Assembly (NCBI RefSeq): GCF_937129525.1
Contig: NZ_CAKZNK010000033.1
Location: 1-47,321 of the forward strand
Direction of reading: 5' to 3'
Source of the DNA: an uncultured Chloroflexus sp.
GTDB taxonomy: Bacteria; Chloroflexota; Chloroflexia; Chloroflexales; Chloroflexaceae
DNA: 47,321 nucleotides
Part shown: piece after piece, positions 1 through 47,321 of the stretch
How the letters are laid out: each line of letters starts with the position of its first letter
Position numbering within the stretch: position 1 is the stretch's first letter
Made by a program: the position numbers and the translations under genes
Notes under the pieces: generated by a model
The model's database searches: none
Told to the model about the DNA's origin: nothing
The model's input: the letters and a program-made list of their open reading frames with translations, nothing else

Positions 1-735
1 AGCGGCCCGCTGGCGCGCCCACTGGTTGCGCAGGGGCGTCCATTGGTGACGGCTGAGGGGATGGGGGTGGGTTATCAGTGCTGGCTGATGAGCCGTGAAC
101 CGCTGGCCGTCGTGTCATCAGCAATTGCCGACGCAGGCGCGCTGACAATGGTGGCACAGGTAGCGCCGCGCGATCCGGAGCGGTTGGTTGAAGGATTGAT
201 GGTGAATTATGGTCGTGAGATCGACAGCCACAATATCAGTTTGATTCAGTCTGGGCCAGATCTGCTTGTGCGGATGCGGCTACCGCTCACTCGTCCGGCA
301 GATGATCGACCGGTGCTGCGATTTGCCAATGTCTTTGCCGATGAGCAACCACAAGTATTGGCGTTCAGCTATGACGGTACAACCGCTCGCCTGTTTGTCG
401 ATGGTCATCGACATCCACAATGGTACGCTTTTGGTCCGGGCGAGGCATTTATCAATCGCTGGCTCCCGATCCAAACCCATCAGATTGGTGGCTGGTCAAT
501 TGCGTTAGCGATTATCTTCAGCCTGCCAGTAGCTCTGGCTGGCGCTTCATGGCGTGGATCGCGCTGGTGGTTCATGCTTCCAGTGCTGTCTGCTCCCTTC
601 ATCATCGGGTACGCGCCGCAGTTGGTGGCATTACAGCCACTCAGCGAGACAATGGCGCTGGCCAGCGCGCTGACGATGCTGGTCGGCGGAATTGTCATCT
701 ACTGGCTTACTAAACCATACCTTCCAGGAGACTGA
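1..735 (+). CDS. C-terminal part of a LamG-like domain membrane protein (5' end outside window)
   Basis: The frame is open from base 1, so the gene almost certainly begins upstream; 244 codons are visible. The visible middle part has the pattern of a concanavalin A-like/LamG fold, with a typical strand pair reading VLAFSYDGTTARLFVDGH (bases about 355-410). Three hydrophobic segments follow at about residues 162-182, 188-208 and 217-235 of the visible chain, and the protein ends a few residues later. This suggests an extracytoplasmic sugar- or ligand-binding-like domain attached to membrane helices. VanZ-type proteins of Chloroflexota can carry such a domain, but the VanZ part would lie outside the window, so the family is not assigned. 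The next gene begins one base after this stop codon, and its ribosome site lies inside the end of this gene, which suggests cotranscription. Confidence 0.6.
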   Translation, partial: SGPLARPLVAQGRPLVTAEGMGVGYQCWLMSREPLAVVSSAIADAGALTMVAQVAPRDPERLVEGLMVNYGREIDSHNISLIQSGPDLLVRMRLPLTRPADDRPVLRFANVFADEQPQVLAFSYDGTTARLFVDGHRHPQWYAFGPGEAFINRWLPIQTHQIGGWSIALAIIFSLPVALAGASWRGSRWWFMLPVLSAPFIIGYAPQLVALQPLSETMALASALTMLVGGIVIYWLTKPYLPGD

Positions 736-736
736 T

Positions 737-2497
737 ATGCGAATGAACTGGCTTGTGATCGGATGGCTTGCGCTATCCCTCATTGTGGCACAGGCCGGCA
801 TGGCGCAGGCGCAGACGTCGACATTTGACTGGCGTAGTGATTGGGCCGTTGCCACAGGTTTTACGATTGTCGAAGATACGACAGGTTATCAGTTTCCCAG
901 CGCAATCGCATTTGTTCCCCAGCCCGGCCCTGATCCGAAGGATCCACTCTACTTCGTCACCGAGCTGCGCGGCGCGATCAAAGTGGTGACGAATGATCGC
1001 AGTATCTTCACCTTTGCCGAAAATGTTTTTCAGTTTAAGCCGACAGAAGAACTTCCTTCAGGGCGAGGACAAGGCGGCATGGGTGGTATCTGCCTTGATC
1101 CGGCGAATGGTTACATTTTTGTCACGTTTCTTTACAACGATGCTAATGGGCGGATGCGCAACAATATTGTGCGTTATCAAACAAAGCCTGGCACATTTGC
1201 GCTATCACCCGACAGCTTCGTTGCTTTCACTGAAGTCTTCGCCAGTTATGAATCGGGTCTGGCTCACCATATTGGCGCTTGCCAGGTGGTTGGGAATCAG
1301 CTTTTCGTTGCGATTGGGGAAGCGTGGCAGCCGCATTTGGCGCGCGATCCTGATCAGATGGTCGGCAAAATCTACCGCATGGATCTCGATGGCAAGCCGT
1401 TGTCCGACAATCCGTTTTACGTGGACGACGACGTTACCAAAGCGCGCAATTATGTATGGGCAAGCGGTTTTCGCAATCCGTATGCGCTGCGAGTCGTGAA
1501 CAATCGGGTGTTTGTCGGCGATAATGGGGTCGGTACCGACCGGTTTGTTGAAGTCCAGCGTGGTGAAGACTACGGCTGGAATGGCCAGGAGAACAGTATT
1601 CATCTACGCGCGGCATATGTGTGGGTACCGAGTCTGGCTCCAACAACGTTGCAGTATTTACCCCCAGACAATGCCTTATTAGGCGATTCCAATGCCGGCA
1701 AATTCTTCCTTGGCATGGCCGGTTCGGTGCGGCGCGGCAAAATGCCCGGCATCGTGCGCATCGCCTATGATATGGAACGCAACCAGGTGATGGCAGTGCC
1801 CGACTACTTCTTGCGCTTTCGAGGCACGCAAGAACAGATGGTAGTTGGGTTGGCGTTCGGGCCGGATGGTCTCTATTTTGCGCCGATCTATCCCAATCAG
1901 GCCGGGCAAACATCCGTGTATAAGATTATTCCCGATCCGACCAATAGCTACCCCTACCGTCCCACCCAGGTTGAAGATCCACGTCAGATTATTCGTGAGC
2001 GTGGCTGTTTAGGTTGCCACCAGATCAACGGTGATGGCGGGTTTGGCGGCGCAGCCGGGCCTCCACTCAGTCGTGAATTGCTCATTGCCAACATTCAGGC
2101 GCGCCTGAACAATCAGCAGTATCGTCAACTGCTGGCTGAACTCGATCAACTGGAAGAAGAGCCGTGGGTTTCGACACGATCGGCGCGAGCAGCCGTCCTG
2201 GCGCTGGAAGGCGAAGCGGCCATCCGACAATGGATTATCAACCAGATTGTCGAACCGCGCTGGGATAATCGCGGTTCGCAAATGCCAAATCTTGGCGTGA
2301 GTGAAGCCGAGGCAGCCATCGTAGCCGATTATCTCCTGGCGCCACCGCGCGCGCAGAGCGGGTGGACAGCATACCTCGCTACTGCCCTGCGCTCCCGGCT
2401 GGCATGGCTCGCTTTCGGCGTTGGTGGCGTAGCCGGTGTGGTGATTGCGAGCTTCGGATTTGTCTTATGGTACCGCCGGCGCGTGCCTCGTCTATAA
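737..2497 (+). CDS. Secreted PQQ-type sugar dehydrogenase fused to cytochrome c, C-terminally anchored
   Basis: The 586-residue protein starts with a signal peptide (residues 1-26, ending AQAQ). The ATG at 737 is preceded by AGGAG at 726-730. Residues about 35-410 resemble the glucose/sorbosone dehydrogenase beta-propeller: GQGGMGGICLDP, a GKIYRMDLDG strand after a QMV motif, then DNPF and GFRNPYALR. A class I cytochrome c follows, with C424-L-G-C427-H428 and a probable Met ligand M516 in GSQMPNLG. A hydrophobic helix near residues 558-580 followed by RRR anchors the C-terminus. Members of this family oxidise sugars or related aldehydes with PQQ; here electrons could pass directly to the attached haem and on to the respiratory chain. 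The substrate cannot be told. The aspartate in the usual GD turn after the family's conserved His is Glu here (AIGEA), so PQQ use is likely but not proven. Confidence 0.85.
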   Translation: MRMNWLVIGWLALSLIVAQAGMAQAQTSTFDWRSDWAVATGFTIVEDTTGYQFPSAIAFVPQPGPDPKDPLYFVTELRGAIKVVTNDRSIFTFAENVFQFKPTEELPSGRGQGGMGGICLDPANGYIFVTFLYNDANGRMRNNIVRYQTKPGTFALSPDSFVAFTEVFASYESGLAHHIGACQVVGNQLFVAIGEAWQPHLARDPDQMVGKIYRMDLDGKPLSDNPFYVDDDVTKARNYVWASGFRNPYALRVVNNRVFVGDNGVGTDRFVEVQRGEDYGWNGQENSIHLRAAYVWVPSLAPTTLQYLPPDNALLGDSNAGKFFLGMAGSVRRGKMPGIVRIAYDMERNQVMAVPDYFLRFRGTQEQMVVGLAFGPDGLYFAPIYPNQAGQTSVYKIIPDPTNSYPYRPTQVEDPRQIIRERGCLGCHQINGDGGFGGAAGPPLSRELLIANIQARLNNQQYRQLLAELDQLEEEPWVSTRSARAAVLALEGEAAIRQWIINQIVEPRWDNRGSQMPNLGVSEAEAAIVADYLLAPPRAQSGWTAYLATALRSRLAWLAFGVGGVAGVVIASFGFVLWYRRRVPRL

Positions 2498-2498
2498 T
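2493..2498 (+). promoter_or_regulatory. Possible -10 box before the nucleotide-sugar dehydrogenase
   Basis: A perfect TATAAT overlaps the stop codon of the preceding gene, 46 bases before the next start codon. No convincing -35 box lies 16-18 bases upstream, so this is only a candidate promoter for the polysaccharide genes. Confidence 0.3.
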
Positions 2499-2544
2499 GA
2501 CCACATGCGCTTCATACCGTTGCAAGAGGGAGTATCGTTGCCCT

Positions 2545-3867
<1,323 letters not shown>

Positions 3868-3956
3868 TTGTCTGGTTACGGCTCTGATCAGCGCAGATTC
3901 ACCTGCTGCTGGCATAAAGGAGATGCACAGAATCGTGGTAGGCGAGGAGGAATACG

Positions 3957-4856
3957 GTGCAACGTGAGCTGCGACTCAGTGTCATCATCCCGTGCTACAA
4001 CGCTGCTGCGACTCTGGGAGAACAGTTGACGGCCCTGGCTGAGCAGACCTGGGATCGACCGTGGGAGGTCATTGTGGCCGATAATGGTTCACGCGATGAC
4101 TCGCGGCGCGTCGCGGCTGATTTTCTCAGGCGCATGCCCAATTTGCGCATTATCGACGCCAGCGCTCGCCGCGGAGGCGCCTTTGCGCGCAACGAGGGCG
4201 CTCGGCACGCGCGGGGAACCGCGCTGGCGTTTGTTGATGCCGATGATGTGGTGGCTCCAGGATGGTTGGCAGCAATCGGCGCTGCGCTCGACCGTCATCC
4301 CTTCGTCGCCTCCCGATTTGAAATCGAACGGCTCAACCGCCACTCATGGCTGAGTTGCGCCCGGCGTAACCCGCAGGCTGACGGCTTGCAACGGGTTATG
4401 TACCCTCCTTACCTGCCCCATGCTGGTGGTTCTGGTCTGGCCATCGAACGGACGCTGCATGAACAGGTGGGTGGTTTCGATGAGACCTTGCTACGGCTGA
4501 TGGATACCGATTACTGTTTTCGCGTGCAGTTGCAGGGTCAGGTTGAGCTGGCATTTGCCCCGGAAGCGGTAGTCCATGTGCGCTATCGTGATACCCTCGG
4601 CGGTATGCTGCGCCAGACGCGCGAGCGGGCGATAGCCAATGTGATTCTGGCCCGGCGTTATGGCGACGAACAGATGCATTCCCGCCGCGCCCTGTCACTG
4701 TGGTTGTCGTATACGCGGCGCTGGGTACGCCATCTTGGGCGCGCCATTCAAATCAGGCAGCGCGAGCATCTGGCCGAGTGGCTGCGCATGAATGCGTGGT
4801 TAATCGGGCTGTTGCAGGGAAGTTTAAAGTATCGATGCCCGCCGCTGGCTATCTAA
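3957..4856 (+). CDS. Glycosyltransferase family 2
   Basis: This 299-residue protein has a GT-A fold N-terminus: LSVIIPCYNAAATL at about residues 6-19, VIVADNGSRDDS, and the metal/nucleotide-binding motif FVDADDV near residue 95. The start is GTG at 3957, placed six bases after a strong GAGGAGG. It should move a sugar from a nucleotide donor to a growing lipid-linked oligosaccharide at the cytoplasmic membrane face; donor and acceptor are unknown. The stop at 4854-4856 runs into the ribosome site of the next gene, so the two are probably cotranscribed. About 90 bases separate it from the dehydrogenase upstream. Confidence 0.85.
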   Translation: MQRELRLSVIIPCYNAAATLGEQLTALAEQTWDRPWEVIVADNGSRDDSRRVAADFLRRMPNLRIIDASARRGGAFARNEGARHARGTALAFVDADDVVAPGWLAAIGAALDRHPFVASRFEIERLNRHSWLSCARRNPQADGLQRVMYPPYLPHAGGSGLAIERTLHEQVGGFDETLLRLMDTDYCFRVQLQGQVELAFAPEAVVHVRYRDTLGGMLRQTRERAIANVILARRYGDEQMHSRRALSLWLSYTRRWVRHLGRAIQIRQREHLAEWLRMNAWLIGLLQGSLKYRCPPLAI

Positions 4857-4864
4857 GGGAGGCT

Positions 4865-7358
<2,494 letters not shown>

Positions 7359-7359
7359 T

Positions 7360-8133
7360 ATGCTGGATGTCTTCCGTAGCGCGCGTCGCACCTTGCGTCA
7401 ATTGATCAGAGGGCCACACGCCGATCTCGGTTTCAAGCCACAGCCCGATTTTTACTATCTGGCTTCGTTTCCAAAATCGGGCAATACATGGGTGCGGTTC
7501 CTGCTGGCAAATCTGCTGGCTGGCGAAGAGTTGACCTTGAAAGGATTCGGTCGTTTCGTGCCCGATAGCCATATTAAGGGTGATCTGGCGTATATGGCCG
7601 ATCCATCCACTCCTTTCAATCAGATGCGACCGCGTTTCGTGAAGACCCATCTTCATTACCGTTCCATCTTTCGCCGGGCGATCTATATCGCGCGCGATGG
7701 GCGCGATGCAATGACCTCGTATTACCACTGGCGCAATAAGCGTTCGGATAAGCCGGTGACGCTCACCGAGATCATCGTTGGTGACATCTACTGGGGGCGC
7801 TGGTCAGATCACGTGTTGGGCTGGCTCAGCAGCGACTGCGAATTGCTGGTCGTGAAATACGAAGACCTCTATGCCGACACTGCGGCGCAAGTGCGGCGGA
7901 TCCTCGCGTTTTGCGGTATGCAGGCGAGTGATGAACAGATTGCCGCAGCCGTGGCAGCTTCGTCGTTCGACCGCATGCGGGCAAAGGAGCGGGCAGCGCA
8001 GGGGGCAGAAACTCCCTTCTTTGTGCGCAAAGGTGGCTCTGGCGACTGGCGCAATCTCTTTTCGCCTGCCGATGAGGAGCTGTTCTGGCAGTATCACCGG
8101 GCCGGTATGCTCGCCGCCGGCTACTGTGAGTGA
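7360..8133 (+). CDS. PAPS-dependent sulfotransferase
   Basis: The 257-residue protein has the classic cytosolic-type sulfotransferase signature. The 5'-phosphosulfate loop SFPKSGNTWVR begins at S36 with K39 as the key lysine. The 3'-phosphate motif is IYIARDGRDAMTSYYHW near residues 108-124, and the C-terminal RKGGSGDWRNLFS matches the family's conserved RKGxxGDWKN-like segment. It should transfer sulfate from PAPS to a hydroxyl or amine, here probably of a polysaccharide intermediate. The start at 7360 overlaps nothing and follows TTTTTGGAGG, one base after the stop of the PAPS synthetase gene, so the two are almost certainly expressed together. The acceptor is unknown. Confidence 0.92.
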   Translation: MLDVFRSARRTLRQLIRGPHADLGFKPQPDFYYLASFPKSGNTWVRFLLANLLAGEELTLKGFGRFVPDSHIKGDLAYMADPSTPFNQMRPRFVKTHLHYRSIFRRAIYIARDGRDAMTSYYHWRNKRSDKPVTLTEIIVGDIYWGRWSDHVLGWLSSDCELLVVKYEDLYADTAAQVRRILAFCGMQASDEQIAAAVAASSFDRMRAKERAAQGAETPFFVRKGGSGDWRNLFSPADEELFWQYHRAGMLAAGYCE

Positions 8134-8239
8134 GTTCTGGTTTATTCGTTTTGCCTGACGTGACGGTACGCGCCATACGATGTCGTTGCGTGGGTGTTCT
8201 GCTGATGCAGATGTCGATGACCAAAAGGAATGTGAGACT

Positions 8240-8935
8240 ATGCGTCACCGGCTGGTTCATTTCTGGAGCGATCTATGGATGCGGCGCGCCGGCCCCGATC
8301 GGTTGGGCAAGCTTGCCACGTGGCTGGCAGCTTTACCATATGCTCCCTACAAAGCGCGGGTGGCGTTGGCCCATCGCTATCCAAAAGGCTATGTCGCGCC
8401 ATCGGCCCAACTCAGTGGACGGCGCATTCGTCTTGGTTGCCACGTCTTCATCGGTGATGGCGTCGTCATCTACCAACGTCAGGATGGCGGCGTGGTCGAT
8501 CTGGGTGATTACGTGGAACTGCATCGCGACACCATCATCGAATGTGGACGCGGTGGCAGTCTAGTTGTTGGCGAGCGCACCGGCATTCAACCGCGCTGCC
8601 AGCTCTCGGCCTATGTTGAACAGATTGTTATCGGGCGTGGCTGCCAGATCGCTCCTCAATGTGCGTTCTACCCCTATGACCACAGCACGATGGCCGGCCA
8701 GCCAATCGGGAGTCAACCGCTCACCAGCAAAGGCCCTATCGTGCTCGAAGATGATGTCTGGCTCGGATACGGCGTGGTCGTATTGTCGGGTGTGACAATT
8801 GGCGCCGGAACCGTCGTGGGCGCGGGGAGCGTCGTGACGCGCAGTTTGCCGGCAGGCGTGATTGCAGTCGGCGCGCCGGCTCGGATTGTGCGCGAACGAA
8901 TGGTGACTGATACCAACCACATTCAGGTAGAATGA
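8240..8935 (+). CDS. Acyltransferase with left-handed beta-helix (hexapeptide repeat, WcaF-like)
   Basis: The 231-residue protein has an N-terminal basic helical part (residues 1-50) and then isoleucine/valine-rich hexapeptide repeats typical of a left-handed beta-helix, ending with GVVVLSGVTIGAGTVVGAGS and GAPARIV. Such enzymes form trimers and add acetyl or other acyl groups from acyl-CoA to sugars. The sequence order and length resemble colanic-acid type acetyltransferases, but the substrate is not known. ATG 8240 lies ten bases after AAGGA; ATG at 8276 is an alternative. About 100 bases without a gene precede it, in which I see no clear promoter. Confidence 0.8.
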   Translation: MRHRLVHFWSDLWMRRAGPDRLGKLATWLAALPYAPYKARVALAHRYPKGYVAPSAQLSGRRIRLGCHVFIGDGVVIYQRQDGGVVDLGDYVELHRDTIIECGRGGSLVVGERTGIQPRCQLSAYVEQIVIGRGCQIAPQCAFYPYDHSTMAGQPIGSQPLTSKGPIVLEDDVWLGYGVVVLSGVTIGAGTVVGAGSVVTRSLPAGVIAVGAPARIVRERMVTDTNHIQVE

Positions 8936-8950
8936 ACAATGAGGTGACGC

Positions 8951-9931
8951 ATGGCGGCGACGATCACGGTAGCCATCCCGGTATACAAACGATTAACCTA
9001 CGTTGCGCAGGCAATTCGGTCGGTAGCTGCGCAGGATTATCCGGCGATTGAGTTGATCGTCTCTGACAATGGGTGTAATGGCGATGCGGTGTTAAACCTT
9101 GTTCGCGCTAACTATCCACGCCCATTCATATTTCGGCAAAACCCGGTATCAGTGCCGATTGTCCCCCACTTTAATCAGTTACTGGCTGCTGCCAGCGGTG
9201 ATTACTTTGTCTTGTTGAGTGATGATGATGAATTAGCGCCGGGTTATCTCTCAACAATGGTTGCTGCCCTGGAAGCGCATCCTGATGCGGCGGCGGCAAT
9301 CTCGCGGGTCGAGGTGCTCGATGAGCAAAACCGCGTGGTCGGCTCAACCGCCGACCGACCATTACCGCCTTCGGTGATGAGCGGTCCTGACTGGATCGCT
9401 CGTTGGGGACGAAACGAACACAAGTTTGTCTGTTTTACCACCAATCTGGCTCGCGCGGCTGAATTGCGCGCAGTTGGTGGCTATCCCAATTTTGATGGCG
9501 GGAATGGCGTTGATAACGCTTTACTGGTGGCGTTGAGCATCGATCGCAGTATCGTCTACTGCCACCGGGCAATCTTTCGCCATCGGATCTACGATACCAG
9601 CTTTGGTAAGTCGGTCAGTGTGACCAGCCTGGCTCGCGCGTCGCGCCAGTTTTTGGCCTTTCTCGACCAGCATCCGAAGCTGCGCGCCTATGCCCGGCAG
9701 TATCCGCAGGAATGGGCTGCATGTCGAGCAGCCATCACCCGCGTGATTTGGACAACGTACTATGGGCGTTGGCGCCAACTCTACCGCGGACGCGAGCACT
9801 ATCTCGCCTGGTTGAAAGCGGGATTCGCTCTGCCCTTTATTCCAGCCTATTACCGGCGTGTTCTTCCCGAGATCGTCTATTCGCTGCCGGCAGTCGGCGC
9901 ATTTGCCCGGCGTCGATTGGCGGCGCGATAA
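8951..9931 (+). CDS. Glycosyltransferase family 2
   Basis: A 326-residue GT-A protein with ITVAIPVYKRLTYVAQAI at the N-terminus, LIVSDNGC, and the metal-binding LLSDDDEL near residue 90. The C-terminal third is basic and helical and probably contacts the membrane. ATG 8951 is preceded by GAGGTG. It lies between the acyltransferase and a family 4 glycosyltransferase, with only six bases to the latter. Donor and acceptor are unknown. Confidence 0.85.
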   Translation: MAATITVAIPVYKRLTYVAQAIRSVAAQDYPAIELIVSDNGCNGDAVLNLVRANYPRPFIFRQNPVSVPIVPHFNQLLAAASGDYFVLLSDDDELAPGYLSTMVAALEAHPDAAAAISRVEVLDEQNRVVGSTADRPLPPSVMSGPDWIARWGRNEHKFVCFTTNLARAAELRAVGGYPNFDGGNGVDNALLVALSIDRSIVYCHRAIFRHRIYDTSFGKSVSVTSLARASRQFLAFLDQHPKLRAYARQYPQEWAACRAAITRVIWTTYYGRWRQLYRGREHYLAWLKAGFALPFIPAYYRRVLPEIVYSLPAVGAFARRRLAAR

Positions 9932-9937
9932 AGTTGT

Positions 9938-11203
9938 ATGCGAATTGTTCACGTTAGCGCAAACGACATCAGCGGTGGCGCGGCGCGGGCCGCTTATCGT
10001 TTGCATCAGGCGTTACTTGCGCTCGGCTGTCATTCGCAGATGCTGGTTGCCAGCCGGCGCAGCGCCGATCCAACGGTGCGTGCTATGCCTCCGGCGGGCA
10101 ACTGGTTTGAGGCAGGGTTACAACGCTGGCGGAACTGGCAGATCCGCCGCGCAATGAAACCGTATCTGGCCACTCGCCCAGCCGGCCTCGAGCCGTTCAG
10201 TGATGATCGGAGCCGCTACGGAAGCGCGCTGGCCCGCGCATTGCCGCCGTGCGATGTGGTGAATCTGCATTGGGTGGCCGGTTTCGTCGATTATGCGTCC
10301 TTCTTTCGGCTCGTACCCCGGCGAGTGCCGGTAGTGTGGCGGCTTTCCGATCAACAACCTTTTACCGGTGGTTGTCACTATGACGAAGGGTGCGGTCGCT
10401 ACACTGCAAACTGTGGCGCTTGCCCGCAACTCGGCTCACGCGATCAACGCGACCTCTCATACCAGATCTGGGCGCGGAAACGAGCGGCGCTGGCGCAAGT
10501 GCCGCCAGGTCGGTTGCACATCGTCGCCCTCAACCGGTGGATGGCTGACGAAGTGCAGCGCAGCTCACTCTTTGGGCATCTGCCGGTGCATATCATTCCA
10601 AACGGTCTCGATACCACCGTCTTTGCCCCTACTGATCGCATTCAGGCACGTCAAGCGTTGGGGTTGCCGACGCAGGCCAGGATCGTGCTCTTCGTCGCGG
10701 TGTCGGTCAATAATCGACGAAAAGGATTTACCCAACTGGCGGCGGCATTGACAGGATTGGGCGATGAGCCAGATCTGGCTCTGGTATCGATTGGGCGTAA
10801 TCCGCCATCAATTGCTGCGCCGATCGCCCATTACCCCCTTGGCGTGATCGAAGATGATGCTCGCCTGGCACTTGTCTACAGCGCGGCTGACCTTTTTGTC
10901 ATTCCCTCGCTCCAGGATAATATGCCGAGTACAGTGCTGGAGGCACTAGCGTGCGCTACACCCGTCGTCGGCTTCGATGCTGGCGGAATCGGCGAGATGG
11001 TGCGTCCCGGTCAGACAGGCTGGCTGGCGCCGGTAGGCGATGTGGATGGGTTGCGGGACGCTATTCGCCGTCTCTTGCGCAACGACGCTGAGCGGCTGAT
11101 GATGAGTCGCCAGTGTCGCGCCGTGGCTGTTGCTGAGTATCGGCAGGAGCTGCAAGCCGAGCGCTATCTGAACCTCTACCGACAGATTGCCGCAGCTTTC
11201 TGA
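9938..11203 (+). CDS. Glycosyltransferase family 4 (GT-B)
   Basis: A 421-residue protein. The N-terminus MRIVHVSANDISGGAARAA is typical of GT-B enzymes that act in colanic-acid-like pathways. The C-terminal donor half has IVLFVAVSVNNRRKGF, LFVIPSLQDNMPSTVLEALAC (the E-x7-E-like segment), and VGFDAGGIGEMV. A Cys-rich stretch (CHYDEGCGRYTANCGACP, near residues 147-164) matches similar Cys pairs in this subgroup and may bind metal or form a structural cluster; that is inference. It is the last gene of the first block: 229 noncoding bases with a structured leader follow. Confidence 0.87.
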   Translation: MRIVHVSANDISGGAARAAYRLHQALLALGCHSQMLVASRRSADPTVRAMPPAGNWFEAGLQRWRNWQIRRAMKPYLATRPAGLEPFSDDRSRYGSALARALPPCDVVNLHWVAGFVDYASFFRLVPRRVPVVWRLSDQQPFTGGCHYDEGCGRYTANCGACPQLGSRDQRDLSYQIWARKRAALAQVPPGRLHIVALNRWMADEVQRSSLFGHLPVHIIPNGLDTTVFAPTDRIQARQALGLPTQARIVLFVAVSVNNRRKGFTQLAAALTGLGDEPDLALVSIGRNPPSIAAPIAHYPLGVIEDDARLALVYSAADLFVIPSLQDNMPSTVLEALACATPVVGFDAGGIGEMVRPGQTGWLAPVGDVDGLRDAIRRLLRNDAERLMMSRQCRAVAVAEYRQELQAERYLNLYRQIAAAF

Positions 11204-11228
11204 CCGGTCTCTGGCTGGATGAATGTTT

Positions 11229-11237
11229 TGTTATAAC
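11229..11237 (+). promoter_or_regulatory. Candidate extended -10 (TGTTATAAC) before the Wzz-like gene
   Basis: TGT-TATAAC fits an extended -10 element, but no good -35 lies upstream. A perfect palindrome TCACGTGA is at 11264-11271, about 27 bases downstream, where a repressor could bind. If used, transcripts would carry a leader of about 190 bases. Confidence 0.3.
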
Positions 11238-11297
11238 GAATTCTGGCTGGGGACATCACACTGTCACGTGATCCGGTTACAACAAAAGTGCGTGATC

Positions 11298-11363
11298 GGA
11301 TACCATGTTTGATGTATCCCAGTCGGTCTGTATCAACTCGCTTTTCCTACGCTCCCACAGACC
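11298..11363 (+). promoter_or_regulatory. Two hairpins in the leader of the Wzz-like gene
   Basis: Two perfect inverted repeats follow one another: GGATAC (11298-11303) with GTATCC (11314-11319), and GGTCTGT (11325-11331) with ACAGACC (11357-11363). The second is followed by TTTCTG. They could act as an attenuator or mRNA-processing element in the 229-base gap. The stems are short, so the function is uncertain. Confidence 0.3.
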
Positions 11364-11432
11364 TTTCTGCTCGACCGTTTCGCGGCACTCAATGCGCGTC
11401 TCTTGACGTGATGGCGTTGCCAGGAGGGGATC

Positions 11433-12842
11433 TTGGAACTAAAGAACTATCTGCTCTTTGTCTGGCGGTGGGCATGGCTCATCATTATCTGTGGCTTGAT
11501 TGGCGCCGGAGTAGGTTATGCCTATTCGCAGACCCAACCCCGCTTATATGCGGCTTCAACGATGCTGATGGTGAATCAAGATCAGGGTAATTTTGCCCGA
11601 CCTTCACCAACATTTGACGATCTCCGCGCGCGGGAACGGTATTCCTTAACGGTGCGGCAATTGTTGTTGGTGCGTCCGGTACTTGAGCGTGCCGCCAGCA
11701 TGGTTGAAGGGGTCACTGCTGCACAACTGGCAGTTCGCGCCAGCACCGCCGATGTAGGCAAAACCGAACTGTTCCTGCTGACCGTGCAAGATACTGATCG
11801 ACAACGCGCAGTAGTGTTAGCCGATGCGATTGTCGCTTCATTTCAGGCGCTCGAACGCGATCTACTGGATAATCCCTACGCGCAAGACTCCAGTCTAATC
11901 GTAGTCGATCCGGCGTATGCCAAGCGGAATCCGGTTAGCCCTGATTATGCCCGCAATATTACGCTCAGTGTCTTTATCGCCATCCTGATCGCCCTGACCA
12001 TCGGGTTTCTGTACGACTACTTCAACACGCGCATCGGCGATGAAGGTGATCTGGATCGACGCGGTGGTGGGCGGCCATTGGTGGCAATCGGTAAGTTGAA
12101 AGGAGCATCGCCGGCTGCGCAGCTTGTGACGCTGAACGATCCAACTTCACCTGAAGCTGAAGCCTACCGGATGTTCCGCCTTCATCTTGACGCGCTGGCT
12201 GCCACCTCGCAACTGCAGTTGATTGCCGTGATCAGCGCAGCGGCACGAGAAGGGCGCAGCGTCACCGCCGCCAATCTGTCCGTTGCGCTGGCGCAGACCG
12301 GTCGCCGGGTCATCCTGGTTGATGCCAACCTGCGCAATCCCATTTTGCATACCTTTTTCAATCTACCCAATCAGGGCGGCCTCTCCAATCTGCTTAGCGG
12401 CACTGCGCAGGTGATCGAGCCGTTTCTGCGTGTGACCACTCAACCCGGCCTTTACCTCTTGACAGCAGGGAATGTAGCCGGTCTCCCATCCCAGCTTCTC
12501 GGCGGGTCAAACCTGGAAAAGGTGCTGACATCGTTGCGTCAGTATGCTGAAATCATCATCATCGACAGCGCGCCGTTGTTAAGTTTTGCCGATACAACTC
12601 TGCTGCTACGCGCGGTAGATACAACTCTGGCAGTAGTGCGATCCGGTCAAACCACCGAGAGCGAATTGCGTCAAATGATCGATCTGCTACGTCAGACTGA
12701 TATTCCGTGTATGGGCATTGCATTCAACGGTGTGAAGCGTCGGTGGCGCCGGTTTCCTCTCCTCGCGCCACAACGTTCACGACTGTCCACGCAGGCGCCG
12801 GTGGCGAATCGGAGTGAAATCGTCGGTGAAGTGGGAGATTGA
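11433..12842 (+). CDS. Wzz chain-length domain fused to a degenerate tyrosine-kinase-like ATPase domain
   Basis: A 469-residue protein. Residues 1-200 form a Wzz domain with two transmembrane helices, near 13-33 and 178-198. Residues about 230-440 resemble bacterial tyrosine kinases (CpsD/Wzc C-terminal domain). The start is TTG at 11433, right after CAGGAGGGG. In active kinases the Walker A reads GEGKST; here it is R272-E-G-R275-S-V277. The Walker A' reads D297-A-N299 instead of DAD, and Walker B keeps D378 in IIIIDSAP. No tyrosine-rich tail is present; the tail is Arg/Ser-rich. The protein probably still controls polymer chain length with the polymerase encoded at 17431, but catalysis by the ATPase domain is doubtful. 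Its stop is four bases before the next start. Confidence 0.85.
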   Translation: MELKNYLLFVWRWAWLIIICGLIGAGVGYAYSQTQPRLYAASTMLMVNQDQGNFARPSPTFDDLRARERYSLTVRQLLLVRPVLERAASMVEGVTAAQLAVRASTADVGKTELFLLTVQDTDRQRAVVLADAIVASFQALERDLLDNPYAQDSSLIVVDPAYAKRNPVSPDYARNITLSVFIAILIALTIGFLYDYFNTRIGDEGDLDRRGGGRPLVAIGKLKGASPAAQLVTLNDPTSPEAEAYRMFRLHLDALAATSQLQLIAVISAAAREGRSVTAANLSVALAQTGRRVILVDANLRNPILHTFFNLPNQGGLSNLLSGTAQVIEPFLRVTTQPGLYLLTAGNVAGLPSQLLGGSNLEKVLTSLRQYAEIIIIDSAPLLSFADTTLLLRAVDTTLAVVRSGQTTESELRQMIDLLRQTDIPCMGIAFNGVKRRWRRFPLLAPQRSRLSTQAPVANRSEIVGEVGD

Positions 12843-12846
12843 AGCT

Positions 12847-14370
12847 ATGCGACGTTACTGGTTAGCGCTCGTCGTTGTGATTTCCCTGCTGCTGACTGCG
12901 TGCAGCCAGCAAGCTGATCCCGAACCGAATCGCTCGCCCACAACGGCGCCGGCAGCAGCGCCCACGACAGCGCCGGCAGCAGCGCCCACGACAGCGCCGG
13001 CAATCGTAAACGGTACGCTCATTGCCAGTGGTCGTGTCCAACCGGTTACGGTGCTCGATCTAAGCTTCGTGAACGCCGGTTCAGTGGCTGAGGTGTTGGC
13101 GCAACCAGGCGATCGCGTGCGCGCCGGCGATATAATTGCCAGTCTCGACATTCGCGCCCTCGATCTGGCGGTAGCGGAAGCGCGAGTAGCTCTGGCAGAG
13201 GCGCGGGCCAACTATGAATTATTGCAAAGTGGCGCCACGCCCGAACAGATCGAGCAGGCCGAAGCCGAGATTGCCCGCGCGCGCGCGCGACTGGCCGATG
13301 GCCGCACTAATGTCACCCAGAGCGACATAGCGGCTGCTCAGGCCGAGTTGCGCGAGGCTCGCGCAGTACTCGAGCGCATACAAAAGGGGATCACACCTGA
13401 GGACCGCGCCCGCCTGGAGGCGTCAGTAGCCGAAGCGCGCGCCCGATTGCAGACCCGAATTAACAACCTGGCTGGCGAAAAGACCCAGCTCGAATCGCAG
13501 ATCGAGCGGTTGGCAAATGAGCTGCGCAATGCTCAGGATGATTACTCACGCGTCGCGTGGATGAATCAGCAGATCGTGGCCGGGGGTGGTCAATTGACCC
13601 AGGCTCAAATCGATAACGAAACGCGGTTGTTGCGCGCAGTAGAGAATGCTGAACGACGTTTGCAAGAGGCTCGCGTGGCGCTCGAGACGGTGCGTCAGAA
13701 TGAGTTCAGCGAGATTGCTGCCTACCGCGCCGAGGTTGATCAGGCTGAAGCTTTACTGGCCGAAGCCTTGCGTCCGCCGACGCCCGATCAGATTGCTGCG
13801 GCTGAGAAGCGAATTTTGCAGGCGGAAGCGCGATTAGCGCAATTGACGGTCAATCATCCCAATGAAGTAGCCGTCTACGAGGCCGAGTTGCGCAAGGCCG
13901 AAGCCGATCTGGCTCGCCTGACTGCGCCGCCGCTCAGTGCGCAGATTGCCCTCGCTCAAGCCCGGATCGAGCGCGCCGAGATTGAGTTGCGGAAGGTCGA
14001 GTTGAATCGCGAACGCTACCAGATTCGCGCGCCGATTGATGCCACAGTGGTGAGTGTCGTTGTGCAACCGGGTCAGACGGTTGATGCTAGCCAGCGCGTA
14101 CTCACTATCGCTACGCTTGACCAATGGCAGATTGTGGTACCTGAACTCAGTGAAATTCACGTCAGCCTGATCAAAGAAAACGATCCGGTGACGATCAGTT
14201 TCATTGCCTTGCCTGATGTGCGTCTCAGCGGCAGAGTGCGCTATATCGAACCAATTGGTCAGGAGACAGGGATCGGCACAACGTACACCGTGCGGATTGA
14301 GCCTGATAGTTGGGATCCACGACTGCGCTGGAACATGAATGCTCAGGTCGTCTTCTCGGCCAGCAATTAA
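12847..14370 (+). CDS. HlyD-like periplasmic adaptor lipoprotein
   Basis: The 507-residue protein has a lipoprotein signal peptide with lipobox LLTAC (C about residue 18), then a Thr/Ala/Pro linker made of a direct repeat. A biotinyl-lipoyl-like half follows (VNAGSVAEVLAQPGDRVRAGDIIASLD), then about 280 residues of Ala/Glu/Arg-rich coiled coil with several hairpins. The second half of the lipoyl domain (YQIRAPIDATVVSVVVQPGQTV) and a beta-barrel near 430-505 complete the HlyD pattern. Such adaptors bridge an inner-membrane pump to outer parts of the envelope. No pump or outer-membrane channel is encoded nearby, so a role in polymer export is only suggested by location. ATG 12847 follows GGGAG. 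Confidence 0.85.
   Translation: MRRYWLALVVVISLLLTACSQQADPEPNRSPTTAPAAAPTTAPAAAPTTAPAIVNGTLIASGRVQPVTVLDLSFVNAGSVAEVLAQPGDRVRAGDIIASLDIRALDLAVAEARVALAEARANYELLQSGATPEQIEQAEAEIARARARLADGRTNVTQSDIAAAQAELREARAVLERIQKGITPEDRARLEASVAEARARLQTRINNLAGEKTQLESQIERLANELRNAQDDYSRVAWMNQQIVAGGGQLTQAQIDNETRLLRAVENAERRLQEARVALETVRQNEFSEIAAYRAEVDQAEALLAEALRPPTPDQIAAAEKRILQAEARLAQLTVNHPNEVAVYEAELRKAEADLARLTAPPLSAQIALAQARIERAEIELRKVELNRERYQIRAPIDATVVSVVVQPGQTVDASQRVLTIATLDQWQIVVPELSEIHVSLIKENDPVTISFIALPDVRLSGRVRYIEPIGQETGIGTTYTVRIEPDSWDPRLRWNMNAQVVFSASN
12943..13002 (+). repeat. 24-base tandem repeat in the linker of the HlyD-like lipoprotein
   Basis: Two and a half copies of a 24-base unit (12943-12966, 12967-12990, partial 12991-13002) encode the repeated linker TAPAAAPT. 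The unit length is a multiple of three, so copy-number change would lengthen or shorten the linker without a frameshift. Confidence 0.85.
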
Positions 14371-14389
14371 CCATTGAGGAGGTGGCAGA

Positions 14390-16502
<2,113 letters not shown>

Positions 16503-16503
16503 T

Positions 16504-17418
16504 ATGGCAACGATCATCCAGGCTATGCCGACGCTAACCGATCTCCCTCCGCCACCGCCTGAGCGACGGGGATGGCCGTGGACGGAGGCGACGCCACCGG
16601 CTTCGCCGCTCATGACCGATGGCCGGCCATGGCTGCGCATCACGGTTGTGACCCCGTCGTATCAGCAGGATCAGTACCTCGAAGAGGCGATCCGTTCGGT
16701 GTTGTTGCAGGGTTACCCCAACCTTGAATACATCGTAATGGATGGCGGGAGTCGCGATGGCAGTGTCGAGATTATTCGTCGTTACGCGCCATGGTTGAGC
16801 TACTGGCAATCACAGCCTGATGGCGGTCAATCGGCGGCGCTGGCCGATGGCTTCGCGCTCGCTACCGGCGAGATCCTGGCCTGGATCAATTCTGATGATC
16901 GGTTGCAACCCGGAGCACTGCAACGGGTAGGTCGTTTCTTTGCCGAACGACCCTGGCTGGCCTTTGCCAGTGGCGATGTAAACTTCATCGATGCCAATGG
17001 TCAGATTATCTCACGGATCTTTGCTCTGCCGCCGAACGCAACGCTTACCGCTCTGCTCGGTGTGCATCGTTGGCCGCAGCAGGGATGTTTCTGGCGGCGT
17101 CACGTTTACGAACAGGTGGGTGGTGTTGATCGCAGTTTACGCTTCTGCATGGATCGCGATCTCTTCATTCGGCTGAGCGCCGCTGGCCCTGCCCGGCGGC
17201 TACCAGGGCCGCCGCTGGGTGATTTTCGGCTCCACGAAGAAGCCAAAACAGCCACCTGGCAGACGGTTTGGCAGCGTGAGCATGCTCTGTTGCAGCGCCG
17301 CTACCGACAACCATTGACGACTCATCAATACGCAGGTTTGCGCGTGCTCTGGTGGATTTGGCAGAAGCATGCCAGCCTGCGCAACCGGCTTCATCGCGCT
17401 TATGGTTTTGAATTCTAG
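16504..17418 (+). CDS. Glycosyltransferase family 2
   Basis: A 304-residue protein with a Pro-rich N-terminus of about 40 residues, then ITVVTPSYQQDQYLEEAI, YIVMDGGSRDGS, and the donor/metal motif WINSDDRL near residue 134. The N-terminal extension is unusual in length for the family and is not predicted to be a membrane segment. ATG 16504 overlaps nothing: the previous stop ends at 16502, and AGGCAGG in the end of that gene is the ribosome site. Donor and acceptor are unknown. Confidence 0.85.
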   Translation: MATIIQAMPTLTDLPPPPPERRGWPWTEATPPASPLMTDGRPWLRITVVTPSYQQDQYLEEAIRSVLLQGYPNLEYIVMDGGSRDGSVEIIRRYAPWLSYWQSQPDGGQSAALADGFALATGEILAWINSDDRLQPGALQRVGRFFAERPWLAFASGDVNFIDANGQIISRIFALPPNATLTALLGVHRWPQQGCFWRRHVYEQVGGVDRSLRFCMDRDLFIRLSAAGPARRLPGPPLGDFRLHEEAKTATWQTVWQREHALLQRRYRQPLTTHQYAGLRVLWWIWQKHASLRNRLHRAYGFEF

Positions 17419-17430
17419 TAAGGCGATGCG

Positions 17431-18786
17431 ATGATTGTTACCGGCCCAATCATTCTGAACCCACTTGAGCTGGCATTGCTGGGCCTGATCGGCCTGTATG
17501 CAGTATGGCGCGGACGGCCTGAGATTGTGTTGGCGATCTACTTGTCGGTTTCGCTCTGGACGCGCACTGTGTTCGTGGGGCCGCTCGCTGCGACCTGGCC
17601 GTTGCTGGCAACCATCGTGCTGGCGCTAATCCGCTATCTGCACGTTGCGCGACCCTGGTCGTTATTACCCAACCGGCTCGATCTGACGACCCGTCAGATC
17701 TTCCCAACCGGTGATACGTGGATCGTACCCTGGATGGGTTTGTGGTGGGCCTGGGCGCTCTGTGTGCTTCTCCAGTTCGATCTGCGCGACAAGATGTCGA
17801 TCCTGCGCCCGGTGATCCTCTACATTATCGTTGGTTCCCTGGTCGCTTTGATGACAATCCGCGATGCCAGCGCTGCCCGTCGGTTTGCAATCGCCTATCT
17901 TCTAACCAGCGCATATGGTCTCTATGCGGCGCTGCGCTTCATCGAGGTTCCACTAAGCTACCTGTTGAGCGATCCCGGTCTCTCGTCGCTGCCCTACCGA
18001 AACCTTGGCATTCGCGAATACAACTACTTCTCCCACCACCTCAGCATCGCTTTCGTGCTTGGACTTGGCTTATTTCTGCAGGCTCGTCATCTATGGTCGA
18101 TGATGTTGTTTGCGGCAGTTGCCTTCTGGTGTGGCTATGGCGTCTTCCTCACCGGGGCACGTCAGTCACTGAGTGGCGCAGGGGTAGCGGCTGCTCTCAT
18201 CTTTGTCTGGGCGCTCAGCCGGCAGGGAAGCAAGCCCTGGCGGGTACCGCTGATAATAGCCGCTATCGTGATGGCAGTGGTACTGATTTATCAAGTTGCT
18301 CCACATCTCGTAGTGCGCGAAGGCGAGAGTGGTCTGGAAGAGTCCTTCAACATCTTCGAGGATCGTGGCGGCTTGTGGGAAATCGGCTGGAATTACTTCC
18401 TGGCATCGCCAGTATGGGGTTGGGGTTTCGAGCAGAAGCTCTGGTCGCATAACCTGTTTATCGGTACGCTGGCCGATCAGGGTCTGGTTGGCATGGTGTT
18501 CTTCCTGGGCTATCTGATCTGGGCGCTGCGTCGATTGCCGGTGGTCTGGGCGCAAACCCCCGATGATGACCGCGCTGTCTGGCGGATCGTCTTCTTCGCC
18601 ATCTTCGTATTTGCCCTGGTGCATGGACAGGCTTCAGGGAATACGATGATCACGGCTCATCTGCACTGGTCGCTGTGGGCAGTCTGGGCGTTGGGTAGTG
18701 GTGTGGTGGTAGAGACGATGCCGAAGCCATTACCGATGCCGCCGCGCGCGCGTTTGCGACCGGCGCAGGCAGGAGGCACGGTATGA
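17431..18786 (+). CDS. Wzy/WaaL-like O-antigen polymerase or ligase (multi-pass membrane protein)
   Basis: A 451-residue protein with about ten to twelve hydrophobic segments. The family-typical large extracytoplasmic loop sits near residues 270-350 and includes GWNYFLASPVWGWGFEQKLW followed by SHNLFIGTLADQGLVG, the pattern of the Wzy_C/O-antigen ligase domain. It should join lipid-linked repeat units into chains or transfer them to an acceptor at the outer face of the membrane. It is the only polymerase candidate in the locus and pairs logically with the Wzz-like protein at 11433. The stop overlaps the start of the next gene by four bases (ATGA), so the two are translationally coupled. Confidence 0.8.
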   Translation: MIVTGPIILNPLELALLGLIGLYAVWRGRPEIVLAIYLSVSLWTRTVFVGPLAATWPLLATIVLALIRYLHVARPWSLLPNRLDLTTRQIFPTGDTWIVPWMGLWWAWALCVLLQFDLRDKMSILRPVILYIIVGSLVALMTIRDASAARRFAIAYLLTSAYGLYAALRFIEVPLSYLLSDPGLSSLPYRNLGIREYNYFSHHLSIAFVLGLGLFLQARHLWSMMLFAAVAFWCGYGVFLTGARQSLSGAGVAAALIFVWALSRQGSKPWRVPLIIAAIVMAVVLIYQVAPHLVVREGESGLEESFNIFEDRGGLWEIGWNYFLASPVWGWGFEQKLWSHNLFIGTLADQGLVGMVFFLGYLIWALRRLPVVWAQTPDDDRAVWRIVFFAIFVFALVHGQASGNTMITAHLHWSLWAVWALGSGVVVETMPKPLPMPPRARLRPAQAGGTV

Positions 18787-19976
18787 GCGGCCAACCTCGA
18801 ATTACCTTCGGAATGATTGTGCTGAATGGCGAACCATTTCTGCGCTATAACCTGCGCGCGATCTACCCTTTCGCTCACCAGATTATCGTTGCTGAAGGCG
18901 CCAGTCCCCGCGCCGCCCATGCCGCCACAGCAGACGGTCATTCAATTGATGGCACCCTGGAGGCACTCTACCGCTTCAAGGCGGAAGAAGATCCCGACGA
19001 TAAGCTGATCATCGTCACTGCCGAGATGTGTGGTCACGCCAATGGCTTCTGGCCGGGTGAGAAAGATGAACAGAGCCGCGCCTATGCTGGGCGCGCGACC
19101 GGTGATTGGCTGTGGCAGATCGATGTCGATGAGTTTTACCACCCGGCTGACATGGCGCGTGTTGTGACGTTTTTGCAACAGCATCCCGATACCACCTGTC
19201 TCTGTTTTCGCGCTTATCATTTCTGGGGCGGATTTGATTACCTGGTCGATGGTGGCTTGTTCTGGCATCGCCAGTATCAAGGGGAACCATGGGGGCGTTA
19301 TCGCCGCGTCTTGCGCTGGCAGCCTGGGTTTCGTTACGATACCCATCGTCCGCCAACGATAGTTGATCAACAGGGGCGCGACATCACGCGCCGCCGTATG
19401 CGATACGCCGATGCATTCGGCGTCTGGATGTATCACTACTACATGGTCTTTCCCCATCAGTTCACTCGCAAAGGCGCGTACTACCAAAACCAGCCCTGGG
19501 AACGTGAACGCGGTCGTTTGCAGAAGAATCTCGATCTGCTGAGTGAAGTGCATCCAGGCAATGGCCTGCGGATCATGGATCAGTATGGCACGCAAAACTG
19601 GTTGACCCGCTTTACCGGTCATCATCCACCGGCAATTGAAGCGTTGCGCGCCGATATTGCTGCCGGAAAGGTACAGGTGGAGCTGCGTCGCACTGATGAC
19701 ATCGAGCGTCTGTTGGCCGATCCGCGTTATGCCCGGATGGTGCAGGTGGCCTGCCGACGTGAACGCCTGCGCGCCTGGCGCAACCACCTGATCTACCTGA
19801 TCTGGTGGCGACCGCGAAGTCGCCTGATTCAATTCCTGCGTGAGCAGGTGCCGCCGGCCCTGGTGCAGCGGTTACCTGCCACAATGCAGCGCAAGTTCAT
19901 TCCTGAGCATCGCCGGCGTTATCAAGAGCAACTGACCCGCTATCAGCGTTCCATCGGTTCGGGAGATGCTACATGA
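18783..19976 (+). CDS. Glycosyltransferase-like protein (GT-A type, distant GT2)
   Basis: A 397-residue protein. ITFGMIVLNGEPFLRYNL at the N-terminus and WLWQIDVDEFYHPADM near residue 110 (DVDE as likely metal motif) suggest a GT-A glycosyltransferase of a divergent subgroup. The C-terminal 150 residues are rich in Arg and aromatic residues and may bind membrane lipid or a sugar phosphate. It overlaps its neighbours on both sides by ATGA, within a coupled chain of five genes from 17431 to 21933. I cannot name the donor. Confidence 0.7.
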   Translation: MSGQPRITFGMIVLNGEPFLRYNLRAIYPFAHQIIVAEGASPRAAHAATADGHSIDGTLEALYRFKAEEDPDDKLIIVTAEMCGHANGFWPGEKDEQSRAYAGRATGDWLWQIDVDEFYHPADMARVVTFLQQHPDTTCLCFRAYHFWGGFDYLVDGGLFWHRQYQGEPWGRYRRVLRWQPGFRYDTHRPPTIVDQQGRDITRRRMRYADAFGVWMYHYYMVFPHQFTRKGAYYQNQPWERERGRLQKNLDLLSEVHPGNGLRIMDQYGTQNWLTRFTGHHPPAIEALRADIAAGKVQVELRRTDDIERLLADPRYARMVQVACRRERLRAWRNHLIYLIWWRPRSRLIQFLREQVPPALVQRLPATMQRKFIPEHRRRYQEQLTRYQRSIGSGDAT

Positions 19977-20785
19977 GCCAGCCTCTCTTCAGTGTAATCA
20001 CGATTACGCTCAACAGCGCAGCCGATGCTGAACAGACGGCGCGCAGCGTGTTGGAGCAAAACTTTACCGATGTTGAATATCTGGTGAAAGATGGTGTTTC
20101 GACCGATGGCACGATTGAGCGGTTGCAGGCCCTTGGCGTGCGCGTCATCGTATCGCCTGATACCGGGATCTACGATGCCATGAATCAGGGCATTGCTCAT
20201 TCGCGTGGTCGCTATCTCTGCTTCCTCAACGCCGGTGATCGTTTTGCCGGGCCAGATGTACTCGCTACCGTCGCCGAAGCGCTGACACGGAGCGGCAACC
20301 CCGACTTTCTCTATGGCGATGTGCGCTCGTTTGTCAACCATCCTCATCTTGGCATCGGTCGCGCCGGTGAGGGACGCCTGATTCGTTACCCCGACCGACT
20401 CACTCGCTTCTGGCTCTACCGCAAGATGATCTGTCAACAGGTCTGGTTTGTGCGGCGCGAAATCTACCTCGACCGCCCCTTCGCGACCGACTACCGTATT
20501 CTGGCCGATTACGCTTACCTGCTCGATATGGTGTTGCGTCGGCGGGTCCGTTACTATCACCTGGCGAAGGAAGTGGCTATTTTCGATGGCGGCGGGGTGA
20601 GCACCAAGGCTTCACCGCGCCGAGACGCCGAGCGCGCTCGCGCTTTGGCAACAGTCTATGCGCCGTGGGAAAGGCGCCTGTACGAAACGGTCTTTGGGGG
20701 CATGCGATGGCTCAACCGCACTCTTTTCTACCCGATGATTCCGCTGTTACCCGAACGATGGCGCGCCCGGCTAAGCGGCCTTTGA
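19973..20785 (+). CDS. Glycosyltransferase family 2 (WcaE-like)
   Basis: A 270-residue protein with FSVITITLNSAADAEQTARS, YLVKDGVSTDGT, SPDTGIYDAMNQGI and FLNAGDRF. The DGVSTDGT and GIYDAMNQGI pair is typical of small colanic-acid-type transferases such as WcaE. It overlaps the previous stop by four bases. The next gene probably starts at 20785, sharing the last base of this stop (TGATG). Confidence 0.85.
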   Translation: MSQPLFSVITITLNSAADAEQTARSVLEQNFTDVEYLVKDGVSTDGTIERLQALGVRVIVSPDTGIYDAMNQGIAHSRGRYLCFLNAGDRFAGPDVLATVAEALTRSGNPDFLYGDVRSFVNHPHLGIGRAGEGRLIRYPDRLTRFWLYRKMICQQVWFVRREIYLDRPFATDYRILADYAYLLDMVLRRRVRYYHLAKEVAIFDGGGVSTKASPRRDAERARALATVYAPWERRLYETVFGGMRWLNRTLFYPMIPLLPERWRARLSGL

Positions 20786-21933
20786 TGGCTGCTCGCCGGG
20801 TTGTGCATATTTCAACAGTTCACCAGCCATTTGACCAGCGTATCTTCTACCGCGAGTGCGCCACTCTGGCTGCGGCTGGTTACGAGACGCATTTACTGGC
20901 GCCATTGCCGGTGAAGCAGCTTAAACGGCAAGAAGTGCAGATTCACAGTGTCGGAATCCCGTCGGTTCAGCGATTGAGATTGGCAATCGGTCAGCGCTGG
21001 CAACGAATGCAACGCGCGGCAATGCTGGCCCGCCGTTTGCAGGCCGATCTCTACCATCTGCACGATCCCGAATTGATCCCGCTTGGACTATGGCTCAAGG
21101 CGACCACCCGGGCGCGGGTTGTGTTTGATTGCCACGAAAACAACACTGCCTACATCCGGCAAAAACGTCATCTGCATCCGTTCGCGCGCGCCGGTCTGGA
21201 ATCAGGGATGACGATGCTGGAATACCGGGCAGCGCGTTCGTTTGACGCGATCATCACCGCCGATCGCGGCGTGGCCGATCTCTATATGCACCGGTTCAAG
21301 GCCCGTCGGGTGATAACCATTCACAATTTTCCTCAGCTCGAACTGTTCCTGAATCAGCCGCCACCATCTGACGATGCGCCGTTCGATCTGGTTTATCACG
21401 GGACGATTCCGCGCTACCATCTGGAAGTGACCTTTGCCGTTGCCGAAGCATTGCGCCGTCGCGGTCGGCGGGCGCGCTGGCTCTTCTTCGGCAAATGTCC
21501 TGAAGCGGCGTGGGCGCAGGCTGAGCTGGCGCGGCGCGACTTGCAGGCCGATATTGTGCTTGACCCGACCATGATCCCGCACGATCAGGTTGCAGCGCGG
21601 GTGCGGCAGGCCCGGATTGGATTTATTCCGTTGCCTGATTTGCCCAAGTTTCAGCACAATATTCCTACCAAGTTGTTTGAATTCATGGCGCTCGGTATGC
21701 CGGTTGTGCTGAGCGATTTGCCGCCGAGTCGCCCATTTGTTGGCGATGGTCGCTGCGCCTTGATGGTTGCGCCTGACGATAGTGAAGCTTACGCAGAAGC
21801 GATTCTCCGCTTGCTCGACGATCCGGCGTTGCGCCGGGCAATGGGTGAAGAGGGGCGCGCGCGTGTGATTAATGAATTTAACTGGCAGCGCGAAGCGCAG
21901 CATCTCCTGGCTCTGTATTCAGAATTGCTATGA
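20785..21933 (+). CDS. Glycosyltransferase family 4 (GT-B)
   Basis: A 382-residue GT-B protein beginning MAARRVVHISTVHQPFDQRI. The donor half includes FDLVYHGTIPRYHLEV, IGFIPLPDLPKFQHNIPTK and LFEFMALGMPVV, where the FEFMA stretch holds the conserved glutamate. The start at 20785 shares a TGATG with the preceding stop; an in-frame ATG at 20755 would add ten residues. The stop overlaps the next start by ATGA. Donor and acceptor are unknown. Confidence 0.85.
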   Translation: MAARRVVHISTVHQPFDQRIFYRECATLAAAGYETHLLAPLPVKQLKRQEVQIHSVGIPSVQRLRLAIGQRWQRMQRAAMLARRLQADLYHLHDPELIPLGLWLKATTRARVVFDCHENNTAYIRQKRHLHPFARAGLESGMTMLEYRAARSFDAIITADRGVADLYMHRFKARRVITIHNFPQLELFLNQPPPSDDAPFDLVYHGTIPRYHLEVTFAVAEALRRRGRRARWLFFGKCPEAAWAQAELARRDLQADIVLDPTMIPHDQVAARVRQARIGFIPLPDLPKFQHNIPTKLFEFMALGMPVVLSDLPPSRPFVGDGRCALMVAPDDSEAYAEAILRLLDDPALRRAMGEEGRARVINEFNWQREAQHLLALYSELL

Positions 21934-22799
21934 ACCACAACGGCATGACTCATCAACTTATCATTACCGCCGACGACTACGGTATGTGCCCGGAAGTGAA
22001 TCGGGCAATTGAAGAGTGTCTGGCTGCCGGAGCATTGCGCGCGACATGCGTCATGACCAATATGACCGATTATGCCGATGCTGCGCAGCTTCGTTGGCAT
22101 GTTCCGCAAGCCTCAATTGGGATTCACTGGACGCTGACGCTTGGCGTGCCGGCGGCAGCGCCGACGCAGGTCCCCGATCTGCTGGCTGCGAATGGACAGT
22201 TCTGGCCGGCGCCAGAATTTCGGCGGCGCTGGCTGGCGCGGCGAATTGCGCCCGAACAAGTGCGCACCGAATTGCAGGTCCAGTACGAACGGTTTGTGGC
22301 CGTGGCCGGTCAGCCCGATTTCTGGAACACGCATCAGAATGTCCACGTCTTGCCCGGCCTCTTTCCACTGGTGGTGGAAGTAGCGCGCCAGCTCGGTATC
22401 CCGGCAATGCGTTCACATCGGCGTATTACCGCGCCACGCCACGGCTCGCCGCTCCGTTATCATTTGACCCATCCGATCTACTGGCTGAAAGGGCAGATCA
22501 TTGCGCGCTGGGTTGCAACGGCAGCCCAACAGGGAATGCGCATGCCGGCTGGCGTGGTCAGCACACCCGGATATGGGCCGGGCAAGGCGGCGATTGACCG
22601 GATCATTCCGCGAGTGCCATGGCCGCCTGCAAACCCGGTCGAACTGGTTATCCACCCGGCAACGCGAGTGCTGCCGGAACTGTTTGGCGGTCTGACCGAG
22701 TCCCGTCTGCGCGAATACGAGGTCTTTCGCGATCCGACGCTGGTCGAACGGCTAGCCGTCTCTGGCGTGCAGGTAGTAGGCTTTGAGGTACTGCGATGA
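21930..22799 (+). CDS. YdjC/ChbG-family carbohydrate deacetylase
   Basis: A 289-residue protein with the family N-terminus LIITADDYGMC (metal-binding D15-D16), GIHWTLTLG with a metal histidine, and FWNTHQNVHVLPGL with the second His pair. YdjC/ChbG proteins are divalent-metal deacetylases acting on N-acetyl groups of small sugars or lipid-linked sugars; HpnK is a relative. Here it probably edits an amino sugar in the polymer building block. Both ends overlap neighbours by ATGA. It differs from the CE4 deacetylase at 4865 in fold and motifs. Confidence 0.85.
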   Translation: MNHNGMTHQLIITADDYGMCPEVNRAIEECLAAGALRATCVMTNMTDYADAAQLRWHVPQASIGIHWTLTLGVPAAAPTQVPDLLAANGQFWPAPEFRRRWLARRIAPEQVRTELQVQYERFVAVAGQPDFWNTHQNVHVLPGLFPLVVEVARQLGIPAMRSHRRITAPRHGSPLRYHLTHPIYWLKGQIIARWVATAAQQGMRMPAGVVSTPGYGPGKAAIDRIIPRVPWPPANPVELVIHPATRVLPELFGGLTESRLREYEVFRDPTLVERLAVSGVQVVGFEVLR

Positions 22800-24184
22800 A
22801 ACTGCTCCATCTACCCGCCCAACAACAGATCTACGATGCTGCGCCGCGCTGGTTGCAACGGGTGCTGGTCAATGCGGAAGCCGCGCGCCGCGAGTGGTTT
22901 CGCCGTCACGGCGACTATCGGCGGCTGGTTGCTGCGCACGATCCAAGATGGTATTACCGTTCGCGAGACGAGCAAGAGGCATGGCAACTTGCGCAGCTCA
23001 ACCGCCTGCTGGCCGAAGCGCGGCGGCGAGTGCCCTACTATCGGCGTACCTTGCCCGATCGTCCGTTATCTCATCTATCTGAACTCAGCGCATTACCCTT
23101 ACTGTCAAAAGAGCAGATCCGTCGCGATCCCTTTGCGCTGGTTGCCGACGATCTCAACCGACGCGCGCTCTGGCCGCGCAAGACGAGCGGTTCAACCGGA
23201 ACACCCCTCACCTTCTACCTGGATCGCGAAGCAACTCGTAATCATCAAGCTCCTGCCGACGCTATGCTGGTGGCGCTCGGCTGTCGCTTTGGCGAACCGC
23301 GCGCCCGCTTCTCCGGCGCGTATGTGACGCCCTACAGCCGCACTCAACCACCGTTCTGGATCTGGATCGACCTTTATCGCCAATTGCAGTGTTCGGCTTA
23401 CCATCTCGCGCCTCAGTTTTACCCTCACTACCTGCGCGCCTTGCGCGAGAGCGGGGTTGTCTATGGTACCGGCTATCCAACATCATGGCATCTGCTGGCG
23501 ACATACATCCTTGAAAGTGGCGATCAACCGCCACGCCTGCGCGCCATCATCAGCGATAGCGAAGGAATTTCACGCGAGCAGCAAGCTGTAGTCGAGCAGG
23601 CATTCGGCTGCCCGATGGTGCAGACGTATGGCGCCGGTGAAATCGGGCAAATGGCCTGGCAATGCGAGCATGGTCGTTATCACGCGCTCAGCCGCGCTGC
23701 AATCGCCGAGGTGGTTGATGCCAATGCTCAGCCGGTCGCTCCCGGTGAAACTGGTCAGATCGTGGTGACCTCTTTTGCCAGTACCGGAACGCCCTTCATT
23801 CGCTACCAGACCGGTGATCTGGCTATGGTGGCCGCCGATGATTGTCCGTGTGGTCGGCACAATCCGTCGTGGCTGGCGATTGAAGGCCGGATCGATGATC
23901 GAATCAAGACACCCGATGGACGCTGGATAGGCCGGCTCAGCCACGTTACCAAGCCAGGAGTGGGGATCAAAGAGAGCCAAATCGCGCAGGTAGCGCGCGA
24001 CCGCATCGTCATTCGGGTCGTGCCTGCGTCGGATTTTGTCCCTGCATCGATGCAGGCAGTGATTGAGGCTGCCCGACGTTACCTTGGCCCGGCAATGCAG
24101 ATTGAATGGGAAACTGTCGAACGATTACCGCGCACATCTGCGGGCAAGTTGCGCCACGTGGTGCGTGAAGTTGATCTGGAGTAA
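22796..24184 (+). CDS. CapK/phenylacetate-CoA ligase-like adenylate-forming enzyme
   Basis: A 462-residue member of the AMP-forming ligase superfamily. It has P-loop-like TSGSTGTPLTFYLDREA (T130 onward), the central QTYGAGEIGQMAW motif for adenine, and IRYQTGDLA with the hinge-side aspartate. The C-terminal small domain ends with RTSAGKLRHVV, carrying a likely catalytic lysine. CapK-type proteins occur in capsule clusters but their substrates are largely unknown; they could activate an acyl or amino acid for attachment to a deacetylated amino sugar. Overlap with the YdjC deacetylase by four bases fits such a deacetylate-then-acylate pair, which is inference. A gap of about 130 bases without a clear signal follows. 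Confidence 0.82.
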   Translation: MKLLHLPAQQQIYDAAPRWLQRVLVNAEAARREWFRRHGDYRRLVAAHDPRWYYRSRDEQEAWQLAQLNRLLAEARRRVPYYRRTLPDRPLSHLSELSALPLLSKEQIRRDPFALVADDLNRRALWPRKTSGSTGTPLTFYLDREATRNHQAPADAMLVALGCRFGEPRARFSGAYVTPYSRTQPPFWIWIDLYRQLQCSAYHLAPQFYPHYLRALRESGVVYGTGYPTSWHLLATYILESGDQPPRLRAIISDSEGISREQQAVVEQAFGCPMVQTYGAGEIGQMAWQCEHGRYHALSRAAIAEVVDANAQPVAPGETGQIVVTSFASTGTPFIRYQTGDLAMVAADDCPCGRHNPSWLAIEGRIDDRIKTPDGRWIGRLSHVTKPGVGIKESQIAQVARDRIVIRVVPASDFVPASMQAVIEAARRYLGPAMQIEWETVERLPRTSAGKLRHVVREVDLE

Positions 24185-24313
24185 CGATCTGGTTGCGCAA
24201 GATGGTGCCTCCTGTCGTTTAGATGGTTGAGAGCGGTTTAACTGTTGGCGCAGCTACGCGACTATGTGCTGGCTAACTATTATCGCGTATATCACTATTG
24301 CTTGTGGTTTTCG

Positions 24314-25537
24314 ATGCACATTCTCTACCTGCACCAATACTTCACCACTCGCGCCGGCGTTGGCGGCACTCGTTCTTACGAATTTGCCCGCTTCTTTGTG
24401 CAGCAGGGCCATCAGGTGACCATGGTTACCGCTGCCGAACGTCAATCGCCGTGGGCAGGTGGATGGTGGCGCCAGCGCGAAGTTGATGGCATTAAGGTCA
24501 TCGAGGTGCGCGCCGGCTATGCCGATTACAGTCGCGCGACTGCAATCGGCTACGGGCAGCGGATCATCGCGTTTATCCTTTTTGCGCTGGCAAGCCTGCT
24601 GGTGGTGTTGCGAGTCGAGCGGCCCAACGTAGTGTTTGCAACCAGCACGCCGTTAACGATTGGCATTCCCGGTATGCTAGCCAGTTGGTGGCATCGTGCC
24701 CCACTGGTATTTGAGGTGCGCGATCTGTGGCCGGAAGCGCCGATTCAGATGGGGGCACTGCGCCATCCGGCTCTGATCCTGCTGGCGCGCTGGCTGGAAC
24801 GAGTCATCTATCGCTATTCGCGCCATATCATTGCGCTCTCGCCAGGAATGCGTCAGGGCATTATCGATGCTGGCATTCCGCCAGAGAAGATTAGCGTCAT
24901 TCCCAACGCTGCCGATCTCGACCTCTTTCATCCGCAACGCACCGGTTGCAACTGGCGTGAGCGACTCGGTCAACCGGCCTTTCTTGCGCTCTACTTCGGC
25001 ACGATGGGTGAAGCCAACGATGTGCGTCAGGTGATCGAAGCTGCGCGTGTGTTACAGGATCAGGGCCGCAATGACATTATGCTCGCGCTGGCCGGGCAGG
25101 GTCGGCAGCGGCCATTGTTGGAAGAGCTGGCTCGTCAGTACAACCTGCGCAATGTGCAATTTCTCGATCCGCTGCCCAAAGCCGAAGTGGCCGATCTGGT
25201 AGCTGCCGCTGATGTTTGTCTGACGATCTTCAAGGCAGTGCCAGTACTCGCTACCTGTTCTCCCAACAAACTCTTCGATACCCTGGCAGCAGGGCGACCG
25301 GTCATTGTCAACACTCCAGGCTGGTTACAGCGGCTGGTAGTTGAGCATCAGTGTGGGCGTTACGCCCGCGCCGGCGATCCGGGCGATTTGGCAATACAAA
25401 TTGCCTATCTGTGTGACAATCCCGACTTTACCCGCCAGGCTGGCCGCAATGCGCGCGCGCTGGCCGAACAGCAGTTTGATCGCCGGCGCCTGGCTGCGGC
25501 TGCGCTGGCAATTTTGCAAACCTGCGCCGCTCCATGA
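24314..25537 (+). CDS. Glycosyltransferase family 4 (WbuB/L-fucosamine transferase-like)
   Basis: A 407-residue GT-B protein. MHILYLHQYFTTRAGVGGTR matches the N-terminus of WbuB-like transferases, followed by VVFATSTPLTIGIPG, LVFEVRDLWPEAPIQMG, and the donor-side LFDTLAAGRPVIVNT. The start at 24314 is chosen because the family begins with this motif; its ribosome site is weak, and a TTG at 24245 is an alternative start with 23 extra residues. This is the last gene of the polysaccharide locus. Its stop is separated by a single base from the stop of the minus-strand kinase gene. Confidence 0.82.
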   Translation: MHILYLHQYFTTRAGVGGTRSYEFARFFVQQGHQVTMVTAAERQSPWAGGWWRQREVDGIKVIEVRAGYADYSRATAIGYGQRIIAFILFALASLLVVLRVERPNVVFATSTPLTIGIPGMLASWWHRAPLVFEVRDLWPEAPIQMGALRHPALILLARWLERVIYRYSRHIIALSPGMRQGIIDAGIPPEKISVIPNAADLDLFHPQRTGCNWRERLGQPAFLALYFGTMGEANDVRQVIEAARVLQDQGRNDIMLALAGQGRQRPLLEELARQYNLRNVQFLDPLPKAEVADLVAAADVCLTIFKAVPVLATCSPNKLFDTLAAGRPVIVNTPGWLQRLVVEHQCGRYARAGDPGDLAIQIAYLCDNPDFTRQAGRNARALAEQQFDRRRLAAAALAILQTCAAP

Positions 25538-25538
25538 A

Positions 25539-28500
25539 TTATCGTTCCAGGGCTTGCTGTACGGCTACCTCTAGCGCGCTCGCGCGAAACGGTTTCTCAA
25601 TCAGGGGGGCATCGCTCAAGTCTTTGCCCTGTAAAGCGGCAAAACCGCTCATATAGAGCACTTTTATGGTGGGCGCAATCTGAAGTGCCGCCGTGGCCAG
25701 TTCCTGACCATTCATCTCGGGCATCACTACATCGGTGATCAGCAGATCGAACCTTTCAGCCTGCAAGATCGATAGCGCCGCGCGGCCATCCTGAGCCGAT
25801 GATACAGTGTAGCCAAGATTGATCAGGGTTGCGACCGTCATGCGCAACAGATCGGGATCGTCGTCAACGACCAGAATGCGCGCATCGCGGCGGACAGTCG
25901 GCGCTGGTGAAACGGCTGGTTCGTCAGCTATTTGCGCGGCGCACGGCAAATACAGGCGCACGGTGGTGCCAAGATGAGAGGTCGAATAGATCTGAGCTGT
26001 TCCGCCCGACTGGCGGGCAAAGCCGTAAACCATTGGCAGACCGAGGCCGGTGCCGCGTCCGCGTTCTTTAGTGGTGAAAAACGGCTCAAAGGCGCGCTCG
26101 GCCACTTCAGGTGACATCCCGCTGCCGGTATCGACCACATCGATCACGATGTAGCAACCGACTGGCAAAATTGCCAGCAGCAGTATATCTTCGCTGGTGA
26201 CCTGAATCTCTCTGATCTTAATCGTCAACTTACCGCCCTGCGGCATAGCATCGCGGCTATTGATCACCAGATTGAGCAAGGCTGCCTCCAGGCCGGCCCG
26301 GTCAGCCCGTGCCGGTCGGTTCGTCTGCGCGATCAGTTCAACCTTGATCGCTGATCCAATCGTGACCTGGATCAGCGGCAAAAATTCTTGCAAGACCAGA
26401 GCGACATCGATTGTTGTGGGCGCCAGGGGTTGCCTGCGGGCCACCGCCAGGAGACTTCTGGTCAGTTCAGCGCCGCGCAAGGCTGCTTTGAGCGCCGCTT
26501 CCACCAGGCTGCGCGCCGATTCATCGCCCTGCCAGTCGGTCAGTGATAGATCGAGATTGCCGATAATAATGCCGAGCAGATTATTGAAATCGTGCGCCAG
26601 TCCGCCGGTCAGTAAGCCCAATGCTTCGAGTTTCTGGGTTTCGCGAATGCGTTCGTCAAGCTGCTTTCGTTCCGTAATATCGCTAAGCGCGCCGACCATC
26701 CGCGTTACCTTGCCATCGGCATCGCGCAAGGCCTCACCGCGGGCCAGGATCCAGCGGTATCGGTCGTCTCGGTAACGCATGCGAAATTCCATATTAAACG
26801 GTTCAAGACCGGCAAAGTGGCGATCAATCGCTTTGGTGACTGCCGGCCAATCATCGGGATGAATCCGCTCAAAGAAGGTTGTGATCGTGTTGGGTAGCTC
26901 GTCGGCGCCAAAACCGAACATCGCTTTCCACTGTGGCGACAGATACGTCACTCCGTTGATGATGTCCCAATCCCATACGCCATCCTGAACGGCGCGTTCG
27001 GCGAGTGTATAACGCTCCTCGCTGACACGCAGTCGCTCGGCGATGAGGTGTTGCTCGATTACCGGTCCGGCCAGGTGACTTACAAACTGCAACAGGGCGG
27101 CGTCTTCGCTCTGTGGTGCCGCTCCGCGCGCCGACCAGACCGTGAACGCGCCGATAACGGCGCCTCCCGCGCCTTGAATCGGTTCGGCCCAGCAGGTCGT
27201 AAAGCCACTGTCTTGCGCAATGGCGGCGTATTCCATCCAGCCGGGTTCAGCGTTCAAGTTCGGCGTAACGATCCGCTGCCGGTCAAACAATGGCTTCCAG
27301 ATCGATGCTTCATCCGTCGAGTCGCTCTGTTCGAGCAGGCTGACCAGCGCTGATGACAGGTTAGGCGCTATGACCCGACCAGGTCGTTGTGTAGCGGTGT
27401 CAAAGAGCACAATTGCGCAGCGCGTGTCAGGTTGCTCATCTTCGAATGCTGCAATCAATGTATTCATAAGCGCAGGCAAACTTTCACCTCCTAACAGGCT
27501 GGTGAAGAGCTGAACCCGCAATCGCTCGCGCAATTCGAGCCGTTTCAATGCGCTGATGTCGGTATGGGTTCCCAGCATCCGCACCGGATTGCCCACTTCA
27601 TCGCGTTCGACAATTGCGCCAACTGATAGAATCCACTTCCAACCCCCCTGTTGCATCCGCGAGCGATATTCGACCCGGTATTCAGGAAGCTTTCCGGCCA
27701 TATAATCGGCGTAAATTTGAGACACCACCGGCTCGTCGCTCGGATGCAGTCGCTCACGCCAGCTTTGCGTGGTTTCGATAAAACTGGCCGGATCAAACCC
27801 AAGCATCGTTGCGTACTCGGCATTAACAATGGTTTCACCGCTGCGCACATCCAAATCGTACAATCCCTGGTTGGCTGAGCGCAAGGCCAGCTCTAGCCGA
27901 CGGGCATTGATTTGCAGCGTTTGCAGACTTTGGTATTCGGCGGTAACGTCGGTAAAGAAGAAGAATATCAAATGCTGGTCATTGCCATATCTACCGCCTG
28001 GAGCGATGTTGCAATAGAATGTGGAACCATCGCGGCGCCGGCATACGACATTGAGTAGCGGTGTCTTATCACCCGCACTCATTCGCTCAAAGGCTTCAAT
28101 TATTACCGCGTGGGCTTCAGCCGGGTGCAGGTCTTCGACGAGAAGCGTCATCATTTCGGTGGCAGTGTAACCGAAGAGCAGGTTCATAAACGGATTCGAC
28201 CAGCGTACCTGCCGGCTGCCCACTTCAGCTTCGATCACACCATGCGGGGCCTGTTCCACCATGGCGCGCAACCGGCGCATTTCCCGACCGGCCATGCGCT
28301 GCTGGCGTAATTCCCGCTGAGCAATGAACGGCAGGCGGCGCAACTCATTGTCGCGCACCAGATCTGTAATGGCCGGTTCATTAACAAATTGCTCGATCTC
28401 GTATTCATCAGGCGAGCAGACAAGAACCAGCGGAATCCCGACTGGCATGCCATACCGCGCTGCCGGTCGGCAAATGATGCATGTCGGGGTATTGTCGTCA

Positions 28501-28634
28501 AGCTGAGCAAGCAGGTCACTGAAGTTAGAGACAAATCTACCGACAAGTTGAGGGAAGGGGATCAGGGTTTGAGTGATCGACTCACGCAAATCGTCAATAG
28601 CGAAGAAAAGAAGGTCGGCGCGAGGTTCGGACAT
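25539..28634 (-). CDS. Hybrid sensor histidine kinase with PAS, GAF and receiver domains
   Basis: A 1031-residue soluble sensor without clear membrane helices. Domains in order: a receiver-like N-terminus (residues 1-105) without the phospho-acceptor Asp; PAS 1 (about 123-236); PAS 2 with PAC (about 244-366); GAF (about 374-530); PAS 3 (about 541-658); dimerisation with catalytic H681 in LAHDFNNL; HATPase with N box [12 protein letters not shown] and G boxes DVVDTGSGM and GRGTGLGL; and a C-terminal receiver with RILVVDDD and D968 in [13 protein letters not shown]. The ATG at 28634 lies eight bases after AAGGA. It should sense redox, small molecules or light through PAS/GAF and phosphorylate its own receiver; targets are not in the window. 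It lies 58 bases downstream of the rsm22-like gene and is probably cotranscribed with it. Confidence 0.9.
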
Positions 28635-28692
28635 GGCAGTATCCTTAAAACTGTACCGAAGCGATAGATCGCGCCGGGTATCTGGTATTATA

Positions 28693-29694
28693 TCATTTCC
28701 CTTCAGAATTACCTCTGTCCAGCGATGGATAGCTATCCCATCCGTCACCCCAACCGCTATCGCGCGCCCGACGCCATGCCTCACCCTGACTGCGGGTAAC
28801 TGTGATCTGTTGCAGACCTTGCGCCGTGCAAACCTGGAGTTCGATCCGACCACTATGAATGATCGGGTGGCGCGTGATACGGCCACCGGTCAATGGTTGA
28901 CCGCGACGCGCTGCGATCAGGTAGGCAAATTTCTCGTCTTCAAACGGGGCTGCCGCGCCTTTCAGCCGGCGGAGAAAGGCCGGTCGCGCAATTCGTTGGG
29001 CAAAGTGACACCAGTCGCCTCTGGCAGCTAGCGGGCAGTCGGCGGTATGCGGACAGGGAGCCAGCAGGATCGCCTCGCGCTTGATCAATTCGCTGCGTAG
29101 GTTGAGGATGGTTGCATGACCGGATGGCGTTCCTGGCTCGACCAGCACTAACGCGCCGGTCGTCGCTTTCCATAGCCGGCTCAGCAAGATTGCGCGCGCT
29201 GACGGTTCGATCTCGCCGAAGACATATCCTGCTACCACCAGATCGCTCTCTGGGAGACGGTCAAGGCTCAGCACATCACTCCGCTGCCACGTGATGGTGG
29301 GTAAGTCTGCCCCGGCTGTGAGTTGTTCGCCAATCCGCGCCATTGCCGGCTGCCGTTCGATAGCCACAATCCGGCGCAGCGAAGGCCATTGCTCAGCAGC
29401 GGCCCAAATTGCAGCGCCACTACCCGCGCCGATGTCAAGCATCCGGGAAGGAATGAAATCGGGTTGCGCTTCCGCCAGTCGGCGGAAGGCGGCGCGCAGC
29501 GCAGCATAGGTTGCCGGCATCCGCCAGGCCGCATATGCGATTGCTTGCAGTGGCGAGGCAATCGCTGGCGCCTGCCCGGCCTCGGCGGTACGGTAGCGGT
29601 TCGAGAGAGTGGCTGCCGCCTGTTCAAGCGTAGCGCTCGCCTGACTGGCAATCATCCGCTCAAGCGCTCGTTGTAACGTTGCCGGTAATTGCAT
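28693..29694 (-). CDS. Rsm22/METTL17-family methyltransferase-like ribosome assembly protein
   Basis: A 333-residue protein. LDIGAGSGAA (residues 86-95) is the SAM-binding loop, followed by IVAIERQPAM and YVFGEIEP. C214, C220 and C229 (in LAPCPHTADCPLAARGDWCH) plus C289 in LQVCT have the spacing of the iron-sulfur cluster ligands reported for mitochondrial Rsm22/METTL17. These proteins act in small ribosomal subunit assembly or 16S/12S rRNA maturation; a methyl transfer has not been shown here. ATG 29694 has only a weak ribosome site. The gene is divergent from the glcD gene, with a 267-base shared upstream region. Confidence 0.82.
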   Translation of the reverse strand: MQLPATLQRALERMIASQASATLEQAAATLSNRYRTAEAGQAPAIASPLQAIAYAAWRMPATYAALRAAFRRLAEAQPDFIPSRMLDIGAGSGAAIWAAAEQWPSLRRIVAIERQPAMARIGEQLTAGADLPTITWQRSDVLSLDRLPESDLVVAGYVFGEIEPSARAILLSRLWKATTGALVLVEPGTPSGHATILNLRSELIKREAILLAPCPHTADCPLAARGDWCHFAQRIARPAFLRRLKGAAAPFEDEKFAYLIAARRGQPLTGGRITRHPIIHSGRIELQVCTAQGLQQITVTRSQGEAWRRARDSGWGDGWDSYPSLDRGNSEGK

Positions 29695-29873
29695 AGGCTT
29701 ACTCGTATATGATTATTTAGTGATAAAAGCTGCTGTTGTTCATTCAGTATTACCCTTGCCATCTACTGCGATCACGCAGCCAGAAGCCGACACTTCCGTT
29801 TAGTGACGGCTTAGACGTAACCGTATACTATAGCAGAAATGGCCCGTCCTGTACATCAGATCACAGGGGATTA

Positions 29874-29882
29874 TGGTATACT
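29874..29882 (+). promoter_or_regulatory. Candidate extended -10 promoter for the glcD operon
   Basis: TGG-TATACT is an extended -10 element. Transcription would start near 29889, giving a leader of about 70 bases before the ATG at 29962. A second TATACT lies upstream at 29824-29829 with a poor -35. The region from 29695 to 29961 otherwise holds no gene; it is the divergent control region for rsm22 and glcD. Confidence 0.4.
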
Positions 29883-29961
29883 ACAAGCATAAAGTCTGTT
29901 TTCATAAGCGTTCCCTATCTAAAGACCCGTCATAGTGGCCCCGTGGCCGCAGGAGTGCGGA

Positions 29962-31410
29962 ATGAATCGTGCTGAACTGATCGCAGAGCTAGAGCGAATC
30001 CTTGGCCCGCGCGGCGTGGTCGCTCATCCCGATGCGTTGTATACCTATGACGCTGACGGATGCGTGATGGATACGCACGAGCCGCACGTGGTAACGTTGC
30101 CAACCAGTGCCGAGCAGGTGTCCGCTATCGTTCGCCTGGCTGCGCGCGTCGGTATGCCAATTGTCCCACGTGGCGCCGGTACTGGCCTGTCCGGTGGAGC
30201 AACCCCAATGCGGGGAGGGATCGTGATCTCCACGGCTCGCATGGACAAGATCCTTCAGGTCGATACAGCCAATGGCCGCGTTCTCTGCCAGCCGGGAGTG
30301 ATTAACTGGGAGCTGTCACAATATCTGAAGCCGTTTGGTTATCAGTTTGCGCCCGATCCCTCGTCACAGAAAGCCTGTACGATTGGCGGCAATATCGCCA
30401 ATAACTCCGGCGGCCCTCACTGTCTGAAATATGGCATTACCGCCAGTCATGTGCTGGCGGTGCAGGTTGTGTTGCCCGATGGCTCGATTATCTGGACGGG
30501 TGACGGTAGTTCCTATTTACCCGGCTACGATCTGACTGGCGTTATTACCGGATCAGAAGGCACTATCGGTTTTGTGACCGCAGCCTGGTTGCGTCTCACC
30601 CGCCTACCCGAGGCAGTGCGCGTAGTGCTGGCGCTCTTCCCCGAGATAGCCGGCGCCTCCAGTACAGTCTCGCAGGTGATTGCGAGCGGTCTGTTGCCGG
30701 CAGCTCTCGAAATTATGGATCGGCTGGCGATCAAGGCGGTCAACGATATGTACCGGCTGGGTTTGCCGGAAGCAGCCGGCGCAGCGTTATTGATTGAGGT
30801 TGATGGCGTTGAAGATGGATTGGATGAGCTGCTCAACGATGTGACCGCAATTTGCTGGCGTAACGGCGCAATCGATGTGCGCCCCGCCCGCACTATCGCC
30901 GAGCAAAACCAGGTCTGGGCTGCGCGCAAGAATGCGTTTGGCGCGATGGGTCGCCTTGCGCCGACCTACTACCTCGTTGATACCGTTGTGCCGCGCACCA
31001 AATTGCCCCAGACAATGGATGAAGTTGGTCGTATCTCGCGCGAGTTTCGGCTGCCGATTGCCAACGTCTTCCACGCTGGTGATGGGAACCTCCATCCGAT
31101 TATCCTCTTTGATCGCCGTGATCGCTCGCAAAATCAACGCGCGCTGGAAGCAGCTACCAGCGTTATGAAAGTCAGTATCGATTTTGGTGGGGTGATTAGT
31201 GGTGAGCACGGGATCGGCGTCGAAAAGCAAGATTATATGACTTTGCTCTTCTCGACCGATGATCTGGCGGCAATGGCCGGTCTCCATCAGAGTTTTGATC
31301 CGCGCGATCTGTTCAATCCGGGGAAGGTCTTTCCCAAAGGACGCGGTTGTGGCGAACTGGCTGCCTTGCGTCGCTCAGGAATAGCCTGGAGCGCTTTGAA
31401 ATCGAGTTAA
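29962..31410 (+). CDS. glcD: FAD-linked glycolate/D-lactate oxidase subunit GlcD
   Basis: A 482-residue protein. The FAD-binding PCMH domain (about residues 35-215) contains PRGAGTGLSGGATP and GGNIANNSGGPHCLKYG; the FAD-linked oxidase C-terminal domain has NVFHAGDGNLHP and SGEHGIGVEK, whose His residues are typical active-site and metal ligands. The start at 29962 follows AGGAG. GlcD with GlcE and GlcF oxidises glycolate to glyoxylate, or D-lactate to pyruvate, and passes electrons to quinone. The following GlcE-like gene starts six bases after the stop. A closely similar GlcD sequence forms the N-terminal half of the fused protein at 32781. Confidence 0.92.
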   Translation: MNRAELIAELERILGPRGVVAHPDALYTYDADGCVMDTHEPHVVTLPTSAEQVSAIVRLAARVGMPIVPRGAGTGLSGGATPMRGGIVISTARMDKILQVDTANGRVLCQPGVINWELSQYLKPFGYQFAPDPSSQKACTIGGNIANNSGGPHCLKYGITASHVLAVQVVLPDGSIIWTGDGSSYLPGYDLTGVITGSEGTIGFVTAAWLRLTRLPEAVRVVLALFPEIAGASSTVSQVIASGLLPAALEIMDRLAIKAVNDMYRLGLPEAAGAALLIEVDGVEDGLDELLNDVTAICWRNGAIDVRPARTIAEQNQVWAARKNAFGAMGRLAPTYYLVDTVVPRTKLPQTMDEVGRISREFRLPIANVFHAGDGNLHPIILFDRRDRSQNQRALEAATSVMKVSIDFGGVISGEHGIGVEKQDYMTLLFSTDDLAAMAGLHQSFDPRDLFNPGKVFPKGRGCGELAALRRSGIAWSALKSS

Positions 31411-31415
31411 TCCAA

Positions 31416-32696
31416 ATGGATCTGACGATATTACGCACTGATCTTGCCGGCATTAGCGGTGAACAGCATGTGCGCGAACACCCTGCCGATCGCGTGATCT
31501 ACGGCCAGACGCCGTTGCTGGCCGTGGCTCCTGGTTCACTCGAAGAACTGTCACAGGTCGTGGCTCGTCTTGCCGCTGAGCCGGTGGCGATGGTACCGTG
31601 GGGGGGTGGCACCCAGCAGACGTGGGGACGGCCACCTGCGCGACCGTTTGTTGTGGTTGAAACCAATCGCCTGAATCGGATTCTCGACTATACCCCTGAT
31701 GATTTGACCATTTCAGTCGAAGCCGGAATCACGCTGGATGCGCTCAGAGCCGCGCTGGCTGCAAACGGTCAGATGTTGCCGCTCGATAGCCCGTTGCCGG
31801 CGCAGGCGACGATTGGTGGGTTGCTGGCAACTGCCATGGATGGCCCGCGGCGGCTAGGGTATGGCTCGGCGCGTGATCTGCTGATCGGCATTCGCGTGGT
31901 TGAAGCGACTGGTCGGGTCTCGAAGGCCGGTGGGATGGTGGTGAAGAATGTCAGCGGCTTCGATATGATGAAACTCTACCTGGGCAGCTTCGGCACGCTA
32001 GCAATTATCGCTTCCGCCAATTTCAAACTCATTCCCCAACCGCGAGCGGCAGCCAGCATCCTGTGTCGTGCCCAAACGCCAGCGCCGCTATGGAAGCTGG
32101 TTAATGCCATTGCCGCCAGTCAGCTTGTGCCGGTGGCAGTTGAGTATCTCGAGGGTATTGCGGCCATCGATGCCCCGTTTGCGCTCACCGTTGCCAGCGA
32201 GGGATTGCCGGCGGCAGTCGAACGACATCTGCGTGATGTGGCTGCGTTTGCGCAACAAGCTGGAGTGAGCACCGAGGTCTTGCGCGATGCTGACCATGCG
32301 CAGTTGTGGTCGATGATCAACGATGTGCCGCAAACAGCGGCGCCTGCCGTTGATGAACTGGTGACCCGGGTAACGTGCCTGCCCGCCGATTTGAACAGGG
32401 TGCTGACCGCCGCCCGCGCAGCAGCTCGTGAGGCTGACCTCTCGTTACAGATTACGGCCCGCGCGCTCAATGGTATTGCCTATCTGCGCGCGCGTGGACA
32501 AACCACTGCCTTGCGTTTATGGCATACTGCGTTGCTCAAGGTCGCGCCGCATACCACCCTACTCGCCACGCCGCCGGCCCTGGTTGCGGAGTTGCCGGCC
32601 TTCGGCGCGCAGATCGTCAATCTCGATCTGATGCAGCGCATCAAGCAAGAATTCGATCCTGACCAGTTGCTGAATCCGGGTCGGTTTGTGGTATAG
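31416..32696 (+). CDS. glcE: FAD-binding glycolate oxidase subunit GlcE
   Basis: A 426-residue protein with a single PCMH-type FAD domain: VPWGGGTQQTWG, DYTPDDLTISVEAG, and MDGPRRLGYGSARDLLIG, plus VSGFDMMKLYLGSFG. The C-terminus ends with FDPDQLLNPGRFV, typical of GlcE. It should be the second flavin subunit alongside GlcD. ATG 31416 lies five bases after the GlcD stop and has no clear ribosome site of its own, so it probably depends on translational coupling. An 84-base gap with GAGAGGAGAG before the next GTG start separates it from the fused gene. Confidence 0.88.
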   Translation: MDLTILRTDLAGISGEQHVREHPADRVIYGQTPLLAVAPGSLEELSQVVARLAAEPVAMVPWGGGTQQTWGRPPARPFVVVETNRLNRILDYTPDDLTISVEAGITLDALRAALAANGQMLPLDSPLPAQATIGGLLATAMDGPRRLGYGSARDLLIGIRVVEATGRVSKAGGMVVKNVSGFDMMKLYLGSFGTLAIIASANFKLIPQPRAAASILCRAQTPAPLWKLVNAIAASQLVPVAVEYLEGIAAIDAPFALTVASEGLPAAVERHLRDVAAFAQQAGVSTEVLRDADHAQLWSMINDVPQTAAPAVDELVTRVTCLPADLNRVLTAARAAAREADLSLQITARALNGIAYLRARGQTTALRLWHTALLKVAPHTTLLATPPALVAELPAFGAQIVNLDLMQRIKQEFDPDQLLNPGRFVV

Positions 32697-32780
32697 CCCA
32701 GATCGCGCGCTACAATGGTGGCTTCAACGGATCCGATCCAGGCCAAGCCTGAGTTAACCGGTTGAGAGGAGAGCAGACAG

Positions 32781-35438
32781 GTGACGACCGTCGCTGCGTC
32801 ACAAGCCCTGATCGATGAACTGCGCGCTGCGCTTGGCGCCCGCGCGGTCTTGACTGCGCCAGAAGATCTGCTGACCTATGACGCCGATGGCAGCATGATC
32901 GTTTCGCATTCGCCTGATGTGGTGGTGTTGCCCGAAACTGCCGAACAGGTTGCCGAGGCGGTGCGGCTGGCTGCGCGCGCCGGTATGCCGATCGTCGCCC
33001 GCGGCGCCGGTACCGGGGTTGCCGGCGGCGCAGTGCCACTGCGCGGTGGTATGCTGATCAGCACTGCTCGCATGGATAAAATCCTGGCGGTGGATATTCG
33101 CTCGCGAATTGCCATCGTGCAGCCCGGTGTGGTGAACGCCGACCTGAATACTAAATTGGCCCCGCTTGGTTATCAGTTTGCGCCCGATCCCTCCTCGCAA
33201 CGCGCCAGCACTATCGGCGGCAACATTGCCACCAACGCCGGCGGCCCCCATTGCCTCAAATATGGCGTTACCAGCAATCATGTGCTGGCCGTCGAAGTGG
33301 TTGATTATACCGGCCATCGTTACTGGACTGGCAATGGGGTGCTCGATCCGGTTGGTTATGATCTGACCGGCTTGATAGCCGGGAGCGAAGGTACGCTGGG
33401 CGTGGTGACGGCGGCAATGGTGCGCCTGACCCCCCTGCCAGAAGCGGTGCGCGTCGTCCTGGCGCTCTTTCCGACGGTAGTGGCCGCTGCGGCTGCGGTG
33501 AGTGCGGTCATTGCCGCCGGTTCATTGCCCACCTCGCTTGAGGTGATGGATCACAACGCGATTCGGGCTGTCAACAACGCCTACAACCTGGGATTGCCCG
33601 AAGATACTGGCACAACGGCGTTGATCATCGAAGTCGATGGCGTCAACGATGGTCTCGATGACCAGCTCGATCAGATTATCGCCATCTGTCGCGCTCACGG
33701 CGCCTTCGATCTGCGTCCGGCCCGCGATCCGGCTACGCAGGCCCGCGTCTGGACAGCGCGCAAGTCTGTGGCCGGCGCTATCAGACGGCTGGCTCCGGCG
33801 TATTATCTGGTTGATACAGTGGTACCGCGTACCCGGCTGCCGCTGATGATGGAACACGTCGAACGATTGCGGGTTGAGTATGGCATGGAGGTGTGCAACG
33901 TCTTTCATGCCGGTGACGGTAATCTGCATCCGCTTGTGCTCTACGATCCGCGTGATCCTGATCAGCGTCGCCGCGCTCACGACATTGCCGCCAGTGTGCT
34001 CGAGATCAGTATCGAACACGGTGGTGTTGTCAGTGGTGAGCACGGTATCGGCCTGGAAAAGTGTGAATACCTCTCGCGTTTCTTCTCGCCGGCAGAGCTG
34101 CAATTGCACGCCACAATCCATCAGGTTTTCAATCCAGGTGGCCTGTTCAACCCGGCTAAAATCTTTCCGCCCGATACGACGCCGGCGACATTGGCGGCTG
34201 CGCGCGCCGAACGGTTGCAGCGCTGCGATCCGGCCCGTGCCGTTGCTGCGCCTGCCCCCGGTGCACTGGTTGCGCCTGCCACACCGGCTGAAGCTGCTGC
34301 AATCATCAATGCCTGCCATCACGCCGGTCTGGTTGTCATCCCTACCGGGGGCATGACCGCGCGCTCGGCGACAGCGGTGACGGTTTCAACTGCTAACTGG
34401 CGCGGTCCTCTTATGTATGAGCCAGATGATTTGACGATCAAAGTGGCTGCTGGCACGACGCTGGCCGAATTGCAAGCTATGCTCACCCCTCATCGTCAGA
34501 TGCTGCCGCTCGATGTTGCCGATCCACAGCGCAGTCTGGGTAGTCTGGTGGCGACTGCGGTCGACGGCCCACGCCGGTTGGGCTACGGCTCGTTTCGTGA
34601 TTGGGCGCTGGCGCTCGAGGTGATCGAGCCAGACGGCGAACAGGTGCGCCTTGGCGCGCAGGTGGTGAAAAATGTGACCGGTTACGATCTGGTCAAGCTT
34701 TACGTGGGTAGCGCCGGTACACTTGGCCTGATCACGGCAGTGGCGCTAAAAGTCTTTCCCCTGCCACCGGCCAGCGCGACACTCATAGCGCGTTTGCCGA
34801 CAGTAACCGCAGCCTGCGCGTTGATCGATGCGCTGGCTGCTAGTCGCCTCCTTCCCACCGCCGTAGAATATCTGGCCGATGCCGATGGGATGGTGGTAGC
34901 GCTGCGCGCTGAAGGGCATCCTGCCGCAGTTGAACGCCATTTGCGCGAAGCGACGGAACTAGCCCATCAGCAGGGTGGCGTGGTAACTGAAGCGCGTGAG
35001 GCGGCTGAAACGGCCTTTTGGCAACAGACGGTTGCTCGCTACGCTCCGGTAATCGATCAAACCCTCTTGCGGCTAAGCGTCTGGCCGGCTCGCCTGGCTG
35101 CCGCGCTGCACACAATTGAGCAAGCAGCGCAACGTCAGCATGTGGCAGTAAGCGTGACTGCCCATGCGCTCAGCGGCATCATCTATCTGCAACTGTCCGG
35201 CGATCTGGCTGCGGTAGCGGCCTGTCACGCCGAATTATTTGCGGCGTTTCCGCAAACTCGTTTGCTCGCTGCGCCGTCCGGCTATAGCTCACCAGTGCCG
35301 GTGTGGGGTCAACCTCCCGCTGCGATCAACTGGATGCGCGCCCTCAAAGTAGCTATTGATCCGCACCAGCGGATGCATCCAACTGGGTTCTGGTTTGCTG
35401 ACAGCTCTGTTAACATACGAGAGGAGAACAACCCGTGA
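32781..35438 (+). CDS. Fused GlcD-GlcE glycolate/D-lactate oxidase
   Basis: An 885-residue protein joining both flavin subunits. Residues 1-465 match GlcD: ARGAGTGVAGGA, GGNIATNAGGPHCLKYG, NVFHAGDGNLHP, SGEHGIGLEK. Residues about 490-875 match GlcE: EPDDLTIKVAAG, VDGPRRLGYGSFRDWALALE, VTGYDLVKLYVGSAG. The linker between them is Ala/Pro-rich. The GlcE half has IPTGGMTARS where the separate GlcE has VPWGGGTQ, so FAD binding in that half may be altered. The start is GTG 32781 with GAGAGGAGAG upstream. Together with the separate GlcD/GlcE pair and one GlcF gene, this gives two oxidases sharing one Fe-S subunit, or one enzyme with two flavin modules. Confidence 0.9.
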   Translation: MTTVAASQALIDELRAALGARAVLTAPEDLLTYDADGSMIVSHSPDVVVLPETAEQVAEAVRLAARAGMPIVARGAGTGVAGGAVPLRGGMLISTARMDKILAVDIRSRIAIVQPGVVNADLNTKLAPLGYQFAPDPSSQRASTIGGNIATNAGGPHCLKYGVTSNHVLAVEVVDYTGHRYWTGNGVLDPVGYDLTGLIAGSEGTLGVVTAAMVRLTPLPEAVRVVLALFPTVVAAAAAVSAVIAAGSLPTSLEVMDHNAIRAVNNAYNLGLPEDTGTTALIIEVDGVNDGLDDQLDQIIAICRAHGAFDLRPARDPATQARVWTARKSVAGAIRRLAPAYYLVDTVVPRTRLPLMMEHVERLRVEYGMEVCNVFHAGDGNLHPLVLYDPRDPDQRRRAHDIAASVLEISIEHGGVVSGEHGIGLEKCEYLSRFFSPAELQLHATIHQVFNPGGLFNPAKIFPPDTTPATLAAARAERLQRCDPARAVAAPAPGALVAPATPAEAAAIINACHHAGLVVIPTGGMTARSATAVTVSTANWRGPLMYEPDDLTIKVAAGTTLAELQAMLTPHRQMLPLDVADPQRSLGSLVATAVDGPRRLGYGSFRDWALALEVIEPDGEQVRLGAQVVKNVTGYDLVKLYVGSAGTLGLITAVALKVFPLPPASATLIARLPTVTAACALIDALAASRLLPTAVEYLADADGMVVALRAEGHPAAVERHLREATELAHQQGGVVTEAREAAETAFWQQTVARYAPVIDQTLLRLSVWPARLAAALHTIEQAAQRQHVAVSVTAHALSGIIYLQLSGDLAAVAACHAELFAAFPQTRLLAAPSGYSSPVPVWGQPPAAINWMRALKVAIDPHQRMHPTGFWFADSSVNIREENNP

Positions 35439-36835
35439 CCGTCACTCAACCATCGTCACCACCTGCGCAGCCGGTCATTCCGTTGATCGGCTTTAGCGCG
35501 AAAGATAAACCAAGTTCTGACATTATCAATACCTGTGTCCATTGTGGATTGTGTCTGTCATCATGCCCAACCTATCGCGAAACAGGACTGGAGATGGCGT
35601 CACCCCGTGGACGCATCTATCTCATGAAAGCGGTAGATGAGGGCCGGATCAGTCTGGCCAGTGAAGTCTTTCAAGAGCAGATGAGTCTTTGTCTCAACTG
35701 TCGCGCCTGTGAAGCGGTGTGTCCGTCAGGCGTGCAGTATGGCGCGATCCTCGAAGCCAGCCGGGCGCAGATCGAGCAGGCTCGCGCCGGGAAAGCGGGG
35801 CCGCCGGCCACTCCTGGCGCGCCAGAGCCAAAGTTACCGCCGCGTCCACTCTGGCAGCGCGCGTTGCGTGGCGCAGTCTTCGGGGTCTTATTCAAACGCA
35901 TGGAAGTTTTTCGCCTCTTCTCGGCGATGATGCGCCTCTACCAGCGCAGCGGCGCGCAGTGGATCGCGCGCAAGAGTGGTATCCTCAAACTGCTCGGCCT
36001 GTCCGACACCGAAGCAATGTTGCCGCCGATCAGCGATCGCTTCAGCGTGCCGCAGGGTCAGATATTGCCGGCAGAAGGCGAGCGACGCTACAGTGTTGCG
36101 CTCCTTACCGGCTGCATCATGAGCACCGCTTTTGCTCATGTCCACGAAGCGACGATTCGCGTGTTGCGCAAGAACGGTTGTGAAGTGATCATTCCACCTG
36201 ATCAAGGCTGTTGTGGCGCCTTGCACACGCACGGCGGCGATCTCGATGGTGGGCGCGAACTGGCGCGGCGGAATATTGCCGCCTTTGAAGGGTTAGGGGT
36301 TGATGCGATCATCGTAAATGCTGCCGGCTGTGGCAGCACTCTGAAAGAGTACGGTCACCTTTTACACGACGATCCGGCGTGGCGTGAGCGAGCCGAACGG
36401 TTTAGCGCCAAAGTCAAGGATGTGCATGAATTTCTGGCCGGGATCGACTTCAACCGCAGTGCCCTGGGTCGACTCAACCTGACCGTCACCTATCAGGAGC
36501 CATGCCATCTCGTCCATGCGCAGCGGATTAGCGCGCAACCGCGCGTCTTGCTCACGGCAATTCCTGGTCTGACCCTGAAAGAGATGCCCGAATCGTCGCT
36601 CTGTTGCGGGAGCGCCGGCATTTACAACGTGACCCAACCCGAAATGGCAATGAGTCTCGGCGCGCGCAAGATCGATAATGCGCTTACTACCGGGGCCGAG
36701 ATCATTGCTACCGCTAATCCCGGCTGCGCTTTGCAACTGGCCGGCGAATTGCGTCGGCGCGGCAAAGATGTACAGGTGCGTTATATTATCGAATTGCTCG
36801 ATGAGTCGTATCGAGTCTTCGCAGCTACTCCCTGA
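35435..36835 (+). CDS. glcF: Iron-sulfur subunit GlcF of glycolate/D-lactate oxidase
   Basis: A 466-residue protein. Two ferredoxin-type 4Fe-4S motifs are at C34-C37-C40-C44 and C86-C89-C92-C96. Two CCG domains follow (PDQGCCGALHTHGG, then PESSLCCGSAGIYN with upstream EPCHLVH), which in this family bind a noncanonical cluster for electron transfer to quinone. A Pro-rich loop near residue 120 separates the parts. GTG 35435 overlaps the stop of the fused gene (GTGA) and follows GAGAGGAG. It is the only Fe-S partner in the operon, so it probably serves both flavin modules. Confidence 0.92.
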   Translation: MTVTQPSSPPAQPVIPLIGFSAKDKPSSDIINTCVHCGLCLSSCPTYRETGLEMASPRGRIYLMKAVDEGRISLASEVFQEQMSLCLNCRACEAVCPSGVQYGAILEASRAQIEQARAGKAGPPATPGAPEPKLPPRPLWQRALRGAVFGVLFKRMEVFRLFSAMMRLYQRSGAQWIARKSGILKLLGLSDTEAMLPPISDRFSVPQGQILPAEGERRYSVALLTGCIMSTAFAHVHEATIRVLRKNGCEVIIPPDQGCCGALHTHGGDLDGGRELARRNIAAFEGLGVDAIIVNAAGCGSTLKEYGHLLHDDPAWRERAERFSAKVKDVHEFLAGIDFNRSALGRLNLTVTYQEPCHLVHAQRISAQPRVLLTAIPGLTLKEMPESSLCCGSAGIYNVTQPEMAMSLGARKIDNALTTGAEIIATANPGCALQLAGELRRRGKDVQVRYIIELLDESYRVFAATP

Positions 36836-36862
36836 CAATTCTGGCAAGCGATTTCTAACAGT

Positions 36863-36901
36863 CCTGTGCAGCGAAACCGCGATGGATTTGCGCTGCACAG
36901 G
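36863..36901 (+). terminator. Strong hairpin after glcF, likely terminator or processing site
   Basis: A perfect 11-base stem, CCTGTGCAGCG (36863-36873) with CGCTGCACAGG (36891-36901), has a 17-base loop. No real U-run follows (GCTTGTTCATGTT), so it may stop transcription weakly or protect the mRNA end. The 383 bases from 36836 to 37218 hold this hairpin, two -10-like sites and an inverted repeat, but no convincing gene. Confidence 0.5.
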
Positions 36902-36939
36902 GCTTGTTCATGTTGCGCGTTTACTGCAAGGTATGCTAC

Positions 36940-36945
36940 TATAAT
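36940..36945 (+). promoter_or_regulatory. Distal -10 box before the act-cox operon
   Basis: A perfect TATAAT. A good -35 at the right distance is not seen; TTGCGC at 36913 is too far. It lies about 275 bases before the actB start and may be a weak or factor-dependent promoter. Confidence 0.3.
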
Positions 36946-37093
36946 TGCACTAATTGGCACAAATATCGCTCCATTGCGCTCACAACGTCACCTGGAGCCG
37001 CGCAGAAGTCTGCAGATCAGTTACGATAACTCGACCCCGGATCGTCTGTCTGGAAGAAATACCATTCCTGATAGATACCAAATTGAGATGCAG

Positions 37094-37139
37094 GAAGTAT
37101 CAGGTTCGTAACATTGATCGAGCATACTTCTGCTATAAT
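37094..37139 (+). promoter_or_regulatory. Extended -10 promoter with inverted-repeat operator before actB
   Basis: TGC-TATAAT at 37131-37139 is a perfect extended -10. Just upstream, GAAGTAT (37094-37100) and its complement ATACTTC (37124-37130) flank 23 bases that cover the -35 region. The half-sites are 30 bases apart centre to centre, about three helical turns, so a dimeric regulator could bridge them and control the respiratory operon. The predicted leader is about 70 bases to the ATG at 37219, without a strong ribosome site. Confidence 0.45.
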
Positions 37140-37218
37140 CGAGAGCGATAAGCTGTGCCTAAAATCACAAGTTTGAGGGCGGATTTGGAACCGCTGTTTA
37201 TCTAGTCTGGCCACGCCA

Positions 37219-40200
37219 ATGAGTGAGATCAATCTTCACCCTGCCGCGCGCGAAATTGAAGCGGCGCGCGCACAACTCCAACAGGCGCGGGGCAAGCAGT
37301 TCTGGCGCTCGCTCGACCAGTTAGTCGATACGCCGGCCTTTCGGGAACTGATTGCGCGTGAGTTTCCGCAAGGCGCGAGTGAGCTGGCCGATCCGGTGTC
37401 GCGTCGCACCTTCCTCAAATTGATGGGTGCATCGCTGGCGCTAGCCGGCCTGTCAGGCTGTACATTTGCCATCAAGCAACCGCAAGAACAGGTAGCGCCG
37501 TTCGCCCGTGCTCCCCGTGATCAGATACCCGGTATTCCCAATTTTTACGCGACTGCAGTTACGCTCGATGGGTTTGCGCTTGGCGTGACGGTAAAGAGTC
37601 GCGAAGGGCGTCCAGTGAAGATCGAGGGCAATCCGGCCCATCCAGCCAGTCTGGGGGCGACAGATGCTTTTGCGCAGGCAGAGCTGCTGGCGCTCTACGA
37701 TCCTGAGCGGCCTGAAACGGTGCGGCGCCAGGGCCTGATCAGCACGTGGGAGGCCTTCGTTACCGCTATCACCGAGACGTTGCAGGTACAGCGCGCCTTG
37801 CAGGGGCAAGGGATGCGTCTGTTGACGCCGACGATTACCTCGCCGACACTGCGCGCTCAGATCGAAGAGCTGCTGACCAATTTCCCGGCAGCGCGCTGGA
37901 TTCAGTTCGATCCGGTTGGGCGGAGCAACACCTACGCTGGTGCCGCACTGGCTTTTGGCGCTCCTTATGAGCCGCGCTACAACTTTGCTGTCGCCGATGT
38001 CGTGCTCGCTCTTGACGCTGATTTCGTCAGCGAAGGCCCTGGGCGCGTGCGCTATGCCCGCGATCTGATGCAGCGCCGGCGCGTCCGGGCTGGGACGGAA
38101 TCGATGAGCCGGTTGTATGTCGCCGAACCGGTCTTCTCACCGACTGGCGCAATTGCTGATCATCGCCTGGCTGTGCCAGCAGGTTTGATCGGTCAGATCG
38201 CTGCGGCAGTCGCTCAAGGTTTGGATGTATCGGCAGTTGCGCCGGCAACCGGTCTGACAGCGACCCAGCAGCAGTGGGTGGATGCAGTCGTCGCCGATCT
38301 GCGTCGCGCTGGCAATCGAGCAGTGGTGGTGGTTGGCGAGGCCCAGCCGCCGGTAGTCCACGCAATTGCGCACGCGATCAATCTTCAGCTTGGCGCAGTG
38401 GGCACGACCATTGAGTATACCGAACCGGTTGCCCAGCCGACTGATCCCCAGGCGCTCGCCGAACTGGTCAACGACCTGCGCGCCGGTAGCGTTGAGCTGC
38501 TGGTCATTATTGACAGCAATCCGGCCTTCACTGCGCCCGCCGATCTCGGTTTTGCCGAAGCGATGCGACAGGCCAAGCAGGTTGTGGCGCTCAATCCCTA
38601 CGAAGACGAGACCGCAGCGCTGGCAACGTGGTTTATCCCGCTGTCTCATCCGCTCGAGTCCTGGTCGGATGCGCGCGCCTATGATGGTACTGCCAGTATC
38701 GTGCAGCCGTTGATCAGCCCACTGTATAGCTCGCGCACTGCTCACGAGTTGCTGGCGGTGCTGAATGGCAACATCGGCGCGACCGATTACGACCTTGTGC
38801 GGGCTTACTGGCAACAGCAAACCGGGTTGGAAGATGCCGCCGCTTTTGACGACTTCTTCAAGCGCGCACTGAGCGCCGGCGTTATTGAAGAATCTCGCTT
38901 TGCGCCGGTGTCGGTAACACTTGTGCCGGATCTCCGTCTGCAAGCGCCGACTCCCTCGGACGGCATCGAACTGATCTTCCGTCCCGATCCGGCAATCTGG
39001 GATGGGCGCTTTGCCAATAATGGCTGGTTGCAAGAACTGCCTCGCCCAATGACCAAGCTAACCTGGGATAACGCCGCGCTGGTCAGCCCGCGCACGGCGA
39101 TCCGCTTGCTTAACCTGCCCTTCGATCCGGCCAGCCTGACTGCCCCTGGCCGTGCCCGTGAACAGGCGCTTGAGCGGTTGGCTGGTGAAAACGGGCGGAT
39201 GATAGATGTCACAACCCCGGTAGGGACGTTGCGCCTGCCGATCTGGATTGTGCCCGGTCACGCTGATGACACAATCACAGTGACATTAGGGTACGGTCGC
39301 AGCCACGGTGGTCGCGTGGCTGAAGGCGCCGGCTTCAATACCTATCGCCTGCGCCAGAGCGCCAGCCCGTGGCTGGTATCTGGTGTGACGGTGACGGCGA
39401 CTAACGAGCGCTATCTGCTGGTCAGCACCCAGGATCACTGGACGCTGGAAGGGCGTGATGTTGTGCGCGCTGGCGAATTTGCCCGCTTCAAGGAAGACCC
39501 GAAGTATATTGCGAAAGAGGTCTACACCGAGAAGTATGGCTCGCCGGAGCAGAAGCCGAAGTACCAGTCGTTGCTCCCCGGTTTCGACTATAGCACCGGC
39601 AACCAGTGGGGCATGGTCATTGATCTGTCAGCCTGTATTGGGTGTAATGCCTGTGTGGTTGCCTGCCAGGCTGAAAATAACATTCCCATCGTCGGCAAGG
39701 AAGAGGTGGCACGCGGGCGCGAGATGCACTGGATCCGCATCGATCGCTACTACGCCGGCGAAGATCTCGACAATCCCGAAGCGTATATGATGCCGATGAC
39801 CTGTGCGCACTGCGAGCAGGCGCCATGCGAGCTGGTATGCCCGGTGGCGGCGACTGTGCATGATGCCGAAGGTCTCAACAACATGGTCTACAACCGGTGT
39901 GTCGGCACCAAGTACTGCTCGAACAACTGTCCCTTCAAAGTGCGCCGGTTCAACTTCCTCCAGTATAGTGACCTGACCTCTGAGAGTCTGAAGTTGATGC
40001 GCAATCCCGAAGTGACGGTGCGCAACCGGGGCGTAATGGAAAAGTGCAGCTACTGTGTGCAACGCATCAGCGCTGCGCGCATCCGCGCCAAGGTTGAGGG
40101 CAATCGGCCCATTCGCGATGGCGAGGTTGTCACTGCCTGTCAGCAAGTCTGCCCGACCGAAGCAATTATCTTCGGCAATATCAACGATCCGAACAGCCAG

Positions 40201-40332
40201 GTGGCTCAGATCAAGCAACAACCGCACAATTACACGGTGTTTGATGAGCTGAATCTCAAGCCGCGCACGAGCTATCTGGCCCGGGTGCGCAATCCTGGTG
40301 AGGGGCTTGATGGCGGCCACAGTGCAGGGTAG
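37219..40332 (+). CDS. actB: Alternative complex III subunit ActB (molybdopterin-oxidoreductase-like/Fe-S fusion)
   Basis: A 1037-residue protein. An extended N-terminal region (QFWRSLDQLVDTPAFREL) leads to a Tat signal SRRTFLK (residues 61-67), and LSGC with C81 is a possible lipobox. Residues about 95-770 resemble the molybdopterin-oxidoreductase fold, which in known ActB holds no cofactor. Residues about 790-1010 are a ferredoxin-like domain with four Cys groups, starting C806-C809-C812-C816, then CAHCEQAPCELVC, YCSNNCP with CSYC, and CQQVCP. In characterised complexes these form three 4Fe-4S and one 3Fe-4S cluster and pass electrons toward the haems. It heads the respiratory operon; ActC, its usual quinol-binding partner, is missing from the window. 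Confidence 0.93.
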   Translation: MSEINLHPAAREIEAARAQLQQARGKQFWRSLDQLVDTPAFRELIAREFPQGASELADPVSRRTFLKLMGASLALAGLSGCTFAIKQPQEQVAPFARAPRDQIPGIPNFYATAVTLDGFALGVTVKSREGRPVKIEGNPAHPASLGATDAFAQAELLALYDPERPETVRRQGLISTWEAFVTAITETLQVQRALQGQGMRLLTPTITSPTLRAQIEELLTNFPAARWIQFDPVGRSNTYAGAALAFGAPYEPRYNFAVADVVLALDADFVSEGPGRVRYARDLMQRRRVRAGTESMSRLYVAEPVFSPTGAIADHRLAVPAGLIGQIAAAVAQGLDVSAVAPATGLTATQQQWVDAVVADLRRAGNRAVVVVGEAQPPVVHAIAHAINLQLGAVGTTIEYTEPVAQPTDPQALAELVNDLRAGSVELLVIIDSNPAFTAPADLGFAEAMRQAKQVVALNPYEDETAALATWFIPLSHPLESWSDARAYDGTASIVQPLISPLYSSRTAHELLAVLNGNIGATDYDLVRAYWQQQTGLEDAAAFDDFFKRALSAGVIEESRFAPVSVTLVPDLRLQAPTPSDGIELIFRPDPAIWDGRFANNGWLQELPRPMTKLTWDNAALVSPRTAIRLLNLPFDPASLTAPGRAREQALERLAGENGRMIDVTTPVGTLRLPIWIVPGHADDTITVTLGYGRSHGGRVAEGAGFNTYRLRQSASPWLVSGVTVTATNERYLLVSTQDHWTLEGRDVVRAGEFARFKEDPKYIAKEVYTEKYGSPEQKPKYQSLLPGFDYSTGNQWGMVIDLSACIGCNACVVACQAENNIPIVGKEEVARGREMHWIRIDRYYAGEDLDNPEAYMMPMTCAHCEQAPCELVCPVAATVHDAEGLNNMVYNRCVGTKYCSNNCPFKVRRFNFLQYSDLTSESLKLMRNPEVTVRNRGVMEKCSYCVQRISAARIRAKVEGNRPIRDGEVVTACQQVCPTEAIIFGNINDPNSQVAQIKQQPHNYTVFDELNLKPRTSYLARVRNPGEGLDGGHSAG

Positions 40333-40381
40333 CAGCAGGCCGGCTGAAGTACCGGTCGGCGTTAGAAACGAGCATAGGCGT

Positions 40382-40987
40382 ATGGTGAACTCTGTTCGCA
40401 AGTCATTCTTCACCCGCGTGGCGCGGCTGGCGTGGCTGCCGCTCTGCCTGTTGCTGGTTGCATGCCACGTTGATATGTACGACCAGCCAAAGTACAAGCC
40501 AAACGATGTCAGTACGTTCTTTCCCGATGGCCGGGCGATGCAACCACCGCCGGCTAATACGGTGCCATTAAATAGCTATAATCCCGAGTCGCCGCTGATG
40601 ACCGGGCGGATCGAAGGGCAGTTGGCCGATCAACTGCCACCCGAACTGAAGCTTGATGCCGCCCTGCTGGCGCACGGCCAGTCGCGCTACAACGCCTTCT
40701 GCGCGCCGTGTCATGGACTGGTTGGCGATGGGCAAGGCGTCATTGCTTACCGCGGCCCTTTGACCGTGCCCAGTCTGCATAATGATCGCCTGCGCAATGC
40801 GCAGATCGGTTATTTCTTTGATGTGATCACCAATGGCATCGGCAAAATGTACAGCTATGCTTCGCGGATCCCGCCTGAAGATCGCTGGGCAATTGCCGCC
40901 TACATCCGCGCCCTGCAACTGAGTCAAAATGCCGATGTCGCTTTGTTAAGCGAGGCTGAGCTGCAGCAAGTTAGAGCCGGCCGCTAG
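40382..40987 (+). CDS. actE: Alternative complex III subunit ActE, monohaem cytochrome c lipoprotein
   Basis: A 201-residue protein with a lipoprotein signal (LLLVAC, C28). The segment MYDQPKYKPNDVSTFFPDG is typical of ActE. One haem site C107-A-P-C110-H111 follows. A Met in the GIGKMYSYA segment near residue 156 is the likely axial ligand. ActE is the mobile-like monohaem subunit that passes electrons from the ActB/ActA core to the next acceptor, here probably the CuA domain of the cox2 protein. ATG 40382 lies 49 bases after the ActB stop; no strong ribosome site is seen. Confidence 0.9.
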   Translation: MVNSVRKSFFTRVARLAWLPLCLLLVACHVDMYDQPKYKPNDVSTFFPDGRAMQPPPANTVPLNSYNPESPLMTGRIEGQLADQLPPELKLDAALLAHGQSRYNAFCAPCHGLVGDGQGVIAYRGPLTVPSLHNDRLRNAQIGYFFDVITNGIGKMYSYASRIPPEDRWAIAAYIRALQLSQNADVALLSEAELQQVRAGR

Positions 40988-41011
40988 GCTAGAGAGCGAG
41001 AGACGCGACGT

Positions 41012-41674
41012 ATGTCTGCCCAAATCTTTCCGCGCAATGCAAATGCGATCTTTCTGGCCAGCCTCTTTGGCCTTGTGATGCTGGTGGTTGGTACAATCGC
41101 GGCAATGGTCGGATTTTACCTCTCGCCGTGGTACACTGATGTTGGTATTGCCAAGGCCCAGCCGGTTCCATTCAGCCACAAGCACCACGTTAGCGAGCTA
41201 AAAATCGATTGCCGCTATTGTCACGCGACGGTTGAAAAGGCGGCAACTGCCGGTTTCCCGGCCACTGAAACCTGTATGTCGTGCCACTCGCAAGTGTGGA
41301 CAACCAGCCCGTTGCTGGAAGTGGTACGTACCAGTTATCAGACTGGTGAGCCGGTAGTATGGAACCGTATCTATGATTTGCCCGATTTCGTCTACTTTAA
41401 TCATTCGATCCACGTAGCGAAGGGCATCGGTTGTAGCTCGTGCCATGGCCGAATTGACCAGCAACAACTGGCGGCGAAGGCGCAACCCCTTTACATGGGA
41501 TGGTGCCTCGGCTGCCACCGCGCGCCAGAAGACTATATTCGCCCCCGCGAGGAAGTCTTCAATATGGAATGGGACGTTAATGCATTGTCGTTGGCTGAGC
41601 GCCGGCAGTTGGTGATCGAATATCAGATTCCCACTGATGGCCAGTTAACTAACTGCTTCGTGTGCCACCGCTAG
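41012..41674 (+). CDS. actA: Alternative complex III subunit ActA, pentahaem cytochrome c
   Basis: A 220-residue protein with an uncleaved N-terminal helix (residues about 13-37) and five CxxCH sites: C67/H71, C88/H92, C141/H145, C165/H169 and C215/H219. It matches the pentahaem ActA subunit, which spans from the membrane into the periplasm and relays electrons between the Fe-S subunit and ActE. The stop at 41672-41674 overlaps the ribosome site of the next gene. Confidence 0.92.
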   Translation: MSAQIFPRNANAIFLASLFGLVMLVVGTIAAMVGFYLSPWYTDVGIAKAQPVPFSHKHHVSELKIDCRYCHATVEKAATAGFPATETCMSCHSQVWTTSPLLEVVRTSYQTGEPVVWNRIYDLPDFVYFNHSIHVAKGIGCSSCHGRIDQQQLAAKAQPLYMGWCLGCHRAPEDYIRPREEVFNMEWDVNALSLAERRQLVIEYQIPTDGQLTNCFVCHR

Positions 41675-41687
41675 AGGAGAGTTGTAC

Positions 41688-42092
41688 ATGAGTCACGCTC
41701 ATGCCCATAGTGAAGGCCCTTCCGCCGAGAGTCTGGCGCTGAATCACGAAGTGAGCGATGCGCGCTCGCAACCGGTGGTTTGGGGTGTAGTGATCGTATT
41801 TGGTGTGCTTATTCTGGCTTTCGTCTTGATGGGAGTCGTGCTGGCATTGACTGCCGGCTCGATTACCGATACCAGCAATACGCTGTCGAATGATGAAGTG
41901 ACCCAGTTGCAATTGCCGCCGGCGCCGCGACTTGAACAGAATCCCCGCGTTGATGGCGATCGGATTATTACCGAAGCTACCGAACGGCTGGAGAGCTATG
42001 GTTGGGTTAACGAGCGCGCCGGACGTGCCCATATTCCGATTGAGCGGGCGATGGAGCTGTTGCTGGAGCATGGCCTCGACGCAGTGAAATAG
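41688..42092 (+). CDS. Small single-helix membrane protein of the act-cox operon
   Basis: A 134-residue protein with a His-rich N-terminus (MSHAHAHSEG), one transmembrane helix (about residues 31-58), and a C-terminal domain with LESYGWVNERAGRAHIPIE leading to RAMELLLEHGL. Proteins ending with this kind of segment occur near SCO1 and cytochrome oxidase genes in other bacteria, but their role is not known to me. It could be an ActG-like subunit or a copper/assembly factor; sequence alone does not settle this. ATG 41688 follows GAGGAGAG. Confidence 0.75.
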   Translation: MSHAHAHSEGPSAESLALNHEVSDARSQPVVWGVVIVFGVLILAFVLMGVVLALTAGSITDTSNTLSNDEVTQLQLPPAPRLEQNPRVDGDRIITEATERLESYGWVNERAGRAHIPIERAMELLLEHGLDAVK

Positions 42093-42122
42093 CCTGCCAT
42101 CACTAGATTGCGAGTACGTGTC

Positions 42123-42962
42123 ATGCGACGCTGGATGTCTATCGTGTTTATTGGCTGGCTGGCGATCTGGTTGCTAGCGCCAGTAGGGGTGTTTGCCCAG
42201 GGCAGCAGGCCAAACCCGGCTGATAGCGTGGCTTTCGAGCAGCGGATGGGTGAACAGGTGCCGCTCGATGCCGTCTTTGTCGATGAACAAGGCACTGAGG
42301 TTCGGCTAGGTCAGTTCTTCGTTGCCGGGCAGCCGGTGATTCTTGTGATGAGCTACTACGAGTGCCCGATGCTCTGCTCGTTCGTGCGCGAAGGAGTGCT
42401 GGCAGCGCTGCAACAGATAACGCTGAATGCCGGTCGCGATTTTCAAGTGGTAAATATCAGTATCGATCCACTGGAAACGCCCATGATGGCCGCTGGCGTC
42501 AAGACACTGACTCTCCAGCGTTATGGCCGTGCTGGGGCAGAACAGGGCTGGCATTTCCTCACCGGCAGCGAAGAGCAAATTCGTCGAGTAGCGGATGCAA
42601 TTGGCTTTAAGTATGTCTACGATGAAACGATCGACCAATATGCCCATGCAGCCGGGATTGTGGTGTTGACGCCAGAAGGGAAAACTGCTCGTTATTTCTT
42701 TGGTATTGAGTTTAATGTCTCCGACCTGCGCCTGGGTATCGTTGAAGCTTCAGCCGGTAAAGTGGGCAATGCTATCGATCAGTTCTTGTTGCTCTGCTAC
42801 CAGTACAACCCGGTGACCGGCAGCTATACTCCGGCAATCATGACCATTCTGCGCATTGCCGGCGCACTGACGGTGATCGGGATCATTACGATGATTGTGG
42901 TCTTAAGTCGCTCGACCCCCGGCGGTAATCTACCGCCGCCACGCGAGTCGGTGCCGGCCTAA
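42123..42962 (+). CDS. SCO1/SenC-family copper chaperone for CuA assembly
   Basis: A 279-residue protein. It has an N-terminal signal sequence ending VGVFAQ, a thioredoxin-like fold with copper ligands C81-P-M-L-C85 and H175 in QYAHAAG, and a C-terminal transmembrane helix near residues 241-263 with a short Pro-rich tail. SCO proteins deliver copper to, or reduce, the CuA site of cytochrome oxidase subunit II, encoded by the next gene. The signal peptide and the C-terminal helix place it on the outer side of the membrane. A TTG at 42108 is an alternative start. Confidence 0.9.
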   Translation: MRRWMSIVFIGWLAIWLLAPVGVFAQGSRPNPADSVAFEQRMGEQVPLDAVFVDEQGTEVRLGQFFVAGQPVILVMSYYECPMLCSFVREGVLAALQQITLNAGRDFQVVNISIDPLETPMMAAGVKTLTLQRYGRAGAEQGWHFLTGSEEQIRRVADAIGFKYVYDETIDQYAHAAGIVVLTPEGKTARYFFGIEFNVSDLRLGIVEASAGKVGNAIDQFLLLCYQYNPVTGSYTPAIMTILRIAGALTVIGIITMIVVLSRSTPGGNLPPPRESVPA

Positions 42963-43007
42963 CGGTAGTAGCGACCGGGGCGGTTGCGCCCCCAGACAGG
43001 ACGAGGT

Positions 43008-44000
43008 ATGCGCGATTTTCCGTTATTTCCTGAACAGGCGTCAACCTTCGCGAACCAGGTTGACCAGCTCTATTTCTTCCTGGTGGCCCTGAGTCTCATC
43101 TTCGCCGGGGTGCTACCGTTCGTCATTCTCTATCTGATCGTTCGTTACCATCGTAGCCAGAAGGTTGATCGCAGCAATCCGGTCGATTCCAATCTGAAAC
43201 TGGAATTGACCTGGACGTTGATCCCGCTGGCGCTGGTCATGTTGGTCTTCTTCTGGGGCGCGTTCCTCTACGTGCAGATGCGCACGCCGCCAGCTCGCAC
43301 GCTTGATGTGTATGTGATCGGCAAGCAGTGGATGTGGCACGTGCAGCATCCAAACGGGAAGCGCGAAAATAACGAATTGCATGTTCCGATTGGGCAGCCG
43401 GTGAAGCTGATTATGACTTCGCAAGATGTGATTCACAGCTTCTATATCCCGGCGTTCCGTATCAAGCAAGATGTCTTGCCTGGCCGTTATACAATCATGT
43501 GGTTTGAGGCGACAAAACCAGGTGAGTATCACCTCTTCTGCGCCGAGTATTGCGGCACTGAGCACTCGTTGATGATCGGGCGTGTGGTGGCCCTGCCGCT
43601 GGCCGATTATGAGCGCTGGCTGGCGACACCTGGTCCGGTGGTGCTGCCTGATGGTACCATTGATACAGGACAGGCAATTGTCGCGCCGTCGATCGGCGAT
43701 CCAATGGCTGCTGCCGGCGCGCGCCTTTTCACCAATCTGGGTTGTCTGGGTTGCCATGCGATGGCCGGTGGTGGCGTGGGACCGAGCTTGCAGGGTCTCT
43801 ATGGCGCGACTGAGAAACTGGCCGATGGTTCGACCGTCGTGGCCGATGAGAATTATCTGCGTGAGTCGATCCTGAATCCAAACGCAAAAATTGTGGCCGG
43901 TTATGCTGCCGTGATGCCATCGTACCAGGGCCAGATTAGCGAAGATCAGCTCAACCAACTGATCGCCTATATTAAGTCGCTCGCCGATACGGGGAACTGA
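43008..44000 (+). CDS. Cytochrome c oxidase subunit II with fused cytochrome c (caa3 type)
   Basis: A 330-residue protein with two transmembrane helices (about residues 21-46 and 65-89). The CuA domain has H143 (VIHSFY), C178-A-E-Y-C182-G-T-E-H186-S-L-M189 as copper ligands, and a conserved WMWH aromatic patch. A fused cytochrome c follows with C246-L-G-C249-H250 and a late Met ligand in VMPSYQG. It accepts electrons, probably from ActE, and delivers them to haem a in subunit I. The start at 43008 follows AGGACGAGG. Cox1 begins four bases after its stop. Confidence 0.95.
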
Positions 44001-44004
44001 GCCT

Positions 44005-45663
44005 ATGAGCACAATTTCGCTTCCACAGAGCAGCTACATTCGCGATAACTCGCGCACCTTTATCGACTGGTTGAAGTCGTGGCTGTTGACGGTCGATCAC
44101 AAGCGGATTGCCATTCTTTATCTGCTGTCGATCAACTTCTTCTTCCTGCTCGGCGGCTTGGCCGCCACGCTGGTGCGGGTCGAGTTGATCACGCCGCAGG
44201 GCGATCTGATGTCATCTGATGTCTACAACCGGGCGTTTACGCTGCACGGCGTGATCATGGTCTTCTTCTTCCTGATCCCGTCGATCCCGGCTGTATTGGG
44301 TAACTTTCTCGTGCCGCTCATGATCGGCGCGCGTGATCTGGCTTTTCCACGCCTTAACCTGCTGAGCTGGTATCTCTATATGATCGGTGGCATCTTTGCC
44401 CTGATTGCCGCCGTCTTCGGTGGTGTCGATACTGGCTGGACGTTCTATACCCCATTTACCTCGACCTATTCCAATTCGAATGTGGTCATGTCGATCACAG
44501 GCGTGTTCATTATGGGCTTTTCGTCCATTCTGACCGGCCTCAACTTCATCGCTACCATTCACAAGATGCGCGCGCCCGGTCTGACCTGGTTCCGGCTGCC
44601 GCTGTTTATCTGGGCTAACTACGCAACCAGTATCATCCAGATCCTGGCGACGCCGGTACTGGGTATTGCCTTGCTGCTGGTGATCGTCGAGCGAGTCTGG
44701 GGCGTAGGCATCTACGACCCGGCCTTGGGGGGTGACCCGCTGCTCTTCCAGCATCTCTTCTGGTTTTACTCACATCCGGCGGTCTACATTATGATCTTGC
44801 CGGCTATGGGTGTGATTAGCGAGCTGATCAGCACTTTCTCGCGCAAACGCATCTTCGGCTACGAGTTTATCGCCTTTTCGAGTATCGCCATCGCCATCCT
44901 TGGCTTCCTGGTCTGGGGCCATCACATGTTTGTGAGTAGTCAGTCGGTCTACGCCGGTCTGATCTTCTCGTTCATCACCATGCTGGTGGCCATCCCTTCG
45001 GCGATTAAGGTCTTTAACTGGACGGCAACCCTCTACAAGGGGTCGATCAGCTATCGCACGCCGATGCTCTATGCGCTCGGCTTTATCGGTCTGTTTGTGA
45101 TTGGTGGTCTCACCGGTATCTTCCTCGGTGTGACTGCCGTGGACTTGCACGTGACCGATACTTACTTTGTGGTTGCGCACTTCCACTATGTGATGGTGGG
45201 TGGCACGATCATGGCCTACCTGGGTGGCATTCATTTCTGGTGGCCGAAGATGACCGGGCGCATGTATAACGAGATTTGGGGCAGCATTGCGGCGCTGATC
45301 ATCTTTGTCGGCTTCAATATGACCTTCTTCCCACAATTCATTCTTGGCTACCTGGGCATGCCGCGACGCTATCACGTCTATCCGCCGGAGTTCCAGATTC
45401 TGCATGTGATGAGCACGGCAGGAGCCAGTATTCTGGCAATCGGTTTTATCGTGCCGCTCATCTACCTGGCGATCTCGTTGCGGAAGGGGGCAATTGCCGG
45501 CGATAATCCCTGGGGTGCGACCGGTCTTGAGTGGAAGACTTCATCGCCGCCGCCAACTTTCAATTTCGATAAGACGCCGATTGTGACCGAAGAGGCGTAT
45601 GCCTATCCGCCTGAAGCGGCTGAACGCGATGCTGCATCGTGGCGGCCTGGCTCGCCACTCTAA
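44005..45663 (+). CDS. Cytochrome c oxidase subunit I (A2 type, YSHPxV)
   Basis: A 552-residue protein with twelve predicted helices, haem a and a3 histidines ([18 protein letters not shown]), the CuB histidines H257 and HH in GHHMFVSS, and the cross-linkable Y261. The motif Y255-S256-H257-P258-A259-V260 marks an A2-type oxidase: the D-channel glutamate of the usual HPEVY is replaced by Ala, and Tyr-Ser one turn away are thought to take over. The K-channel Lys is kept in [10 protein letters not shown]. It reduces oxygen and pumps protons. A 205-base structured gap follows before cox3. Confidence 0.96.
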
Positions 45664-45697
45664 AATAACAGGCACGACGCAAAGGTGGGTTTGTATA

Positions 45698-45756
45698 ACC
45701 GGAAACAGGTTATGGCGGGTCATTATCGGTATGAATTGACCTGACCTGTTTCCGGT
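45698..45756 (+). other. Long hairpin between cox1 and cox3
   Basis: ACCGGAAACAGGT (45698-45710) pairs perfectly with ACCTGTTTCCGGT (45744-45756), 13 base pairs with a 33-base loop that holds a nested GGTCA/TGACC pair. No U-run follows, so it may protect the upstream mRNA or set different amounts of subunit I and III rather than end transcription. Confidence 0.55.
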
Positions 45757-45780
45757 GAGGCGGGTAAACCTGACGCTGAG

Positions 45781-45823
45781 GTGGCGTCGAACATGCCACT
45801 GCAAGTGGCCTGCCTTTGTGGCA
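45781..45823 (+). promoter_or_regulatory. Possible alternating hairpins before cox3
   Basis: GCCACT (45795-45800) and AGTGGC (45804-45809) form a tight hairpin. The same left arm TGCCAC (45794-45799) can instead pair with GTGGCA (45818-45823), and GTGGC at 45781-45785 is a third partner. These competing structures lie 45 to 90 bases before the cox3 start and could tune its translation. Function is speculative. Confidence 0.25.
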
Positions 45824-45868
45824 ATCTGAAGGTCAATCTGTTGGTCATTGGACGCAGAGGAGAGAGCG

Positions 45869-46642
45869 TTGGCAACGATCACACACGAAGAAGCGCACGT
45901 GCATGCGCACGGTCCCGAACTGCAACACCAGTTCGAGACACCAGAACAACAAAAAGAGGCAGCTACGTTAGGCATGTGGGCCTTCCTGGTCACCGAAATT
46001 ATGCTCTTTGGTGGCATTTTTATGGCCTACATCGTCTACCGCTGGGCCTTTCCTGAGGCGTGGGAAGAATCGGCAGCGCTGCTCAATACCCCGCTGGCAA
46101 CTGTTAATACCGTTGTGCTGCTGGTGAGTTCGTTGACGGTGGCGCTGGCAGTAAATGCCGCTGAAGAGGGCAATAAGCGGCGACTGCTGACGATGCTGGC
46201 GCTGACCATGCTGCTGGGTTTGACCTTCCTGGTGATCAAGGGGTATGAGTATAGCGAGAAGTTTGCCCATTGCGCCGGCGCGAAGGATCCGATTAGCTGG
46301 ATTACCGGTAGTGATTTGCACGAAAGCCACGAGTGCCTGGTGCCGGGGCGCGGATTCCTGTTTCCCGAAGAGCATGGTGCGACGGGCGGTAGCCACGGCG
46401 CTGCACACACCGCTTCGATGCAATCTGGTCACCAGCTCTTCTTCTTGCTCTATTTCTGCGCGACCGGTTTGCACGCAATCCACATGATCATCGGGCTAGG
46501 AGTGATGAGCGCGATTACGATCATGGCATTGCGCGATCGCTTCTCACCAACATACTTTACTCCGGTCGAGATCGGCGGTCTCTACTGGCACTTGATCGAC
46601 ATCATCTGGGTATTCCTCTTCCCACTCTTTTACCTGGTTTAG
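45869..46642 (+). CDS. Cytochrome c oxidase subunit III
   Basis: A 257-residue protein with five main transmembrane helices; the last four carry typical CoxC patterns LGMWAFLVTEIMLFGG, VNTVVLLVSSLTVALAV, GLHAIHMIIGLG and YWHLIDIIWVFLFPLFYL. The start is taken as TTG 45869, six bases after AGAGGAGA. TTG 45848 in frame would place the ribosome site inside the gene. The loop at about residues 131-180 is longer than usual and holds C135, C156 and several His residues (H134, H151, H154 and more), a possible metal site. The subunit supports proton uptake and stability of subunit I. Confidence 0.9.
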   Translation: MATITHEEAHVHAHGPELQHQFETPEQQKEAATLGMWAFLVTEIMLFGGIFMAYIVYRWAFPEAWEESAALLNTPLATVNTVVLLVSSLTVALAVNAAEEGNKRRLLTMLALTMLLGLTFLVIKGYEYSEKFAHCAGAKDPISWITGSDLHESHECLVPGRGFLFPEEHGATGGSHGAAHTASMQSGHQLFFLLYFCATGLHAIHMIIGLGVMSAITIMALRDRFSPTYFTPVEIGGLYWHLIDIIWVFLFPLFYLV

Positions 46643-46651
46643 GAGGGCGCG

Positions 46652-47014
46652 ATGGCTGAGCAACAACATACCAATGCCCATCACCACGGCGACCGGCATA
46701 CCCATATCTCACGCGGAACCTATTACCGCGTCTTTGTCGCCCTGATGGTGTTGATGGTGCTGACCGTCGCTGCCTGGTGGGTTGAGAAGAATCTGTTGCA
46801 CATACCGGGCTGGCTGGCGGTAACAATCGCAATGTCGATTGCGATTGCCAAGACGGTATTGATTGTGCTGTACTTCATGCACGTCAAGATCAGCAGCCGA
46901 ATGACGCAGGTCTACGCAGCCGGCGCGTTTGTCTGGCTCATCATCCTCTTTGTCATCACAATGGGAGACTACGTAGCCCGCGGTTGGCCGCCCCAACCCG
47001 GGCCGTTGCCGTAA
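46652..47014 (+). CDS. Cytochrome c oxidase subunit IV
   Basis: A 120-residue protein with a His-rich N-terminus and three hydrophobic helices. AKTVLIVLYFMHVKISSRM is the family's signature. The start at 46652 follows AGGAGG. It is the last gene of the act-cox operon; a G-rich repeat region begins within 35 bases of its stop. Confidence 0.9.
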   Translation: MAEQQHTNAHHHGDRHTHISRGTYYRVFVALMVLMVLTVAAWWVEKNLLHIPGWLAVTIAMSIAIAKTVLIVLYFMHVKISSRMTQVYAAGAFVWLIILFVITMGDYVARGWPPQPGPLP

Positions 47015-47048
47015 CCGGTTGGACAAAAACCAGCCAGATGGTTGGCAG

Positions 47049-47083
47049 CCGATAGGGGCGAAAAATTTTTTCGCACCTATCGG
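47049..47083 (+). terminator. Near-palindrome after cox4, possible terminator
   Basis: CCGATAGGGGCGAAAA (47049-47064) pairs with TTTTCGCACCTATCGG (47068-47083) with one mismatch and a 3-base loop. The A and T runs are at the tip, not after the stem, so it is not a standard intrinsic terminator, though a cruciform or hairpin there could still end the operon transcript. Confidence 0.4.
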
Positions 47084-47205
47084 CGCCGTCGTGTTACAGG
47101 CGCCGTCGTGATGGCGGTGGTGTTCGGCGCCGTCGCGATGGTGGTGATGTGGTGGTGTCCGGTGCCGTCGTGATGGTGGTGATGGTGATGGTCGGTGCCA
47201 TTGTC
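47082..47205 (+). repeat. Imperfect GGYGCCGTCGTG repeats
   Basis: Five copies of a 12-base core begin at 47082, 47099, 47126, 47161 and 47194 and are separated by GATGGTGGTG-type runs. Spacing varies from 17 to 35 bases. The tract is noncoding as far as I can tell and leads into the G-rich repeat below. Confidence 0.6.
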
Positions 47206-47242
47206 GGCGGCGGGACGTGTGCCGGTGTGTGGATGGCGAAAT

Positions 47243-47321
47243 GGGCCGTGGGCGTGGCCGGGGATGGGGATGGGGCCGTGGGCGTGGCCGGGGATGGGGA
47301 TGGGGGGCGTGGGCGTGGGCG
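47243..47321 (+). repeat. 30-base G-rich tandem repeat with quadruplex-like runs
   Basis: Two identical 30-base copies (47243-47272 and 47273-47302) are followed by GGGCGT-type runs to the window edge. G-runs at 47260-47263, 47266-47269, 47272-47275 and 47280-47282 have loops of 2, 2 and 4 bases, which fits an intramolecular G-quadruplex on the plus strand. The array probably continues past the window. The 307 bases from 47015 to 47321 hold no supported gene. Confidence 0.7.

Follow-up and report, generated by a model that had tools for sequence, protein, structure and literature searches.

Is phosphorylation by a BY-kinase essential to a polysaccharide co-polymerase, or is it a layer of control added onto a ring that is sufficient by itself? 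This unsettled question is raised by the gene at positions 11433-12842 of the window, a 47,321-nt stretch of DNA from an uncultured Chloroflexus sp., whose genome has Chloroflexus islandicus and several Chloroflexus MAGs among its close relatives. The product, hereafter WzzK, was described in a first-pass annotation as a fusion of Wzz and a kinase with a broken Walker A motif and no tyrosine tail, which might set chain length through its shape and not through phosphorylation.

Gene and domain architecture of WzzK

The gene is a real ORF on the forward strand (as are its ribosome-binding site, its parts and the hlyD and wzy genes described below) coding for a protein of 469 aa. Its TTG start codon lies 5 nt downstream of an AGGAGG ribosome-binding site (11422-11427), read directly from the DNA, and the start is kept throughout the genus as LEL[KR]. 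The protein matches the Pfam profile Wzz (PF02706, E-value 2e-10, residues 2-88) and, in its C-terminal part, AAA_31 (PF13614), scores 127 bits with TIGR01007, "polysaccharide biosynthesis tyrosine autokinase", against a cut-off of 108, and gives a weak match to NF047398 (NCBIfam), the KGGVGR variant.

The AlphaFold2 model has a mean pLDDT of 82.5, with values above 90 in the P-loop region and below 50 for residues 438-469. It includes two transmembrane helices, at about residues 14-34 (11472-11534), where hydrophobicity agrees with the model, and 172-197 (11946-12023), a short extracytoplasmic Wzz domain between them (about residues 35-171, 11535-11945) and a BY-kinase-like domain (residues 198-436, 12024-12740). 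The closest structures are CapAB (3bfv; VIA-align, Z 35.2, rmsd 1.9, 236 residues) and the chains of the full-length Wzc K540M octamer (Z 31-32 over about 400-420 residues). WzzK is a PCP-2a protein, namely a Wzc-like fused co-polymerase with the Wzz domain between two transmembrane helices and a BY-kinase fold.

Catalytic motifs and C-terminal tail

The P-loop reads A-R-E-G-R-S-V (residues 271-277), the degenerate Walker A motif being A-R-E-G-R-S (residues 271-276, 12243-12260), with GRS in place of GK[ST]. Arg275 (codon 12255-12257) aligns with the catalytic Lys of CapB and BceF, so the departure from Walker A reported in the first-pass annotation is genuine at this residue. The annotation had also counted the first Arg of R-E-G-R-S-V, Arg272, as part of the lesion, which was rejected: 48 intact relatives have D, G, N, E, S, L or Q at that position, and REGKS with the Lys present occurs in one relative (L120). 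The consensus G-E-G-K-S-T implied there thus overstates the change, and only Lys to Arg counts in Walker A. A literature search yielded no usable account of Walker A motifs with Arg in place of Lys.

The A′ motif is V-D-A-N-L-R (D-A-N-L-R, residues 297-301, 12321-12335), in which the second Asp of DxD is replaced by Asn299, as had been claimed. Asn is found here in 3/64 relatives retaining the Walker A Lys, and further cases occur; the A′ Asn is thus uncommon but not diagnostic in these relatives, and weaker evidence when taken alone. The Walker B motif, I-I-D-S-A-P (residues 376-381, 12558-12575), was correctly said to keep its Asp (Asp378). The motif ExxRxxR, known as the octamer-interface motif of BY-kinases (PMC3795738), is present as EAYRMFR (residues 243-249, 12159-12179).

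The absence of a tyrosine tail was also borne out, the last Tyr of the protein being Tyr371 within the kinase-like domain. The tail (residues 437-469, 12741-12839) is basic and fast-evolving. At the end of this otherwise freely evolving segment a C-terminal peptide, NRSE[TI].G[DE].GD, is conserved among the orthologues. It was considered as a candidate for a new functional tail; the 3′ end of the gene, GGAGAT-TGA, coincides with the ribosome-binding site that serves the gene downstream, which accounts for the last codons, although not for NRSE.

Origin of the changes and selection on the domain

The set of WzzK orthologues comprises seven Chloroflexus proteins, the copy of an eighth genome being cut by the end of a contig. 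An alignment with relatives, proposed earlier as a check, demonstrates that the loss is common to the genus: EGRS is present in 7/7 orthologues, the A′ motif is DAN in six and DAH in one, and none has a Tyr in the tail. The P-loop EGRSxTAANL (except x), Asp297, Arg301 and Asp378 are invariant in 7/7, and so are E243, R246 and R249 of the interface motif. Since the combination is repeated in all seven orthologues, one of them with His for Asn, it is, as judged from the alignment, not a matter of chance. As WzzK retains Asp378 and, apart from the changed position, the P-loop with Gly274 and Ser276, it may still bind nucleotide.

In the tree of kinase domains, Chloroflexus WzzK forms one clade (100/100) inside a Tyr-tailed fused family (99/99), whose other members mostly have GKS/T, DxD and 2-9 tail Tyr. 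The sister of this clade is the copy of genome G013, with moderate support (90/74 in the tree with the window protein and 97/81 in the tree without it). That copy is intermediate, possessing Arg in TREGRT together with DTD and three tail Tyr (KYYSNLY), and the copy in the sister genus (G008) is intact, with PGEGKS, D-M-D and a YYY tail. Given the intact state of the same locus in the sister genus and the intermediate in G013, the condition of WzzK is, on the tree and alignment, a secondary loss from an intact Tyr-tailed ancestor. The combination in G013 of Arg with DTD and a Tyr tail suggests that Lys was probably replaced by Arg before the A′ and Tyr losses took place.

The Wzz part has a median dN/dS of 0.05, the kinase-like domain one of about 0.09 and the tail one of 0.53; these values are rough, as pS is near saturation. 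Conservation in the P-loop and A′ blocks equals or exceeds that of the domain as a whole (0.59 and 0.67, respectively, versus an average of 0.50). The kinase-like domain is under purifying selection and is maintained rather than decaying. In one MAG (G001, L015/L041) the orthologue has a frameshift near residue 35, possibly an assembly error.

Other BY-kinase-like proteins

Besides WzzK, the only protein above the TIGR01007 cut-off in each Chloroflexus genome is a stand-alone CpsD (L044:5995-6636 in G000, and L045-L051). Chloroflexus CpsD has the P-loop TPEKS, in which Gly is replaced by Glu and Lys is retained, as well as D-C-D and Walker B, and in 8/8 genomes it ends just past the domain with GVVLSGART or a similar sequence, where relatives end with GYGYYG; both the Tyr tail and the P-loop Gly are gone. 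In CpsD of other genera (L097, L098, L101, L031, L032) the P-loop Gly is replaced by Asp or Asn (DEDKS, DENKS) while the Tyr tail is intact, and these sequences suggest that the Gly is dispensable.

The search for a separate kinase that could rescue activity, also proposed earlier, was performed with an intact BY-kinase defined by the Lys, DxD, the Walker B Asp and two or more tail Tyr. None of the eight Chloroflexus genomes searched yielded such a kinase, and all 29 other genomes with hits possess at least one; completeness is 71-86% in the four relatives that gave no hit. The CpsB/CapC profile (PF19567) likewise found nothing in the eight Chloroflexus genomes, nor is the gene at its place by cpsD, where G008 has the order wzz-wzz-cpsD-cpsB and the window's genome and G003 have a response regulator after cpsD. 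Among the other members of the family PF19567 was found in 12/17, and it adjoins cpsD in 11 of these 12. As Chloroflexus is one lineage and represents one evolutionary event, the accompanying loss of cpsB counts as one coincidence and not as a statistical association. Besides, some relatives with a Tyr-tailed CpsD (e.g., G025 and G012) are also without CpsB, so the absence of cpsB alone is not proof of kinase loss. Low-molecular-weight phosphotyrosine phosphatases (PF01451) are uninformative as a test, every genome having at least one.

It is conceivable, at a little under an even chance, that Chloroflexus has dismantled its BY-kinase phosphotyrosine control, having lost two Tyr tails and cpsB, and has kept the domains as parts of a structural, possibly nucleotide-switched PCP ring, which would be a transition from PCP-2 to a PCP-1-like state. 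No paper on exopolysaccharide and tyrosine kinase in Chloroflexus turned up in a literature search.

Several further degenerate proteins were encountered. An independent clade of fused pseudokinases in the bacterial family f4 (L024, L077, L123, L131) has P-loop and Walker B fully eroded (PLEDART/PLADTHV, Walker B lost), in contrast to the conserved P-loop of WzzK, and the sampled genomes of this family retain other intact BY-kinases. A separate deep clade (L053-L062, L113, L114) consists of long Wzz-kinase-like proteins of about 570-710 aa without a Tyr tail, the members seen having Arg at the Walker A Lys. Chloroflexus itself has a third, long Wzz-kinase-like protein, more degenerate than WzzK and CpsD. 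The possibility that these long co-polymerases (L053-L060), also with Arg, reflect the same event as WzzK was rejected, as they belong to the separate deep clade and have no ExxRxxR.

The polysaccharide cluster

The gene following wzzK (12847-14370) codes for an HlyD-type (HlyD/MacA-like) membrane-fusion lipoprotein with the lipobox LTAC, assigned by domain search and synteny. It adjoins wzzK in most relatives with a readable neighbour but not in the species of G001/L041, and the order GT4-wzzK-hlyD is common to the window, G013 and G019, with wzzK-hlyD also in G008. Its gene is tightly coupled to wzzK and keeps this position in sister genera; the lipoprotein could be an export partner. A Wzy-type polymerase with a Wzy_C domain (17431-18786, assigned by domain and synteny) lies within the conserved cluster of WzzK and is the likely partner whose activity WzzK sets. 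The same cluster contains a UDP-sugar dehydrogenase gene, UGD (2362-3867).

At 5613-8133 a fused ATP sulfurylase/APS kinase, recognized by its motifs, adjoins a sulfotransferase (PF00685). Both sulfation genes are kept in the relatives L039 and L040, and the first of them in L041. The presence of this pair in the cluster indicates that its polymer is probably sulfated.

Proposed mechanism and alternative explanations

Of the readings considered, the one put forward in the first-pass annotation, that WzzK is a pseudokinase, is best supported by the derived genus-wide loss, the purifying selection, the retained interface and the disappearance of the cognate PHP phosphatase gene. We consider it probable that WzzK is a PCP-2a-type co-polymerase in which the BY-kinase domain has become a pseudokinase acting as a passive scaffold and whose ring sets chain length without cycles of phosphorylation. 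The sequences show that in the ancestor shared by all Chloroflexus Arg already stood for the Walker A Lys and Asn (His in one species) for the second A′ Asp, and that the Tyr cluster was gone, while purifying selection preserved the fold, ExxRxxR and the Walker B Asp. For WzzK itself we infer octamer formation, partnership with Wzy, absence of catalysis and control of chain length. The protein would still form an octamer encircling the Wzy polymerase, perhaps with ADP or ATP bound, and, as its tail could not be phosphorylated, this ring would not be taken apart by such cycles. Chain length would then follow from the geometry and stability of the ring, as in Wzz (PCP-1), or from assembly driven by nucleotide or a partner; control through the shape of WzzK is plausible by analogy. 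Canonical BY-kinase signalling, to judge from the tailless CpsD and the deleted cpsB, may have been lost from the genus along with this change.

There are precedents for several of these steps. CapA1B2 K55M crystallises as an ADP-Mg octamer (PMC3795738), and Wzc K540M was also observed as an octamer, disassembly of the Wzc octamer being driven by tail phosphorylation and octamer stability being thought to set Wzy activity (PMC11986026). A phosphorylation-independent scaffold was proposed for the stand-alone pseudokinases EcpK and HfsB, with fused examples cited (PMC12004946).

Some observations speak against a pseudokinase. The change of Lys to Arg is conservative, and G013 has Arg together with tail Tyr, so Arg alone may not abolish activity, while a residual NTPase would be consistent with the conserved Walker B Asp and the conserved P-loop around Arg275. 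In E. coli K30, kinase-dead Wzc fails to support a normal capsule, so a static ring is no general substitute.

The alternative that refines the pseudokinase reading, and overlaps with it in confidence, is that WzzK is an NTPase or nucleotide switch, with Arg275 standing in for Lys and with ATP binding or slow hydrolysis driving assembly and disassembly of the ring without phosphotyrosine. We regard it tentatively as possible: EGRSxTAANL, Asp297, Arg301 and Asp378 do not vary apart from x, the P-loop and A′ are conserved at or above the domain average, the truly abandoned sites of the f4 clade look different, and the weak match to NF047398 shows that Arg-bearing P-loops are catalogued in the superfamily; however, the second A′ Asp is gone, and the conservation of the motifs may be purely structural. 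A further alternative is that wzzK is a decaying remnant becoming a pseudogene. The lost catalytic residues and the G001 frameshift could be cited in its favour, but the frameshift occurs in a single MAG and may be an assembly error, the remaining frame is open in 7/7 orthologues, and the start codon, the ribosome-binding site and the entire cluster are conserved. Decay is thus extremely improbable, and was rejected given the dN/dS of about 0.09 in the kinase-like domain and the conserved synteny.

Two further explanations preserve a role for phosphorylation. Another kinase, e.g., the stand-alone CpsD, might phosphorylate WzzK or drive it in trans, with WzzK as its substrate or partner. Chloroflexus CpsD retains Lys, D-C-D and Walker B, and its Gly-to-Glu change need not be fatal, as relatives with DEDKS or DENKS keep their Tyr tails; nevertheless, WzzK offers no tail Tyr to phosphorylate, CpsD is without its own tail in 8/8 genomes and cpsB is absent, which makes this unlikely. 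WzzK could also be an active BY-kinase acting on other proteins despite its own missing tail, for instance on the UDP-sugar dehydrogenase, whose gene lies in the cluster. Tyrosine phosphorylation of E. coli Ugd by a BY-kinase is described (PMC2516531), and G013 unites Arg with tail Tyr, but the Chloroflexus protein has lost the Walker A Lys as well as the second A′ Asp and there is no CpsB-type phosphatase partner, so we consider such activity quite unlikely.

Comparison with known systems

BY pseudokinase co-polymerases are already known in other bacteria, and WzzK is of this known kind. EcpK/EpsV from Myxococcus xanthus and HfsB/HfsA from Caulobacter belong to Wzx/Wzy-type pathways and, like WzzK, have the BY-kinase fold without the full catalytic motif set or tail Tyr, a scaffold role having been proposed for them (PMC12004946). 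Compared by the same features, WzzK has the fold, no tail, altered Walker A and A′ motifs, and a retained Walker B and part of the P-loop. EcpK and HfsB are stand-alone proteins with a separate PCP, whereas in WzzK both parts are fused in one polypeptide; EcpK has lost all the motifs, whereas in WzzK Walker B and the greater part of the P-loop persist; and, unlike either, WzzK comes from a genus in which all the BY-kinase-like proteins found are degenerate. The fused PCP-2 pseudokinases of Cuthbertson et al., as cited in PMC12004946 (e.g., Sinorhizobium meliloti SMc01795 and Vibrio vulnificus VV1_2305), also unite PCP and pseudokinase in one chain, but they are proteobacterial, and are likened to WzzK here by architecture.

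The best structural match is CapA/CapB from Staphylococcus aureus (3bfv, 2ved, 4jlv), a pair of a short-domain CpsC-type protein and a kinase, of which CapB1 was reported to be inactive in vitro. CapB keeps Lys55, DxD and the Tyr cluster, in a system of two separate proteins, and WzzK does not. Wzc from E. coli (7nhr, 9exo) resembles WzzK in its two transmembrane helices, extracytoplasmic Wzz part and fused kinase, and its K540M variant is a stable octamer; unlike WzzK, it has a much larger periplasmic domain, the catalytic Lys and a Tyr tail, and works with Wza in the outer membrane. The orthologue in the sister genus g2 (L019, G008) shares the architecture and the WzzK-HlyD neighbourhood but retains PGEGKS, D-M-D and the YYY tail, with cpsB in the same genome.

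To these systems WzzK adds a fused example that spans a whole genus, in which the CpsD tail and the phosphatase were lost in parallel. The series, intact in sister genera, broken in all Chloroflexus and with an Arg-bearing, Tyr-tailed intermediate, constitutes a natural experiment on the role of phosphorylation, and it equally suits the question of whether "dead" BY-kinase domains still bind nucleotide.
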